A stretch of DNA of 64,000 bases from Aquabacterium commune (lineage in GTDB: Bacteria; Pseudomonadota; Gammaproteobacteria; Burkholderiales; Burkholderiaceae_C). Positions 1-64,000 of this stretch are shown piece by piece. The stretch lies in the NCBI RefSeq assembly GCF_004362855.1, contig NZ_SNXW01000002.1, positions 62,001 to 126,000 on the forward strand, written 5' to 3'. The translations under genes and the position numbers were made by a program. Below the pieces are notes generated by a model. That model ran no database searches. It worked only from the letters and a program-made list of their open reading frames with translations, and was not told where the DNA came from. How positions within the stretch are numbered: the first letter of the stretch is position 1; each line of letters begins with the position of its first letter.

Positions 1-501
1 CTTGGCCATGGTGTTGATCAGCGAGACGTGGGGATTGACCAGTTGGGCCAGGTCCTTGTCGCCGGTGGAGATGACCACCCGATGCCCCGATTCGGCCGCC
101 ACGCGGGCCAGGGTGCCGATGGCGTCGTCGGCTTCGATGCCGGGCACCTCCAGCACGGGCCAGCCCAGCAGCTTGACGACCTCGTGGATGGGTTCGATCT
201 GCGAGCGCAGGTCGTCCGGCATCGGCGGGCGGTGGGCCTTGTACTCGGGGTACCACTCGTCGCGGAAGGTCGGGCCTTTGGCATCGAACACGCAGACGGC
301 GTGCTCGGCATCGATGTGCTCGCGCAGCCAGCCCATCATGTTCACCACGCCGTGGATGGCGCCGGTGGCCACGCCGCCGGGCCCGCGCAGGTCGGGCATG
401 GCGTGGAAGGCGCGGTAGAGGTAGCTGGAGCCGTCCACCAGCACCATGGTGGGGCGGCTGGGTGTGGCTTGGGGGCTCTGAGGGGTGTCCGGGGCAGTCA
501 T
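1..501 (-). CDS. polA: DNA polymerase I, N-terminal part (cut by window edge)
   Basis: Only the first 167 codons are present; the frame is open to base 1. They encode the start of the 5'-nuclease domain, which removes RNA primers and flaps during lagging-strand synthesis and repair. Visible family motifs are [19 protein letters not shown] near residues 20-38, [20 protein letters not shown] near 70-90, the acidic motif [12 protein letters not shown] near 135 and [13 protein letters not shown] near 148-160. The start at 501 gives a 19-residue leader before the conserved LVDGSS. An internal ATG at the VLVDGSS motif is an alternative start. The polymerase domain lies outside the window. Confidence 0.95.
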
Positions 502-555
502 GCCCCGGATTGTGACCGCGGTTTGCGCGCCTGCTGCGCCCAGGTCAGGCCGAGA

Positions 556-1170
556 TCAGAACTCGGCCATGCCGCCCACGGACAGCAGGTACTGGCTGTT
601 GTGGCCCTTGAAGAAGGCGTCCACGGTGGAGATCAACTTGATGTCTCGCGTCAGGCGGAAGGCCAGGCCGGCGCCAAGGTAAGGAGCCGTGTTGTGCTGC
701 TTGCTGCGCACCACCGTGTTGTTGAGCAGGACGCGGTCGTTGGTTTGCTCCAGCGAACCCCAGCCGATGCGGATCTGGTTGGTGAAGTCCTGGATCAGCT
801 CGACTTCCCAGTTGATGTTGAGGGTGAAAGCACGCACGCTGCGCTCTTCGGAGGCGTAACCCGTGGCCTGGGCGGCCGCGTTGGCGTTGGTGCGCGTGGT
901 CTTGCCGAACATGAAATAGTTCACTTCGGCGGCCAGGCCAGGGGTCAGGCGCTTGCCGGCGAAGATCTTGCCGCTGAAGGTGGCGCGGTCACAGGTGGCA
1001 TCGCACTGCCAGTTGTTGATGCCAAAGCCCGCAGTGCCACCGACATAGACACCCAGCGGTGCGCTGGCCGGCTGCAGCACTTGGGCCTGGGCGGACACGC
1101 CGACCGACATCAGCAGGGCGGCCGCCACGGAGGCCAGGGAAAGGGGCGAGCGAGTGACAGACGCGTTCAT
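556..1170 (-). CDS. Outer-membrane beta-barrel protein
   Basis: This 204-residue protein begins with a signal peptide (basic residues, then a hydrophobic stretch ending SVGVSAQAQ near residue 30). The mature part alternates polar and hydrophobic residues as in a small eight-strand barrel of the OmpA/OmpW type, for example GVYVGGTAGFGINNW and APYLGAGLAFRLT. It ends in Phe (GGMAEF), the usual C-terminal signature read by the BAM machinery. A Cys pair (CDATC, near residue 55-59) could form a loop disulfide. It is transcribed divergently from thrB. The substrate or partner is unknown; the fold assignment is by pattern only. Confidence 0.75.
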   Translation of the reverse strand: MNASVTRSPLSLASVAAALLMSVGVSAQAQVLQPASAPLGVYVGGTAGFGINNWQCDATCDRATFSGKIFAGKRLTPGLAAEVNYFMFGKTTRTNANAAAQATGYASEERSVRAFTLNINWEVELIQDFTNQIRIGWGSLEQTNDRVLLNNTVVRSKQHNTAPYLGAGLAFRLTRDIKLISTVDAFFKGHNSQYLLSVGGMAEF

Positions 1171-1419
1171 GATGACAGGGGCTTCCTCGGTATCGGTTGA
1201 GTGGGTGTGTCTCTGCGGTGGTCCGCTGATGACAGAATCCGAGTGAGTCTGCCACAGCGACTCCTACAATCCTGTGCTTGCCGGAGGCCCGATCCTGAGG
1301 GTTTACGCCAAGGGAAGGGGCATTGGGAGCGCCCACACCTTCCTTTGGGGGAAGGGTTCACGCACCCCGCCCGCCCGCTGTCAGAAATTACCCCCGAGCA
1401 ACCTGCCCGACACTGTCCC

Positions 1420-2421
1420 ATGGCCGTTTTCACCGAAGTCACCCCCGCCGAAGCCGGCGCGCTGTTGTCCACCCTGGGCCTGGGCGCCTTGCAAAGCCTG
1501 CAAGGCATCCACTCGGGCATCGAGAACACCAACTACTTTGTCCACACCGACCAGGGCGACCATGTGCTGACCCTGTTCGAGCGCCTGAGCGCCGAGCAAC
1601 TGCCCTTCTACCTGAACCTGATGCAGCACCTGGCCGCGCGCGGCATCCCGGTGCCGGCACCGCAGGCCAATGCACAAGGCGAGATCCTGCACAGCCTCAA
1701 GGGCAAGCCGGCCGCGGTGGTGACGCGCCTGAAGGGCCGCAACCAGATGGCGCCTGAGGCGGCCGATTGCGCCCAGGTGGGCGCCATGCTGGCGCGCATG
1801 CACCTGGCCGGTCAGGACTACCCGGCCCAGCAACCCAACCTGCGCGGCCTGGCCTGGTGGGTCGAGACCGTGCCCGTGGTCAAGCCCTTCCTGACCCCGA
1901 CCCAGACCGAGCTGATCGACACCGAGCTGGCCTTCCAGCAGGCCCTGGCCGCCTCGCCCGAGTGCCAGGCGCTGCCGCGCGGTCCCATCCACGCCGACCT
2001 GTTCCGCGACAATGTCATGTTCGACGGCCCCACCCTGTCGGGCTTCTTCGACTTTTACTTCGCCGGCTGCGACACCTTCGTCTTCGACATCGCCGTGTGC
2101 CTCAACGACTGGTGCATCGACCTGGCCACCGGCGCGCTCGATGACGCCCGCGCGCAGGCCTTTGTGGCCGCCTACGACGCCGTGCGCCCCTTGACCGACA
2201 CCGAACTGCGCCTGCTGCCATCCCTGCTGCGCTCGGCGGCCATGCGCTTTTGGCTGTCGCGCCTGTGGGACTTCCACCTGCCCCGCGACGCCGCCATGCT
2301 CCAACCCCACGACCCCGCCCATTTCGAGCGCGTGCTGAGCCTGCGCCGCCAGCAGCCCTGGGCCTACCAGCGCGCGCAGCGTTCACAAGGCAAAGCCTCC
2401 AACCAAGGCGCATCGGCATGA
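1420..2421 (+). CDS. thrB: Homoserine kinase, type II (aminoglycoside-phosphotransferase fold)
   Basis: The 333-residue protein phosphorylates homoserine with ATP for threonine synthesis. It belongs to the kinase-fold ThrB family, not the GHMP family of enterobacteria. Evidence is the catalytic loop IHADLFRDNVMFDG (HxDxxxxN, near residues 190-203) followed by FFDFYFAG (metal-binding Asp) and the N-terminal SGIENTNYFV nucleotide-loop region. The start at 1420 (MAVFTEVTPAEA) fits family starts; the frame is open further upstream but that stretch has no family similarity. The stop overlaps the next start by four bases (ATGA), implying translational coupling to the BPSS1780 gene. Confidence 0.93.
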   Translation: MAVFTEVTPAEAGALLSTLGLGALQSLQGIHSGIENTNYFVHTDQGDHVLTLFERLSAEQLPFYLNLMQHLAARGIPVPAPQANAQGEILHSLKGKPAAVVTRLKGRNQMAPEAADCAQVGAMLARMHLAGQDYPAQQPNLRGLAWWVETVPVVKPFLTPTQTELIDTELAFQQALAASPECQALPRGPIHADLFRDNVMFDGPTLSGFFDFYFAGCDTFVFDIAVCLNDWCIDLATGALDDARAQAFVAAYDAVRPLTDTELRLLPSLLRSAAMRFWLSRLWDFHLPRDAAMLQPHDPAHFERVLSLRRQQPWAYQRAQRSQGKASNQGASA

Positions 2422-3230
2422 AACTGCGCATCGTGCCCGCCTCCAGCGGCCTGAACTGGATGCGTCAGGGCCTGCAGGTCCTGCGCCGCCAGCCGATGAA
2501 CTTCATGGGCCTGGTCGGCATGCTGATTGGCGCAGCCCTGCTGCTGGCCACGCTGCCCTTGCTGGGGCCGCTGCTCGTGGTGGGCGTCATGCCCGTCGTG
2601 TGGATGGGCTTCATGCTGGCCACGCGGCGCACGATCCTGGGCGAGCGGGTCACGCCCGGCGTGCTGATCGAGGCCGTGCGCGCGCCCGACGCCCCGCGCA
2701 AGACCTTCCTGCAGCTCGGTGGCGCCTACATCGCGGCCGTGCAACTGATGATGCTGCTGGCGTCCTGGGTGGGCCCGGGCGCCGAAGCCGTGGCCGACGC
2801 GATGGCCGCCATGCAGGACAGCACCGAGCTGGTGGTCAGCCCCGTGGTGCTGGAAGACATGCTCTGGCGCATGGCCCTGCTGATGCCGGTGTCGCTGGTG
2901 TTCTGGCACACCCCGGCCCTGGTGCTGTGGGCACGCCTGCCCGTGGGCAAGGCGCTGTTCTTCAGCGCCGTGGCCACCTGGCGCAACCTGGGCGCCTTCG
3001 TCATTTACGGCCTGTGCTGGCTGGGCGCGCTGTTCACGCTGGGCCTGCTGGACCGCCTGCTGCTGAGCGCCATCCCCGTGCCCATCCTGGCCAATGCCCT
3101 GGCCTTCGCCGGTGCGCTGGGCCTGGCGGGCGCCTTCTACGCCTCGCTTTACTTCACCACGGTGGACTGCTTCGAGTCGCCGCAGCCAGGCCAGGAAGAC
3201 GGCGAAGCGTCCATCCCGCCCATGGCCTGA
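2418..3230 (+). CDS. BPSS1780-family integral membrane protein
   Basis: This 270-residue protein starts MKLRIVPASSGLNWMRQGL, typical of the BPSS1780 family of Burkholderiales. About five hydrophobic helices are visible: residues 32-60, 105-125, 150-175, 190-215 and 225-250. It has no catalytic motif and no known function. The start overlaps the thrB stop by four bases, so the two are probably made from one message. It converges with oxyR. Confidence 0.8.
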   Translation: MKLRIVPASSGLNWMRQGLQVLRRQPMNFMGLVGMLIGAALLLATLPLLGPLLVVGVMPVVWMGFMLATRRTILGERVTPGVLIEAVRAPDAPRKTFLQLGGAYIAAVQLMMLLASWVGPGAEAVADAMAAMQDSTELVVSPVVLEDMLWRMALLMPVSLVFWHTPALVLWARLPVGKALFFSAVATWRNLGAFVIYGLCWLGALFTLGLLDRLLLSAIPVPILANALAFAGALGLAGAFYASLYFTTVDCFESPQPGQEDGEASIPPMA

Positions 3231-3263
3231 TCAGCCGCTGTCATCAGCTGCTCAAGCGGCTGA
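3231..3263. terminator. Hairpin between convergent BPSS1780 gene and oxyR
   Basis: A nine-base perfect stem, TCAGCCGCT (3231-3239) and AGCGGCTGA (3255-3263), has a 15-base loop. It begins directly after the upstream stop codon and overlaps the oxyR stop. There is no U-tract, so it could act as a weak bidirectional terminator or only protect 3' ends. Confidence 0.4.
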
Positions 3264-4167
3264 CGCCCTCCAGCGGGCAGGCATAGATGGCGTTGCGCAG
3301 GGCCGCGATCGCTTCGTAGCGGGTGAAGCTGCGCCGCCAGGCCAGCACCACGCGGCGCGTGGGGGCCGGCTCCTCGAAGGGGATGTGCACCAGGTGCGGG
3401 TGCGGCTCTTTCGGCACCGACAGGCTGGGCACCACGGTCACGCCCATGCCGGCGGCCACCATGTGCTTGATGGTTTCCAGGGACGAACCCTCGAAGCTCT
3501 TGCGGATGCCTTCGGCGTCGCTCGAAAACCGCGCGAACTCCGGGCAGACCTCCAGCACGTGGTCGCGGAAGCAGTGGCCCGCGCCCAGCAGCAGCATGGT
3601 CTCGCGCTTGAGCTCCTCGGCACCGATCGCTTTGCGCGAAGCCAGGTGGTGCGTGCGCGGCACGGCCACGAGGAAGGGCTCGTCGTAGAGCGGCGCAATC
3701 GCCAGGTTGCTGTCGATGAAGGGCTCGGCCAGGATGGCGCAGTCCAGCTCGCCGGCGCGCAGCATCTCCAGCAGCTTGACGGTGAAGTTCTCCTGCAGCA
3801 TCAGCGGCATCTGTGGCACGTGCTCGATGCACGAACGCACGAGGTCGGGCAGCAGGTAGGGGCCGATGGTGTAGATCACGCCCAGGCGCAGGGCACCGGC
3901 CAGCGGGTCCTTGCCGCGCTTGGCGATCTCCTTGATGGCCTGGGCCTGCTCCAGCACCGACTGGGCCTGGCGGATGATTTCCTCGCCCAGCGGCGTGACG
4001 CTGATTTCGTTGCTGCCGCGCTCGAAGAGCTTGACGTCCAGCTCCTCTTCCAGCTTCTTGACGGCCACGGACAGCGTGGGCTGGGACACGAAACAGGCTT
4101 CGGCGGCGCGCCCGAAATGGCGTTCGCGGGCGACGGCCACGATGTAGCGGAGTTCAGTCAACGTCAT
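3244..4167 (-). CDS. oxyR: Hydrogen-peroxide-sensing LysR-type regulator OxyR
   Basis: The 307-residue protein has an N-terminal winged helix (TELRYIVAVARERHFGRAAE; recognition segment SQPTLSVAVKKLE) and a C-terminal sensor domain. The peroxide-reactive cysteines C199 (GAGHCF) and C208 (EVCPEF) lie at the same positions as in E. coli OxyR, and their disulfide switches the tetramer on. That makes OxyR a firmer call than a generic LysR regulator. recG lies just upstream on the same strand (46-base gap). The katG promoter at 12.8 kb in this window carries a matching binding-site core. Confidence 0.96.
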   Translation of the reverse strand: MTLTELRYIVAVARERHFGRAAEACFVSQPTLSVAVKKLEEELDVKLFERGSNEISVTPLGEEIIRQAQSVLEQAQAIKEIAKRGKDPLAGALRLGVIYTIGPYLLPDLVRSCIEHVPQMPLMLQENFTVKLLEMLRAGELDCAILAEPFIDSNLAIAPLYDEPFLVAVPRTHHLASRKAIGAEELKRETMLLLGAGHCFRDHVLEVCPEFARFSSDAEGIRKSFEGSSLETIKHMVAAGMGVTVVPSLSVPKEPHPHLVHIPFEEPAPTRRVVLAWRRSFTRYEAIAALRNAIYACPLEGVSRLSS

Positions 4168-4213
4168 GGGAACGCATTGTGGTGCAAGTCAGGCCCGCAG
4201 GTCAGGCCGTGGG

Positions 4214-6400
4214 TCAGGCCTTCAAGTACTCGGCCTTCTGCCCCAGCCAGCGGTGGATGTGGCGCTGCGCCGCCGCCGGGTGGTGCTTGAGCATCACCGC
4301 CGCGGCTTGCTGCACACGCGCCAGCATGGCCTGCCCCTCCCCTCCGTCCTCGGCCAGGTCGCCCACATTGGCGAAACGCAGCAGGGCCGCGCCCGATTGC
4401 CGCGAGCCCATGAACTCGCCGGGCCCGCGGATGTCGAGGTCGCGCCGCGAGATCTCGAAGCCGTCGGTGGTCTCGGCCATGGCGCGCAGGCGCTGCTTGC
4501 CCGAGTCCGACAGCGGCGAGGCGTAGAGCAGCACGCACACGCTGGCCACCGCGCCCCGCCCCACCCGGCCGCGCAACTGGTGCAGCTGGCTCAGGCCAAA
4601 GCGCTCGGCGTGCTCGATCACCATCAGGCTGGCGTTGGGCACGTCCACGCCCACCTCGATGACGGTGGTGGCCACCAGCACGCTGAGCTCGCCACGCGAG
4701 AATCGGTCCATCACCTCGGCCTTCTCGGCGGCAGGCAGGCGCCCGTGCAGCAGGCCCACGCCGAAGCCGGGCAAGGCATCGCTGAGTTCGATGTGGGTGT
4801 GGGTGACGTTGCTGAGGTCCAGCGGCGGGCGTTTGTTGCTGTTGCGGCCAGCGGCCACGTCGGCGGCCTCGTCGGTGGCTTCGGTTTCGTCGATCAGCGG
4901 GCAGACCCAGTACACCTGCCGGCCCTTGGCCACCTCGTCGCGGATGCGCTCGATGACCTCCTCGCGGCGCGTGTCGGCGAAGACCTTGGTGACGATGGGC
5001 GTGCGCCCCGGCGGCAGCTCGTCGATGGTGCTGACCTCCAGGTCGGCCAGGTAGGTCATGGCCAGGGTGCGCGGGATGGGCGTGGCGCTCATCATCAGCA
5101 GGTGGGGCTCCAGGTCGGTGGCCTCCAGCTTGCGGCGCAACTGCAGGCGCTGGGCCACGCCGAAGCGGTGCTGCTCGTCGATGAGGGCCAGGCCCAATCG
5201 GGCGAACTCGACCTGGTCCTGGATGACGGCGTGGGTGCCCACCACGAGCTGGGCCTCGCCCGAGGCCACGGCCGCGAGCTGCTCGCGCTTGGCCTTGGGC
5301 TTGAGGCTGCCCGTCAGCCAGGCCACCTTCACGCCCAAGGGTTCGAGCCAGCCCACCAGCTTGCGGAAGTGCTGCTCGGCCAGGATTTCCGTGGGCGCCA
5401 TCAGCGCGCATTGCCAACCCGCCTCCATGGCGATGGCGGCTGAGAGCGCCGCCACCACCGTCTTGCCCGAGCCCACATCGCCCTGCAACAGGCGGTGCAT
5501 GGGCTGCGGACGGGCCAGGTCGATGGCGATTTCCTCGCAGACGCGGCGCTGCGCACCGGTGAGCTCGAAGGGCAGCACGCCCAACAGCTTCTCGTGCAGG
5601 CCGCCCGTGCGCAGCGGCAGCACCGGGGCTTGGAGGTGGGCGCGCTCGGCCTTGGCCTGCAAGCGCGAAAGCTGCTGGGCCAGCAACTCCTCGAACTGCA
5701 GGCGCTGCCAGGCGGGGTGGCTGTGCTCGCTCAAGCCCTCGATGGACGCATCGGGCGCGGGGAAGTGCAGCTGCTGCAAGGCCTGGCGCAGGCTGGGCCA
5801 GTGCGCGGGCAGCATCGCCGCCACGGCCGAGGGCAGCACCTCGTCGAGTGGTGCGCGGCGCAAGCCAGCCTCCACGGCCTTGCGCAGGTAGCTTTGCGGC
5901 AGGCCGGCACCGGCCGGGTAGATGGGCGTGAGCGAGGTGGCCAGCGGGGTGGCGTCGCTGACGGTGCGCACCGTGGGGTGGACCATCTCGCGACCGAAGA
6001 AGCCCACGCGCAACTCGCCGCGCACGCGCAGGCGCACGCCGGGCGCCCAGGCTTTTTGCTGCGAGCCATAGAAGTTCAGGAAGCGCAGCTGCAACTCGCC
6101 CGTGCCGTCGTCGAGCTTGACGAGCAGCTGGCGCCGACCGCGCATCTCCACGCGGTTCTCGCTGACCACGCCCTCGACCTGCACCGTCTGGCCGTCGCGC
6201 GCCTGGCGCAGCGGGGTGATGGCGGTTTCGTCCTCGTAGCGCAGCGGCAGGTGCAGGGCCAGGTCGATGTCGCGCACCAGGCCCAGGCGGGCCATGGCGA
6301 GCTGCGGCGCCGAGGCCTTGGCAGATGCCTTGGACGCGGCCTGGGTGTCGGCAGACGCGGACTGGGCAGAGGGGGGTCGGGTCGCCGGCGTGCGCGCCAC
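4214..6400 (-). CDS. recG: ATP-dependent DNA helicase RecG
   Basis: RecG remodels stalled forks and branched recombination intermediates. The 728-residue product has the wedge/OB domain (about 45-165), helicase motif I GDVGSGKT (307-314), TEILAEQH (about 336-343), the DEQH box (407-410), the SATPIPRT motif and the C-terminal TRG region with DLDIRGPGEFMGSRQSG. The frame is open upstream to 6652, but a GTG at 6400 preceded by AGGAGA gives a normal family length and leaves 136 bases for the divergent glpQ promoter. The N-terminal 30 residues are Ala/Ser-rich and probably disordered. Confidence 0.95.
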   Translation of the reverse strand: MARTPATRPPSAQSASADTQAASKASAKASAPQLAMARLGLVRDIDLALHLPLRYEDETAITPLRQARDGQTVQVEGVVSENRVEMRGRRQLLVKLDDGTGELQLRFLNFYGSQQKAWAPGVRLRVRGELRVGFFGREMVHPTVRTVSDATPLATSLTPIYPAGAGLPQSYLRKAVEAGLRRAPLDEVLPSAVAAMLPAHWPSLRQALQQLHFPAPDASIEGLSEHSHPAWQRLQFEELLAQQLSRLQAKAERAHLQAPVLPLRTGGLHEKLLGVLPFELTGAQRRVCEEIAIDLARPQPMHRLLQGDVGSGKTVVAALSAAIAMEAGWQCALMAPTEILAEQHFRKLVGWLEPLGVKVAWLTGSLKPKAKREQLAAVASGEAQLVVGTHAVIQDQVEFARLGLALIDEQHRFGVAQRLQLRRKLEATDLEPHLLMMSATPIPRTLAMTYLADLEVSTIDELPPGRTPIVTKVFADTRREEVIERIRDEVAKGRQVYWVCPLIDETEATDEAADVAAGRNSNKRPPLDLSNVTHTHIELSDALPGFGVGLLHGRLPAAEKAEVMDRFSRGELSVLVATTVIEVGVDVPNASLMVIEHAERFGLSQLHQLRGRVGRGAVASVCVLLYASPLSDSGKQRLRAMAETTDGFEISRRDLDIRGPGEFMGSRQSGAALLRFANVGDLAEDGGEGQAMLARVQQAAAVMLKHHPAAAQRHIHRWLGQKAEYLKA

Positions 6401-6536
6401 AGGGGGTCTCCTGAACGGAAGGTGTGGGCGCCATTGTGCTCGCGCCAAACGGCTCTCTCGGCCCCCCCTGGCAGACACCCAAGCGTCACGCAAGCGCCCT
6501 AAGGTGGCACACACCTTTTCACACCGAGGAGACCCC

Positions 6537-7751
6537 ATGTCGCAACCCCTGCGCAAGCTGCTGGCCCTGTCGGCCGCCTTGTTCATCGCCGCCCCCGGCC
6601 ATGCCGCCGACACCGACCGCGCCCTGGAGCGCGCCGAACGTGCCGAGCGCACCGAGCGTCAATCGCAAGCCCTGCCCCTGGTCATTGGCCACCGCGGCGC
6701 TTCCGGCTACCTGCCCGAGCACACCCTGGAAAGCTACGCCCTGGCCATCGAGCTGGGCGCCGACTACGTCGAGCCCGACCTGGTCGCCACGAAAGACGGC
6801 CACCTGATCGCCCGCCACGAGCCCAACATCGTCAACACCACCGACGTGGCCGACCGGCCCGAGTTCGCCTCGCGTCGCCGCATCGCCGTGGTGGACGGCG
6901 CGCCAGAAGAAGGCTTCTTCGCCTCCGACTTCACCCTCGCCGAAATCAAGACCCTGCGCGCCAAGCAGGCCTTCGGTGAGCGCCCGCAGCAGTTCAATGG
7001 ACAACTGTCCATCCCGACGCTGCAAGAGGTCATCGCCCTGGTCAAGCGCAAGACCCTGGAGAAAGGCCGCGTCATCGGCATCTACCCCGAAACCAAGCAC
7101 CCCACCTATCACCAGGCCCTGGGCCTGCCGCTGGAAGGCCGCCTGCTGAAGGTGCTGACGCAAGCCGGCTGGAACCACCGCCACGCCCCGGTGTTCATCC
7201 AGTCGTTTGAGCAGGCCAACCTGATCGCCCTGAGCAAGATGACCTCGGTGCGCCTGATCCAGCTGATCGACGCCAACGACGTCAACCCCGATGGCTCGCT
7301 GGATTTCACCGCCCCCTTCGACCGCCCCTACGACTGGACGGCATCGGGCAAGCCCGAGCTGCTGTCGCGCACCTTCGGCTACCTGACGACCGATGCTGGC
7401 CTGAAGGAAGTGGCCAGCTACGCCCACGGCATCGGCCCCTGGAAGCGCTACATCGTCTCGACCGTCGCCAACCCCGACGGCACAGGCCCTGGCGAAGCCA
7501 AGCTCAAGCTGGCCGAACCCACCGACCTGATCGACCGCGCCCACGCCGCCGGCCTGAAGGTGCACACCTGGACCTTCCGCAACGAGCAGCGCCGCCTGGC
7601 CGGTGACTACGCGGGTAACCCCATCAACGAGTACCTGCAGTTCTACAAGCTGGGCATCGATGGCGTGTTCTCCGATTTCGCCGACACCGCCGTGGTGGCG
7701 CGTGAAATGCTGAAGCTGGAGCGCCGCATGGCGGCGCAGCAAGCGGACTGA
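6537..7751 (+). CDS. glpQ: Periplasmic glycerophosphodiester phosphodiesterase
   Basis: The 404-residue enzyme hydrolyses glycerophosphodiesters to glycerol-3-phosphate and an alcohol. A signal peptide (KLLALSAALFIAAPGHAA, cleavage near residue 24) exports it. GDPD motifs are IGHRGASGYLPEHT near 45-58 (metal and catalytic His), EPDLVATKDG near 78-87, RHEP near 92 and the C-terminal HTWTFRNE near residues 340-348. The start at 6537 follows GAGGAGACCCC. It is divergent from recG and ends 20 bases before a strong terminator, so it is probably monocistronic. Confidence 0.93.
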   Translation: MSQPLRKLLALSAALFIAAPGHAADTDRALERAERAERTERQSQALPLVIGHRGASGYLPEHTLESYALAIELGADYVEPDLVATKDGHLIARHEPNIVNTTDVADRPEFASRRRIAVVDGAPEEGFFASDFTLAEIKTLRAKQAFGERPQQFNGQLSIPTLQEVIALVKRKTLEKGRVIGIYPETKHPTYHQALGLPLEGRLLKVLTQAGWNHRHAPVFIQSFEQANLIALSKMTSVRLIQLIDANDVNPDGSLDFTAPFDRPYDWTASGKPELLSRTFGYLTTDAGLKEVASYAHGIGPWKRYIVSTVANPDGTGPGEAKLKLAEPTDLIDRAHAAGLKVHTWTFRNEQRRLAGDYAGNPINEYLQFYKLGIDGVFSDFADTAVVAREMLKLERRMAAQQAD

Positions 7752-7770
7752 TCGCCGCACAAGCCCCTGA

Positions 7771-7799
7771 GAAGCCGCCGTGTGCGGCTTCTTTCATTT
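7771..7799 (+). terminator. Rho-independent terminator of glpQ
   Basis: A perfect eight-base stem GAAGCCGC (7771-7778) and GCGGCTTC (7784-7791) with a five-base loop CGTGT is followed by TTTCATTT. It lies 20 bases after the glpQ stop codon. It is one of the clearest intrinsic terminators in the window. Confidence 0.85.
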
Positions 7800-7868
7800 G
7801 CGCAACGCAGAAAGCAGCGCGGCCCGCAGGCAGCCCTGCCCCGCCATCAAAATGCTCATTTTGACCAC

Positions 7869-8555
7869 ATGAACATCACCCGAGCGGCACTCACACTGGC
7901 CACCTTGCTGCCATGCCATGCATGGCCTGCGCCAACCACATCGCCCAACCCGGCCATGCTGGTGCCTGGCACCTACCGGACAGTTGAAACGATCCGTGGC
8001 GACTTGAACAAGGACGGGCACGAAGATGTGGTCCTCCTGGTCAAGGCCACCGACCAGAAAATGGTGGTCACAGGCGATGACGGCAAGCCGCTGGACCGCA
8101 ACCGCAGGGGATTGATCATCGCTTTCAAAAAGGGCCCATCCTATGACGTTGTCCTGAGCAACCTCCAGTGCTTTTCCTCTGAGAACGAAGACGGCGGCGT
8201 TTACTTCCCGCCCGAGTTGGAAGTGAGGATCGACAAAGGCAACTTTTACATCGGGTACAGCCACGGACGTTACGGCCACTGGCGCTACAACTTCCGATAC
8301 CAGAACGCCGGCTTCGAACTGATCGGCTACGACAGCAGCAGCCATCACGGACCGGTCGTGGAACGCGCTCTGAGCGTGAACATCCTCGCCAACAAGGTCG
8401 TCCGAAGGGTCAACACAAACCATGCTGCGCAAGGTGGCGACGAACGGTTCAAAGAGATTCGCTCGACCATCCAGAGGCCCAAGACCATCAGGCTGGGCGA
8501 CATCCCAGACTTCGACGAACTGTCCGTTGAGCGAACCCTGGGCATCTCGCCATGA
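7869..8555 (+). CDS. Exported protein of unknown function with one FG-GAP-like calcium loop
   Basis: This 228-residue protein starts with a probable signal peptide (NITRAALTLATLLPCHAWPAP). Residues about 43-54 read RGDLNKDGHEDV, an Asp-rich loop like those of FG-GAP/VCBS repeats, but only one copy is present. The middle has aromatic beta-rich segments such as YSHGRYGHWRYNFRYQNAGF. I do not recognise a named family. The start at 7869 was chosen because it leads straight into the signal peptide. It stands alone between the glpQ terminator and the PEP-CTERM gene. Confidence 0.6.
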   Translation: MNITRAALTLATLLPCHAWPAPTTSPNPAMLVPGTYRTVETIRGDLNKDGHEDVVLLVKATDQKMVVTGDDGKPLDRNRRGLIIAFKKGPSYDVVLSNLQCFSSENEDGGVYFPPELEVRIDKGNFYIGYSHGRYGHWRYNFRYQNAGFELIGYDSSSHHGPVVERALSVNILANKVVRRVNTNHAAQGGDERFKEIRSTIQRPKTIRLGDIPDFDELSVERTLGISP

Positions 8556-8846
8556 TCGCCATGAACGCCTGCCCGAACGACAAGCCTGCGCGACGGCCAG
8601 CCCACCCAGGCGCAGTCGCGCGCGGCCAACGGCGTGCTGCACCACGACACCGCCCCCCCGATGCGAGGCTGCCAGTGCACCGAATGGAGGATGGCGAGAG
8701 GGGCGTCAAAGTGTTAAAAAATTGGCCGCGCGGGGGTGTGGGTGTTCACACGCACCGTGCCACCCACGCCATCCGAGGCAGGCCAGTCCCAGGCTGATGG
8801 GTTGAAGGCTTGGTGGCTCAACCGCAATCAAACAAGAGGAGATCAC

Positions 8847-9563
8847 ATGAACCACAAAACCACAGGCGCCCTGCTGGCGCTGACCCTCGCCTCGTCCAGC
8901 GCGCTGGCAGCGTGGCCCAACATCACGGTGTCTTACCTGCAGCCAACCGGCGTTGCAGAGGCCAACACGCCCATCGAGATGTGGGTGCGGGTGACGGCCG
9001 ACCGCGAGATCGGCACAGCCGCAGGCTTCCCCTTCGGCTTCGACGTGGCCGACTTGCCCAAGACGGAAACCGTCTACGACTTCTCGACCAACACCCGCAA
9101 AACCTACACGTTCGCCAGCTACACCTCGCTGAGCATCATCCCCGGCTGGAGCTGCACGCCCCGGTGCGATCCGCCTGGCTACACCTTTGAATCGTTCTAT
9201 GCGCCAGCGTCGAGCACAGGCCCTCGGGCCTTCACCAACCTGGCCGGGAGCGAGCGCTTGCTCACGGGTGACTTCCTGGTGGGCAGCTTCACCCCGGACG
9301 GCAGCGTGACCTCGGGCACCGTGACGTTCTCGCTGGTGCCCGCCCTCAACTTCAACGTCCAGGGCGTTGCCACCGACGGCACGCAGCTCAACGCCTACCT
9401 CGGCCCGGCGAACGGCTTCAACGCCTGCCCGTACGACCAGCGTGACACCTGCAGCTTCACCCGCACCATCACCTCGGTGCCCGAGCCTTCCAGCCTGTGG
9501 CTGTGGGGGCTGGGGGTGATCGGGGTGGGCGCGGCGCGGCGCTTGGGCGGCAGGCGCGTGTGA
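8847..9563 (+). CDS. PEP-CTERM sorting domain protein
   Basis: The 238-residue protein has a signal peptide (KTTGALLALTLASSSALAAW) and a C-terminal sorting signal, VPEPSSLWLWGLGVIGVG from residue 211, followed by an Arg-rich tail (AARRLGGRRV). That tripartite tail is recognised by an exosortase (EpsH/XrtA type), which delivers the protein to the cell surface, often with exopolysaccharide. A Cys pair in SCTPRCDP near 108-114 may bond. An AGAGGAGA ribosome site sets the start. No exosortase is in this window. The 291 bases upstream hold no gene. Confidence 0.88.
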   Translation: MNHKTTGALLALTLASSSALAAWPNITVSYLQPTGVAEANTPIEMWVRVTADREIGTAAGFPFGFDVADLPKTETVYDFSTNTRKTYTFASYTSLSIIPGWSCTPRCDPPGYTFESFYAPASSTGPRAFTNLAGSERLLTGDFLVGSFTPDGSVTSGTVTFSLVPALNFNVQGVATDGTQLNAYLGPANGFNACPYDQRDTCSFTRTITSVPEPSSLWLWGLGVIGVGAARRLGGRRV

Positions 9564-9569
9564 GACGTC

Positions 9570-10007
9570 ATGAAAGGGATTCATTGCATCGCCTTGGCAG
9601 CTTTCCTCGTGCACGCGCAGGGACAAGCCAATGAGGCTGACATCGCGCTGGGCCAGCAGTGGGCCAGATGTGCGCAGAAGGCGAAAATCTTCAGCAAGGC
9701 GAGCAAAGGCGCTGAGGAGGCCAAGAAGTGGAAAGAGATCGCCGCGGTGCATTTCATCTACGCAGAAGCGGCCATGGGAAGCGAGGCCGTGCAGACCGAG
9801 ATGCTCAAAACCGAAGCCGACTTTGCAGTGAGCTCGGCGCTCACCAACAAGGGCACGGCCACAGCCTATCTTTCCAGCCACAGCAAACAGGCCGCGGCTG
9901 ACATCGACGCGTGTGTGGTGTCGCTGGGCCAACACGGCAGCAGGTTCGGCACCAAAGTCGATCAGTTGCTGAAGGAGTTCAAGGCTCGGGAATCACGACC
10001 CAATTGA
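9570..10007 (+). CDS. Small exported protein, unknown
   Basis: This 145-residue product starts six bases after the PEP-CTERM gene and is probably co-transcribed. It has a short signal peptide (GIHCIALAAFLVHAQGQA, cleavage near 20). The mature part is mostly helical and charged (AEEAKKWKEIAAVHFIYAEAAMG) with two Cys, one near 34 and one near 113. No catalytic motif or family was recognised. It could be a periplasmic partner of the PEP-CTERM protein, but only proximity suggests this. Confidence 0.55.
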   Translation: MKGIHCIALAAFLVHAQGQANEADIALGQQWARCAQKAKIFSKASKGAEEAKKWKEIAAVHFIYAEAAMGSEAVQTEMLKTEADFAVSSALTNKGTATAYLSSHSKQAAADIDACVVSLGQHGSRFGTKVDQLLKEFKARESRPN

Positions 10008-10050
10008 CATCTGAGGCCCTGGCCCCTGCTCTGTACACCCGCACCGTCTC

Positions 10051-10503
10051 ATGGACAAAACCTGCACCATCTGCGGCCGCCCGTCCCCTGCCGCGGCCAT
10101 GATCTGCGGCGCCTGCCGCTCATCGTCTTTCCGGTCAAGCAACGAGCCGCATGTGCCCAACGAGGTGCCGCGCGGCGTGCGGCTCAAGAACGGCATGGTC
10201 TCGGTGGCGCTGGTCTGCTACGGCGCCTTCAGCCTTTGGCGCAATGACCTCTACCTGCCACTGGGCAGCCGGCCCAGCGCCTACCCGCGGCCCGGCATCC
10301 ATTTCCAGAACACCTCGCTCACGCTGGTGATCATCGCCATGGCGTTTGCCGTGATCCATCTGCTGGTCGTCATCCTCGACCACCACGACCACAAGCCCAA
10401 CGAACGCGTTTACCGCTTCCTCGGGCAAGCCGCCAAGGTGCTGGGCATGGCCTTCTTCGTGCTGGCCTATGTGCTGGACCTGATCGTGGACGGGCACCGA
10501 TGA
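10051..10503 (+). CDS. Zinc-ribbon membrane protein, unknown
   Basis: The 150-residue protein opens with a four-Cys zinc ribbon, C5xxC8 and C19xxC22 (CTICGRP, ICGAC), then three hydrophobic segments near 48-66, 88-110 and 126-144. A His/Asp cluster (DHHDHK) follows the second segment and could bind metal. Many small bacterial membrane proteins share this plan without an assigned role. It converges with katG. Confidence 0.55.
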   Translation: MDKTCTICGRPSPAAAMICGACRSSSFRSSNEPHVPNEVPRGVRLKNGMVSVALVCYGAFSLWRNDLYLPLGSRPSAYPRPGIHFQNTSLTLVIIAMAFAVIHLLVVILDHHDHKPNERVYRFLGQAAKVLGMAFFVLAYVLDLIVDGHR

Positions 10504-10505
10504 AA

Positions 10506-10536
10506 AAGGCCGAGGCAGCCATGCCGCCCCGGCCTT
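10506..10536. terminator. Hairpin between zinc-ribbon gene and katG
   Basis: AAGGCC (10506-10511) and GGCCTT (10531-10536) flank a GC-rich interior that can pair further. The A-run at 10503-10507 reads as a U-run on the katG strand, so it could terminate katG transcription 20-50 bases after its stop. Confidence 0.5.
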
Positions 10537-10557
10537 CACCTCACGGCCTCGCCGACA

Positions 10558-12845
<2,288 letters not shown>

Positions 12846-12856
12846 TCTGGGAATTG

Positions 12857-12871
12857 CTATGGCCGCCATAG
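12857..12871. promoter_or_regulatory. Candidate OxyR-binding core
   Basis: The 15-base perfect palindrome CTATGGCCGCCATAG contains CTAT-N7-ATAG, the central pair of the OxyR consensus (four tetramers spaced by seven bases). The outer two tetramers are poorly conserved. Its place beside the katG -35 box and the oxyR gene in the same window support the call. It also lies about 30 bases upstream of the arsR -35 box, so it could affect arsR. Confidence 0.65.
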
Positions 12872-12900
12872 GGGCCACTGACCGCAGCGACGGCGCGAGC

Positions 12901-12930
12901 TTGTCAATGCTCCAACACTTCAAGTAAAAT
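12901..12930 (+). promoter_or_regulatory. arsR promoter
   Basis: -35 TTGTCA (12901-12906) and -10 TAAAAT (12925-12930) are separated by 18 bases. The predicted transcription start, six to eight bases after the -10, falls at or beside the arsR ATG at 12937, so the message may be leaderless. No strong ribosome site is visible. Confidence 0.55.
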
Positions 12931-12936
12931 GGAATC

Positions 12937-13260
12937 ATGCAAGATGAAGACATCGTCAAAGCCCTCGGGGCGCTCGCCCAAGCCCACCGACTGCGGGCCT
13001 TCCGCGCCCTGGTAGTCGCCGGTCAGGGCGGTTTGACGCCCGGCGTGCTGATGGAACGCCTCGACATCCCCGCCAACACCCTCTCCTTCCACCTCAAGGA
13101 GCTCACGCACGCCGGCCTGGTCACGCAGACCCGCGACGGGCGCCACCTGATCTACCGCGCGGCCTTCGAGCGCATGAACGCGCTGCTCGGTTTCCTCACG
13201 GCGAACTGCTGCGAGGGTGCGGACTGTGCCGTCCCGACCACCGCACCCTGCGATTGCTGA
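12937..13260 (+). CDS. arsR: Arsenite-responsive repressor ArsR
   Basis: This 107-residue ArsR/SmtB winged-helix protein represses the ars operon until As(III) binds. The recognition helix region is IPANTLSFHLKELTHAGLV (44-62). It lacks the classic ELCVCDL metal site; instead the C-terminus carries C91, C92 and C97 (NCCEGADC) plus C105 and C107. This is the arrangement of the Acidithiobacillus-type ArsR that binds arsenite through a C-terminal Cys triad. It is divergent from katG and first gene of the operon. Confidence 0.92.
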   Translation: MQDEDIVKALGALAQAHRLRAFRALVVAGQGGLTPGVLMERLDIPANTLSFHLKELTHAGLVTQTRDGRHLIYRAAFERMNALLGFLTANCCEGADCAVPTTAPCDC

Positions 13261-13309
13261 CCACACCCTCCCCGCCCCCGCCACGCCACCCACCGCCGAG
13301 GTCCACACC

Positions 13310-13807
13310 ATGTCCGACAAAACGCGCAACGTGCTCTTCATCTGCACGGGCAACTCTGCACGGTCCATCCTGGCCGAGGGCCTGATGAACCAACTCGGCG
13401 GCCCCAAGGGCTTCCGCGCCTTCTCGGCCGGCAGCCACCCCAAGGGCGCCGTGCATCCGCAGGCTCTGCAGACCCTGGCGACCCACCACATCCCCACGGA
13501 CGGGCTGCGCAGCAAAAGCTGGGAAGAGTTCGCCGCGCCCGATGCGCCTCGCATGGACTTCGTCTTCACCGTGTGCGACCAGGCCGCGGGCGAGGTCTGC
13601 CCCGTGTGGCCCGGCCAGCCGATGACCGCGCACTGGGGCCAGCCCGACCCGGCCGTCGCCACCGGCTCGCCCGAAACCCAGGCGCGCGCCTTCGTGGACG
13701 CCTTCGTGACCTTGCAGCGCCGCATCCAGCTGATGCTCGCCCTGCCCCTGGCCAGCCTGGAACGCCTGGCGCTTCAGCAACACATCCAAGACATCGGAAA
13801 GCAATGA
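13310..13807 (+). CDS. arsC: Arsenate reductase ArsC, first copy (phosphatase fold)
   Basis: The 165-residue LMW-phosphatase-fold enzyme reduces arsenate to arsenite. The P-loop is ICTGNSARS with nucleophile C12. C89 (TVCD) and C97 (EVCPVW) fit the redox relay cysteines of thioredoxin-coupled ArsC. Residues SKSWEEFAAPDAP are typical of the family. The start at 13310 follows arsR by 49 bases. A second, divergent arsC follows after four bases. Confidence 0.9.
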   Translation: MSDKTRNVLFICTGNSARSILAEGLMNQLGGPKGFRAFSAGSHPKGAVHPQALQTLATHHIPTDGLRSKSWEEFAAPDAPRMDFVFTVCDQAAGEVCPVWPGQPMTAHWGQPDPAVATGSPETQARAFVDAFVTLQRRIQLMLALPLASLERLALQQHIQDIGKQ

Positions 13808-13811
13808 CACC

Positions 13812-14300
13812 ATGACCACCAACGTCCTGATCCTGTGCACCCACAACTCGGCCCGCAGCGTGCTGAGCGAGGGCATGTTGAACCACCTCGCCCGCCAGTT
13901 GGGCAAGGACGTGCGCGCCTACAGCGCCGGCAGCGCGCCCAGCGGTCGCGTCAACCCCTTCGCCCTGGAGGCCCTCACGAACGCTGGGGTGGATGTGTCC
14001 GAGGTGCGCAGCAAGAGCTGGGACGAGTTCGTCGCCCCCGGTGCGCCGGAGATGCGCATCGTCATCACCGTGTGCGACAGCGCCGCCGCCGAGACCTGCC
14101 CCTACTGGCCAGGCAGCCCGGTGAAGGCGCACTGGGGCTACCCCGACCCGTCCAACGCCGAGCCCGACAAAAAGCCCCAGGCCTTCGAGCTGACCCGCCA
14201 GGCGATTGCCTACCGCATGCTGCAGCTGCTGTCCTTGCCGCTCGAATCCATGGGCAACGCCGAGCTGCAAGCCAAGCTCGAAGCCCTCTACAAGAGCTGA
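13812..14300 (+). CDS. arsC: Arsenate reductase ArsC, second copy
   Basis: This 162-residue paralogue of the preceding gene has nucleophile C9 in LCTHNSARS, where His replaces the usual Gly, and relay cysteines C88 and C96. The two copies share SKSWxEF and TVCD motifs but differ widely elsewhere, so they are not a recent tandem duplication. They may differ in reductant (thioredoxin or glutaredoxin) or one may prefer phosphotyrosine. Confidence 0.88.
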   Translation: MTTNVLILCTHNSARSVLSEGMLNHLARQLGKDVRAYSAGSAPSGRVNPFALEALTNAGVDVSEVRSKSWDEFVAPGAPEMRIVITVCDSAAAETCPYWPGSPVKAHWGYPDPSNAEPDKKPQAFELTRQAIAYRMLQLLSLPLESMGNAELQAKLEALYKS

Positions 14301-14309
14301 GGTCGGCAC

Positions 14310-14993
14310 ATGCCCTTGAACCTCTCTCGACGCCTGCTGGGCGAAGCCCTGGGCACGATGCTGCTGCTGGCCGTGGTGATCGGCTCCGGGATCATGGCGC
14401 AGCGCCTGTGCGGTGGCAACGATGGCCTGGCCCTGCTGGCCAACACCCTGGCCACGGTGGGCGGGCTGTACATCCTCATCGAGGTGTTCGGCCCGGTCAG
14501 TGGCGCGCACTTCAACCCTGCCGTCTCGGCCGTGATGGCCTGGCGCGGTGAGCTGGCCATGGGCGCCCTGCTGCCCTACATCGTGGCGCAACTGCTGGGC
14601 GCCATGCTGGGCGCCTTCCTGGCCCATGCGATGTTCGACCTGCCCATCCTGCAATGGTCGGCCAAGGTGCGCACGGGCAACGGCCAGTGGATCGCCGAGG
14701 CCGTGGCCACGGCCGGGTTGCTGCTGGTGATCTTGCGGGCGCCGGCCAGCCGGGTGGCGGCCATGGTGGCGGCCTACATCGGCGCGGCCTACTGGTTCAC
14801 CGCGTCCACCTCGTTCGCCAACCCGGCTGCGGCCTTTGGGCGCATGTTCAGCGACACCTTCGCCGGCATCGAACCCGCCAGCGCCCCGGGCTTCGTGGCG
14901 GCGCAATTGGTGGGCGCGGCCATCGGCGTGGGCTTGCATGCCGCGCTGGGTCAGCCCGCCACGGCGCCGATAAAGCCCCGAGCCACGCCCTGA
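14310..14993 (+). CDS. aqpS: Aquaglyceroporin-type channel of the ars operon
   Basis: The 227-residue six-helix MIP channel has both half-helix motifs: HFNPAVS (N69-A71) and FANPAAAFGR (N171-A173). The Arg that normally follows the second NPA in the selectivity filter is Ala here, which should widen the pore. Its place between arsC and arsH matches the Sinorhizobium meliloti aqpS arrangement, in which the channel lets arsenite made by ArsC leave the cell. No ArsB or Acr3 pump is present in this operon. Confidence 0.85.
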   Translation: MPLNLSRRLLGEALGTMLLLAVVIGSGIMAQRLCGGNDGLALLANTLATVGGLYILIEVFGPVSGAHFNPAVSAVMAWRGELAMGALLPYIVAQLLGAMLGAFLAHAMFDLPILQWSAKVRTGNGQWIAEAVATAGLLLVILRAPASRVAAMVAAYIGAAYWFTASTSFANPAAAFGRMFSDTFAGIEPASAPGFVAAQLVGAAIGVGLHAALGQPATAPIKPRATP

Positions 14994-15031
14994 GCCTCAC
15001 CCCGACGACACCTGATCTGCACTGACACGCC

Positions 15032-15760
15032 ATGCCCCTGCCCGATCTGCCCAACCTCGACGCCGCCCAGTTCGAGCGCCCCAGCGCCGAGCGCTTCGCC
15101 GAGCACCTCGCCGGTGTGGGCCGCAGCACCCACGCGCCGCGCATCCTGCTGCTTTACGGTTCGCTGCGCGAGCGCTCCTACAGCAAGCTGCTGACCCTGG
15201 AAGCCGAGCGCCTGCTGCAGGCCATGGGCGCCGAAACGCGCGTCTTCGATCCCACCGGCCTGCCCCTGCCCGATGGCGCCCCCGACACCCACCCCAAGGT
15301 GGCCGAGCTGCGCGAAGCCGCGGCCTGGTCGGAAGGCATGGTCTGGACCTCGCCCGAACGCCATGGCGCGATGACCGGCATCCTGAAAGCCCAGATCGAC
15401 TGGATCCCGCTGTCGGCCGGGGCCGTGCGCCCCACCCAGGGCAAGACGCTGGCGGTGATGGAGGTCTCGGGCGGCTCGCAGTCCTTCAACGCGGTCAACC
15501 AGATGCGCATCCTCGGGCGCTGGATGCGCATGCTCACCATCCCCAACCAGTCCTCGGTGGCCAAGGCCTTCCTGGAGTTCGACGAGGCCGGGCGCATGAA
15601 GCCTTCGGCCTATTACGAGCGCGTGGTCGATGTGATGGAAGAGCTGGTGAAGTTCACCCTGCTCACCCGCGACGTCTCGCCCTACCTGGTGGACCGCTAC
15701 AGCGAGCGCCGCGAAAGCGCCGAGGCGCTGTCGGCGCGGGTCAACCAGCGCAGCATCTGA
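15032..15760 (+). CDS. arsH: ArsH, NADPH-dependent FMN reductase of the ars operon
   Basis: The 242-residue flavodoxin-fold protein has the ArsH phosphate-binding loop [11 protein letters not shown] (near 42-52) and [19 protein letters not shown] (near 106-124), with the long N-terminal arm of the family. ArsH oxidises trivalent methyl or aryl arsenicals and reduces quinones or azo dyes; the physiological substrate varies. It is the last gene of the ars operon, 38 bases after aqpS. Confidence 0.93.
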
Positions 15761-15819
15761 GCGCGTCGGGAGCGGTTGCGGCGACAATCCCCCCTCCCCG
15801 CTTGCAGGACCTCTGCCCC

Positions 15820-16056
15820 ATGAAAACCTACGACATCGAACTCCAGCGCCTGAAATCCGTGAAGCACGACAAGGGCCTGATCGAAATCGGCGTCGATGCG
15901 CTGGTGCTGCCCCGCCCCGCGCGCGACGAGCACACCGTCACCAGCTGCATCTCGCTGGCCGTGGACGACGCCCGCACCCTGATGATCCTGCTCAAGCAGC
16001 AGATCACCGAGCTGGACAAGCTGAACCCGCGCAGCAGGCGGTCGGGGCGCTGCTGA
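15820..16056 (+). CDS. Small conserved-looking cytoplasmic protein, unknown
   Basis: This 78-residue product (MKTYDIELQRLKSVKHDKGL onward) is soluble and mixed alpha/beta, with codon use like its neighbours. The ATG at 15820 was preferred over an in-frame CTG/ATG-poor stretch upstream. It ends NPRSRRSGRC. I recognise no family. It follows arsH by 59 bases and may be the last cistron of that message. Confidence 0.55.
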   Translation: MKTYDIELQRLKSVKHDKGLIEIGVDALVLPRPARDEHTVTSCISLAVDDARTLMILLKQQITELDKLNPRSRRSGRC

Positions 16057-16072
16057 GCCCCTGACGCTCAGC
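16052..16072 (+). terminator. Hairpin after the 78-residue gene
   Basis: Arms GCTGAGC (16052-16058) and GCTCAGC (16066-16072) form a seven-base perfect stem with loop CCCTGAC, overlapping the stop codon. No U-tract follows, so it is probably a pause or stabiliser, with the stronger terminator at 16211. Confidence 0.35.
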
Positions 16073-16210
16073 CAGCGGATTTCACCCGGGAACCAGCACG
16101 CGTCATGCGACATCTGTTGCATGAACGCCTCACCCAATTGGTCAATGTTCAGCACGTCGACGGCTGGACCATGGACCAGATCATTGCCACTCCTCCCAGC
16201 AGAAAAGACA

Positions 16211-16239
16211 GAAGGCCGCATGTAGCGGCCTTCTCATTT
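16211..16239 (+). terminator. Intrinsic terminator upstream of the IS element
   Basis: Perfect nine-base stem GAAGGCCGC (16211-16219) and GCGGCCTTC (16225-16233), loop ATGTA, followed by TCATTT. It is preceded by AGAAAAGACA and lies 150 bases past the 78-residue gene. It isolates the ars operon from the IS. Bases 16073-16210 hold nothing else convincing. Confidence 0.75.
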
Positions 16240-16261
16240 GGTGCATCTTTCAGCTTGTTAG

Positions 16262-17419
16262 GGAAGGTCTGCACAAATGAGCGCTGACCATGGTTGGGTG
16301 CACTGATATGACCAAACTGGCGACTGAACGTGCCTCTGGCTGGTGTTTTGGGCGCGTTTCGCGCCCATTTCCCATGCTTTGGACGCACTCATGCCAAGCT
16401 CCCGCTCAAACGTTTGCGAACCATCCACAGATTGGCCAACGCAAACAGCGTTTGCAACTGCGCCGTGTTCTTGGCCAGGCCGCGGTAGCGCACCTTCACA
16501 TGACCGAACTGGCGTTTGATGACACGGAATGGGTGCTCCACCTTGGCTCGGATGCTCGCCTTGATGCGCTCGACCTGGTCGGTCAGCGCATCCATGGGGT
16601 CTGCCCTGTCCAGCAGCTTGCGCAAGCCCGGGCGCATGGCCACATGCCACTGCACATCGTCTTTGGCGTCGGGCCGCTTACGCGCCCCTTGGTAGCCAGC
16701 GTCAGCAAACACATCCGTCTCTTGCCCGTGCAGCAAACTGTTGGCTTCGACCACATCGTTGACGTTGCCCGATGTGCCGCGCACGGTGTGCACCAGGCCG
16801 GAATCGGCGTCCACGCCGATGTGAGCTTTCATGCCGAAGAACCACTGCTGGCCCTTCTTGCTTTGGTGCATCTCCGGGTCTCGTTCACCGCTGGCATTCT
16901 TGGTCGAGCTCGGCGCCGAGATCAGCGTGGCATCGACCACCGTGCCGCTGCGCAGCATCAGGCCCTTGGCGCCCAGCAGCAGGTTGACCGTTGCCAGGAT
17001 CCGCTCGGCCAGCTTGTTCTTCTCCAGCACATGACGGAAGCGCAAGATGGTGCTCTCGTCGGGCAGCCGGTCATCCCAGCCGCCCAGGCCAGCGAAGTCG
17101 CGGAACAGCGGCACGTCGTGCAGCGCTTCTTCCATCGCCGGGTCGCTCAGCGTGAACCACTGCTGCATGAAGTGGATGCGCAGCAGCGACTCCACCGGGA
17201 ACGGCGGGCGGCCGCGTTTGCCTTCGGGCATGAATGGCGCGATCTCTGCCGCCAGGGCAGACCACGGCACCACCCGGTCCATCTCGTCGAGGAACTCCCG
17301 GCGGCGCGTGCGCTTCGTCGACGTTCCCAATCCAAGGCTGCTCTGCTTCATGGGCTCAATGGTCTCAGGCAATCAGGCCGGTGCCAAGCACGCGTTCGGG
17401 CGATTTATGCAGACCTTCC
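16262..17419. mobile_element. Complete IS5-family insertion sequence (1158 bp)
   Basis: Terminal inverted repeats GGAAGGTCTGCACAAAT (16262-16278) and its complement (17403-17419) match at 16 of 17 positions and resemble IS5 ends. Both flanks carry TTAG (16258-16261 and 17420-17423), which fits the YTAR target duplication of IS5. One intact transposase gene fills the element on the minus strand. Clean ends, an intact gene and an exact target duplication suggest a recent insertion. Confidence 0.93.
16389..17351 (-). CDS. IS5-family transposase
   Basis: The 320-residue DDE transposase has the N-terminal IS5 helix domain (MEEALHDVPLFRDFAG, ESTILRFRHVLE) and catalytic residues in TVVDATLI (first Asp), VFADAGYQG (second Asp) and KVEHPFRVIKRQFG (Glu). 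The ATG at 17351 (MKQSSLGLG) matches family starts; a TTG 21 bases upstream is also open. The frame is intact, so the element may be active. Confidence 0.93.
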   Translation of the reverse strand: MKQSSLGLGTSTKRTRRREFLDEMDRVVPWSALAAEIAPFMPEGKRGRPPFPVESLLRIHFMQQWFTLSDPAMEEALHDVPLFRDFAGLGGWDDRLPDESTILRFRHVLEKNKLAERILATVNLLLGAKGLMLRSGTVVDATLISAPSSTKNASGERDPEMHQSKKGQQWFFGMKAHIGVDADSGLVHTVRGTSGNVNDVVEANSLLHGQETDVFADAGYQGARKRPDAKDDVQWHVAMRPGLRKLLDRADPMDALTDQVERIKASIRAKVEHPFRVIKRQFGHVKVRYRGLAKNTAQLQTLFALANLWMVRKRLSGSLA

Positions 17420-17445
17420 TTAGCGGACAGAGATCCCGGACGATG

Positions 17446-17547
17446 AGTCTAGATCACCGGGATATGCGATCTGGCCGGAACTGCATGCTGATCGTCTTGC
17501 GGGCCTCGCCAAGTCTAGATCACCGGGATATGCGATCTGGCCGGAAC
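17446..17547. repeat. Pair of identical 36-bp direct repeats
   Basis: Two perfect copies at 17446-17481 and 17512-17547 are spaced 66 bases apart start to start. Each contains AGATCACCGGGATATGCG followed by ATCTGGCCGGAAC. They start 26 bases outside the right end of the IS5 element. Spaced direct repeats of this kind are typical of transposase or recombinase binding sites, for example the ends of IS21-like elements, and this may be the stump of an older element. The 158 bases from 17482 to the antitoxin stop hold no gene. Confidence 0.75.
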
Positions 17548-17640
17548 GCAATCTGGCAGGCCGCGACTCCATTCAGGAGCCATGACCAGCCCCCCCACCT
17601 GCTCTCTGATAAGGGGACTGAACCTCGGTCATGTGATCAG

Positions 17641-17979
17641 TCAGCCCTTGGAAGGAAGACGGCCAGCGAGCGTGAGAGAGGCCCGAAGCATCTCGTTGAC
17701 ACGCGTTTGCCAGCCATCGCCAGAGGCGCGCAGTGCAGTCAAGACATCCGCATCAAGGCGCATCTTCACGGGCTCTTTGACGACAAGCGCAACACTGCCT
17801 GTTGGTCGGCCGCGGCGACGAGCGACGATTTCTGCAGGGGTGTGAACTTGCAGGGCGGCGCCGGACTTTGCTTCCGCCAACGACTCACGCAGGCCTGGCA
17901 GAGCTTGACCAGCATCGGCTTCAATGGCTGCTGCGATCTTGCTCACATCCATGGCCTTCAGTTTCTTCAGCGTGTTCAT
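17641..17979 (-). CDS. Antitoxin with BrnA-like C-terminus
   Basis: This 112-residue protein is encoded four bases after the toxin. The C-terminal segment VKMRLDADVLTALRASGDGWQTRVNEML (here abbreviated; residues about 71-98) is a ribbon-helix-helix like BrnA antitoxins, and the basic ARRRGRPTG stretch precedes it. The N-terminal part (ALPGLRESLAEAKSG) may bind the toxin. It probably neutralises the toxin and represses the operon. The antitoxin is the second gene, the reverse of the usual order. Confidence 0.75.
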   Translation of the reverse strand: MNTLKKLKAMDVSKIAAAIEADAGQALPGLRESLAEAKSGAALQVHTPAEIVARRRGRPTGSVALVVKEPVKMRLDADVLTALRASGDGWQTRVNEMLRASLTLAGRLPSKG

Positions 17980-17983
17980 GACG

Positions 17984-18277
17984 TCAACTCCGTTTGATGC
18001 TCTTTGGCTTCACGTTTTCACGTTCTGCCTTGACATAGACCATCACCAACAGCACGGCCTGATCGTCCACCAGATGGAAGTAGATCACCCGTGCCCCACC
18101 GCGCTTGCCCATTCCTGGGCGTGACCACCGGACCTTGCGTGCACCGTCTGCCCCAGGGATCACATCGCCTGCATCAGGCTCGCTGGCGATGAAGTCAATG
18201 AACGAGGTCCGCTCATCAGCATTCCAAACAGCCGAGGCTTGCTTGATGAACTCTGGCGTCTCAATCACTGTGCGCAT
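17984..18277 (-). CDS. RelE/HigB-like toxin
   Basis: The 97-residue basic protein starts MRTVIETPEFIKQASAVW and has GDVIPGADGARKVRWSRPG and GARVIYFHL, which fit the RelE-like HigB2 group of ribosome-dependent mRNA interferases. The toxin gene comes first, as in higBA. Its likely partner follows after four bases. A 29-base imperfect palindrome lies 27 bases upstream of the start. Activity is inferred from family likeness. Confidence 0.78.
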   Translation of the reverse strand: MRTVIETPEFIKQASAVWNADERTSFIDFIASEPDAGDVIPGADGARKVRWSRPGMGKRGGARVIYFHLVDDQAVLLVMVYVKAERENVKPKSIKRS

Positions 18278-18304
18278 GCATTAAATGTACACCCAATAAA
18301 ATAA

Positions 18305-18333
18305 GTTCCAAAGTCCTGCAAGAACTTTGCAAC
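18305..18333. promoter_or_regulatory. Palindromic operator candidate of the toxin-antitoxin operon
   Basis: Arms GTTCCAAAGTCCT (18305-18317) and AGAACTTTGCAAC (18321-18333) are inverted repeats matching at 11 of 13 positions around a GCA spacer. The following AT-rich stretch toward the toxin contains TTGGAA and TACATT separated by 16 bases as a possible -35/-10 pair. The location suits autoregulation by the antitoxin. Confidence 0.5.
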
Positions 18334-18451
18334 TTGTCGGTGTTTGCGGGCTGGTGTTGATGACGACCATGACGCCTTCATCCTTGCTTCGATCTTCCCG
18401 CAGTCGTCGAAGACCTGGGCATCGATGGCAGTCAGGAGATGCGGTCTGGCG

Positions 18452-18474
18452 AAAACACAAAACGATGGTGTTTT
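18452..18474 (-). terminator. AT-rich hairpin after the ParB-like gene
   Basis: AAAACAC (18452-18458) and GTGTTTT (18468-18474) form a seven-base stem. Read on the minus strand it lies 12-34 bases beyond the ParB-like stop and ends in GTGTTTTCG, so it could end the five-gene operon. Bases 18334-18451 contain no convincing gene. Confidence 0.45.
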
Positions 18475-18485
18475 GACATGCCCAG

Positions 18486-19286
18486 TCACTCGGCCTGCAG
18501 CCGCGCCACCTCGGCGCGCAGGGCCTGGTTCTCGGCCGTGAGCTCGGCCACGCGGCGCTGCAGGGCCTGGACCGTGGCGCCAACATTGCCCGCATTTGCT
18601 GCATCGGTGGCATCGGCATCCCAAGGCGCGTCGCTGTCCGCTGCGGCGCCATGGCCCTCGCCTGACACCGCCGCCACGGCCCGGCGCTTGTCTTCGCGCA
18701 CGCGCTTGGCCGCCTGCTTGAGCTCGTCCTTGCCGGCCAGCGCGGCCGAGGCCTGTTCTTCGGCGGGCAGGCTGGCCACGGCCGCCGCGGCGTTGATGCT
18801 GATGGTGCCGGCCTTGACCGCGGCCACCAGCTCGGGCGCGGCCTGCTTCTGGATTTTCTCGATCAGCACGACCTGGCTGTTGCTCAGGCGCGCAGCCTTG
18901 GCGATGTCAGCGCGGCTTTTCAGGGGCTCGGGGGTGGCGGTGGCAGGCTCGGCGCGGGCGCGGCGCTCGGACAGGATCTCGCGCTTGCGCAGCGCCAGCA
19001 CACCGCGCTGGAAGTCGGAGACGCTGCGGCGGCCCAGGTGCTGGTCGATCATCCACAGGTGGACGTCTTCCATGGACTTGAACTTCGGGTGCTGCACCGT
19101 CTGGAACGTCAGGCCGTGCTTCTGGCAGATGCCGTAGCGGTTGTGGCCGTCCACCAGCACATCGCCCCACAGCACCAGCGCGTCGCGGCAGCCTTCGGCC
19201 AGGATGCTGCGCTCCAGGGCTTCGTGCTCCTCGGGCGTCAGGGGGTCGATGTAGGCCTGAAGTTCTTCGTTGACGACGATGTGCAT
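18486..19286 (-). CDS. ParB/sulfiredoxin N-terminal domain protein
   Basis: The 266-residue protein has a ParB/Srx-like N-terminal domain (LQAYIDPLTPEEHEALERSI, VDGHNRYGICQKHG near 45-60), a helical middle with KSRADIAKAARLSNSQVV resembling the ParB helix-turn-helix, and a C-terminal coiled coil (VQALQRRVAELTAENQALRA). Family members bind DNA or act as nucleases or ATP/CTP-dependent switches. It follows the DUF2894 gene by 11 bases, suggesting one operon with the motor-like genes. ATG 19286 was chosen because upstream codons lie in the previous gene. Confidence 0.75.
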   Translation of the reverse strand: MHIVVNEELQAYIDPLTPEEHEALERSILAEGCRDALVLWGDVLVDGHNRYGICQKHGLTFQTVQHPKFKSMEDVHLWMIDQHLGRRSVSDFQRGVLALRKREILSERRARAEPATATPEPLKSRADIAKAARLSNSQVVLIEKIQKQAAPELVAAVKAGTISINAAAAVASLPAEEQASAALAGKDELKQAAKRVREDKRRAVAAVSGEGHGAAADSDAPWDADATDAANAGNVGATVQALQRRVAELTAENQALRAEVARLQAE

Positions 19287-19297
19287 GGTGGAGGTGT

Positions 19298-19921
19298 TCA
19301 CTTCTTGGTGCCGGTGCGGCGCGCCGGGCTGGCGGTCGGTTTTTGCGTGGCCTGCTCCAGCCACAAGAGAGCGTCGAGCTGGGCCAGCACGCCGTGCAGG
19401 TGCTCGGGCGAGAGCTCGCGCAGGGCCGCCAGGGAGCGCAGCACCAGCAGGTGCGAGTTCAAGGGGCCGGCGTTCTCGGGCGCCCGCGCCAGGGCCTTGT
19501 CCACCTGCGCGTCGGCCGCGACCTTGGCCCAGGTACCGCGGAAGCGGTCGAGGCTTTTGAGCTCGGGGCGCGCGGTGCCGCCATGGGCAGGCCGCACGGA
19601 CGCGGCGGCGTGGGTCGCTGGGGCCTGAGAAACCGCCTGGATGTGGCGGTGGAGTTCGGCCAGTGGCCCCGACGTGGCGGGGCTGGGGCTGGGGCTGGGG
19701 CTGGGGCTGGACGCTGGCGCAGCCGCGGCCTCGCTGGCACGCGCCTCTGACCGCGCCAGGGCCTCGCGCAAACGCCCGGCCAGGATGCGCTGCACGGCGC
19801 CAGGTTGCGCCTGCAGGCGCTGCGCCATCAGCACCATGTGCTGGAAGCCGATGGGGTCGCGCTGGGCCGCACCTGACGCTTGCAGGGACGCCAGGGCGGC
19901 GTTGAAGTCGCTGTCGCTCAT
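19298..19921 (-). CDS. DUF2894 family protein
   Basis: This 207-residue cytoplasmic protein has an N-terminal helical part (DPIGFQHMVLMAQRLQAQPG), a low-complexity linker of five Ser-Pro units encoded by a hexanucleotide tandem repeat, and a C-terminal domain with LKSLDRFRGTWAKVAADAQV and NAGPLNSHLLVLRSLAALRELSPE. It fits DUF2894, a family found beside DUF3348 and DUF802 genes in Burkholderiales. Its function is unknown. The gene follows the OmpA/MotB-like gene by 24 bases. Confidence 0.8.
   Translation of the reverse strand: MSDSDFNAALASLQASGAAQRDPIGFQHMVLMAQRLQAQPGAVQRILAGRLREALARSEARASEAAAAPASSPSPSPSPSPATSGPLAELHRHIQAVSQAPATHAAASVRPAHGGTARPELKSLDRFRGTWAKVAADAQVDKALARAPENAGPLNSHLLVLRSLAALRELSPEHLHGVLAQLDALLWLEQATQKPTASPARRTGTKK
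19681..19710. repeat. Hexanucleotide tandem repeat inside the DUF2894 gene
   Basis: Five perfect GGCTGG units encode the Ser-Pro linker. Changes in copy number would keep frame and alter only linker length, so it is not an on/off phase switch. Confidence 0.8.
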
Positions 19922-19945
19922 GCGGATGCGTTCATGCGGATGCGC

Positions 19946-20638
19946 TCAGGGCGCAGGCGGCGCCGCCTTGGGCACCGGCGCCATCTCGACGCGGCGGTTC
20001 AGGGCCCGGCCGGCTTCGCTGGTGTTGGGCGCGGCGGGTTGCTCGGCGCCGAAGGCTGCGGCGAACACGCGCGACGAGGGCATGCCTTCGCCGATGAGGG
20101 CGCGCGTCACGGTCAGGGCGCGCTGCGCCGAGAGCTCCAGGTTGTCGGCGTAGCGGTCGTTGCGGTTCTGCACGGGCTTGTCGTCGGTGAAGCCGCTGAC
20201 CATCAGCATCTCGTCGCGCTCGCCAAGATAGACGCGCAGCGGCGGCACCAGGGCCTGCAGCAGCTGGCGGCCCTCGGGGCGCAGCTGGTCGGAGTTGAAG
20301 GCGAACAGCACGCTGCCGCTGATGCCGATGCGGCCGTTGTTGAGCGTGACCCGGCCCGAGCGCAGCGGGATGGCGAGCGCCTTTTCCAGGGCCATGCGGC
20401 GCTGCTCTTCGACCTGGCGCTTCTGGACCTCGGCCTGCAGGTGGCTGACCAGGTCCATCTGCACGACCAGCACGCCCACCAGGATCAGCACGAAGGCGCC
20501 GAGCAGGCCGGCCATGAGGTCGCCGAAGACGGCCCAGACAGGCGCGGTGTCGGGCGCGGTGTCACTGCCCGACGGGCTCAGGGCCTCGTCGTGCTCACCG
20601 ACATCGGCGGCATCGTCCCAGCCATCCAGCACGCTCAT
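19946..20638 (-). CDS. MotB/OmpA-like peptidoglycan-binding stator partner
   Basis: The 230-residue protein has a cytoplasmic acidic N-terminus, one membrane helix (about 34-60, VWAVFGDLMAGLLGAFVLIL) with D40 near its start, a short coiled coil and an OmpA C-terminal domain (GFTDDKPVQNRNDRYADN near 150-167, LNRRVEM near 215). An Asp at the start of the helix is the proton-carrying residue in MotB, ExbD and ZorB. It overlaps the DUF802 gene by four bases. This pairing suggests a proton-driven motor anchored to the cell wall. Confidence 0.85.
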   Translation of the reverse strand: MSVLDGWDDAADVGEHDEALSPSGSDTAPDTAPVWAVFGDLMAGLLGAFVLILVGVLVVQMDLVSHLQAEVQKRQVEEQRRMALEKALAIPLRSGRVTLNNGRIGISGSVLFAFNSDQLRPEGRQLLQALVPPLRVYLGERDEMLMVSGFTDDKPVQNRNDRYADNLELSAQRALTVTRALIGEGMPSSRVFAAAFGAEQPAAPNTSEAGRALNRRVEMAPVPKAAPPAP

Positions 20639-22743
20639 GCCGCGCCCCCGGCCAGGGCCGGCCGCAGCTGGCGCAGGTCTTCGACGATGCCTTGCTGCGC
20701 GCTGATGCTCAGGTCGATGACCTCGCGCGCCTGGGCCACGTAGTAGGCCAGTTGCTCGTCGCTGCGCGCCATGGACTGCTGCAGGGTGGCTTCCAGGCGC
20801 TGCAGGCCGGCGGCGAGCTGGCCGTTGGTGTCGCTGAAGGCCTGCACGCCGTGGCGGAAGGCCTCACCCAGGGTGGAGAGCTCGATGGCGCTGCTGACCA
20901 CGTGGGCGGCCAGGTGCTCGGTCTTGCTGGCCTGCACACCGAGGGTGTCGGCGAACTGGCGGCTGGCCTGGTCCATCACGGACGCGGCCGAGGCGGCCAG
21001 GGCCTCGATGCTGGCGCGCTGCTCGCCCGCGGCCTGGTTGATGGTGTCCAGCAGGGTGCGGATCTGGTCCATGACGGCGGCGCGCTCCTGCAGCGAATGG
21101 GTGTCGCGCTCGCTGAGCTGGGCCATCTCGGTGCGCAGTTGCGCGATGACCTCGGACGCGGCCTGCGGCACCTCGGCGGCGGTCTGCATCAGGCGCGTCA
21201 TGGGCGCTTCCAGGGCCGTGCCCAGGGTGGCCAGGTGCTGGGTGACGGCGGCTTGCAGCTCGCCCAGGCGGGCCACGGCGGCATCGCCCCGCTGGACCTC
21301 ATCGGCACGCAAGGCGGCCAGCTCGGTGCGCCACAGGCTGGCGAGCTGGTCCATGCGTTCGCCGTGCTGGGCGGCCCAGTGCGATTCGGCCTCGGTGCGG
21401 GCCTGGAGCAGGGCCTGCGACTGGCTCACCAGCTGGGCGATGTCGTCCAGCGTCTGGCGGGCCTGCTGGCGGGTGCGCTCGGCGATGTCCTGGGCGCTGG
21501 CCTGCAGGGTCTGGCAGATGGCATCTTGCTGCTGCAAGGTCTGTGCGCCCACGCGCTGCCACTCGGCACCGAGCTGGGCGGCCTGCGTGGCCAGGGCCTG
21601 CGTCCAGGCGCCGAGCTTGCGTTCGTCGGCCTCGGCCTGGGCGGCCTGGGCCTGCGCGGCCGATTGCTGCAGCGTCGCCAGCGCGCTGCGGGCGGTGTCG
21701 CCGATGCGCGCCGAAAGGCCGTCGAGCTGGGCCTGGGTGGCGTCCACCAGGCGCTGGTGTGTCCGGGCAGATTCCGCCGCGATCTCGGCCATGGCCGCTT
21801 GCACCACGGGCTGGAGGCTGTCGCCAGCCACCTGCGCGCTGGCCGCCAGGCTGTCTTGCAGCGAGCGCCCCACGGACTGCGCCAGCTGGGCGTAGGCCGC
21901 CGAGGCTTCGCGGTGGAAATCGGTTTGCTGGGCCAGCATCTGCGCGCCCAGTTGCTGGTGGCGGCGCTCCACGCCTTCGGCCAGGGTGTGCAGGGCTTGC
22001 ACCATCGCGGGCAGGGCCTCGGCCTGGGCCTGCAAGGCCAGCAGCGCACCTTGGGTGTCGGCGCGCTGCGCGTCGGCTTGCTGCTCGCGCTGGGCGGCGC
22101 GCTGGTGGCGCGCAGAGAGCGGCCGCAGCACCGTGGCGATGCGGGTGTCGAGCAGGCGGACCAGCGCCAGGCGCTCGCGGCGGCTGAGCGCCGACATCAG
22201 GCCCAGCATGGCCGAGGCCGCGACACCGGCCACCGAAGTACCGAAGGACAAGCCCAAGCCCTTGATGGGCGCGGCCAGGGCCGCTCGGATGGCCTGCAGG
22301 TCGGTCGAGCCTTCGAGCGCGAACACGGCGCCCTGGAAGGTCACCACCATGCCCAGGAAGGTGCCCAGCATGCCGAGCATGACCAGCAAGCCGACCAGGT
22401 AGGGCGTGAGCGCCGGCGCCGGCAAGGCCACGCGCTCGCCTTCGATGCGCTGGCGCACGGGGTGGCGCAGGGCCGCGGGAAGGCGGGCCAGCCAGTCGCC
22501 GAGCGCGGTGGTGTCTGTGGGTGTGTTGTCTGGGGTGCTGTCTGGCGTGTGGGTCAGGGCCGCGGCCAGGGCGTCCGAGGCGGCGCGGAACTGCCAGAGC
22601 TCGGCGGCGCCCAGCACGTAGGTGGCCGCGATGGCGCAGGTCATGGCCAGGGCCAGCCAGCTGGCGCCGATGAAGCCCACGCCCACCCAGCCCACGGCCA
22701 CCAGGCCGATGGCGAAGGCCACTGCAAAAACGATCCTGTTCAT
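20635..22743 (-). CDS. DUF802 protein: ExbB/MotA-like channel with long helical tail
   Basis: The 702-residue protein has four membrane helices (about 5-25, 27-48, 112-138, 160-186) and a roughly 500-residue Ala/Gln/Glu-rich, proline-poor tail that should form a long coiled coil. The helix pair VMLGMLGTFLGMVVTFQ and PIKGLGLSFGTSVAGVAASA lines up with the window's own ExbB (FVGLFGTVWGVYHA and PVGEALIMTGVGLAVAIPAV). This matches ZorA layout. ATG 22743 overlaps the DUF3348 stop by four bases; the frame is open far upstream but that part is antisense noise. Confidence 0.85.
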   Translation of the reverse strand: MNRIVFAVAFAIGLVAVGWVGVGFIGASWLALAMTCAIAATYVLGAAELWQFRAASDALAAALTHTPDSTPDNTPTDTTALGDWLARLPAALRHPVRQRIEGERVALPAPALTPYLVGLLVMLGMLGTFLGMVVTFQGAVFALEGSTDLQAIRAALAAPIKGLGLSFGTSVAGVAASAMLGLMSALSRRERLALVRLLDTRIATVLRPLSARHQRAAQREQQADAQRADTQGALLALQAQAEALPAMVQALHTLAEGVERRHQQLGAQMLAQQTDFHREASAAYAQLAQSVGRSLQDSLAASAQVAGDSLQPVVQAAMAEIAAESARTHQRLVDATQAQLDGLSARIGDTARSALATLQQSAAQAQAAQAEADERKLGAWTQALATQAAQLGAEWQRVGAQTLQQQDAICQTLQASAQDIAERTRQQARQTLDDIAQLVSQSQALLQARTEAESHWAAQHGERMDQLASLWRTELAALRADEVQRGDAAVARLGELQAAVTQHLATLGTALEAPMTRLMQTAAEVPQAASEVIAQLRTEMAQLSERDTHSLQERAAVMDQIRTLLDTINQAAGEQRASIEALAASAASVMDQASRQFADTLGVQASKTEHLAAHVVSSAIELSTLGEAFRHGVQAFSDTNGQLAAGLQRLEATLQQSMARSDEQLAYYVAQAREVIDLSISAQQGIVEDLRQLRPALAGGAA

Positions 22744-23486
22744 GGGTGCTTCTCGACCTCGCTGCGCAACGCGTGCATCAATCCAATGACCGGCTGCAGG
22801 CGGAGGTCCAGCTCCGCGTGCAGCATCTCTTGCATCTCTCCAACATAGGCGCCGTGCCAGCCCTCGAGCAGCTCGCGCTTCAACTGCTCGAAGCGTTTTT
22901 CCAGCAGCAGGGGCACGGCGGCCATCAGCTTGTGCTCGCGCCCGCCCAGGGTCTGCTCCAGGGCGGCGTCCAGCGCGGCCAGCTGGCGCAGGCGGGGCGA
23001 GGCCTGGGACAGGGCCTGGCGCACCGAGGCGCGCAGGGCAGCGACTTTCTGCGCCATCTGGCCCTGCTGGTCGAGGTGGCGCTTGCGGTGCGGCGCGTGG
23101 CCTGCATCGGCCTCGTGCGGGGCGTCGCGCAGCGCCTGGGCGGCCTGCGTGGCGATGCCCTGGGTCAGCGCGGCGCGCACCTGGGCCAGTTCGGCGTCGG
23201 TGCGCGCGCACAAGGCCTTCGCGCCCGCTGACACCGCCCTGGGGATGGCGCTGACGGGCCCTGGCGGCAGGGCCGCGTGGAGGCGCACGGTGTCGACCGC
23301 GCTCAGCCACTGGGCCAGGCGCTCGGCGAAGTCCTGCCGAGGGGCGTCCTGCCTGGGACCGCCCTGGTCGCGTGCCGTGGCCGCGCTCAGCAGGCGCACC
23401 AGCCGCGAACTGGCGAGGTTCGCGCGCATGGCCGGCGTGGCCATCTTGGGCGCAGCGGCGGGTGAGCGGGGGGCGGGAGCTGGCAC
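22740..23486 (-). CDS. DUF3348 family protein
   Basis: This 248-residue soluble helical protein contains [15 protein letters not shown] near 27-41 and ends with [27 protein letters not shown]. It fits DUF3348, a family that sits next to DUF802 genes. It is the first gene of the motor-like operon and overlaps DUF802 by four bases. The start is uncertain: GTG 23486 gives a Pro-Ala-rich leader, while ATG 23444 starts closer to the conserved part; neither has a clear ribosome site. Its function is unknown. Confidence 0.75.
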
Positions 23487-23614
23487 GGGCAGGGAGACAG
23501 GCGGGGAGACAGGCAGGGAGGGAGGCGCTGAGGGAACGTCGGGGAGGCGGAAGTCTAAACGGTGAGCGACAATGCACCCCTTTTTGGCACGGGGCCCGTC
23601 CGCCCCTCAAAAGC

Positions 23615-25869
<2,255 letters not shown>

Positions 25870-25888
25870 AGAACGAGCCGATCAGGGC

Positions 25889-26911
25889 TCAGCGCTGCCG
25901 GTGCAGCAGCAAGTCAGCGATGACCGGCCGGTGCTGAGAGGCCACCGTCCCACCCGCGAAAGCATCGGACACGCCGATGTCTTTGCTGACCAGGATGTGG
26001 TCGATGCGCAGGAAAGACAGGCCGCGCAACAGGTGGTGACCATGGGTGTAGCCATAGCCCGAACCCGCCGATGAAAACGCATCCTTCAGGCCCGTGTTCA
26101 GCAGGGTCTGCACCACCGCGGAGGCCTCGGGCGCGTTCAGGTCGCCGCCCAGCACGATGGGGCCGGACATCAAGCGCAGGTGCTCGGCCAGCAAGCCGGT
26201 CTGCTCCAGCCGGGCCAGCATGTTCTGCTGCCAGTCGGCCATCCCGTCGAAGCCTTCCTTGCGTGCGGCGTTCAGCCCATCGCGCGGGCTCAGCAAGTGC
26301 ACCGTCACCACGTTCAGCGTGACCCCATGGACCTGGACCTGGCAGGTCACGAAACCGTGCGAGCGCCCCGCGATCGGGATGCCGCCCACCTGGCAGCGCT
26401 GCAAGGGCCAGCGGCTGGCCACCACGTACTGCCCGACCTGATAGACCTCGCGGCGCTGGCGGACGACCTGGGACAAGGCGTCCATCGGGCGGCCATCCTC
26501 GCCATTGGACAGCTGCAGCGCGTCTTGCAGCACGATGATGTCAGGCTGATGCTCGGTGATCTCCTGGGCCAGCTCGGCAAACCCGCCCGGGCGCTGGGTC
26601 GCCAAGTAGGCCTTGACGTTGTAGGTCATGAAGCGCACGCGGCCATGGCCTTCGTCGGCATGCCCCCAGGCCCAGCCCATCACCACCGTCAGCGTCACCG
26701 CCAGGCAGACACAGGCCACTGCCCGCCAGGCCCAGCCCAGCCAGCACGAGGCCAGCACGGCCACCAGCACAGGCAGCAGGTAGGCCGGGAATGGCACGTA
26801 GTTGATCAGCACCAGACCGGGCAACTGCCGGGGCTCGACGATCTGCCCCGCACAGAGCACGGCCACCGCCACGGCCACCAACACCACGGTGGCCTTCAGG
26901 AAAAACCTCAT
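25889..26911 (-). CDS. Membrane-anchored endonuclease/exonuclease/phosphatase (EEP) family protein
   Basis: The 340-residue protein has three N-terminal membrane helices (about 4-24, 31-55, 60-80) and a periplasmic-side EEP domain. Catalytic motifs are MTYNVKAY near 103, VLQDALQ near 130 (Asp in place of the usual Glu), VVTVHLLSPRDG near 208, GGDLNAPE near 257 and SQHRPVIAD near 326. EEP enzymes cut DNA, phosphoinositides or other phosphodiesters; the substrate is unknown. ATG 26911 is placed just before the first helix; ATG 26962 is also possible and would overlap the CPBP gene. Confidence 0.78.
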   Translation of the reverse strand: MRFFLKATVVLVAVAVAVLCAGQIVEPRQLPGLVLINYVPFPAYLLPVLVAVLASCWLGWAWRAVACVCLAVTLTVVMGWAWGHADEGHGRVRFMTYNVKAYLATQRPGGFAELAQEITEHQPDIIVLQDALQLSNGEDGRPMDALSQVVRQRREVYQVGQYVVASRWPLQRCQVGGIPIAGRSHGFVTCQVQVHGVTLNVVTVHLLSPRDGLNAARKEGFDGMADWQQNMLARLEQTGLLAEHLRLMSGPIVLGGDLNAPEASAVVQTLLNTGLKDAFSSAGSGYGYTHGHHLLRGLSFLRIDHILVSKDIGVSDAFAGGTVASQHRPVIADLLLHRQR

Positions 26912-26939
26912 GGGCTGGAAGGCCTGCCCATCGTCCGGT

Positions 26940-27632
26940 TCACCAAAACGCCCAGTTGCCATACGCCACCACCCACACACCCAGCACGCCATTGGTCACG
27001 GCATGCGCCAGCACGGCCGCCCACAGCGAACGCGTGTAGCGGTACAACAAAGCATAGGCCAGACCGGCCACGATGGCACCCAGCCACAGCGTGTGCGCCA
27101 GCATGAAGACCAGGGTGGACAAGGCGATCGCCTTGACCGACACGCTGGCCGGGTCCACCTGCTCGAAATCGGGGTTGTCCACCCAGCGCATCAGGAAACC
27201 GCGCCAGAAGAGCTCCTCCATCACCGGCACCATCAGCGCAGCGCCGACCCAACGCAGCACGATCAGGCCCCACATCAGCTCGCCCTCGGCGTTGACCGGG
27301 CGGAAGCCCGCAGCGGGCTCGCCCAGCACCATCCAGGGCTCGGTCAGGCTGATCCAGAGCTTGAAGACCACCAGCCCCACCACGATGGACAGCAGCGCGT
27401 GTTGCCAGCGAAGGCGGCTGCCAGCCAGCAACTCGCTGTACTGGCGGCGCAGCACGATCAGGCTGGCGGTCACCACCACCACCGCGAGGCCATAGACCCA
27501 GCGGCCATCGAAGGCCCCCGGGGGCGCGTCGGGCGAAGATGGCGTGAGCTGCCCCCGCAGGGCCAGCAAGGCCATGAAGAGCACGAAGGGGATGACGCGG
27601 GCCCAGGCCGCGCGTGAAAGCAGGTTCGTCAT
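26940..27632 (-). CDS. CPBP-family intramembrane protease (CAAX protease-related)
   Basis: The 230-residue, mostly hydrophobic protein has the CPBP motifs: E139-E140 with R144 (MEELFWRGFLMRW), H180 (MLAHTLW) and H210 (LAHAVTNG). These are the catalytic residues of Rce1-type glutamate proteases. The motif context resembles the CAAX prenyl protease-related proteins that accompany exosortase/PEP-CTERM systems, which would fit the PEP-CTERM protein at 8.8 kb. That link is inference. It precedes the EEP gene on the same strand. Confidence 0.8.
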   Translation of the reverse strand: MTNLLSRAAWARVIPFVLFMALLALRGQLTPSSPDAPPGAFDGRWVYGLAVVVVTASLIVLRRQYSELLAGSRLRWQHALLSIVVGLVVFKLWISLTEPWMVLGEPAAGFRPVNAEGELMWGLIVLRWVGAALMVPVMEELFWRGFLMRWVDNPDFEQVDPASVSVKAIALSTLVFMLAHTLWLGAIVAGLAYALLYRYTRSLWAAVLAHAVTNGVLGVWVVAYGNWAFW

Positions 27633-27674
27633 GGGGCGAATGCTAGGGCAAGGCGAGGCCTGGATTGTGTCGCT

Positions 27675-27690
27675 GGCGTGACGTCACACC
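27675..27690. promoter_or_regulatory. Palindrome between LplT-PlsC and CPBP genes
   Basis: GGCGTGACGTCACACC is an imperfect inverted repeat (seven of eight positions) centred on TGACGTCA. It lies just after the LplT-PlsC stop, 43 bases before the CPBP start. It may be an operator or part of a hairpin; no regulator is suggested. Confidence 0.25.
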
Positions 27691-29643
27691 TCAGATCGCC
27701 GGCTCGTCCAGCAAGGCCTGCACGCGCTGCTGCAGCCCCTCGGGCGTGACCTGCGCGGGCGCAACCGGCTCGCCCACCACCAGGCCGATGCGGTTGAACA
27801 GCCCTCGGCGCAGCGGGCGCTTCATGGCCGCTCCGTCGATGCGCGAGAACATCGAGCCCCACAGGTTGTGCAGCGCCGCCGGGATCACCGGCACGGGGTT
27901 GGTCTCCAGGATCTTCATGATGCCGGCCTTGAAGGGCTGCAACTGACCGTCCTTGGTGATGGCGCCCTCTGGGAAGAGGCACAGCAACTCGCCTTCGCGC
28001 AATACCTGGCGGGCGCGCTCGAAAGCGGCCTCGTAGGCCTGCGGGTCTTCCTTTTGCGGCGCGATCGGGATGGCCTTGAGCGCCTTGAACAACCAGCCGA
28101 CGCCCGGCGTCTTGAAGATGCGGTGGTCCATGATGAAGACCATCGGCCTCGGGCTGGTCACGCCCAGGATGATGGCGTCCACGAAGCTCACGTGGTTGCA
28201 CACCAGGATGGCCGCGCCCTCGGTGGGCAGGTTCAGGTCACCACGCACCTTCAGGCGGTAAACGATGCGGGTGACGAACAGCATCACCAGGCGGATGATG
28301 TATTCGGGCATCAGCCAGAACACATAACCCACCACCAGCACGTTGAGCACCGCCGTGGCGCCAAACACCTCGGGGATGCTGAAGCCTGCGCCCAGCAAGG
28401 CACCGGCCAGCACGCTGCTGACGATCATGAACAGCGCGTTGAGGATGTTGTTGGCCGCGATGATGCGGGCGCGGTGGCTGGGCTGGGCGCGCAGTTGGAT
28501 CAGCGCATACATCGGCACGCTGTACAGGCCCGCGCTGAAGGCCAGCAGGGCCAGGTCGGCCATGACGCGCCAGTGGGCAGGCTGCGCGATGAACTCGCCC
28601 ACCCCGAGCAAGGCCGCACCTGCCCCGTGCTGCAGCCCGCGCGAGGCCAGGTACAGATCGAAAGCGAACACCGTCATGCCCACGGCGCCAATGGGCACCA
28701 GGCCGATCTCGACATGGCGGTGCGAGAAGGTTTCGCACAGCAGCGAGCCCACGGCGATGCCCACCGAGAACACCACCAGCAGCAGCGAGGCCACGTGCTC
28801 GTCACCCCCCAGCACGTCGCGCGCAAACGACGGGAACTGCGCCAGGAAGACCGCACCGAAGAACCACATCCACGAGATGCCCAGCAGCGAGCGGAACACG
28901 CTGGGGTATTCGGCGGCCAGCTTGAGGTTGCGCCAGGTTTCGCTCACCGGGTTCCAGTTGATCTGCAGGCCCGGGTCGGACGAGGGCGAGGCGGGAATGG
29001 CCCGCGACGCCCACCAGCCCAACACGGCCACGCCCAGGCAGGACACGCCCACCCACTGGCGGCCCACATCGGGCATCGCCATCAGCAGGCCGCCGGTGAC
29101 GTTGCCCAGCAGGATAGCCACGAAGGTGCCCATCTCGACCATGCCGTTGCCGCCGGTCAGTTCGCGTTCGCTCAAGTGCTGCGGCAGGTAGGCGTACTTC
29201 ACCGGCCCGAACAGCGTGGAATGCAGGCCCATCAGGAACACGCAGCCCAGCAACAAGGGCACGAGCTCCATCCAGAAGCCGATGCCGGCCAGCACCATGA
29301 TGCCGACCTCCAGCAGCTTGACCGCCCGCATGATGAAGGCCTTGTCGTGCTTGTCGGCCCACTGCCCGGCCGTGGCCGACAGCAGCACAAACGGCAGGAT
29401 GAACAGCGCCCCGATCACCAGCCCCGCCATCTGCGCGGGCAACCAGCTCACCTGCAGGTGGTAGGTCACCAGCACCGTGAAGGCGAACTTGAAGAGGTTG
29501 TCGTTGGCCGCGCCCAGGAACTGCGTCAGGAAGAAGGGGCCGAAGCGGCGCTGGCGCAGCAGGCCGAACTGGCCGCTGTGATGGTCGCTGTGATGGCCGC
29601 TGTGGTGGCCGCTGTGCTCACCGCTGTGGGGTTCATGGCTCAC
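27691..29643 (-). CDS. Lysophospholipid transporter-acyltransferase fusion (LplT-PlsC)
   Basis: This 650-residue fusion has an N-terminal MFS/LplT-like transporter (RFGPFFLTQFLGAANDNLFK near 35, about twelve helices) and a C-terminal glycerophospholipid acyltransferase with NHVSFVD (483-489) and FPEG (557-560). It likely flips lysophospholipid inward and re-acylates it. The AMP-ligase domain found in full-length fusions is absent. A His-rich N-terminus (HSGHHSGHHSDHHSG) is unusual. GTG 29643 is preceded by AAGGGAG and lies four bases after the CoA transferase stop. Confidence 0.88.
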   Translation of the reverse strand: MSHEPHSGEHSGHHSGHHSDHHSGQFGLLRQRRFGPFFLTQFLGAANDNLFKFAFTVLVTYHLQVSWLPAQMAGLVIGALFILPFVLLSATAGQWADKHDKAFIMRAVKLLEVGIMVLAGIGFWMELVPLLLGCVFLMGLHSTLFGPVKYAYLPQHLSERELTGGNGMVEMGTFVAILLGNVTGGLLMAMPDVGRQWVGVSCLGVAVLGWWASRAIPASPSSDPGLQINWNPVSETWRNLKLAAEYPSVFRSLLGISWMWFFGAVFLAQFPSFARDVLGGDEHVASLLLVVFSVGIAVGSLLCETFSHRHVEIGLVPIGAVGMTVFAFDLYLASRGLQHGAGAALLGVGEFIAQPAHWRVMADLALLAFSAGLYSVPMYALIQLRAQPSHRARIIAANNILNALFMIVSSVLAGALLGAGFSIPEVFGATAVLNVLVVGYVFWLMPEYIIRLVMLFVTRIVYRLKVRGDLNLPTEGAAILVCNHVSFVDAIILGVTSPRPMVFIMDHRIFKTPGVGWLFKALKAIPIAPQKEDPQAYEAAFERARQVLREGELLCLFPEGAITKDGQLQPFKAGIMKILETNPVPVIPAALHNLWGSMFSRIDGAAMKRPLRRGLFNRIGLVVGEPVAPAQVTPEGLQQRVQALLDEPAI

Positions 29644-29647
29644 GGTG

Positions 29648-30895
29648 TCAGGCTCCCTTGTTAGGTTGGATGCGGGCCAGCACGGCCTCGGTGTCTTCGC
29701 CCAGGGTCGGCGCACGCCGCGTGATGGCGCCCGGTGTCGCCGACAGCTTGGGCACGATGCCCGGCACCTGCACCGTCAGGCCATCGGCCGAGGTGATGCC
29801 CAGCAGCATCTCGCGGGCCTGGTAGTGTGGGTCCTCGGCGATGTCTTGCGCGGTGTAGATGCGGCCCACCGGCACGCTGGCGGCGTTGAGCACGTCCACC
29901 ACCTGGGCCACGGCGCGTGTGCCCGTCCAGGCGCCGATGGCGGCATCGATCTCGGCCACGCGCTGCACACGCCCCGGGTTGCTGGCCAGTTCGGGGTCGG
30001 TGGCCAGGTCGTCGCGCCCGATGGCGATCATCAGGCGCTTGAAGATGGAGTCGCCGTTGCCGCCGATCACCACCATGCCATCGGCACAGGGGTAGGCGTT
30101 GCTGGGTGCGATCCCCGGCAGGGCCGAGCCCGCGGGCTGGCGCACCGCCCCGAAGGCGCTGTACTCGGGCAGCAGGCTTTCCATGCAGTTGAAGACGGCC
30201 TCGTACAAGGCCACGTCCACCACCTGCCCGCGGCCCTTGGGCGCCTCGGCGCTGACGCTGTGGTGGCGCGCCTGCAAGGCCAGCAGGATGCCGATGGCAC
30301 CGTGCAAACCAGCGAGGGTGTCGCCCAGGCTGACGCCCGCACGCACGGGCACGCGCCCCGGCTCGGCATTGAGGTGGCGCATGCCACCCATGGCCTCGGC
30401 CACCACGGCAAAGCCCGGGCGTTCGCGGTAAGGCCCGGTCTGCCCGTAGCCGCTGATGCGCAGCATGATCAGGCCCGGGTTGCGCGCGCTCAAGGCCTCG
30501 TAACCCAGGCCCCATTTCTCCAGGGTGCCGGGCTTGAAGTTCTCGATGAGCACGTCGGCTTCGTCGATCAGGCGGGCCACCGTGTCGCGGCCCTCGGGCG
30601 TGCGCAAATCGAGCACCACGCTCTTCTTGTTGCGGCTTTGCACCTGCCACCACACGCTGGTGCCCTTGTGGCACATGCGCCATTGGCGCAGCGGGTCGCC
30701 GCCCGGGCCACCCTCGTGGGACGGTGGCTCGACCTTGATGACCTCGGCGCCGAAGTCGGCCAGGGTCTTGCCCGCGAAGGGGCCGGCGATGAGCTGCCCG
30801 AGCTCGATGACGCGCAAGCCTGCCAGCGCTTGCGGCGGGGTCGCGGATGACGAGTGAGACGGAGGGGAGGACGGAGGGTGCTGGCCTGAGCTCAT
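29648..30895 (-). CDS. CaiB/BaiF family (type III) CoA transferase
   Basis: The 415-residue enzyme moves CoA between carboxylic acids. Family features are LAGLRVIELGQLIAGPFAG near 24-42, GAEVIKVEPP near 49-58, the catalytic Asp D192 in VSLGDTLAG, and GRGQVVDVALYEA near 225-237. The acyl substrate cannot be read from sequence. A Ser/Pro-rich 20-residue leader precedes the domain, so a later start is possible. It lies 52 bases after exbD and four bases before the LplT-PlsC gene. Confidence 0.88.
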   Translation of the reverse strand: MSSGQHPPSSPPSHSSSATPPQALAGLRVIELGQLIAGPFAGKTLADFGAEVIKVEPPSHEGGPGGDPLRQWRMCHKGTSVWWQVQSRNKKSVVLDLRTPEGRDTVARLIDEADVLIENFKPGTLEKWGLGYEALSARNPGLIMLRISGYGQTGPYRERPGFAVVAEAMGGMRHLNAEPGRVPVRAGVSLGDTLAGLHGAIGILLALQARHHSVSAEAPKGRGQVVDVALYEAVFNCMESLLPEYSAFGAVRQPAGSALPGIAPSNAYPCADGMVVIGGNGDSIFKRLMIAIGRDDLATDPELASNPGRVQRVAEIDAAIGAWTGTRAVAQVVDVLNAASVPVGRIYTAQDIAEDPHYQAREMLLGITSADGLTVQVPGIVPKLSATPGAITRRAPTLGEDTEAVLARIQPNKGA

Positions 30896-30947
30896 GGCTC
30901 AGCATCGTATGCCAAAGCCATGCACGCCCGAACGCGCCTCCGTGCCC

Positions 30948-31421
30948 TCAGCGCTTGCCCGCAGGCGACGGGCCGGCCTGTGGCGCCTGGCCCGAGGCCG
31001 CGGGGGCCGTGCTCGGGTCCGTCACGAAGCCGATCTTGCCCACGCCGGCGCGCGAGGCATCGGCCAGTGTCTCGGCGACCACGCGGTAAGGCACGGACTG
31101 GTCCACGCGCAAGTGCATCTCGGGCGGCGTCGGCTTGGCGCCTTCTGCGGCCAGGCGCAGCACCAGCTCTTCGCGGCTCAGCGCCTTGCCGTTCAGGAAG
31201 CGCACACCCGCGGCGTCGATGGACACGTCGATCTTCTCGGCCTGGGCCTGCACCGGCTGGGCGCTGGCCTTGGGCAGCTCCAGCTTGACCGAGTGGCTCA
31301 TCAGCGGGGCGGTCACGATGAAGATCACCAGCAGCACCAGCATCACGTCGATGAGCGGCACCATGTTGATCTCGGCCAGCGGGGCAGAGCCGCGCTTGTT
31401 GTCGAAACTGGCGAAAGCCAT
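30948..31421 (-). CDS. exbD: Biopolymer transport protein ExbD
   Basis: The 157-residue partner of ExbB has one membrane helix (MVPLIDVMLVLLVIFIVTAPL) with the essential D25, and a periplasmic domain. The C-terminus is extended by a Pro/Ala/Ser-rich tail (TAPAASGQAPQAGPSPAGKR). The start at 31421 (MAFASFDNKRG) matches the family. It is the third gene of tonB-exbB-exbD and should be iron-regulated with tonB. Confidence 0.94.
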   Translation of the reverse strand: MAFASFDNKRGSAPLAEINMVPLIDVMLVLLVIFIVTAPLMSHSVKLELPKASAQPVQAQAEKIDVSIDAAGVRFLNGKALSREELVLRLAAEGAKPTPPEMHLRVDQSVPYRVVAETLADASRAGVGKIGFVTDPSTAPAASGQAPQAGPSPAGKR

Positions 31422-31431
31422 GGCGTGATCC

Positions 31432-32253
31432 TCAGTGCTTGCCGGCGGCGCCTGCCGACGACAGGTTGCGCACATTGGCGCCCTCCGGCGGCGCGGGTGC
31501 CTTCAGCGTCTGCCCGGTGGACAGGAAGGTGAACAGCTCGAAAGCGAAGGTGTCCAGGCGCGAACCCCAGACGCGGTTGCTGCGCGTCAGCCAGTTGTAG
31601 GCCACCACGGCCGGGATGGCCACGGCCAGGCCCACGCCCGTCATGATCAGCGCCTCGCCCACCGGGCCGGCCACCTTGTCCAGCGAGGCCGAACCCGACA
31701 TGCCGATGGCGGCAAGCGCGTGATAGACGCCCCAGACCGTGCCGAACAGGCCGACGAAAGGCGCGGTCGCACCGACCGTGGCCAGTGCCGTCAGGCCGCT
31801 TTCCATGCGCAGGGTTTCTTCGTCGAGCACCTTCTTGATGGTGCGGGTGAGGAACTCCTGGGCCGTGCCGGCCTCTTCCAGCTTGGCCGCGCCGTAGCGG
31901 GCGTGGTGGGCCTGGGCCTGCATGGCGTGGGCCGTCAGGTGGCCGAAAGGCTCTTGCGCGCCGTGGGTGTTGAGCTCGTGCTGCACCGACTCCAGCGAGG
32001 TCGCGTTCCAGAACAGGTTGAGGAAGGCCTGGCTGCGCTTCTCACGCAGGATGAGGCCGATGCCCTTGGTGACGATCAGTGCCCAGGACAACAGCGACAT
32101 CAGCAACAGGATGACGAACAGCCCCTGGCCGATGCCATCGGACTGGGCGATGAAGTGCGAGAACCCCGGCTGCGGCGCAGTTGCCTGTGCGACAGATGCC
32201 GCAGCCTCGGGCAAAGAGGCGGTTGCGGTCACGGTGGAAGCAAGGTCGGACAT
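31432..32253 (-). CDS. exbB: Proton channel protein ExbB
   Basis: The 273-residue protein has an N-terminal periplasmic segment and three membrane helices: about 44-66, 160-185 and 200-225. The conserved pair FVGLFGTVWGVYHAL and GEALIMTGVGLAVAIPAVVAYN forms the proton path with ExbD. ATG 32253 lies two bases after the tonB stop (TGACCATG), implying coupling. It energises TonB-dependent uptake of iron chelates. Confidence 0.95.
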   Translation of the reverse strand: MSDLASTVTATASLPEAAASVAQATAPQPGFSHFIAQSDGIGQGLFVILLLMSLLSWALIVTKGIGLILREKRSQAFLNLFWNATSLESVQHELNTHGAQEPFGHLTAHAMQAQAHHARYGAAKLEEAGTAQEFLTRTIKKVLDEETLRMESGLTALATVGATAPFVGLFGTVWGVYHALAAIGMSGSASLDKVAGPVGEALIMTGVGLAVAIPAVVAYNWLTRSNRVWGSRLDTFAFELFTFLSTGQTLKAPAPPEGANVRNLSSAGAAGKH

Positions 32254-32255
32254 GG

Positions 32256-33038
32256 TCAAAACTCGTCAAGCTGGAAATTGAGGGGGGCCAGCACCGACAC
32301 CGAGCGGGGCTGACCATCTTCGATGTGAGGCTGGAAACGCGCGGCACGCATGGCCACCAAGGCGGCCTGGTCCAGGCGCGGATGGCCCGACGACTTGGCC
32401 ACCTCGACTTCGCGAGGGCGGCCCTGCTCGTCCACCAACACACGCAGGCGCACCACACCGGACTCACCCAACTCGCGCGAGGCCCGCGGGTAGCTGAGCA
32501 CCGGGGGCACCAGGTAGCGCACCGCCGATGAGGGCAACATTTTCGGCGCGGCAGGCGCTGGCGGTGCGGCCGGCGCCGGCGTGGGCGCCACGACAGCAGG
32601 CGCGGGCGCCGCCACGGCCGCGGGGGCCTCGGTGGGCGCAGCCGGGGTGGGCGAAGCGGCAGCCACCGCGGCGGCCGTCTGTGTGGGCGTGGCCAGCACC
32701 GAGGGCGCTTGGGCAGCGACACTGCGCGCAGCGGGTGCGGGCGGCGCAGCTTGCGCCAGCGGTGGGGTGTCGGTGGCTGGCGCAGGCGGTGCGGGGGGCG
32801 CGGGCGGCACCGGGGCCTCGTTGTCGAGCATCACCACGGCGATGGTGGGCGATGCCAGCTCGGGCACAGGCTCGGCGGTCGCACGCCACAACCAGGTCGC
32901 GGCCCCGGCGTGCGCGGCCAGCACCAGCCCGCACACCCAGCCCATCTGGGCGGTGCTGAGGTCCGAGTGCGGGCCCAGCCCACCGGCCCGCATGTGGGCC
33001 TGGGGCCCGGCAGCAACAAGACGCGAAGAAGCAGTCAT
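32256..33038 (-). CDS. tonB: Energy transducer TonB
   Basis: The 260-residue protein has one N-terminal membrane helix (MGWVCGLVLAAHAGAATWLW, about 32-51), a long Pro/Ala-rich periplasm-spanning linker (about 75-165) and a C-terminal TonB fold (YPRASRELGESGVVRLRVLV, ALVAMRAARFQPH). It transmits proton-motive force from ExbBD to outer-membrane receptors. A Fur box overlaps its promoter. No receptor gene lies in the window. Confidence 0.94.
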   Translation of the reverse strand: MTASSRLVAAGPQAHMRAGGLGPHSDLSTAQMGWVCGLVLAAHAGAATWLWRATAEPVPELASPTIAVVMLDNEAPVPPAPPAPPAPATDTPPLAQAAPPAPAARSVAAQAPSVLATPTQTAAAVAAASPTPAAPTEAPAAVAAPAPAVVAPTPAPAAPPAPAAPKMLPSSAVRYLVPPVLSYPRASRELGESGVVRLRVLVDEQGRPREVEVAKSSGHPRLDQAALVAMRAARFQPHIEDGQPRSVSVLAPLNFQLDEF

Positions 33039-33050
33039 GGGTGCCAGTCT

Positions 33051-33078
33051 AGCATACGTGATTGATAATCATTCTCAA
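33051..33078 (-). promoter_or_regulatory. tonB promoter
   Basis: On the minus strand, -35 TTGAGA (33073-33078) and -10 TATGCT (33051-33056) are spaced 16 bases. The Fur box covers the spacer and -35, so bound Fur would block RNA polymerase. Confidence 0.7.
33058..33076. promoter_or_regulatory. Fur box
   Basis: GTGATTGATAATCATTCTC matches 15 of 19 positions of the Fur consensus (GATAATGATAATCATTATC). It lies 20 bases upstream of tonB and 170 bases upstream of the divergent tssA gene, so tonB is the sure target and tssA a possible one. Confidence 0.85.
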
Positions 33079-33245
33079 CTGTTGACTTGGATCAAGGGGC
33101 TTGCGCCTGGCCTTGCGTTCACACCCCGTTACCGGAATCCCCCCATCGGGGGACGCCTGCGGCAAGGCCGCCGTGGGATCATCCTGGCCGGGCAGGCTGC
33201 CAGCGATGCAGCCCCGGATTCCGAATTGCACCAGCCAGGGATGTC

Positions 33246-34448
33246 ATGGACGTGGAAGTGTTGTTGTCGCCCATCGCGGCGCACTCGCCTTGCGGCGAGG
33301 ACATGTCGTTTTCCAACGAGTTCGACCAGATCGCCGAAATGCGGCGCGCCGACGACCCCAGCCTCGATCAGGGCGCCTGGGTCACGGCGCTCAAGCAGGC
33401 CGACTGGCCGGGCGTGGTCCGCCAGTGCAGCGACTTGCTGCGCACCCGCACCCAAGACCTCCGCCTGGCGCTGTGGCTGACCGAAGCCAGCGCGCTCAGC
33501 GACGGGCACCGCGGCTTGGCCGAAGGCCTGAGCCTGTGCACCGCCCTGTGCGAGCGGCATTGGGCCGAGTTGCACCCGCGGCCCGAAGGTGGCGACATGG
33601 AGGAACGCATCGGCAACATCGCCTGGCTGTTGCAGCGATTGGTGGAACTGGCGCCGGCCCTGCCCGTCACGCAGAGCCGCAAAGGCGAACGCTACAGCCT
33701 GCGCGACCTGGCCCACGCACGCCTGCGGGATGCGAAAGCTGGCGATGGCCACAGCGCCTCGGCCAGCCCGGCCTTGGCGGGGGCCACCACCGGCCCCGAT
33801 GGCGGCCTACCCTTGACCGCCGCCCGCTTCCGCCAGGCCCTGGCAGACACCCCGGCCACCCAGCTGCGCAGCACCTTCGCCGCCCAGCAAGACGCGCAAG
33901 CCGCCCTGCTGAGGTGGCAAACGGTCGTGGACACGCACCTGGGCCAGGACGGCCCCAGCTTCGTGGCCGCCCGCGAAGCGCTGGCGCAGGTCACGCACGA
34001 ACTGGGCCGCCTGCTGCGTGAGGTGGGCGTTGCACCCGCTGTGGCCGACAGCGCGCCCGGCGACAGTGCCGCATGGCAGGCAGCGTCGCCCCAGGAGCTG
34101 CCCAACAGCCCCTCCCAAGTGCCAGGGGATGTGGGCCAGGGCACGGCAGGCATTGCGAACGCCATCGCCCATGCCCATGCCCAAGGCAAGCACAACACAG
34201 GCGTTCTGCGCGCACCCCAAACACGCGGTGAGGCCCTGCAGCAGTTGCGCGAAGTGGCCGCATTTTTCCGCCAGACCGAGCCCCACAGCCCCGTGGCCTA
34301 CCTGGCAGAAAAAGCCGTCAAGTGGGGCGACATGCCCCTGCACCAATGGCTGCAGGAGGTCGTCAAGGACGGCGGTGCCATGACCCACCTCAACGAGCTG
34401 CTGGGCTTGCCCGGCGCAGACACCGAAAGCGCGGACAACGCCCACTGA
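33246..34448 (+). CDS. tssA: Type VI secretion protein TssA (ImpA N-terminal domain)
   Basis: The 400-residue protein has the ImpA N-terminal domain: LLSPIAAHSPCGEDMSFSNEFDQIAEM (shown in part; residues 6-32), then the helical segment with DLRLALWLTEAS and HWAELHPRPEGGDMEER. The C-terminal part (AAFFRQTEPHSPVAYLAEKAVKWGDMPLHQW split near 345-375) is the short-TssA type with a VasJ-like end. TssA primes and caps sheath-tube assembly at the baseplate. It starts 207 bases from tonB and converges with the T6SS ompA gene. Confidence 0.9.
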   Translation: MDVEVLLSPIAAHSPCGEDMSFSNEFDQIAEMRRADDPSLDQGAWVTALKQADWPGVVRQCSDLLRTRTQDLRLALWLTEASALSDGHRGLAEGLSLCTALCERHWAELHPRPEGGDMEERIGNIAWLLQRLVELAPALPVTQSRKGERYSLRDLAHARLRDAKAGDGHSASASPALAGATTGPDGGLPLTAARFRQALADTPATQLRSTFAAQQDAQAALLRWQTVVDTHLGQDGPSFVAAREALAQVTHELGRLLREVGVAPAVADSAPGDSAAWQAASPQELPNSPSQVPGDVGQGTAGIANAIAHAHAQGKHNTGVLRAPQTRGEALQQLREVAAFFRQTEPHSPVAYLAEKAVKWGDMPLHQWLQEVVKDGGAMTHLNELLGLPGADTESADNAH

Positions 34449-34468
34449 GCCGCGGCACGGAGTGGCGA

Positions 34469-35320
34469 TCAGGCTCCGACGCGGAACTCGATGCGGCGGT
34501 TGCGGGCCCTGCCCTCCTCGGTCACGTTGCTCGCCACCGGCTGGTCCGGCCCCATGCCGCTGGTGCTGAGGCTGTCTGCGGGGATGCCTTTCGCCATCAG
34601 GTAGTCCTTGACGGCCTGCGCGCGCGCCAGCGAGAGGCTGACGTTGGCCGGCCGTGCCCCCAGGCCATCGGTGTGACCGATCAAGGCCACACGCCGCCCG
34701 CGCAGCTGCAGCAGGGCCGCCGCCATCTCGTTGAGGATCAGCTGCCCAGCGGGTTTCAGCACCGCGCTGCCAGGCTCGAACTCGATGGTGCGGTTGGCCA
34801 GGGCCTGGTCCACCAGGGACTGCTCGCGCGCTGCCACGCGCAGGCCGTTGCGCACGCTGTAAGTGGGGTTCAGGGACTGCGCCATGTCGGCCGCCAGTTG
34901 CTGGCGCTGCGCCTCGTTGCCGACCTCGCCCTGCAAATGCACCGTCTGCCCCTGCACGCTGAGCTGGCCGTGGTGGACCTGCTTGAGGCTCGGCGACAGC
35001 AACTTGCCCACGTACTGCGACCACTGCGGCGGCGCCACGACGGCGCCCAGCGCCAGCTGGTCCACCACGCGCTCGGCGCCGTAGATCTCGCGCAAGCGGC
35101 TCAGCACGGCCGCGCGCGTGGCCTCGTCCGGCACGGTGCCCGACACGATCACCGGCTTGAGCGCGGTGGGAGGCCGGGGCGCAGGCACGGTCAAAGTGGC
35201 TGGGGCTGGCACCTGCGCCTGCGCGCCCGTGGTCGCCAGGCTGGTCAGCTGCAGGGCCGCGGCCAAGGTCATCGCCAGGCTTGTGCTGCAGCGGGGTTGC
35301 CAGGGTGTGCTCGTGTTCAC
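34469..35320 (-). CDS. OmpA-family protein with BON-like repeats, T6SS-linked
   Basis: The 283-residue exported protein has a signal peptide (ending GAQAQ near 36), two BON-like repeats (KPVIVSGTVPDEATRAAVL near 56-74; QLSVQGQTVHLQGEVGNEA near 120-138) and an OmpA peptidoglycan-binding domain (IEFEPGSAVLKPAG near 175; IGHTDGLGARPAN near 210; ARNRRIEFRV at the end). It may anchor the secretion complex to the cell wall. GTG 35320 starts one base after the tagF stop. Confidence 0.8.
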   Translation of the reverse strand: MNTSTPWQPRCSTSLAMTLAAALQLTSLATTGAQAQVPAPATLTVPAPRPPTALKPVIVSGTVPDEATRAAVLSRLREIYGAERVVDQLALGAVVAPPQWSQYVGKLLSPSLKQVHHGQLSVQGQTVHLQGEVGNEAQRQQLAADMAQSLNPTYSVRNGLRVAAREQSLVDQALANRTIEFEPGSAVLKPAGQLILNEMAAALLQLRGRRVALIGHTDGLGARPANVSLSLARAQAVKDYLMAKGIPADSLSTSGMGPDQPVASNVTEEGRARNRRIEFRVGA

Positions 35321-35321
35321 G

Positions 35322-36314
35322 TCATGCTCCGAGAAAGACTTCCTGGTGGGTCCGCACCGCCTGCCACAGCGAGAGATCGGGGTCCGACAGGTAGGTGGAC
35401 AACTTGCGCAAGCCGACGTCCTGGGCCACCTCGGCCTCGACCCACTCGGCCTGGGCCAGGCTCACGCCCTCGTGCCCCGGGGCCTGCGGATCGATGACAG
35501 CGCCCAGCGTGCTGGCCGACGCCCCCTGGAAACCCAGCAACAAGTGCGGTGGGCCGCGGTGCACGTCCAGGAACAAGGCCAGCTCCACATCGTGGCGCTG
35601 GAAAAAGCCCAGCACCAGCAACAACCACCACGACGCCACCGGCGTTTGCAGCACAGGGTCCGCCGCCAGAGGCAGGCGCAGCAACTTGCCCATGCGACCG
35701 CCACCTTGGGTCAAGGCAGGCTGCAGGAGCAGGCCCAGCGCCAGCACGGCCTGGCGCAAGGACAGGCGGGTGCCACTGGCCGCGAGCATCTGCTCCAGGC
35801 CCGCGACGGTGTGCGTGTCCAGGAAGGTGAGCAGTTCGGCGCGCGCACGCTCGGCCGTCAGGGCCTGCGGCTGAACGGACTGAAGGCTGGCTTGGGCATC
35901 GGCGTGCTCGGTGGCCACCCGGGCCGCACGTCCGGCGCGCGACAGACCGCCCCACACAGAGGCCAGCATCATCGGGGCCAGCACCGCGGCGTCGCGCGGC
36001 TGCGGCCATTCGAAGGCCGCGGCGGTGATGAAGGGGAAGCGGCGACCGGAGCTGTCCTGGCTGGCTTGCCAGTGCCCGGCCAGGGCCGCGCGGCTGCCCG
36101 TGCTGACGATGGCAAAGGGCAAGTCGGGGGCGGCGTCATAGACCAGCTTCCAGCGCGGGTCGGCAGACAGCCGCTCCAATGTGCGCGACTGCCATTGGTC
36201 CAGGTCCGCCACCAGGCCAGCGTGCTGTGTGCTGCGCACGAAATCGCCGCGCGAAGGCAACTTGCCGAAATAGAGCAGCTCGCCAGCGGTCTGCTGGGAT
36301 GGGACCGCGCTCAT
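35322..36314 (-). CDS. tagF: Type VI secretion accessory protein TagF (ImpM)
   Basis: This 330-residue protein has the ImpM/TagF N-terminal motif ELLYFGKLPSRGDFVRS (near 12-28) and YDAAPDLPFAIVSTGSRAALAGHW. TagF is a post-translational repressor of T6SS assembly, acting on Fha or other core parts in several species. The C-terminal half is longer than single-domain TagF and has no recognised domain. Its start overlaps the tssM stop by four bases. Confidence 0.88.
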   Translation of the reverse strand: MSAVPSQQTAGELLYFGKLPSRGDFVRSTQHAGLVADLDQWQSRTLERLSADPRWKLVYDAAPDLPFAIVSTGSRAALAGHWQASQDSSGRRFPFITAAAFEWPQPRDAAVLAPMMLASVWGGLSRAGRAARVATEHADAQASLQSVQPQALTAERARAELLTFLDTHTVAGLEQMLAASGTRLSLRQAVLALGLLLQPALTQGGGRMGKLLRLPLAADPVLQTPVASWWLLLVLGFFQRHDVELALFLDVHRGPPHLLLGFQGASASTLGAVIDPQAPGHEGVSLAQAEWVEAEVAQDVGLRKLSTYLSDPDLSLWQAVRTHQEVFLGA

Positions 36315-39300
36315 CGTGTGCCTCCTGCAGAGACCACCGCGACGGGAACGGCCACGCTGGCCGCGCCCGCCACACCCGCCTCATCGACACCGGCCACGAC
36401 CGCCGGCAGGGCCACGGCGCGGACCGCGCCACCTCCAGGGCCACCGCCGCCACCGCCAGCACTGCCGCCCGGAGCGCCTGCCCCGCCAGCGCCCACCTCA
36501 CCCGCGGACGACGCCCCGCTGTTGGAGATGATGCGCAGCTGCACCGCCACGGCCAGATCGCCTTGCGGCCACTTCAGCTCGAACACCTGGCCATCGACCT
36601 TGCGGCGACGCGCTGCGTTGATCATCTTCTCCAGGCCGAAGCGGCCCGGCTCGCTGAAGAAGCCCACGCCGCGGCCATCGAAGGTCACGCCACTGATTTT
36701 CACGCCCGGTGTGCCTGGCCCCGGCCACACGAAGGGCGTCCAGCTGGAGGCGCCCTGGCGGTAGCGCAGCACCTGCCCATCGATGTCCAGGGTGTACTCG
36801 GTCAGGCCAGGCGAGGGCAGCGGCAAGACCTGGAAGGTCGTTTGCACACCGGCCTGCGAGGCATCGGCCGCACCAGCGGGCACCGCACCGCGCCCACCTG
36901 CGCCATGGGGGGCAGTCGCTCCGCCAGGACCGCCCAGGGGCGCCACCCAGCCGCCCAGGCCGGCCACGAAGTCAGGACGCAGGCGCACGCCCATGTCGGC
37001 CCAGGTGCGCGGGCTCAGGGCATCGCCACGGCGCAGCACCAGTGCGCCCAGCGACTGCTCGACGAATTTGGCCACAGCCCCCTCGCTGCCGAACACCGCG
37101 GCCACCTCGGTCGGGCTGGCCTCCAGGCTGGCGCGGCGATCGTATGGGTATTTCGTGGCCAGGGTGCGCTGGAAGGGCTCATAGACCAAGGCCGCCCAGT
37201 TGCGGTTGAGTTCGGCCTCGGTGGGGCGCACCAGCACGGCGAAGGCTTGCATCAAGGGCCGCACGAGCAGGGGCCGCAAGGCCGCGCGGGGCGCATCGCC
37301 CAGACCGGTGAGCAATTGCTCGTCCACCAGCTTGAGCGACTCGGCCAGCTCGCCCTGCCCTTCCAGCGTCTGCAGCATGAACTGCCGCGAAGCCGGGCCG
37401 GCATCGCCCTGGTTCTTCATCTGGTTGAATCGGGTGCGCACGCCCGACAGCGATGCCAGGTAAGTCTGCGCCAGGGTGTTGCCACCCTCGCGCGGCGTCA
37501 TCAGGCGGTTGATGCCAGCGAATTTCTCGCCGATCGGGCCCATGGGCACGGCCATGGCCTTGCCCAGGTCCACCTGCACATTGACGCCGGCCGGTGCCGG
37601 TGCCATGCCCAGCACGGTGCGCTTGAACCACTCGACCACGCCTGTCTGGCCCTGCGCCAGCTTGTCGTTGAGCAGGCTGGGGTTGTCCCAGGCGGTTTGC
37701 TCGTGGAGCGTGCGCAGCAAGGTGGCCAGCGGCGAGCTGACCGGGTCGCCCAGGCGGTTCATGCGCTGCACGGCCTGATCGAAGCCGTTGAAGTCCTGCA
37801 CGCTCACGCCCTGCATGAACTTCTGCCAGGCCTGGGCGTACTCGGTTTTGTAGAGCTGGGTCAGGGTCTTCTGGATTTGCTCGGGGCTGCCTTCGAGGGT
37901 GAGGTCGTCGGAGGTGGCGGTCTTGAGCACCCAGTCGGTGGACTGCAGGGTGTGGCGGGCCGCCTCCTCGATGGCGCCCTTGACGTGGCCGTCCCAGGCC
38001 TGGCGGGTGAAAGCGCCAGGCACCACCTGGCTGCCGGCCAGCACCTCGCGGTCGCCGTCGCCCATCAGGCTGGCCACGGTCACGGCCGGGTAGCGCGTGG
38101 CGGCGCGGGCCTTGATGTCGGCATACACCCGTTCGCGGGCCGGCAGGCCCTTGACCACGCGGCGCAGGTTGTCGCGGGTCTGGTCGATGAGGGCCACGTC
38201 CAGGTCGAGCTGGGGAAAAGCCGGATCGCCCATGCGCGCCAGGGCGAAAGACAGCACCCGCTCGGCGTGGCGGATCATCGCTTCGCGCGGCAGGCCGCCG
38301 CGGTTGAGCTCCAGCCATTCGCGCCAGAAACGCGTGAGCTGGTCGCCCATGTGGCCAGGCTCCAGGCGGGCCCGCTCGCCCAGCATGAGGTAGGCCTTGA
38401 GGGCGTTGTAGGCCTCGCCCACGTCGCGCGCCGAGGCACTGGTGTAGGGCGTGGGCGCATCGGCCTGCCCGGGTGCTGTACCGCCTGCAGCGGCGGAAGC
38501 AGAAGCAGCGGCCACAGCCGCAGAGGTCTCACCCGCGCGGCCCTGCGGCACCAGCTCGGCGGCATGCGCATTGACCTCGGCCAGGTAGGCCTGCATGCCC
38601 TGGGCGCTGGGCTGCAGCAGCAAGGCTTGCAGGCCGTGGAAGTATTCCTCCTTCAAGCGGCGCTCGATGGCATCGCCCTGGTAGAGGCCCAGGCCCAGCG
38701 ACCAGGTGTGCTGATCGCGGGCGCGCTGCACCTGCTCCAGCCGGTCTTGCAAGATCTCCAGCGCCTCCAGGCGCGAGGCCAGGTCCACGCGCTTGTCCTG
38801 CACGCGCTGCGCATTGACCAGGTCAGCCTGCACGTGCGACACCCACTCGCGGTTGCCCAGGTAAGACCAGGTCCAGCCCGCCAGCAAGGCACCCAGCAAC
38901 AGCATGCCACCGGCAAAGCTGGCCAGGCGCAAGCGCAACTTCTGGCGGCTGGTGTACTGCTGCACCAATTGCTTGTCGGCGAAGATGACGCGCGAGAACA
39001 ACTCCTTGAGGAAGAAGCCGCTTTGCGAGTACACGGTCGCGGCCGTGCCAGGCTGCAGCTGAAGACCGAACTGCTCGGCCACGCGGCGGCTGGCGCGGCT
39101 GGTGGACTGCCCTTCCTGCACCGCGCTGGTGAAATAAAAGCCACGGAAGATGGGGCGGAACTGGTAGGGGTTCTCTTCGAACAGCGTGTGCAGGAAGGTG
39201 CGCAGCGTGGGCTTGAGCGCGGCGAATTCCAGCGGGAAGGTCAGCACGCCAGGCGGCAGCTGTTCGCCGCGGTGCAAGGACATGCGCGTCACCGAAGCAT

Positions 39301-40240
39301 CCTTCAGGCCTTGGCAGAGGACGTCCATGTGCTGCTCGAACAGGGCCGAGGCATCGGCGGGCGACTGCACGTCGTACGGCAGGGTGGCGCCCCAGACACG
39401 GTCGCGTTCGGCACGGTCGCGGTCCTCAAAGAAATCGACGAAGCCCGCGATCAAGTCGGCCTTGGTGAAAACCACGTACACCGGCACGAACACTTCGAGC
39501 TGCTCGGTGAGCTCCTGCACGCGCTGGCGCAGCTTGCGGGCCAGGTCGATGGCGAAATCCGCCTTCTGGTTGAGCAGCTCGGCGATGCTGACGGCGATGA
39601 TGACGCCGTTGAGCGGCGCCTTGGGACGGTGCGTTTTCAGCAGCTTGAGGAAGCCCAGCCACTCGCGGTGGTCCTCCTCGTGCACCGAGTAGCGCCCGGC
39701 CGTGTCCAGCAAGATGCCCTCGGTGGTGAAGTACCAGTCGCAGTGGCGCGTACCGCCGATGCCCTGGACGATGGGATCGGTGTTTTCGGCAAAGGGGAAG
39801 GTCAGGCCCGACTTGACGATGGCCGAGCTCTTGCCCGCCGCCGGGTTGCCGATGATGGCGTACCAGGGCAACTCGTACAGCGCCGCGGCGCCAGAGGTTT
39901 CACCGAGCTTGGACGTCTTGATGCGCTTGACGGCATCGGCCATGCGGTTGCGCAAGGCGGCCACTTCGTCGTCCTTGCCGGCGCGCGCGGCCCGGCGCAC
40001 GGCCTGGTCGGCATCGGCCTCGATGGCCTGCTCCAGCGCCTGCCCAGCCTGGCGCACCTGGTGCCTGCGCCACAACCACACGGCCAACCAGGCCAGCGCC
40101 AGCACCACCGCGACGCCCACGGCCCAGACCACCCCCGCGTGCAAGGCGTCGGCGCCCAGCCACAGCAAGGCGGCCAGCGCGGCCACGCCCAGCACAGCGA
40201 GCGTGCGGGCATCGAGGAGAAACAACCAGAGTCCTTGCAT
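36311..40240 (-). CDS. tssM: Type VI secretion inner-membrane protein TssM (IcmF)
   Basis: The 1309-residue protein forms the membrane channel of the secretion system with TssL and TssJ. It has two N-terminal helices (about 14-33 and 36-57), a cytoplasmic NTPase domain with Walker A GNPAAGKSS (131-139), a third helix near 430-450 (GGMLLLGALLAGWTWSYLG) and a large periplasmic domain ending in the DUF1215 part (SWTPFVWPGPGTPGVKIS). A Gly/Pro-rich tail follows. Length is normal. Neither TssL nor TssJ is in the window. Confidence 0.95.
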   Translation of the reverse strand: MQGLWLFLLDARTLAVLGVAALAALLWLGADALHAGVVWAVGVAVVLALAWLAVWLWRRHQVRQAGQALEQAIEADADQAVRRAARAGKDDEVAALRNRMADAVKRIKTSKLGETSGAAALYELPWYAIIGNPAAGKSSAIVKSGLTFPFAENTDPIVQGIGGTRHCDWYFTTEGILLDTAGRYSVHEEDHREWLGFLKLLKTHRPKAPLNGVIIAVSIAELLNQKADFAIDLARKLRQRVQELTEQLEVFVPVYVVFTKADLIAGFVDFFEDRDRAERDRVWGATLPYDVQSPADASALFEQHMDVLCQGLKDASVTRMSLHRGEQLPPGVLTFPLEFAALKPTLRTFLHTLFEENPYQFRPIFRGFYFTSAVQEGQSTSRASRRVAEQFGLQLQPGTAATVYSQSGFFLKELFSRVIFADKQLVQQYTSRQKLRLRLASFAGGMLLLGALLAGWTWSYLGNREWVSHVQADLVNAQRVQDKRVDLASRLEALEILQDRLEQVQRARDQHTWSLGLGLYQGDAIERRLKEEYFHGLQALLLQPSAQGMQAYLAEVNAHAAELVPQGRAGETSAAVAAASASAAAGGTAPGQADAPTPYTSASARDVGEAYNALKAYLMLGERARLEPGHMGDQLTRFWREWLELNRGGLPREAMIRHAERVLSFALARMGDPAFPQLDLDVALIDQTRDNLRRVVKGLPARERVYADIKARAATRYPAVTVASLMGDGDREVLAGSQVVPGAFTRQAWDGHVKGAIEEAARHTLQSTDWVLKTATSDDLTLEGSPEQIQKTLTQLYKTEYAQAWQKFMQGVSVQDFNGFDQAVQRMNRLGDPVSSPLATLLRTLHEQTAWDNPSLLNDKLAQGQTGVVEWFKRTVLGMAPAPAGVNVQVDLGKAMAVPMGPIGEKFAGINRLMTPREGGNTLAQTYLASLSGVRTRFNQMKNQGDAGPASRQFMLQTLEGQGELAESLKLVDEQLLTGLGDAPRAALRPLLVRPLMQAFAVLVRPTEAELNRNWAALVYEPFQRTLATKYPYDRRASLEASPTEVAAVFGSEGAVAKFVEQSLGALVLRRGDALSPRTWADMGVRLRPDFVAGLGGWVAPLGGPGGATAPHGAGGRGAVPAGAADASQAGVQTTFQVLPLPSPGLTEYTLDIDGQVLRYRQGASSWTPFVWPGPGTPGVKISGVTFDGRGVGFFSEPGRFGLEKMINAARRRKVDGQVFELKWPQGDLAVAVQLRIISNSGASSAGEVGAGGAGAPGGSAGGGGGGPGGGAVRAVALPAVVAGVDEAGVAGAASVAVPVAVVSAGGTR

Positions 40241-40270
40241 GACAGCGTCCGTGGGCAGAGGGGTCGAAGA

Positions 40271-42031
40271 TCAGGTGGGTGTGGTGGCCCGTGTGACCGT
40301 GGATGCAGCCATGGGCACCGCCGTCGGCCATGACGCAGAGGGCGGCGTCAGCGGCACGGCCACACGCTCCAGCGCGTCCTGCACCAGCAGCGCCAGGGCC
40401 ATGCCCGCAGGCTCGCCTTGGCGCAAGCCCGCCGAGCCCAGGGCGACGCTCACCAGGGAACGCGCCAGGCCCATGTCGCCACAGCCATCGCCCACCCGCA
40501 CCACGCTCAGCATCGGGTCGGCCTGGGGGCGCACGGCCAGCAGCGCTTCGAACACCTCGGCGGTGCGGCTGGCGCGGTGGTCGCCGTCGCTGACCAGGGT
40601 CCAGTCGCCATCGGCATGCGGCGCCATGCACTGCACCACACGCTGCAGCAGGGCCTGCGTGCCACTGGCATCGACGCGCCCGATGACATCGGCCGAGCGC
40701 TCGCGGCGCAGCACCTGCGGCCGCCACATGCGCGGGCACGCAGCGATGTCGTCACGGGCAGAAGGGCTGGGCAGGCCACTGGCAAGCAGGGCATCGGGCG
40801 GCATGTGGCACCAGGCCTCCCAGGCGCGGTTGGCGAGCAGCAGGCCGACGCCCGCTTCACCCGGCACGCGGCCGCGCTGGTGGTGGCTGGTGAACAGCTC
40901 GCCACGGGCCTGCCACTGCGCCACGCAAGCCTCGTCCACCGCGGTGTCAGCGGCCAGCAGCAGCAAGAGTTGTGGCCGCGGCGAAGCCGACCACGCAAGC
41001 CAGTGCGAGGCGAGCTCGGCCCAGACGCGCTCGGGGCTTGCCTCTGCGGCCTCGGTGGCATCGACCGCCTCCGTGGACCCCTGCGACATCGGCTGCGCTG
41101 ACGGCCACGCCGTTTGCCATTCGGGCGCGGGCGCACCGTGGGCGTCTGTCCAGTCCAGCAAGGCGCCACACTGGCTGCGCACCCAAGCCACGGCACGGGC
41201 ACGGTCGTCGTGGGTCCAGGCTGCGGGCAGGCACAGCCGCACCTGCAGGGCGGGCGCACGCTCGGCACGGGCCTGGCGCGTGGCCAGGCCATCCGGCCGC
41301 CCCACGCCGGACAGGTGGCTGGGCGCGCCTGCGGGCAGGCTGGACATCGGCTCGTGGGCACGGGCGGCCGCGCCCCCTTGCCAGGGGCGCTCGCCAGGCT
41401 CGGGGCGCCAAGCCGCCAGCGCGTCCAGCAGGTGATGCAGCGGCGCCTCCAGCAAAGCCAGGGTGCGCAGCACCGGGTCGGGCAAAGGCGTGCTGCCCGC
41501 GTGGCCCAGCTCGCCGTGGGCCAGCAACCAGTCGTTCAGATCGAGGTCGGCCACCCGAGCGCTGAAAACGGGCAAGCCATCGGCATCGCTCAGCTCGGGG
41601 TCCAGGCTCGGTCGCACGCGGGCTTCTTTGAGCGCGTGCCAGGCCTCTGCGGCACCGTGACCGGCGGACAGGCACAGGGCCTCGGCCAAGACTGTGGCCA
41701 CAGGCTGCTCGGGCACCTCGGTAAACGGGGCAGGGGCAGGGGCAGGCGCGCCGCGTTCGCCCGCTGCTGCCAGGCCATGCGCGACCGCCGACGTCGGCAC
41801 GGCGTCCAAGGGGCGATCGGCCAAGGCACGCAGCCGCTTCACCCCGCGCCAGGCCAGCCAGGCCACGGCCGTCAACACCAGGGGCAAGACCAGGAGGTGC
41901 AAGACGATGTCCTGGCCCGACACCGCTTCGGGCGTGCGACGCCACTGCCACAGGGTCAGTGCCCACACCGTGGCGGCGATCACCAGCCACAGCATCCCTG
42001 CCTTGACTGCTCTGGACATGCCTGTGGCCAT
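40271..42031 (-). CDS. Large membrane protein in T6SS cluster, unknown
   Basis: The 586-residue product has two membrane helices near the N-terminus (MLWLVIAATVWALTLWQW and IVLHLLVLPLVLTAVAWLAW) and a long soluble remainder rich in Ala, Trp and His, possibly alpha/beta (LQVRLCLPAAWTHDDRARAV; QLLLLLAADTAVDEAC; DWTLVSDGDHRASRTAEV). No family is recognised. It sits 30 bases upstream of tssM on the same strand, so it is probably co-expressed and secretion-related. ATG 42031 and ATG 42019 are both possible starts. Confidence 0.7.
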   Translation of the reverse strand: MATGMSRAVKAGMLWLVIAATVWALTLWQWRRTPEAVSGQDIVLHLLVLPLVLTAVAWLAWRGVKRLRALADRPLDAVPTSAVAHGLAAAGERGAPAPAPAPFTEVPEQPVATVLAEALCLSAGHGAAEAWHALKEARVRPSLDPELSDADGLPVFSARVADLDLNDWLLAHGELGHAGSTPLPDPVLRTLALLEAPLHHLLDALAAWRPEPGERPWQGGAAARAHEPMSSLPAGAPSHLSGVGRPDGLATRQARAERAPALQVRLCLPAAWTHDDRARAVAWVRSQCGALLDWTDAHGAPAPEWQTAWPSAQPMSQGSTEAVDATEAAEASPERVWAELASHWLAWSASPRPQLLLLLAADTAVDEACVAQWQARGELFTSHHQRGRVPGEAGVGLLLANRAWEAWCHMPPDALLASGLPSPSARDDIAACPRMWRPQVLRRERSADVIGRVDASGTQALLQRVVQCMAPHADGDWTLVSDGDHRASRTAEVFEALLAVRPQADPMLSVVRVGDGCGDMGLARSLVSVALGSAGLRQGEPAGMALALLVQDALERVAVPLTPPSASWPTAVPMAASTVTRATTPT

Positions 42032-42207
42032 GCGAATGTGACGCGATGGTCGAACACGCTGCGCGAGGCTGGGCCTTGCGGCCCCAACCACCGAGCGGAC
42101 GCCCCATCGGTCCGCGCTCCCTGAATGATGTTTTGGTTGAATGCTGTGCCCAGGCACCTGATCAGGCACTTGGGCGGAGCGAGTCTAAGGGCTGCGCCTC
42201 GGCCCCG

Positions 42208-42225
42208 CCCCCCCACGGAGGGGGG
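42208..42225 (-). terminator. GC hairpin after the M15 peptidase gene
   Basis: Seven C (42208-42214) and six G (42220-42225) form a short stem around ACGGA, 48 bases past the peptidase stop on the minus strand. There is no U-tract. The 241-base gap from 42032 to 42272 contains nothing else clear. Confidence 0.3.
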
Positions 42226-42272
42226 TGTGCTGTTACCAGCTGTGTCAACCGCGGTGGGTGACCCAGGCCCGG

Positions 42273-43136
42273 TCAAGGGGCCGCGCCCGCACCTGCACCC
42301 ACACCCGCACGGGCGCGCATGGCCGCCTGCATGCCTGGTTTGCGCCATTCGATGTGGCCCAGGTCGGCCATCTGCCAGCGCCCACCCCAGGTCAGGCCCA
42401 TCTGCTCGGCCACCTGACCGAACAAGGCATAGCCCTGCCGCGCCCACGGGTCGCGCTCGGAAATGACCAGGCGGCCATCCCGCAGGAAGGCGCAATCGGC
42501 CGCCAGGCCCCACTGGTGGTAGCTCTGCCACGGCCCGGCCTGGGTGACGGCCGGCCCGCGCGCGGCCAGCAAGGCCTGGCGTTGCGGGCTGCGCCAGCCT
42601 TCGAGCAAGGCCATGTCATAGCCGTGGGTGGCCTTCATCGCACGGAAGACTTGCAACACCGCCTGCACGAAGGCGGGGTCCATCTGGTCCCAGCGGCGGT
42701 CGGCCGTGGCCAGGAAGGGCTGCTCGGCCACGATGTCCGCTGCCAGGAACACGTCCGGCGGCACGGGCGGGGGCGGCACCAGGTGCTCGCCGAGCAGCAA
42801 CTGCGCCACCTGGGCGTTGGCGGGCACCGTGGCGTCGTCGAAACCGTCCAGGCGTTGGGGGTGCCACCGCGACCAGGCCATGACCACAGCCGCGGGCAGG
42901 CACAACAGCAGCAGGCCACCCCACCACCACGCGCCGCGACGGCCCAGCCGGCGCACCGCCAAACGCGACAGGCCCGGCACCGGCACCGCACGGCCACGCC
43001 AAGCGCCCTGCCACCATCCCGGGAACAGCCAGGCGGCCACGAGCACACCGGACAGCAGCAACGCGCCCAACATGCCCCCCCAGATGGCCCAATCTGCCTG
43101 CATGACCCTGTAACGATTGATTGCAATCCCGACCAC
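42273..43136 (-). CDS. M15-family peptidoglycan peptidase in T6SS cluster (TagX-like)
   Basis: The 287-residue protein has two N-terminal membrane helices (about 16-38 and 70-88), placing its C-terminal M15 domain in the periplasm. Zinc ligands are H207 and D214 (YHQWGLAADCAF) and H261 (LGHIEWRK). M15 enzymes cut peptide cross-links in peptidoglycan. Acinetobacter TagX, an M15 enzyme of a T6SS cluster, is needed for the apparatus to cross the wall; the same job is likely here. GTG 43136 has AGGGAG upstream. Alternatively it could be an effector-like hydrolase, but the anchors argue against it. Confidence 0.85.
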   Translation of the reverse strand: MVGIAINRYRVMQADWAIWGGMLGALLLSGVLVAAWLFPGWWQGAWRGRAVPVPGLSRLAVRRLGRRGAWWWGGLLLLCLPAAVVMAWSRWHPQRLDGFDDATVPANAQVAQLLLGEHLVPPPPVPPDVFLAADIVAEQPFLATADRRWDQMDPAFVQAVLQVFRAMKATHGYDMALLEGWRSPQRQALLAARGPAVTQAGPWQSYHQWGLAADCAFLRDGRLVISERDPWARQGYALFGQVAEQMGLTWGGRWQMADLGHIEWRKPGMQAAMRARAGVGAGAGAAP

Positions 43137-43169
43137 GCGGCTCCCTGTGCAGGGGCCGGCGTTCGTAGA

Positions 43170-43186
43170 ATGGTTTGTTCAACCAT
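43170..43186. promoter_or_regulatory. Palindrome in divergent M15/unknown gene promoter region
   Basis: ATGGTT (43170-43175) and AACCAT (43181-43186) are a perfect inverted repeat with spacer TGTTC. It lies 33 bases before the M15 start and 24 before the 304-residue gene, where a repressor could control both. Confidence 0.4.
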
Positions 43187-43210
43187 CATAAAAGACAGCG
43201 GAGATCGGCC

Positions 43211-44125
43211 GTGAGCCACGACCAAGACGCCGGCGGCCTCACCGCCCGCCACACGCCACGCACGCGCCAGACAGGCCCGCAAGGCCAGGCCGGCCGCCTG
43301 GAACGCCCCAGCCTGTTCGCGGGCATGGAAGACGACGATGTCGATGACGTCGATGCCGACCGCGTTCGGCTGCTGTCCACACTGAGCTCGCGGGGTGGGG
43401 CCAAGGCCGGCCGGGGCCGCCGGGATGCGGGGCGTGGCGGGCGAGCCACGGGACGCGGTCGAGCGGGTTCCAGAGAAGCCCTCTGGGCATCGCCGTGGTG
43501 GAGCCGCGCCTTGTTCGGCGCGATGGCCCTGGGCGCGGTCGCCGTGCTCTACAGCTTCGTCCAAGTGGTGCGCCAGCCGCACGCGATGTCAGCGCGGGCC
43601 CGGGCAGCCGCGGTGGTGACCACGGAACTCAACGCGCTGGCCCCCACGGCCGCAGGCGCTGACATGCCCGCGGCCAGCGCCCGCATCGAGCTTGTGCCGC
43701 CCAAGGCCATCGCAGCAGCTTCGCCGGCATCACCGGCAGTTGCCGATGCATCGCCCCAACCTGTGCAGGTTGACCGCCAGGCGCCACATGCCCAGCAAGC
43801 CCAACAAGCTCAACAGGCCCAGGCGGCCCTGGTCGCCCGCGCCGCTGCCGATGCCGCCCGGCTGAACGCCCCCACCAGCGCCGTGACGCCGCCCGCCGCC
43901 CGCCCGCCCACGGCCCGAGAAGCCAACGGCCGCACGCGCACCAATGAAGATGTCGCCCTGCTGGAAGCCATGATGAAACACGCCAGCGCGCGCCGAGCAC
44001 CGCCCTCGTCGGTGGAAGCCCTGCAAGCCTGTGCCGCCTTGCAAGGCGCCGACGCCGCCGTGTGCAGGGCCAAAGCCTGTGTGCAACACCCCACTGCACC
44101 GGCGTGCCACAGCGACGCCCCCTGA
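43211..44125 (+). CDS. Single-pass membrane protein next to T6SS genes, unknown
   Basis: The 304-residue protein has a basic, Gly/Arg-rich cytoplasmic N-terminus (RDAGRGGRATGRGRAGSR), one membrane helix (ALFGAMALGAVAVLYSFVQVV, about 98-118) and an Ala/Gln/Pro-rich periplasmic part with tandem AQQ units. The C-terminus carries four Cys (ACAALQ, AVCRAKACV, PACHSD) that could form disulfides. No family is recognised. GTG 43211 was chosen for the GGAG site seven bases upstream. It is divergent from the M15 gene. Confidence 0.6.
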   Translation: MSHDQDAGGLTARHTPRTRQTGPQGQAGRLERPSLFAGMEDDDVDDVDADRVRLLSTLSSRGGAKAGRGRRDAGRGGRATGRGRAGSREALWASPWWSRALFGAMALGAVAVLYSFVQVVRQPHAMSARARAAAVVTTELNALAPTAAGADMPAASARIELVPPKAIAAASPASPAVADASPQPVQVDRQAPHAQQAQQAQQAQAALVARAAADAARLNAPTSAVTPPAARPPTAREANGRTRTNEDVALLEAMMKHASARRAPPSSVEALQACAALQGADAAVCRAKACVQHPTAPACHSDAP

Positions 44126-44162
44126 GCAGCGCGCAGCGCACCCGCCGCACTCGCCAGCCATT

Positions 44163-44178
44163 TGACAAACCTTTGTCA
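44163..44178. promoter_or_regulatory. Perfect palindrome upstream of folE
   Basis: TGACAAACCTTTGTCA has two perfect seven-base arms and a CC spacer. It lies 122 bases upstream of folE and contains TTGACA as a potential -35 box (44162-44167), but no good -10 is visible at the right spacing. It looks more like an operator than a terminator. Confidence 0.45.
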
Positions 44179-44300
44179 CGCGCTTGACGCCAATCCATCA
44201 GACCGCCCACTGGGCCAATGGCCCCGGCGTGTGCACAATGCGGGCACAGCGCGCTGCGATGCGCGCTCCCGCAGCCACGCTGCTTCAGTCGGGATCCTCC

Positions 44301-45047
44301 ATGACCACGTCCAAGCTCCGCGCCATCGACAGCGCCTCCAACGCCCCCGAGGGCACAGGCGATGAGGGCGTGCCCGTCTCGGTGCGCATCCGCGAGCGCA
44401 TCCAGGCCGCACAGAAGCGCTTCCACGCCAACGACAACATCGCCGAATTCATCGAACCGGGTGAGCTGGAAAAACTGCTCGACGAGGTGCAAGGCAAGCT
44501 CGGCGGCGTGCTCGAAAGCCTGGTCATCGACACCCACAGCGACCACAACACGCAAGACACGGCCCGCCGCGTGGCCAAGATGTACCTGCAGGAAATCTTC
44601 AAGGGCCGCTACCACGCGCCGCCCGCGGTCACCGAGTTCCCCAACGCCGAGCGCCTCAACGAGCTGATGATCGTCGGGCCCATCACCGTGCGCAGCGCCT
44701 GCTCGCACCACCTGTGCCCCATCATCGGCCGGGTCTGGATTGGCGTGATGCCCAACGAGCACTCCAACCTGATCGGGCTGTCGAAGTACGCCCGCCTGAT
44801 CGACTGGATCATGAGCCGCCCGCAGATCCAGGAAGAGGCCGTCACACAGGTGGCCGACCTGCTGCAATCGCGCATGAGCCCCGACGGCCTGGCCGTGGTG
44901 ATGGAGGCCGACCACTTCTGCATGCACTGGCGCGGCGTCAAGGACATGGACTCCAAGATGATCAACAGCGTCATGCGGGGCTCCTTCCTGAAGAACCCCG
45001 ACCTGCGCCGCGAATTCCTCTCTCTGGTCGCCAACCGAAAGGCCTGA
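44301..45047 (+). CDS. folE: GTP cyclohydrolase I FolE
   Basis: The 248-residue enzyme turns GTP into dihydroneopterin triphosphate, the first step of folate and pterin synthesis. Zinc ligands are C134, H137 (RSACSHHLCP) and C207 (DHFCMHWRG); other motifs are DTHSDHNTQDTARRVAKMYL split near 78-97 and NEHSNLIGLSKYARL near 152-166. An N-terminal extension of about 25 residues is not conserved. The start at 44301 follows GGATCCTCC poorly; no better choice exists. A BLUF gene starts three bases after the stop. Confidence 0.95.
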   Translation: MTTSKLRAIDSASNAPEGTGDEGVPVSVRIRERIQAAQKRFHANDNIAEFIEPGELEKLLDEVQGKLGGVLESLVIDTHSDHNTQDTARRVAKMYLQEIFKGRYHAPPAVTEFPNAERLNELMIVGPITVRSACSHHLCPIIGRVWIGVMPNEHSNLIGLSKYARLIDWIMSRPQIQEEAVTQVADLLQSRMSPDGLAVVMEADHFCMHWRGVKDMDSKMINSVMRGSFLKNPDLRREFLSLVANRKA

Positions 45048-45050
45048 ACC

Positions 45051-45479
45051 ATGCTGGTCCGATTGCTGTATGCCAGCCGCGCCGTCGAGTCGCTCTCAGC
45101 CGAAGTCATCGAGGACATCCTCGCCAGCTCGCGCAAGGGCAACCCCGCTTGCGGCATCACCGGGCTGCTGTGCCACAGCGGCGACATCTTCATGCAGGTG
45201 CTCGAAGGCGGCCGCGATGCCGTGGGCGCCCTGTACAACCGCATCGCCCGTGACCCGCGCCACCGCGACGTCATCGTGCTGCACTACGAAGAAATCACCG
45301 AGCGGCGCTTTGCAGGCTGGACCATGGGCCAGGTCAACCTGAGCCGCGTGAACCCGTCGATCCTGCTGAAGTACTCCGAGCGGCCGGTGCTGGACCCCTA
45401 TGCCGTGTCGGGCCAGGTGTCGATGGCGCTGCTGGAAGAGCTGATCGCCACGGCGTCCATCCTCAGCCGGCCTTGCTGA
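45051..45479 (+). CDS. BLUF blue-light photoreceptor, short form
   Basis: The 142-residue protein binds FAD and switches hydrogen bonding on blue light. Key residues are present: Y7 (VRLLYASR), N31 (KGNPACGITGLL), Q49 (DIFMQVLEGG), W90 and M92 (FAGWTMGQVN). A 40-residue helical C-terminus follows as the likely output or dimer surface; there is no enzyme domain, so it should act through a partner. It is tightly linked to folE (three bases). Confidence 0.93.
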   Translation: MLVRLLYASRAVESLSAEVIEDILASSRKGNPACGITGLLCHSGDIFMQVLEGGRDAVGALYNRIARDPRHRDVIVLHYEEITERRFAGWTMGQVNLSRVNPSILLKYSERPVLDPYAVSGQVSMALLEELIATASILSRPC

Positions 45480-46483
45480 GCGCGCCTTCGGCCACCGCAC
45501 CGTCCGCCCTGCCCGCCACGCTGCTGGGCCTGGATTTCAGCTGCGCGCCCAGCGCCCGCAAGCCACTCACCCTGGCCTGGGGCAGGCGCGCGGGCGGCGT
45601 GGTGCGGCTGGACCGCGTGGACGAATTGCCCACCCTCGCGGCGCTGGAGGCCGTGCTGGCGCCTGGTGCCAGCCACACGGGCGGCACCAGTGGCTTCATC
45701 GCCGCCTGCGACTTCCCCTTCGGCCTGCCCCGCCCCTTCGTGCAAGCCCTGCAGCGGCACGGCCCGGGCACCCTGCCCGCCGACCTGGATGGCCCGGCCT
45801 GCGATGCGGCTGGCGCACCGCTCGAAGCCGAACGCCTGGTGCGCGCCCTGCACCGGCATTGCGTGGACCGCGCCGGCTTCCAGCGCCTCATCGACGGCTG
45901 GGGCGACGCCTGGCACCCTGAACGCACCACAGCGCACCCCGGATCGAAACTGCTGCACCGCGCCACCGACCAGGCCATGCCCGGGGTGTCCAGCACCAGC
46001 CCGCTGCAGACCCGTTACGTGCCCGTGGGCAAGATGTATTTCGAGGGCATGCGCCGCTTGGTCGATGCCAACTTCACCCTGCCCGGACTGCGTGCCGGAC
46101 GCACCAACGCCATCGCCCTGGAGGCCTACCCGGGCCTGCTGGCCTCCGAGCTGCTCGGGCGGCGCAGCTACAAGAGCGACGCCAAGGCCAACACGCCCGC
46201 CGAGGTGAGCGCGCAACAGGCCCGCCTGATCGCCCGCATGGACCTGCTCAATGCGCTGGAACAAGGCCGCAGCCAAAGGCTGGCCGGCGCGCAAGGGCTG
46301 CGACTGCAACTCAGCGCGGCCCAACGCGACCACCTGTTGTCCGACCCCAAGGGCGACCGCCTCGACGCTGTGCTCTGCCTGATGCAGGCCGCCTGGGCGC
46401 AACGCCAGCGTGAAGAAGGCAACGCCCACTGGGGCCTGCCCCCGACCCTGGACCCGGTCGAAGGATGGATACTCTCGGCATGA
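45473..46483 (+). CDS. DUF429 family protein
   Basis: The 336-residue protein has the DUF429 opening LLGLDFSCAPSARKPLTLAW near 17-36 and the ribonuclease-H-like context FIAACDFPFGLPRP near 75-88 and GDRLDAVLCLMQAAW near the end. The family is thought to adopt an RNase H or actin-like fold, with unknown substrate. A TTG at 45473, overlapping the BLUF stop, is the only likely start. Its stop overlaps the next start (ATGA). Confidence 0.82.
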   Translation: MLSAPSATAPSALPATLLGLDFSCAPSARKPLTLAWGRRAGGVVRLDRVDELPTLAALEAVLAPGASHTGGTSGFIAACDFPFGLPRPFVQALQRHGPGTLPADLDGPACDAAGAPLEAERLVRALHRHCVDRAGFQRLIDGWGDAWHPERTTAHPGSKLLHRATDQAMPGVSSTSPLQTRYVPVGKMYFEGMRRLVDANFTLPGLRAGRTNAIALEAYPGLLASELLGRRSYKSDAKANTPAEVSAQQARLIARMDLLNALEQGRSQRLAGAQGLRLQLSAAQRDHLLSDPKGDRLDAVLCLMQAAWAQRQREEGNAHWGLPPTLDPVEGWILSA

Positions 46484-47343
46484 ACGAACTTGCCTTTTCC
46501 CAGACCGAGGTCCTGGGCCAACCCGCCATCGTCGTGCGCGCCCCGGACGGCGCCCAAGCCACTGTTTTGCTGCATGGCGGCCACGTGGTCTCGTGGGTGC
46601 CCGCGGGCGCCGAAGAACAGCTCTACCTCTCGCCCGCAGCCGTGGCTGCGCCCGGCATGGCCGTGCGAGGCGGTGTGCCCGTCATCTTCCCGCAGTTCGA
46701 GCTGCGCGGCCCGGACACCTCCCTGCCCCGCCACGGCCTGGCGCGCACGCGCACCTGGGCGCACGACACCAGCCGCATCGGCCGCGACCATGCGCAGCTG
46801 ACCCTGGCGCTGAGCGACAGCGAGGAAACACGCGCGCTGTGGCCGCACGGCTTCCGCCTGGAGCTGACGGTCTCGGTCGAGGCCAACCGGCTCGACCTCG
46901 AACTGCACGCCGAAAACACCGGTGACACGACCTGGCCTTTCGCGGCGGCCCTGCACACCTACCTGGCCGTGTCGGAGTTGCCCCAGGTGCGGCTGCAAGG
47001 CCTCGAAGGCCACCGCTTCATCGACCGTTTGCTGGGGGGCGAGACCCTGGAAGACCACCCGGAGAAGCGCTTCCACGGCGAGATCGACCGCATCTACGCC
47101 AATGTGCGCGGTGACCTGCTGCTGCGCGATGGCCCGCGCCGTCTGCGCATCGACGCTCAGGACATGCCCGACACCGTGCTGTGGAACCCGGGCCCCGAGG
47201 CCTGCGCCAAGCTGGCCGACATGCCCGCCGATGGCTGGCGCCACATGCTGTGCGTCGAAGGTGGCCGCATCCTGGAGCCGATCACCCTGGCGCCGGGCGA
47301 AGACTGGACGGGCCGCCAGAGCTTCACGCTCGAAGCGATGTGA
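46480..47343 (+). CDS. D-hexose-6-phosphate mutarotase (YeaD type)
   Basis: The 287-residue beta-sandwich epimerase interconverts alpha and beta forms of glucose-6-phosphate. Family motifs are LLHGGHVVSWVPAGAEE near 30-46, RGGVPVIFPQFE near 64-75, RHGLARTRTW near 85-94 and the catalytic His/Glu region FAAALHTYLAVS near 152-163. ATG 46480 overlaps the DUF429 stop. Last gene of the folE-BLUF-DUF429 run; it converges with sco. Confidence 0.9.
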   Translation: MNELAFSQTEVLGQPAIVVRAPDGAQATVLLHGGHVVSWVPAGAEEQLYLSPAAVAAPGMAVRGGVPVIFPQFELRGPDTSLPRHGLARTRTWAHDTSRIGRDHAQLTLALSDSEETRALWPHGFRLELTVSVEANRLDLELHAENTGDTTWPFAAALHTYLAVSELPQVRLQGLEGHRFIDRLLGGETLEDHPEKRFHGEIDRIYANVRGDLLLRDGPRRLRIDAQDMPDTVLWNPGPEACAKLADMPADGWRHMLCVEGGRILEPITLAPGEDWTGRQSFTLEAM

Positions 47344-47364
47344 TGCGGGTGTGGTGGGCAGCGC

Positions 47365-48024
47365 TCAGCCGGCCGCGCTCAGCAGCTGCTTGAGGTCGGC
47401 CGTGAGGGCGTCCACGCCCAGGCCGTAGCGCACGAACAGGCGCACCTGGCCTGCCGGGTCGAACACGTAGGCACCGGCGGTGTGGTCCAGGGTGTAGCCG
47501 CCACCTGAGGTGGGCACCTTCTGGTAAAACACCTTGAACTCGCGCGCGGTGGCGTCGATGTCGGCCAGCGAGCCCGTCAGGCCAACGAAGCTGGGGTCCA
47601 TGCCCGTGAGATAGGCCTTGAGCAAGACCGGCGTGTCGCGCTCCGGGTCCACTGACACGAACACGCCTTGCACGCGCTCGCCATCGGCGCCCAGCCTGCG
47701 GCGCACCTCGGCCAGTTCGGCCATGGTCGTGGGGCAGACGTCCGGGCATTGCGTGAAACCGAAAAACACGAACACCACCTTGCCCTTGAACTCGGCCAGG
47801 TTGCGCGGTTTGCCATCGAAGTCATTGAGCTGCAAGCGCCGGGCGTAATCCGCGCCGGTGATGTCCACCGCATTGAATTTGGCCGTGGGCTTGGGCACGC
47901 CGCCAGGCTGCACCTTGTCGCACCCTGCGAGGGCTGCCAAAGTCACAGGCAGGGCCACAGCGGCACCGGCCAGGCCGCCGGCCGATCGCAACACCGTGCG
48001 TCGGCCCATGTCGAGCTTGCTCAT
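47365..48024 (-). CDS. Sco1/SenC copper chaperone for cytochrome oxidase
   Basis: The 219-residue protein has a lipoprotein-type signal (LAALAGC, lipidated C35) and a thioredoxin fold with C93 and C97 (TQCPDVCP) and H181 (LDHTAG) as copper ligands. It loads or reduces the CuA site of subunit II. It is the last gene of the heme/copper branch of the oxidase locus, 27 bases after ctaB. Confidence 0.94.
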   Translation of the reverse strand: MSKLDMGRRTVLRSAGGLAGAAVALPVTLAALAGCDKVQPGGVPKPTAKFNAVDITGADYARRLQLNDFDGKPRNLAEFKGKVVFVFFGFTQCPDVCPTTMAELAEVRRRLGADGERVQGVFVSVDPERDTPVLLKAYLTGMDPSFVGLTGSLADIDATAREFKVFYQKVPTSGGGYTLDHTAGAYVFDPAGQVRLFVRYGLGVDALTADLKQLLSAAG

Positions 48025-48051
48025 GTTCGGGGTGGCGCCCAGGCGCCGAGG

Positions 48052-49026
48052 TCAGATCGTCCAGTAATGATCGACCAGCAAGGCCGCGAACATCAGCATG
48101 AGGTGCACGATGGAGAAGCGGAAGGTCTTGCGGGCCAGTTCGTCACTGTAACGCCGCCACAGCGCAAAGGCGTATCCCACGAACATCAGACCCAGCACCA
48201 CGGCCGAGGCCAGGTAGATCCAGCCGCTCATGCCGTAGATGAAGGGCAGCAGGCTGCCCGCCAGCAGGATGACGGTGTAGAGCAGCACGTGCAGGCGCGT
48301 GAAGGCATTGCCGTGCGTCACGGGCAGCATGGGCAGGCCGGCGCGGGCGTAGTCTTCGACGCGGTACAGCGCCAGCGCCCAGAAGTGCGGCGGCGTCCAC
48401 AGGAAGATGATGAGACAGAGCATCAGCGCCTCGGGCTCGACGGCACCGCGCATGGCGGCCCAGCCCAGCACGGGCGGCATCGCCCCCGAAGCCCCACCGA
48501 TGACGATGTTTTGCGGCGTCAGAGGTTTGAGCACCACGGTGTACACGATGGCGTAACCGACGAAGGTGGCCAGGGTCAGCCACATGGTCAGCAGGTTCAC
48601 CCACAGACCGAGGATGGCCATGCCCGTGCCGCACAGCACGGCGCTGAACAGCAGCGTGTGCTTGCGGCTGAGCTCGCCGCGGGCCGTAGGCCGCCAGGCG
48701 GTGCGCTTCATGCGGGCGTCGATGCCCTGCTCGATGAGGCAGTTGAAGGCCGCCGCCGACCCCGCCACCAGCCAGATGCCGATGCAGGCCGCCAGCGCCG
48801 TGAGCGCCTCGGCCGCCGACGGCACGCCGGGCACGGCCAGCAGCATGCCGATGACGGCGCAGAAGACGATGAGCTGCACCACCCGGGGCTTGGTCAGCAC
48901 GTGGTACTGGCGCCAGGCAGCGAGCGGGCGCACGGCAGAGGTGGCGCCCGAAGCGGGGGACGATGCCTGGGCCGAAGCGGACAGGGTGGCCGTGGAAACC
49001 GTGGAAGACGCGAAGGTGTCGGACAT
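48052..49026 (-). CDS. ctaB: Protoheme IX farnesyltransferase (heme O synthase)
   Basis: The 324-residue UbiA-type enzyme adds farnesyl to heme B. Prenyl-binding Asp motifs are [15 protein letters not shown] near 94-108 and [14 protein letters not shown] near 213-226, within about nine helices; [13 protein letters not shown] opens helix 1. ATG 49026 gives a Ser/Thr/Ala-rich leader. It lies 26 bases after ctaA. Confidence 0.95.
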
Positions 49027-49052
49027 GTTCAAGGCTCGGTAAGCTGACTCGA

Positions 49053-50309
49053 CTATGACGCAGCCGGGTGCGCATCTCCAGGGTGATGTCCCTGATGTCG
49101 CGCGGTCGGGTTCTGCCTTTGCGGCACCTCGGCCTCCGCTTGCGCCAGATGCCCGATCGCACCGCGCGGCAGCACCCACAGCCGCACCAGCCAGGCCACC
49201 AGCAGGGCCGCACCCAGCGTGTGGGCCAGGGCCGCCACCAGGGGCCAACCCAGCACCACGTTGCTCAGGCCGGAGGTCAGCTGCCAAAGCAGCAAGCCGA
49301 CCAGCACGCGGGCCTCGCGCCGCCAGGGCCGTACACCGCCCAAATCACCGCCCACCTGCCAGCGCCCCAGGCGCCAGGCGTAGGTGGCCAAGGCCAGCGC
49401 CACAACCAGCGCCAGGCAACGGTGCGCCAGGTGGATGGCCGTCAGCCCCGCCAGGGTGAGGTAGCCAGCCTCGCTGTCGCCGCCCAGCGGGCGCAACAGA
49501 TGGAAGCCGGCGCGGAAATCGGTGTCGGGCCACCACTGGCCCTGGCAAGTCGGGAACTCGCTGCAGGCCAGCACGGCGTAATTCGTGCTGACCCAGGCGC
49601 CCGACGCGATCTGCACCACGAGCAGCAGCAACACGGCCAGGCCGACACGCCGCAAACCGGCGCCTGCCCAGGCCGCATCCAGCGTGTCAGCGGCATCACC
49701 GGGCATGCACAATCGCGGCGACAACACGCGCACCTGGGCGGTGAGCATCGCCACGCCCAGCACCGCGCCCAGCAAGTGCCCCGTCACGATGATGGGCTGC
49801 AGCTTGAGCGTGACGGTCAAGGCGCCGAACGCCCCCTGGGCACAGACCCACACGAAGGTGGCCGTGGCCCACCAGGGCGACAGGCCGCCGGCATGCCGCA
49901 TGCGCCAGGCCAACAGCATCAAAGCCGTGATGAGGGCACCCACGCCGGTGGCCAGGTAGCGGTGCAGCATCTCGATCCAGGCCTTGCCGTGCGTGACCGG
50001 CCCGCCCGGCAAGGCCGCCTGGGCCGCGCTGATGTCGCTGTGCGCCTGGAAAGGGCTGAGTTCGCCGTAGCAGCCGGGCCAATCGGGACAGCCCAGGCCA
50101 GAGTCGGTCAGGCGGGTGAAAGCGCCGAACACCACGAGGTCCAGGGTCAGGAAGAGCGTGGCCACCGTCAACACGCGCTGCCACGCCGGCCAGCCTTGCA
50201 AGCCCTGCTGGCGACCACGCCGCAGCACCCAGGCGGCCGGCAGCACGGCCAAGGCCGCACCCAGCAGCGCCACTTCCACGGCGGGGTTGAGGTTGATCAG
50301 CGCCAGCAT
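49053..50309 (-). CDS. ctaA: Heme A synthase (CtaA/Cox15)
   Basis: The 418-residue protein with about eight helices oxidises the C8 methyl of heme O to give heme A. Motifs are [22 protein letters not shown] near 62-83, [13 protein letters not shown] near 111-123, [11 protein letters not shown] near 176-186 and [10 protein letters not shown] near 293-302, with heme-ligand His residues. The C-terminal tail is polar and His/Pro-rich ([17 protein letters not shown]). Confidence 0.95.
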
Positions 50310-50312
50310 GGT

Positions 50313-51026
50313 TCAACGACCGGCTTTGTCCCAGGACTCGTTGGCCTTCATCAGGCGCAACAGGTCTTTCTTGATGCGCACCGGATCGGCCTGGGCGGGG
50401 AATCGCATCATCCAGTCGCCGCGGGGGTCCACCAGGTAGAAATGGGCCGACAGCGGCTGCCCGGGTTCCGGCTGCAACCAGCGGGCCACGGCTGCAGGGT
50501 CGGCACGCAGGGTCCAGGCCTGCTGCATGGCGGGCAAGAGCGACGGGCGCACCGGCGCCTGGTCGGTGACCAGCCAGACGCGGTCGATGCGGTCCTTGTC
50601 CTTGCCGAGGATCTCGCGCAACTGACGCTGCTGGTAGAGGTGCTGCTCACAGGCGGGATCGCACGCGCCACCCGCCACCGACACCAGCAGCCACTGGCCT
50701 TTGAGCGCGTTGGGCTGCACACGCTGGCCTTGCAGGTCGGTCAACACCAGCTGGCCATCGGCAGGCACCGGCCGCGTCGGCTGGATGAGCTCGCCATAGT
50801 TGGTGCGACCTTGCGGGCGCAGCACGTAGTACGTGAAGTACGAGGCCACCACCGGCGCAGCACACACCGCCCAGACCGCCAGCATCTTGATGCGGCCCAT
50901 GCGGGTGCGCTGGTCGAGCGACTGTCGGGCCTTGTCGGCCGGCGGCAGGCTGTGCACGCTGAGCTGCACCAGCGGGTCGTTGGCGGAAGGCTTGGAGGGC
51001 AACTGGGGTGACAAGGCAGAACTCAT
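50313..51026 (-). CDS. Membrane-anchored Sco-like thioredoxin-fold protein
   Basis: The 237-residue protein has one membrane helix (about 48-68) and a thioredoxin-like domain with C122 and C126 (GACDPACEQ) and H195 (LSAHFYLVDPRGD), the CxxxC plus His set used by Sco proteins for copper. General similarity to Sco is low, so it is usually labelled only as an oxidase assembly protein. It overlaps the SURF1 stop by four bases and lies next to ctaA. Confidence 0.78.
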   Translation of the reverse strand: MSSALSPQLPSKPSANDPLVQLSVHSLPPADKARQSLDQRTRMGRIKMLAVWAVCAAPVVASYFTYYVLRPQGRTNYGELIQPTRPVPADGQLVLTDLQGQRVQPNALKGQWLLVSVAGGACDPACEQHLYQQRQLREILGKDKDRIDRVWLVTDQAPVRPSLLPAMQQAWTLRADPAAVARWLQPEPGQPLSAHFYLVDPRGDWMMRFPAQADPVRIKKDLLRLMKANESWDKAGR

Positions 51027-51826
51027 GGGCGCGAGGGATCGGGTTGGGCCAGGGCACGGGCACGGGCACGGTAAAGGGGCCGCAGGAACTGGAACCACAG
51101 TGTGAGGCCCGCGGCGATGGCCGAGAGCGCAAACCACTGCGCGGCGTAGGCCTGGTGCTTGCCGACGCCCGCATCGGGTGCCGTCCAGTGGCGCAGCAAA
51201 GCCACCCCGCTTGGCCGCTCATCGTCGGTCTGCAGCAAGGCGCCTGCAAGCGGGGCTTGCCCCAACCAGGCCTGCCAGAAGGCCGCATCGGCGTTTTGTC
51301 GGATGACGCGGTGCAGGCGCGCATCGGGCAGCGCCTCGTCGCCGATGGCATAGGTGCGGGATGGCTGTTGCGCCACGCGCCCGGGCACCGAGACCTCGGC
51401 ATCGCTGTCCTGCCATGCGGGCAGACGCTGGCGGTCGCGCACATCGCGCGGCACCCAGCCCCGCTGCACCAGCAACACCTGCCCCTGGCACGGGCCGTGG
51501 CTCAGGCGCAAGGGCGTGAGCACGATGAAGCCGGAGCTGCCGTCCATCGGTCGGTTGTCGAGGAAGACGGTGCGGTCGCCCAGCCAGCGTCCGCGCAGTT
51601 GCGCCGGGCGATCGACCGGCAAATCCACTGAGGCCTGTCTGTCGGCCGAGGCGCAGGGCCAATCGGCAGCGGTCCAGGCAGCTTCGGTCGCGCGGCGCTG
51701 CATCAGCGCAGCTGCGGACAACTTGTCATCGGCGCGTTGCAGCTGCCAGCGCCCCAGGCCCGCCGTGGCCAGGCAGGTGAGCACACCCGCCAAGACCGCC
51801 ACCCACCGTGTACACACCGGGTTCAT
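51023..51826 (-). CDS. SURF1 oxidase assembly factor
   Basis: The 267-residue protein has two membrane helices, at the N-terminus (WVAVLAGVLTCLATAGLGRWQLQR) and C-terminus (AQWFALSAIAAGLTLWFQFLR), around a periplasmic domain with TVFLDNRPMDGSSGFIVLTP and LLVQRGWVPRD. SURF1 helps insert or retain heme A in subunit I. It is divergent from the twin-helix gene by 40 bases. Confidence 0.93.
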   Translation of the reverse strand: MNPVCTRWVAVLAGVLTCLATAGLGRWQLQRADDKLSAAALMQRRATEAAWTAADWPCASADRQASVDLPVDRPAQLRGRWLGDRTVFLDNRPMDGSSGFIVLTPLRLSHGPCQGQVLLVQRGWVPRDVRDRQRLPAWQDSDAEVSVPGRVAQQPSRTYAIGDEALPDARLHRVIRQNADAAFWQAWLGQAPLAGALLQTDDERPSGVALLRHWTAPDAGVGKHQAYAAQWFALSAIAAGLTLWFQFLRPLYRARARALAQPDPSRP

Positions 51827-51866
51827 CGCATGGTTCCCACCAGGTCAGAAGACCATAATCACCGGC

Positions 51867-52115
51867 ATGAAATTCGTTTTCTTGCTGGGCCTGCTGGCCA
51901 TCATCGGGGCACTGGCCATGGCCGGCCGGGCCATGTTGCAAGGTGGCCGCAGCGGCAAACCCGGAGAGCCAGGCGAACCGGGCAAGCTCAAGGGCAAACG
52001 CATGGCACGTGCGCTTGCCCTGCGGGTGGCCCTGTCGATCGCACTGTTCGCCTTCATCCTGATCTCATACCAGATGGGCTGGATCCAGCCCACCGGTGTG
52101 CCACTGGCGCGCTGA
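51867..52115 (+). CDS. Twin-transmembrane protein (DUF2909-like)
   Basis: The 82-residue protein has two helices (about 3-20 and 52-72) joined by a Gly/Pro/Lys loop (GGRSGKPGEPGEPGKLKGK) that looks collagen-like. Small proteins of this kind are regularly encoded between SURF1 and subunit III genes in Burkholderiales. Its role is unknown, probably oxidase assembly. It is the only plus-strand gene in the locus. Confidence 0.75.
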   Translation: MKFVFLLGLLAIIGALAMAGRAMLQGGRSGKPGEPGEPGKLKGKRMARALALRVALSIALFAFILISYQMGWIQPTGVPLAR

Positions 52116-52122
52116 GCGCCGC

Positions 52123-53007
52123 TCAGGTCCAGTACACCACCACGTACAGGCCCAGCCAGACCACGTCCACGAAGTGCCAGTACCAGGCGGCGCCTTCGAA
52201 GCCGAAGTGGTTGTCGGCCGTGAAGTGGCCCTTCTGCAAACGCAGCGTGATGAACAGCAGCATCAGCATGCCCACGAACACGTGCATGCCGTGGAAGCCC
52301 GTCAGCATGAAGAAGGTCGAGCCGTAAATGCCCGATGACAGCTTCAGGTTCAGGTGGTGGTAAGCCTCGTAGTACTCGAAAGCCTGCAAGCCCAGGAAGG
52401 CCACGCCCAGCAGCACGGTGATCCACATGAAGGTGATGCACTTGCCGCGCAGGTTTTGCAGCAGCGCATGGTGGGCCACGGTGAGCGTCACACCCGAGGT
52501 CAGCAGCAAGAGGGTGTTGATCGTGGGCAAGGGCCAGGGGTCCATGGTCCGGAAGGGCTCGACCGTGCCTGCGGGTGAGCCGGTCGCGCCGGCCAGCTCG
52601 GTCGGCCAGATGGCTTTGAAGTCAGGCCACAGCAGGGCGTTGTCGAGGCTGCCCAGGCTGGGCAAAACGTGCAGGCGGGCCCAGTACAGGGCGCCGAAGA
52701 AGGACGCGAAGAACATCACCTCGGAGAAGATGAACCAGGCCATGCTCCAGCGGAAGGACAGGTCGATGCGCTCGCCGTACATGCCGCCCTCGCTCTCGCC
52801 AATGGCCTGCGAGAACCACTGCTTGAGCACCACCAGCCACCACACCAGGCCGAAGGCGAAGGCGAACGGCGCCCATGAGACACCGTTGACCCATTGCCCT
52901 GCCCCGAGGATCACGAAAAACAGGCCGACCGCCGCCATCGCGGGGTGGCGGGACGGACCTGGCACGTAGTAGTAGGGCGCGTGGCCCTTGCTCACCGCTG
53001 ACGACAT
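52123..53007 (-). CDS. ctaE: Cytochrome c oxidase subunit III
   Basis: The 294-residue, seven-helix protein shows subunit III motifs: PGPSRHPAMAAVGLFF near 17-32, MAWFIFSEVMFFASFFGALY near 89-108 (Glu in the helix), FEYYEAYHHLNL near 215 and FHGMHVFVGMLMLL near 243. It stabilises subunit I and guides protons. It lies 43 bases after the DUF2970 gene. Confidence 0.96.
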   Translation of the reverse strand: MSSAVSKGHAPYYYVPGPSRHPAMAAVGLFFVILGAGQWVNGVSWAPFAFAFGLVWWLVVLKQWFSQAIGESEGGMYGERIDLSFRWSMAWFIFSEVMFFASFFGALYWARLHVLPSLGSLDNALLWPDFKAIWPTELAGATGSPAGTVEPFRTMDPWPLPTINTLLLLTSGVTLTVAHHALLQNLRGKCITFMWITVLLGVAFLGLQAFEYYEAYHHLNLKLSSGIYGSTFFMLTGFHGMHVFVGMLMLLFITLRLQKGHFTADNHFGFEGAAWYWHFVDVVWLGLYVVVYWT

Positions 53008-53050
53008 CTTGATCTCCTCAGAGCTGTCTCACACCTGATTCACACATGGC

Positions 53051-53290
53051 TCAGACGGCGGACGCGGCCGCGCCGCTGCCCACGATCCACTGCACCAGCC
53101 AGACCAATCCCAGCACGAACACCAAACCGGCGAGGATGCCGGCGATGATCACGTGGACCGGGTTGATCTTGGCCACATCCTCTTCGTAACCCGAGGCCTT
53201 GCGCACCCCGAAAAAAGACCAGGCAACGGCCTTGAGCGTCTGCAGGAAGGAGCCCTTGCGCTGCGCCGCCTGCTTCAAATCCTTGCTCAT
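53051..53290 (-). CDS. DUF2970 single-helix protein
   Basis: The 79-residue protein has KAVAWSFFGVRKASGYEED near 20-38 and one helix (about 45-70, PVHVIIAGILAGLVFVLGLV). This is the DUF2970 pattern, a small protein commonly found inside betaproteobacterial oxidase operons between ctaG and ctaE. Its function is unknown. Confidence 0.85.
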   Translation of the reverse strand: MSKDLKQAAQRKGSFLQTLKAVAWSFFGVRKASGYEEDVAKINPVHVIIAGILAGLVFVLGLVWLVQWIVGSGAAASAV

Positions 53291-53324
53291 GGCCCCTTCA
53301 CCTTCGCCCTCACCTTCACCACGC

Positions 53325-53924
53325 TCACACCGAACCCCCTGGCGCCGCCGGCACCTTGCCGCCCACCTCGAAGAAGGTGTAGGACAGCGTGATGGTGCTG
53401 ACGTCTTTGGGCAGCTTGGGGTCGATCACGAACACCACGGGCCAGCGCTTGGTCTCGCCAGGCGCCAGCGTGTGTTCGGTGAAACAGAAACACTCCAGCT
53501 TGTTGAAATGCGCCGTGGCCTGCTTGGGCGCGTAGCTGGGAATCGCCTGGGCCGCCATGGTGCGCGACTGGCGGTTGTGGAATTCATAGACCACGGTGGT
53601 GACCTCGCCCGGGTGCACGCGCACGGTGCGCATCTCGGGCTTGAAGTCCCAGGGGCCGCGCGCGTTGGCATCGAACTCCACGGTGATGGTGCGGGTCAAG
53701 TCCACCTGCGTGTTGCGCGCACGGCCAGCGGCACCCGGCACCTGCTGCTCGGTGAGGGACAGCACATTGATGCCCAGCGCTTCGCAGATGTGCTTGTACA
53801 TCGGCACCATCGCGTAACCGAAGCCGAACATCACGGCTGTGACCACGGTGAGCTTGCCCACCATGTTCAGGTTGGCCTGGCGCAGTCGCAGCAGCGCTGC
53901 AGGGAGCTTGGACACCGATGCCAT
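53325..53924 (-). CDS. ctaG: Cytochrome oxidase CuB assembly protein CtaG (Cox11)
   Basis: The 199-residue protein has one N-terminal helix (MVGKLTVVTAVMFGFGYAMV) and a periplasmic immunoglobulin-like domain with copper ligands in FNKLECFCFTEHTLAPGE near 143-160. It delivers copper to the CuB site of subunit I. It sits eight bases after the small assembly gene. Confidence 0.95.
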   Translation of the reverse strand: MASVSKLPAALLRLRQANLNMVGKLTVVTAVMFGFGYAMVPMYKHICEALGINVLSLTEQQVPGAAGRARNTQVDLTRTITVEFDANARGPWDFKPEMRTVRVHPGEVTTVVYEFHNRQSRTMAAQAIPSYAPKQATAHFNKLECFCFTEHTLAPGETKRWPVVFVIDPKLPKDVSTITLSYTFFEVGGKVPAAPGGSV

Positions 53925-53932
53925 CGCGACCT

Positions 53933-54082
53933 TCAGCCCTTGCCCAGCAAGATCATCTTCACGACAAAACCGATGAAGAAGGTGGCGGCCACCGAGGCCA
54001 GCACCAGGGCCAGGCGCAGGTTGCGGCGGCGGTCCACCGGATCGGCTGACACGTCGTTCATGGTGTTCATTCCTTGGCTCAT
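53933..54082 (-). CDS. Cytochrome oxidase small assembly protein
   Basis: This 49-residue protein has one helix (LRLALVLASVAATFFIGFVV) after a polar N-terminus (DPVDRRRN). Its size, single helix and position between ctaD and ctaG match the short assembly protein seen in related operons. The start at 54082 is five bases after the ctaD stop; internal Met codons at 54070 and 54061 are alternatives. Confidence 0.78.
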   Translation of the reverse strand: MSQGMNTMNDVSADPVDRRRNLRLALVLASVAATFFIGFVVKMILLGKG

Positions 54083-54087
54083 GCCGA

Positions 54088-55710
54088 TCAGCCGATCACG
54101 CGGGTCGCGGTGGCGTCCAGCTTCGGGGGTGTCTCGAAGGTGTGGAAGGGTGCGGGCGACGGCACTTCCCACTCCAGGCCCTCGGCACCATCCCATGGCT
54201 TGGCCGGGGCCGGCTCACCCTTGCCACGCATGGCCGGGATCAGCACCACCAGGATGAAGTACACCTGGGCGAAGCCGAAGAAGAAGGCACCCACCGATGC
54301 GAGCGCGTTGAAGTCAGCGAACTGCATGGGGTAGTCGGCGTAGCGGCGCGGCATGCCCGCCAGACCGAGGAAGTGCATGGGGAAGAAGGTCACGTTGAAC
54401 GCGATCAGCGACCACCAGAAGTGCAGCTTGCCCTTCCACTCGGGCACCATCACGCCCGTCCATTTCGGGGCCCAGTAATAGAAGGCCGCGAACAAGGCGA
54501 ACAGCGAGCCGGCCACCAGCACGTAGTGGAAGTGGGCCACCACGTAGTAGGTGTCTTGCAACTGGATGTCGATGGGCGCCACCGACAGGATCAAACCCGT
54601 GAAGCCGCCCATGGTGAACACGAAGATGAAGCCCACGGCCCACAGCATCGGGCTCTCGAAGGTCATCGAACCCTTCCACATGGTCGCGATCCAGTTGAAA
54701 ACCTTCACGCCCGTGGGCACGGAGATCAGCATGGTGGCGTACATGAAGAAGAGCTGACCGGTCACCGGCATGCCCGTGGCGAACATGTGGTGGGCCCAGA
54801 CGATGAAGCTCAGGATGGCGATCGACGCGGTGGCATAGACCATCGAGGCGTAGCCGAACAGCTTCTTGCGGGCGAAGGCCGGCACGATCTGGCTGACGAT
54901 GCCGAAGGCCGGCAAGATCATGATGTACACCTCGGGGTGGCCGAAGAACCAGAAGATGTGCTGGTACATCACCGGATCACCACCACCGGCGGGGTTGAAG
55001 AAGCTGGTACCGAAGTGGCGGTCGGTCAGCGTCATCGTGATGGCGCCAGCCAGCACGGGCATCACCGCGATCAGCAGGTAAGCGGTGATCAGCCAGGTCC
55101 AGGCGAACATCGGCATCTTCATGAGCGTCATGCCCGGTGCGCGCATGTTCAGGATGGTCACGATGATGTTGATCGAGCCCATGATGGACGAGGCGCCCAG
55201 GATGTGCATGGCGAAAATGCCAGCGTCCATGGACGGGCCCATCTGCAGCGTCAGCGGGGCGTAGAGCGTCCAGCCGGCGGCGGGTGCGCCACCGGGCATG
55301 AAGAAAGAGCCCACCAGCATCAGCGCGGCCGGGATCATCAGCCAGAAGCTGAAGTTGTTCATGCGCGCAAAGGCCATGTCGGAGGCACCGATCTGCAGCG
55401 GCAGCATCCAGTTGGCCACCCCCACGAAGGCCGGCATGATGGCGCCGAACACCATGATGATGCCGTGCATGGTCGTGAGCTGGTTGAACAACTCGGGGTT
55501 GAGCAACTGCAACCCCGGCTGGAACAACTCAGCCCGGATGCCGAGCGCCAGCACCCCGCCGATCATCAGCATGGTCAGCGAGAACAGCAGGTACAGCGTG
55601 CCGATGTCCTTGTGGTTCGTGGCATAGACCCAGCGCCGCCATCCGTGCGGGTGGCCATGGTGGTCGTCGTGGTCGTGGCCGTGGCCACCGTGGTCAAGCA
55701 CTGCGCTCAT
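54088..55710 (-). CDS. ctaD: Cytochrome c oxidase subunit I
   Basis: The 540-residue, twelve-helix catalytic subunit reduces oxygen to water and pumps protons. Low-spin heme ligands are H82 ([10 protein letters not shown]) and H395; heme a3 is held by H393 (VAHFHYV); CuB ligands are H258, H307 and H308, with Y262 in HPEVY for the His-Tyr cross-link. The N-terminus is His/Asp-rich ([17 protein letters not shown]), which could bind metal. It follows ctaC by 66 bases. Confidence 0.97.
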
Positions 55711-55776
55711 GGAGCGTCCTTTCAGCGAATCGGATCTCGGGTCGGTTCAGCAAGGGCATGGGCCGCGTGGCCGCCC

Positions 55777-56973
55777 TCACTTGCGGGCCGCCAGCACCTC
55801 GGCAGGCTGCACGGTCTGGCCAGTCTTGTTCGACCAGTGGTTCTTGGTGTAGGTGATCACGGCGGCGATCTCCGTGTCAGAGAGGATCTGCTTCCACGGC
55901 GGCATGGTGTTGTTCTGGCCGTTGAGCAGCACGTCGATCTGCACCTTGGCATCGTCGCTCAGCACCTTGGCAGAGCCGTCCAGCGCCTTGATGGCGCCGC
56001 CGCCCTTGCCATTGGGCTGGTGGCAGGCCGCGCAGTTGGCGGTGTAGACCTTCTCGCCACGCGCGATCAGCTCGTCTTGCGTCCAGACCTTGTTCGGGTC
56101 GTCGGCCAGGGCCTGCATCTGCTTGTGCTTGTCGTCCACCCACTTGGCGTAGTCCTCGGCGCTCAGCACCTTGACGTGGATGGGCATGTAAGCGTGCTCC
56201 TTGCCGCACAGCTCCACGCACTGGCCGTAGTAGTCGCCGATTTTTTCGGCGCGGAACCAGGTGTCGCGCACGAAGCCGGGGATGGCGTCTTGCTTGATGC
56301 CGAAGGCCGGCACCATGAAGGAGTGGATGACGTCGTTGGCCGTGGTGATGATGCGGATCTTCTTGTCCACGGGCACGACCAGGGCGTTGTCCACCTTCAA
56401 CAGGTAGTTGTCGCCCTGCGGCGTGCCGGCGTCGGACAGGGCACGCTGGCTGGCATCGAGCGTCGAGACGAACTGGATGCCCTCGCCATCGCCCTTGATG
56501 TACTCGTAGCCCCACTTCCACTGCATGCCTGTGGCCTTGATGGTCAGGTCGGCGTTGGTGGTGTCCTTCTGGGCCACGACCACCTTGGTGGCGGGCAAGG
56601 CCATGCCGATGACGATGAGGAAGGGAACGATGGTCCAGACGATTTCCACCGTGGTGGACTCGTGGAAGTCGGCCGCCTTGGCGCCTTTGGACTTGCGGTG
56701 CGCGAAGATGGAATAGAACATCACGCCGAACACCGCCACGAAGATGACGATGCAGATGTACATCATCATGTGGTGGAGGTCCTGCTGCGCCGAAGCGATG
56801 CGGGTCACGGCGGGGTGCAGGTCCAGCTGGCGGACGGCAGGCCCGCCCGGCAGGTCACTGACCGCCCAAGCGCCACTGGCCGCGCCCAGCAGGGTCGCGG
56901 CCGTCAGGCCCTTGCGCACGCGCAGAGCCAAGGGCTCGGTCGGGCTCACTCGATTCCCAGGAACATGGATCAT
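55777..56973 (-). CDS. ctaC: Cytochrome c oxidase subunit II with fused cytochrome c (caa3 type)
   Basis: The 398-residue protein has an N-terminal signal, two helices (about 70-90 and 110-130), a cupredoxin domain with CuA ligands H217, C252, C256, H260 and M263 (GQCVELCGKEHAYMP), and a C-terminal cytochrome c domain with CAACH (314-318) and the axial ligand M357 (NNTMPPW). The fused heme c marks a caa3-type oxidase that accepts electrons directly. ATG 56973 was chosen over 94 extra open codons upstream that overlap the DUF2244 gene. Confidence 0.95.
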   Translation of the reverse strand: MIHVPGNRVSPTEPLALRVRKGLTAATLLGAASGAWAVSDLPGGPAVRQLDLHPAVTRIASAQQDLHHMMMYICIVIFVAVFGVMFYSIFAHRKSKGAKAADFHESTTVEIVWTIVPFLIVIGMALPATKVVVAQKDTTNADLTIKATGMQWKWGYEYIKGDGEGIQFVSTLDASQRALSDAGTPQGDNYLLKVDNALVVPVDKKIRIITTANDVIHSFMVPAFGIKQDAIPGFVRDTWFRAEKIGDYYGQCVELCGKEHAYMPIHVKVLSAEDYAKWVDDKHKQMQALADDPNKVWTQDELIARGEKVYTANCAACHQPNGKGGGAIKALDGSAKVLSDDAKVQIDVLLNGQNNTMPPWKQILSDTEIAAVITYTKNHWSNKTGQTVQPAEVLAARK

Positions 56974-57056
56974 CTCGTTGCTCTTCGTGGGTTGAACGTG
57001 GTCGTCAATACAGGGTGTGGCTGGCACGGGGGAGGCTTCGGGCCGGTTGCGCGCCA

Positions 57057-57671
57057 TCAATCGTCCAGGTGGCGCAAGGCCCAGCGCAGTTCGTTGGCAA
57101 GTTGCTTGCGGCCATCGCTCGGCACGAACTCGCCGACCACCACACTGCAGCCCTCGCCAGAGACGCGGATCAGGGAGCGGTCGTGCTGCACCGGCTCGAC
57201 GCGCAACCAGCGCGGGTGGCAGTCCAGCGACTGGGTTTGGCCGCCGCGGCAGCAACTCACGTGCACGCGGTCGGCGCGCATGGCGATGTGGTCATGGTCT
57301 TGGGCGTGATGGCCGTAAGCGCGCAACGCCAGGCGTGCGATCAGGCTGACAGCCACCAAGGCAAGCACCAGCTGGAGTTCGTGGACTGAGGGCGGCCATG
57401 CAACTGGAGACAGGTCACTCGCACCCGAAAAGGACAAGAGCGCTGCCACCAAGCCCAGCACGGACGCCATCCACCACCAGCGGGACAGCACCGCCAATGG
57501 CACAGGCAGTTGCCGCATCAACAGCCACTCGGCTTGCCAGTCGTCGGCCTGGTCACGGGCAGACCGCGCCACAGACACTGCACCAGCCCGCCTTTCGGTG
57601 AGGGAGTGCCAAACGCCAAAGCGCATGGCAGAGGGAGACATCAGACGGACAGGGGACACAGTGGCGTTCAT
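57057..57671 (-). CDS. DUF2244 membrane protein
   Basis: The 204-residue protein has two adjacent helices (about 60-80 and 90-112) and a cytoplasmic beta-rich C-terminus (SCCRGGQTQSLDCHPRWLRVEP; shown to residue 160, then VVVGEFVPSDGRKQLANEL). This is the DUF2244 layout, often near oxidase genes. ATG 57671 has GGAGG nine bases upstream. It leads into ctaC with an 83-base gap. Its function is unknown. Confidence 0.82.
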   Translation of the reverse strand: MNATVSPVRLMSPSAMRFGVWHSLTERRAGAVSVARSARDQADDWQAEWLLMRQLPVPLAVLSRWWWMASVLGLVAALLSFSGASDLSPVAWPPSVHELQLVLALVAVSLIARLALRAYGHHAQDHDHIAMRADRVHVSCCRGGQTQSLDCHPRWLRVEPVQHDRSLIRVSGEGCSVVVGEFVPSDGRKQLANELRWALRHLDD

Positions 57672-57876
57672 CGCGCCAGCCTCCAGGCTCGCTACGTTCA
57701 CAAACGGAGGATCTCTCCGGCATGAGTCCCCAGATTCGGCGGTGGCCTGTTTGGGTTCGGTCCATTCTAGCCAGCGACTTGCCCTGCCTCAAGGCGCAAT
57801 GAACCAGGGCGTGCTATGAATAACCCGCGGTTGGCGAGCGAATTCGAACGGGGCGCGCGACTGTCGCCTCAATGAC

Positions 57877-58896
57877 TCAGGGCTGACCCTTCTTGCGCAC
57901 CATCTGCCGCATGTCGGCCAGGGTCACCCGGGTCTCGGGTGCCAGCTTGGCACGCGGCATGGGCTTGAGGGCATGGCCATAAACCAGCTCCACCGTCAGG
58001 GCGATGCGCCCGTCGGGCTGGCGCATGTGCTGGTCGATGGCGCTCAGCAGGCGGTCCCGCCAGGCGCGCGTGCGCAGTCCAGCGAAGCGGACATGGGCCA
58101 CATTGCCCCCCCAGGTGCGCAACTCGTCGAGCATGGCCTGCGGGCTGGCCCAGGTCAGGGTCAGGCGCTCCATGTCCATGACGGGGTCGGCGAAACCAGC
58201 ACGCACCAGCTCGTCGCCCAGGTCATGCATGTCGATGAAATCGATGGTGGGCAGGCCCCAGCCCATGCTGCGGTGAACGGCGCGGAGTTCACGCGCGGTG
58301 TCGGGCCCGAGCCCGGAACACATCAGGAAGCCCTCGACCGCCAGGTGGCGGTGCCAGGATCCGAGCAGCCCGGGCAGGTCGCTGGCGCCGTGCAGGGCCA
58401 TGTTGGCCCACAGCATCTGAGCGCCGGACGCCCCTTGCGCGTCCGGCACACGCCAAGGCGCCTGCTCGGGGACTGGCTCGGTGTGGACCCGCTCGCTCAG
58501 GTCGGGCTTGCGCCACAAGGTGCGCCAGCCACGCGGGGCAGCCTCGGCTTCGGCCTGCAAGCTGCGCACCGCCAAGGCGGGATGCGGCTCGACGACCCAG
58601 CGCTGCGCCTCGGGGTAGCGGGCCTGCACGTGCGCCGCACCCGCCCCCAGCCACGCAGACCAGTCGATCCAGTCGCGCGGCGTCAGGCGGATGGGGCCCA
58701 GCTTCTCGGCCAGGCGGCGGGCCACCTCCTGGTGCAGCCAGGGTGGCTCGGGCAATTGCGAGAGCCTGCGCAACTGCCGCCGCAAGGCCGCGGCGCTGGG
58801 TGCGCAAGCCGGCAAGGCCTCAGCGGCAGGCGCGTCAGACGCTTGGCCAGACGGGGAAACAGCCTCGGAAGGCGCGGGCGTGGGGTGATCGGACAT
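57877..58896 (-). CDS. BioC-like SAM-dependent methyltransferase
   Basis: The 339-residue protein resembles BioC-type methyltransferases: an N-terminal helical part, a degenerate motif I (DWSAWLGAGAAHVQARYP near 78-95), ALHGASDLPGLLGSWHRHLAVEG (split near 168-190) and a BioC-like C-terminus with DLGDELVRAGFADPVMDME near 226-244. The weakened GxGxG motif leaves activity uncertain. BioC masks malonyl-ACP for biotin synthesis, but no other bio genes are near. It is divergent from comF. Confidence 0.65.
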   Translation of the reverse strand: MSDHPTPAPSEAVSPSGQASDAPAAEALPACAPSAAALRRQLRRLSQLPEPPWLHQEVARRLAEKLGPIRLTPRDWIDWSAWLGAGAAHVQARYPEAQRWVVEPHPALAVRSLQAEAEAAPRGWRTLWRKPDLSERVHTEPVPEQAPWRVPDAQGASGAQMLWANMALHGASDLPGLLGSWHRHLAVEGFLMCSGLGPDTARELRAVHRSMGWGLPTIDFIDMHDLGDELVRAGFADPVMDMERLTLTWASPQAMLDELRTWGGNVAHVRFAGLRTRAWRDRLLSAIDQHMRQPDGRIALTVELVYGHALKPMPRAKLAPETRVTLADMRQMVRKKGQP

Positions 58897-59040
58897 GGGC
58901 ACAGCAGAGGACGCAAAGGCGCGCAAGGCCCTCCAAAGGGTGATGGGCAGACGCCTGGGCACTCAGTATATTGAGGCGACCTGCCCGCAGGGATGCCAAG
59001 GCCATCTTGCCCATGGGTGTCTCGCAGATGCCGCCGCCCC

Positions 59041-59745
59041 ATGCTTCGCCTTGGCTTTCGCCCTCCCGGTCCTTGCCTGCTGTGCCACCGCTGGCAGACA
59101 CAGGCTCTGTGCGGGCCCTGCCTGCAACGCTGGCGCCCCAGCGTGCCCCGCTGCCCACGCTGCGCGTCGCCGCAAGCGCCGGCGCGCGCCGACCGCCATT
59201 GCCCGCACTGCGAAGACCCCGCCCCTGAATTCGACCGCGCGGTCGTCGCGCTGGACTACGTGTCACCCTGGCGCCACCTGATCACCCAGTTCAAGTTCGG
59301 CCAATGGCCCACCTTGGGCGCTCCCTTGTCGGCCATGCTGGCCCAGGCCGTGCGCCAGCGGCCCCACCCGGTGGACCTGGTGCTGCCCGTGCCCGTGTCG
59401 GCCGAGCGCCTGCGGGAGCGCGGCTACAACCAGGCCTGGGTGCTGGCCAGGCACACGGCACGCGCGCTGCGCTTGCCAGCACAGGCCGACGTGCTGGTGC
59501 GCGTGACGCAACACCGCCGCCTGAAAGACCTCGACCTCGCCGAGCGTCGGCGCGCCATCCAGGGGGCTTTTGCACTCACAGCCCGCGGCGCCCAGGCTGT
59601 GGCGGGCCGGCACGTGGCCCTGGTCGATGACGTGCTGACCACCGGCGCCACCCTGGACGAGGCCAGCCTCGTGCTGCGCGAGGCGGGCGCGCTGGGGGTG
59701 TCGGTGTGGGTGCTGGCGCGCACGCCGCCGCCGGGCTGGCGGTGA
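59041..59745 (+). CDS. comF: ComF-family phosphoribosyltransferase-like protein
   Basis: The 234-residue protein has an N-terminal zinc-finger region (CLLCHRW, LCGPC, CPRCAS, HCPHCED) and a PRTase domain with the PRPP-binding loop HVALVDDVLTTGATLDEA near 199-216. LVLPVPVSAERLRERGYNQA near 115-134 is the ComF signature. ComF helps transformation in competent bacteria, possibly in DNA handling after uptake. ATG 59041 starts at the conserved region; the frame is open 48 bases upstream. Confidence 0.92.
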   Translation: MLRLGFRPPGPCLLCHRWQTQALCGPCLQRWRPSVPRCPRCASPQAPARADRHCPHCEDPAPEFDRAVVALDYVSPWRHLITQFKFGQWPTLGAPLSAMLAQAVRQRPHPVDLVLPVPVSAERLRERGYNQAWVLARHTARALRLPAQADVLVRVTQHRRLKDLDLAERRRAIQGAFALTARGAQAVAGRHVALVDDVLTTGATLDEASLVLREAGALGVSVWVLARTPPPGWR

Positions 59746-59774
59746 TCTGCGTGAACTGCCGCGCGCGGTGACGC

Positions 59775-60512
59775 TCAGGCGTGGGTGGGCATGTCGTTGC
59801 CCACATCGTCCACCAACTCGCCCTTTTCCAGGTGGATGAGGCGACCGGCGCGCGCCGCGGCCTTGGGGTCGTGCGTGACCATGACGATGGTTTTGCCCAG
59901 GTCGCGGTGCAGCTCGTCCATCAGGCGCAGCACCTCTTCGCCGGTGGCGCGGTCCAGGTCGCCGGTGGGCTCGTCGGCCACGATCAGGGTGGGATCGGTC
60001 ACCAGCGCCCGCGCGATCGCCACGCGCTGCTGCTGTCCGCCCGACAACTCGTTCGGGAAGTGGTCCGTGCGGTCCGACAGCTTGACCATCTCCAGGGCCG
60101 CCTCGACATGGGCGCGGCGCTCGCGGCGGCTCAAGCCGGTCAGCAACAGCGGCAACTCCACGTTCTCGAAGGCCGTCAACACGGGCATGAGGTTGTAGAA
60201 CTGGAAGATGAAGCCCACGTTGGCGGCGCGCCAGTCGGCCAACTCGCGCTCGTTCAGCGTGGCGATGTCCACCCCGCCGACCTCGATCGTGCCGGACGTG
60301 GGCTGGTCGATGCCCGCGATCAGGTTGAGCAGGGTGCTCTTGCCCGAGCCGCTGGGCCCCATCAAGGCGACGAATTCGGCGGGCTGCACCGTCAGGTTGA
60401 GGTTCTCCAGCACGGCGATGCGCTGGCCACCCCGGTGATAGACCTTGCTGAGCTGTCGGATGCGGATGAGTGCCTGAACGGGCTCGTCTGACGGTGGGGC
60501 TGGGGCGTGCAT
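59775..60512 (-). CDS. ABC transporter ATPase, LolD/MacB type, without a neighbouring permease
   Basis: The 245-residue ATPase has Walker [10 protein letters not shown] near 52-60, Q-loop FQFYNLMPV near 102, signature [15 protein letters not shown] near 155-169, Walker [13 protein letters not shown] and H-loop VMVTHD. The E.N..LPLLLTG segment is typical of LolD/MacB/FtsE-like families. These work with FtsX-like permeases, none of which lies within this window. It converges with comF. Confidence 0.92.
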
Positions 60513-60621
60513 GGGCAAGGTCCTGGGCTGCCCCGACTGTACACAAGCCCACGCGCGCGCCGAGGCTTGCGCCAACGCAAAGGCTGCATGAACTCCGTGG
60601 CTGCCACCATTTTCTAGGGGG

Positions 60622-60649
60622 TTGCCAGCACGGCCACGCTTTCTAGAAT
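60622..60649 (+). promoter_or_regulatory. Sigma-70 promoter of the sigma-54 activator gene
   Basis: TTGCCA (60622-60627) and TAGAAT (60644-60649) are spaced 16 bases. Transcription would start near 60656, about 56 bases before the ATG at 60712, which has AGGAAG upstream. Confidence 0.6.
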
Positions 60650-60711
60650 GCAAAAAACAGCACCGTCAGGTGGACGCACAGCCAGGGGCGCCACCGAACT
60701 CAGGAAGTCCG

Positions 60712-61809
60712 ATGCCAGCGCATGCCCTGCCCGATGCCCCTGCAGAACCCGACTGGCCCGCCTTGCACCTGCATGGCAGCGCCAGCGCATTCCGCCAGTC
60801 TCTGGCCCTGCTGCAGCAGTGCGCCCGCGTGGACGCCACGGTGCTCTTGTGCGGAGAAACAGGCACGGGCAAGGAGTTGGCAGCACGCGCGCTGCATTAC
60901 CTGAGCGCACGCAGCCGCGGCCCCTTTGTGCCGATCAACTGCGGGGCCCTGCCTGACAGCATCCTGGAGGCCGAGTTGTTTGGCCACGCCCGTGGTGCCT
61001 TCACCGACGCCAAGTCCGACAGCCTGGGGGTGATCGGCCAGGCGCAAGGCGGCACCCTCTTCCTGGACGAGATCGACGCCATGAGCCCCCGGGCCCAGGC
61101 GGCCATCCTGCGTTTCGCGCAGGACCACAGCTACCGGCCCCTCGGAGCCTCGCGCCTGCAACATGCCGATGTGCGGCTGGTCGCGGCCACCAACGCCAAG
61201 CTCGAAGACCTGGTGGCCCAAGGCCTGTTCCGGCAGGATTTGCTGTTCCGCATCAACGTGCTGAGCGTGCGCCTGCCGCCACTGCGCGAGCGCCATGGCG
61301 ATGCCGCCCTGCTGGCGCAGGCCTTTGTGAAGCGGCTGGTGCAGCAATACCGCACGGACCCCAAGCACATCGACGCGCACAGCCTGGCACTGCTGCAAAC
61401 ACCCCGCGCATGGCCGGGCAATGTGCGCGAGCTGGAGCACCTCGTGCACCGCGCCTTTCTGCTGGCCGAAGGCGCCGTCCTCCACCTTGACCTGGGCGCC
61501 CCCCCGGTGGCCGCACCTGTCGCATGGGCGTCGGTGCACGAGCCCGACCCGGCGCCCACGCCCGCGGCCATCGACCCTCATGCGAATGGCGGCACACAGG
61601 GCGATGCCCATGCCGACATCAGCTTCGCCGACGCCAAGGCGCAAGCCATCACCGACTTCGAGCGCCGTTACCTGGCCGCCGTGCTGCAACGCGCGGGCGG
61701 CAACCTCAGCCTGGCCGCGCGCATCGCCGGCAAGGAGCGCAGCCGCTTTTGCAAGCTGGTGCGCAAGCACGGCCTGCAACGCGCAGGGTTCGACGCCATG
61801 GCGGACTGA
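60712..61809 (+). CDS. Sigma-54-dependent activator without N-terminal sensor domain
   Basis: The 365-residue protein has only about 20 residues before its AAA+ domain, like PspF. Walker A is GETGTGKE (48-55), Walker B TLFLDEID (115-122), and LFRQDLLFRINVL follows near 178. The sigma-54-contact loop reads GAFTDA (95-100) instead of GAFTGA. An Ala/Pro-rich linker leads to a Fis-type helix-turn-helix (GGNLSLAARIAGKERSRFC near 332-350). It lies directly upstream of a sigma-54 promoter and the contractile-system genes, so it probably controls them. Confidence 0.92.
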   Translation: MPAHALPDAPAEPDWPALHLHGSASAFRQSLALLQQCARVDATVLLCGETGTGKELAARALHYLSARSRGPFVPINCGALPDSILEAELFGHARGAFTDAKSDSLGVIGQAQGGTLFLDEIDAMSPRAQAAILRFAQDHSYRPLGASRLQHADVRLVAATNAKLEDLVAQGLFRQDLLFRINVLSVRLPPLRERHGDAALLAQAFVKRLVQQYRTDPKHIDAHSLALLQTPRAWPGNVRELEHLVHRAFLLAEGAVLHLDLGAPPVAAPVAWASVHEPDPAPTPAAIDPHANGGTQGDAHADISFADAKAQAITDFERRYLAAVLQRAGGNLSLAARIAGKERSRFCKLVRKHGLQRAGFDAMAD

Positions 61810-62002
61810 CCCTGTGGCGCCAGCGCCCCAGACCCCCAGGCCGCACCGCCACACCCATGCAGCCGCGCCGCCACGGTGTGGCATCCGCGCCAGGGTGAGC
61901 GCACGACAGCAAGCCATCTTGAGCAGCTGTTTGTGGGCCGTGTGGGCCCTGAAACCTTGCAGATCAAGCACTTGCCCGCCCCCCTAAGTTGTCAGCGCGA
62001 CA

Positions 62003-62018
62003 TGGCCCGCAGCTTGCA
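62003..62018 (+). promoter_or_regulatory. Sigma-54 promoter of the contractile-system operon
   Basis: TGGCCCGCAGCTTGCA differs from the consensus TGGCACG-N4-TTGCA at one position, with GG (62004-62005) and GC (62016-62017) at the required ten-base spacing. Transcription would start near 62029, 36 bases before the first gene. Upstream, 61810-62002 has short inverted repeats (TGGCGCCA at 61815-61822; GCCAC-GGT-GTGGC near 61871) that could be activator sites. Confidence 0.8.
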
Positions 62019-62064
62019 CCCATGTGAACAACATCACAGAAAGTCGGACGGCAGGGAGTGACCC

Positions 62065-62328
62065 ATGGACGCGCACCAGTTCCCGGAAGTCGCAGCGGTG
62101 GCCTCGGCCATCCGTGGCTACCTGAGCCGCAACCCCAGGGCCTCGGACACGGCGGCGGGCATCCAGCGCTTCTGGCTGCCGCCCGAGGTGGGCGAGGTCG
62201 CACTGCCTGTGGTGGAAGCCGCGCTGGCGCAGCTCGAAGCAGATGGCCTGGTGCACCGACTGGAACAGGTCTGGGCACCAGCGTCCTACCTCAGTGCCCG
62301 CGCCTCGGGTCGCGCCGATCCGCATTGA
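62065..62328 (+). CDS. Small winged-helix-like protein, first gene of contractile-system operon
   Basis: The 87-residue protein (EVAAVASAIRGYLSRNPRAS, then VVEAALAQLEADGLVHRLEQ) has the alternation of a winged helix ending in a beta wing. I do not recognise the family. It is the first gene after the sigma-54 promoter and 52 bases before the DUF4255 gene, so it may regulate or scaffold the system. Confidence 0.65.
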   Translation: MDAHQFPEVAAVASAIRGYLSRNPRASDTAAGIQRFWLPPEVGEVALPVVEAALAQLEADGLVHRLEQVWAPASYLSARASGRADPH

Positions 62329-62380
62329 TGCTGCCACTGACATCTCACCGTTGACATCGCACTGAATTCTTGCCCTCACC

Positions 62381-63001
62381 ATGGCCAACCACCTCGCCAT
62401 CGCCGCCGTCGCCAAAACCATCCTGAAGATGGTGGAGGACCACTGCCCGCGCGACGAGTTCGCCAGCACGCCCACCTTCGCGCTCTACGCCGGCCACGAC
62501 TTCGCCGCACAGCCCGTGACCGAGGGCTTCTCGCTGCTGGTGTGGCGCCTGAGCGTGAACACGGCCGTGCGCAGCTTCTCGGCGCGGCGCGAGCCCGACG
62601 GCCGCAAGCGCCGCCCACCCCTGCCGGTGGACGTGTCCATGCTGTTGACGGCCTGGTCCAGCGAGCCAGAGCGCCAGTTGCGCCTGACCGGCTGGGCGCT
62701 GCGCTTCCTCGAAGACAACGCCATCGTCCCCGCGGCCTTGCTCAACCAGTCGCTGTCGCGCCGCACGGTGCCGGCCTTCCGCCCGGACGAGGCCATCGAG
62801 CTGATGCTGGACGCGCCGTCCCTGCCCGACTACCTCGGCCTGTGGGACAAGTTCCGCAGCCGCTGGCAGACCTCGCTGACCTACGTGGCGCGGCCGGTGC
62901 TGCTGGAGTCGGACATCGTCCTCGAAGAAGGCGCCCTGGTCGAGACCCGCGACTTCCGCCATGGCCAGACCGACACCCGCACACCCGGAGGACAGCCATG
63001 A
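62381..63001 (+). CDS. DUF4255 protein (Pvc16/Afp16-like cap or terminator)
   Basis: The 206-residue protein has the DUF4255 N-terminal pattern: LAIAAVAKTILKMVEDHCP near 5-23 and a beta-rich core with VTEGFSLLVWRLSVNTAVR near 46-64 and LPVDVSMLLTAWSSEPERQ near 82-100. Afp16/Pvc16 ends and stabilises the sheath and tube in extracellular contractile injection systems. Its neighbours here are a sheath gene and an unknown protein, in agreement. The stop overlaps the next start by four bases. Confidence 0.85.
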   Translation: MANHLAIAAVAKTILKMVEDHCPRDEFASTPTFALYAGHDFAAQPVTEGFSLLVWRLSVNTAVRSFSARREPDGRKRRPPLPVDVSMLLTAWSSEPERQLRLTGWALRFLEDNAIVPAALLNQSLSRRTVPAFRPDEAIELMLDAPSLPDYLGLWDKFRSRWQTSLTYVARPVLLESDIVLEEGALVETRDFRHGQTDTRTPGGQP

Positions 63002-63888
63002 GCCCCACCGTGACGGCGATGCTGCCCACGCTGCGAGCAGGCTTTGACCGACCCGTACGCCGCGCCCTGCTGGGCGTGCAATGCCGCGATGTGGCCGATG
63101 GCCGTGTGGTGTCCGATGGCCTGCAGCTCGTGCTGTACGACCTGTGGCAACCGCGCCCCACACGCCAGGCCCGCGTGCTGAACACCAACCGCAGCGGCGT
63201 GTTCGCGCTGCACGACGTCCCCGGCATCCGCAGCTTCCTGACACCGTCAGAAGCCGACAGCGATGCCGCCTTGGCCCTTGACGACCTCGGCTCGCCGGCA
63301 TCGCCCGACCTGCCGCGCTTTCGCCTCACGGTGCACGACACGCTGAACCGCTACGTGGACATGGCCCTGACGCCCACGCTCGGCCAGGGCCTGTGGGGGC
63401 CGCTGGGTGACGGCTTGCCCCATGTGCCGCTGTACAGCGCCGCCACCCGCACGCCGCCGATCGGCATGGCCAGCCTGCGCACCGAGTTGCGCTCGGCCAC
63501 GCACCCGGAACAAGCCATCGCCTGGGCCCACCTGCGCCTGATGCTCAACGGCGTCGCCCTGGCCGAAGGGCTGAGCGATGCCGCTGGCCGCGTGCTGATG
63601 GTCTTCCCGCTGCCCCGCCCCCGCGAAGGGCTGCCGCAAGGCTCCCCCGCCACGGCCGCGGCCCTGCTGGACTGGCCCGTGACCTTGCAGGCGTTCTGGT
63701 CACCTGAGCGGCGCGCCGACCTGGCCCAGGGCCACGTGCCCGACCTCGACGGATTGCTGGCGCAAGCCCCTGTGCCCCTGCTGCAGCACGCCGCCCCACC
63801 CACGCCCCTGGGCACCCTCACCCTGCGAGCCGGCCAGACCCTGCTCGTGGCCTCCCCACCCTCATCGTTCCTGTTCGTCGCGGACTGA
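62998..63888 (+). CDS. Contractile-system protein of unknown role
   Basis: The 296-residue protein begins MSPTVTAMLPTLRAGFDRPV and has beta-rich segments such as SDGLQLVLYDLWQPRP, GVFALHDVPGIRSF and RFRLTVHDTLNRYVDMAL. Segments resemble surface or carbohydrate-binding beta sandwiches more than enzymes, and no active-site motif is visible. Its position between DUF4255 and the sheath gene, with a four-base overlap, marks it as part of the injection system. Possibly a decoration or cage protein. Confidence 0.6.
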   Translation: MSPTVTAMLPTLRAGFDRPVRRALLGVQCRDVADGRVVSDGLQLVLYDLWQPRPTRQARVLNTNRSGVFALHDVPGIRSFLTPSEADSDAALALDDLGSPASPDLPRFRLTVHDTLNRYVDMALTPTLGQGLWGPLGDGLPHVPLYSAATRTPPIGMASLRTELRSATHPEQAIAWAHLRLMLNGVALAEGLSDAAGRVLMVFPLPRPREGLPQGSPATAAALLDWPVTLQAFWSPERRADLAQGHVPDLDGLLAQAPVPLLQHAAPPTPLGTLTLRAGQTLLVASPPSSFLFVAD

Positions 63889-63905
63889 CTCCGCAGGAGA
63901 TACAC

Positions 63906-64000
63906 ATGCCCGAGTACCTCGCCCCAGGCGTCTTCGTGGAAGAGACATCGTTCCGAGCCAAGAGCATCGAGGGGGTCTCCACCACGACCACCGGCTTCAT
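63906..64000 (+). CDS. Contractile tail sheath protein, N-terminal part (cut by window edge)
   Basis: The first 31 codons read MPEYLAPGVFVEETSFRAKS and continue IEGVSTTTTGF. The MPEYLxPGVYVEE opening is the signature of phage-like sheath subunits (Afp2-4/Pvc2-4 and phage tail sheath family). GGAGA lies eight bases upstream. The rest of the gene and the remainder of the cluster are outside the window. Confidence 0.9.
   Translation, partial: MPEYLAPGVFVEETSFRAKSIEGVSTTTTGF

Follow-up and report, generated by a model that had tools for sequence, protein, structure and literature searches.

Closest described systems

Zorya types I and II have been described by others as 5:2 motors that bind peptidoglycan and require both a tail and ion flow. 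ZorE of type II is a nickase and ZorD of type I is DNA-targeting; both types are reported to act through DNA-acting proteins, and a scheme common to all subtypes was proposed (PMC11890865, available portions). A type III system from Stenotrophomonas, consisting of ZorA, ZorB, ZorF and ZorG, protects E. coli from phage and lowers plaquing, and its two accessory proteins were proposed to regulate ZorAB (Payne 2021, PMC8565338, excerpts). Predicted Zorya III systems are also mentioned in the accessible text of PMC12584637 and PMC11953036; the former reports that expression changed upon infection in the first one to two genes of Zorya I and III operons, and places Zorya III outside the systems its authors call active.

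Identification of a Zorya type III operon

The window analysed here, a stretch of 64,000 nucleotides from Aquabacterium commune, encodes five co-directional genes on the minus strand (23486 to 18486), in which neighbouring genes either overlap by 4 bases or lie 11-24 bases apart (Table 1) and whose coordinates and order had been given correctly in an earlier note made from the sequence. PADLOC profiles of all four Zorya type III components matched the first four gene products: ZorA3 (PDLC00648; E 5.5e-237, profile positions 1-684 of 692), ZorB3 (PDLC00651; E 2.6e-105), ZorG3 on the DUF3348 protein (PDLC00658; E 1.5e-60) and ZorF3 on the DUF2894 protein (PDLC00652; E 1e-55). The corresponding Pfam models DUF3348 (PF11828; E 5.5e-49), DUF2894 (PF11445; E 4.5e-48) and, for ZorB3, OmpA (E 3.3e-17) were identified as well, and the family identity of the operon is thereby established. 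The description of a ZorAB-like motor layout in the earlier note was right and even understated, since all four type III profiles match; the motor is called ion-driven here where that note had proton-driven. Its DUF802 label for the channel protein lacks Pfam support, as DUF802 (PF05650) did not match the 702-aa ZorA3 at E-values up to 1; a genome search for DUF802 was silent in control genomes too and says little either way. Accessory names follow PADLOC-DB 2.0.0, in which DUF3348 is ZorG3 and DUF2894 is ZorF3; in the text of the papers the same proteins are called ZorF and ZorG, respectively.

Table 1. Genes of the five-gene cluster and the ExbB-like reading frame of the window.
Feature	Coordinates	Strand	Product	Characteristics	Junction with preceding gene
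DUF3348 protein (ZorG3 in PADLOC)	22740..23486	-	248 aa, GTG start	predicted all-helical accessory	
ZorA3	20635..22743	-	702 aa, ATG start	MotA/ExbB-like channel subunit, C-terminal tail of ~490 residues	start overlaps DUF3348 gene by 4 bases
ZorB3	19946..20638	-	230 aa	transmembrane helix with D40, OmpA-type peptidoglycan-binding domain	overlaps zorA by 4 bases
DUF2894 protein (ZorF3 in PADLOC)	19298..19921	-	207 aa	predicted all-helical accessory	24-base gap after zorB
ParB/Srx-like protein	18486..19286	-	266 aa from ATG	leucine-zipper-like C-terminal stretch; judged a neighbour	11-base gap after DUF2894 gene
ExbB-like ORF	31435-32265				

All 107 loci that contain the four genes have them in the order G-A-B-F on a single strand, which rules out a chance arrangement, and the make-up of the type III set does not vary among the sampled loci of the family. 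We interpret 19298-23486 (minus strand) as a complete Zorya type III anti-phage operon of Aquabacterium-type Burkholderiales, motor mechanism included, with a probability of about 0.92 for this reading as a whole. The present copy is predicted to be functional and to work in the same way as the Zorya systems that have been studied.

Conserved channel and anchor residues

ZorA3 aligned with the solved type I ZorA chain 8vvn_C over residues 115-595 (E 2.1e-4, 23.6 bits), a weak match that includes biased tail sequence but in which the channel motifs are in register, and ZorB3 matched the solved ZorB chains 8qyd_F and 8vvn_B. The motifs compared in the earlier note, GMLGTFLG in ZorA3 and GLFGTVWG in the ExbB-like ORF, are both present, and the tail of the channel protein is close to the ~500 residues noted there. 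The translated OmpA protein indeed has Asp at residue 40, and this D40 is invariant: of 111 ZorB sequences, 4 are gapped at this position and the other 107 all carry it. The OmpA-domain residues D165, R173, N214 and R216 are each conserved in 111/111 sequences, and the ZorA residues T128 and S170 in 106/107 and 106/106, respectively.

ZorB also matches OmpA proteins of the MotB and Pal type, as would be expected if a housekeeping motor of the envelope or of cell division (Tol-, Exb- or MotAB-like) had been assigned to Zorya III from its sequence only. We consider this explanation highly improbable: a type III relative lowers plaquing (PMC8565338, excerpts), and the PADLOC type III matches are near full length. 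Further evidence on both sides comes from the distribution of the operon.

Distribution, genomic context and descent

Patchy presence is typical of defence systems. Strong ZorB3 matches were obtained in 92 of 299 genomes of the family, set off by a score gap from 298.8 to 102.5 bits, and ZorA in 22 of 42 genomes of the genus, with QueA present in 40/42 for comparison. Zorya is thus patchily distributed; that 20/42 genus genomes lack ZorA and that 17 genera in the family survey mix carriers and non-carriers argues against a housekeeping motor, whereas the 14 genera with at least two sampled genomes in which every sampled genome carries Zorya are in its favour. The flanks likewise cut both ways. 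Locus pairs without a common flank made up 192 of 210 within the window's genus and 5,779 of 5,820 between genera. Among same-genus pairs from the 24 other genera represented by at least two loci, by contrast, the place of Zorya is often kept, with one or both flanks in common in 35 of 75 (none in 40/75), and of the 232 same-genus pairs without a common flank, 192 belong to the genus of the window. Both points would suit a housekeeping role. With presence patchy in family and genus, conservation as a housekeeping system, the contrary outcome raised in the earlier note, is disfavoured, the 14 all-carrier genera notwithstanding; flank sharing outside the window's genus is mixed.

In the Zorya-free stretches L131-L134, queA and an h84 homologue lie 1.1-2.2 kb apart on opposite strands, which differs from the window, so that the queA region fits an insertion accompanied by rearrangement and does not demonstrate a clean empty site. 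A FastTree gene tree of the ZorA N-terminus and ZorB from 107 loci included 25 genera with at least two loci, 18 of which were monophyletic and 7, among them the window's genus, were not, a pattern that would fit mostly within-genus descent with some transfer. DUF3348 occurred in only 27 plasmid records, each of at least 366 kb and 20 of them predicted to be non-mobilizable, and was absent from the phage records searched; both observations count against the anti-phage reading.

Mechanically called ORFs of at least 100 aa within 7 kb of 111 loci were surveyed as neighbours, a length threshold at which short genes could be missed. A recurrent missing partner beside the operon was rejected, as no neighbour family occurred at more than 10 of the 111 loci. 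The most frequent neighbour families seem to be genes of general metabolism, transport or signalling. PF13707 (RloB) was found in 4/42 genus genomes.

The ParB/Srx-like gene

The label of the fifth gene held in part: its product matched the PHROGs family 'ParB-like partition protein' (E 3.1e-14), but neither a Pfam ParB nor a Pfam Srx model. No PADLOC profile matched it, and a profile search of solved structures gave no match. An interval of 11 bases, in which no terminator-like site was detected on the minus strand, separates the gene from that of the DUF2894 protein. It adjoins Zorya in two different layouts, lying downstream of it in the window and in L098 and divergently upstream of DUF3348 in L100. 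This proximity could point to a five-component type III variant with the ParB/Srx-like protein as a DNA-binding effector or regulator, a possibility to which we assign very little weight. Strong matches to the protein were identified in 38 of 42 genus genomes irrespective of Zorya (20/22 ZorA carriers, 18/20 non-carriers), and the gene lies within 10 kb of Zorya in 5/22 genus carriers, a count from which fragmented assemblies could hide some. In L050 and L099, other genes separate it from Zorya, and family-wide it was present at 2 of 92 Zorya loci. Moreover, the published active system comprises ZorA, B, F and G (PMC8565338, excerpts). Distribution (20/22 vs 18/20) and synteny (2/92) speak against a fifth component, and we judge the gene to be a separate chromosomal gene neighbouring the system, because it has no PADLOC match, is present in the genus independently of carriage and is found at so few loci family-wide. 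Of the proteins that the earlier note had offered as effectors or regulators, those with DUF3348 and DUF2894 are upheld as system parts by PADLOC and the ParB/Srx-like protein is not. A confident-looking lead is thereby settled as a known defence system, from which a false fifth component has been removed.

Accessory proteins and proposed mechanism

The AlphaFold models of ZorG (DUF3348; pLDDT 88.2, pTM 0.80; confident) and ZorF (DUF2894; pLDDT 80.0, pTM 0.44; less confident) contain no strands, and both proteins are predicted to be all-helical and to lack a nuclease-like fold. Fold searches with ZorG yielded no identification (best Foldseek E 0.21), its best VIA score, to the MxB stalk (Z 9.8, rmsd 5.0 over 161 residues), staying below the level stated for helical bundles that have no clear counterpart. 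ZorF was not identified either: the best Foldseek E was 3.2 and the best Z 7.0 (rmsd 3.4 over 69 residues), with the C-terminal part barely covered. Profile searches of solved structures were not convincing for either ZorG (best E 0.57) or ZorF (best E 0.028, to the type III export protein chain PscE). Searches of the open-licence PubMed Central literature found ZorF or ZorG named only in Payne 2021 and Mariano 2025, the available portions of which assign no measured activity of their own to these proteins.

By analogy with the studied types, five ZorA and two ZorB would form an ion-driven rotary motor in the inner membrane. Disturbance of the envelope by phage entry may cause the OmpA domain of ZorB to grip peptidoglycan, upon which ions would pass at D40 against the Thr/Ser ring of ZorA, and ZorA, together with its long cytoplasmic tail, would rotate against ZorB, which is held in place. 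This tail could then engage the DUF3348 and DUF2894 proteins, which we infer to be tail-bound adaptors or regulators devoid of nuclease activity of their own. Tentatively, and at less than even odds, type III might operate without its own nuclease, the small all-helical accessories docking on the ZorA tail. Its output, unlike that of types I and II, would then consist in an ion leak under gating control or in capturing a DNA enzyme of the host.

Within the type III reading, it is rather doubtful that the output is solely a ZorAB ion leak gated by the two helical proteins, i.e., abortive depolarisation with nothing recruited to DNA. Such a leak would be consistent with the regulation of ZorAB by the accessories as proposed by Payne 2021 (PMC8565338, excerpts), with two predicted all-helical proteins that have no convincing structural relative and with the neighbour survey, in which no family recurred above the stated level. 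Against it, types I and II are reported to work via DNA-acting proteins and a common scheme was proposed for all subtypes (PMC11890865, available portions), and a host nuclease could be recruited instead. Should the DUF3348 and DUF2894 proteins both lack nuclease activity, the suggested recruitment of nuclease-like complexes by every Zorya subtype (PMC11890865, available portions) would need revision for type III. The finding directs attention to the role of these two proteins and to the type III effector, given that type II has its nickase ZorE and type I its DNA-targeting ZorD.

Comparison with known systems

The operon shares with the Zorya type III system of Payne 2021 (PMC8565338, excerpts) all four components by profile and the position of the two DUF genes, one on either side of the ZorA/ZorB pair; no defining difference was seen, apart from the ParB/Srx-like gene located downstream in the window. 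Compared with type I (ZorABCD), the ZorA channel motifs align, the ZorB helix and OmpA protein match and ZorA is likewise tailed, but PADLOC identified neither ZorC nor ZorD among the window's five genes, which include DUF3348 and DUF2894 instead. The ZorAB motor is also shared with type II (ZorABE), including a weak PADLOC ZorB2 match (33.6 bits), whereas no ZorE or HNH match was found in the five window proteins by Pfam and PADLOC. MotAB, ExbBD and TolQR are ion-driven channels with an Asp in the B-subunit helix, and MotB carries an OmpA domain; these features recur in Zorya, which differs from all three in its long ZorA tail, its dedicated accessory genes and its patchy distribution.

Identification of a complete Zorya type III system

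The A. commune operon is a genuine and complete example of Zorya type III, a defence system already known, and holds little that is new. Its ZorA-like protein, OmpA-domain protein, DUF3348 protein and DUF2894 protein matched the PADLOC models of the type III components ZorA3 (5.5e-237), ZorB3 (2.6e-105), ZorG3 (1.5e-60) and ZorF3 (1e-55), respectively, and the ParB/Srx-like product of the fifth gene had no PADLOC match. The earlier proposal of a Zorya-type motor was thus right, while its DUF802 label for the ZorA-like protein lacks support. The definition of type III comes from Payne et al. 2021 (PMC8565338), who counted 6,401 gene pairs with both DUF genes and described a Stenotrophomonas system that lowered the plaquing of one or more phages in E. 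coli. ZorF and ZorG are swapped between the text of PMC8565338 and PMC11890865, where ZorF denotes DUF3348 and ZorG DUF2894, and PADLOC-DB 2.0.0 (DUF3348 = ZorG3, DUF2894 = ZorF3), whose usage is followed here.

All five genes lie on the minus strand at the positions first proposed (see table). The DUF3348/ZorA and ZorA/ZorB junctions are 4-base overlaps, followed by gaps of 24 bases (ZorB/DUF2894) and 11 bases (DUF2894/ParB-Srx). A simple scan of 18000-24000 identified no sigma-70-like promoter and a single minus-strand terminator-like site, which is located past the fifth gene.

Features of the Zorya type III operon and its surroundings (window coordinates)
Feature	Position	Strand
DUF3348 gene (zorG3)	22740-23486	minus
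ZorA-like gene (zorA3)	20635-22743	minus
OmpA protein gene (zorB3)	19946-20638	minus
DUF2894 gene (zorF3)	19298-19921	minus
ParB/Srx-like gene	18486-19286	minus
Terminator-like site	18329-18309	minus
BrnA-type antitoxin gene with RelE-like toxin gene (weak match)	17641-18277	minus
DDE transposase gene	16389-17372	
Arsenic-type genes	13200-15760	
ExbB-like ORF	31435-32265	minus

ZorA matched 8vvn_C, a ZorA chain from a solved type I structure (23.6 bits, E 2.1e-4). ZorB matched two solved chains, 8qyd_F over residues 32-191 and 8vvn_B with residues 22-84 on 6-69. ZorB D40 would correspond to D24 of the type I protein, provided that no gap precedes it; D24N is one of the ZorB variants in published plaquing assays. 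D40 is conserved in 107/107 sequences having this column (4/111 are gapped). In ZorA, T128 (106/107) and S170 (106/106) are similarly conserved and T169 is variable (T 91, A 9, C 3, S 3, one gap). ZorA length ranges from 541 to 1056 residues (median 730.5; 110 copies above 500 residues). Matches to ZorA are split over two reading frames at two loci (L020 and L062), which may represent broken copies or sequencing errors. The ExbB-like ORF cited in the earlier note was also located.

Distribution and genomic context

Strong ZorB3 matches (at least 298.8 bits; next score 102.5) occur in 92 of 299 family genomes, and weaker OmpA-type matches in all 299. By our count from this survey, 17 genera are mixed, with some genomes carrying the system and others lacking it, and 14 genera, each with at least two sampled genomes, contain carriers only. 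In the latter (e.g. g54, g62, g64, g76 and g109) Zorya III is present in every sampled genome, and retention this close to fixation seems atypical of a defence system. Among 92 loci, made up of the window and the regions surrounding the 91 remaining strong matches, DUF3348 and DUF2894 each appeared in 91; the loci lacking one of them, L074 and L043, are truncated at a contig end. In a larger set, 107 of 111 ZorB loci contain all four genes, with identical order and strand in 107/107, and the other four (L043, L074, L107 and L117) are cut by contig ends. The 4-base DUF3348/ZorA overlap recurs in 76/107 loci, with start codons chosen by script.

Flanking genes are unshared in 5,779/5,820 between-genus and 232/285 same-genus locus pairs, the latter figure being dominated by the window's genus (192/210). 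In 24 other genera, 40/75 pairs share no flank and 35/75 share one or both. These counts indicate that the operon occupies many positions across the family, yet often retains its place within a genus. In some of the genera with carriers only (g78, g62 and g29), every locus pair has at least one flank in common. In contrast, tgt adjoins queA in 8/8 loci with uncut queA. The gene queA neighbours the operon in four loci, all within the window's genus. DUF3348 was detected in 27 of 72,556 plasmid records, all at least 366 kb and 20 predicted non-mobilizable, with the best match in Aquabacterium olei (NZ_CP029211.1, 366,221 long), and in none of 50,697 phage records.

The BrnA-type antitoxin gene lies just downstream of the ParB/Srx gene, with a RelE-like toxin gene just upstream of the antitoxin gene (weak match, below cut-off) and the DDE transposase gene beside this pair. 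Arsenic-type genes (arsC-like and ArsH-like by our reading) were found in the window and at L100, L104, L108 and L111; in several same-genus genomes they lie approximately 5 kb or less from Zorya III, on differing sides, possibly reflecting a common hotspot.

The ParB/Srx-like gene

The fifth protein, ParB-like according to PHROGs, had been proposed as a candidate effector or regulator of the system, a role that lacks support. It was found in 39 of 42 genus genomes, 38 of which were counted as the G325 match (42 bits) was too weak. ZorA is present in 22 of the 42, and strong ParB/Srx matches occur in 20/22 carriers and 18/20 non-carriers. The gene lies within 10 kb of Zorya in 5/22 carriers, although fragmented assemblies could conceal more. 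In the window and in L098 it is the next gene downstream of Zorya. An alcohol-dehydrogenase-like gene separates the two in L099, and this gene together with a pilin-like cluster does so in L050 (names from our sequence reading), while in L100 the ParB/Srx gene is divergent and upstream. Among 33 strong copies away from Zorya, 15 were fetched; Zorya genes were absent from all 15 stretches, whose flanks represent several different contexts. We therefore judge the gene to be a neighbour and no component of Zorya, retaining a small probability of a component role because it abuts Zorya in two arrangements.

Accessory proteins and comparison with other Zorya types

The AlphaFold model of DUF3348 (81 of 110 extracted sequences, 97 passing the length filter before redundancy removal) is confident and all-helical (pLDDT 88.2, pTM 0.80), and that of DUF2894 (91 of 109, 100 passing) is all-helical with an uncertain arrangement (pLDDT 80.0, pTM 0.44). 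Structural and sequence searches returned no convincing relative of either protein. The most conserved polar positions are Q141, R156, D173 and R229 in DUF3348 and N155 and R35 in DUF2894, among which we recognised no nuclease motif. Type III may act through a borrowed nuclease or in another way. In having no recognised nuclease motif, DUF3348 and DUF2894 differ from two proteins described in PMC11890865, the reportedly DNA-targeting ZorD of type I and the nickase ZorE of type II.
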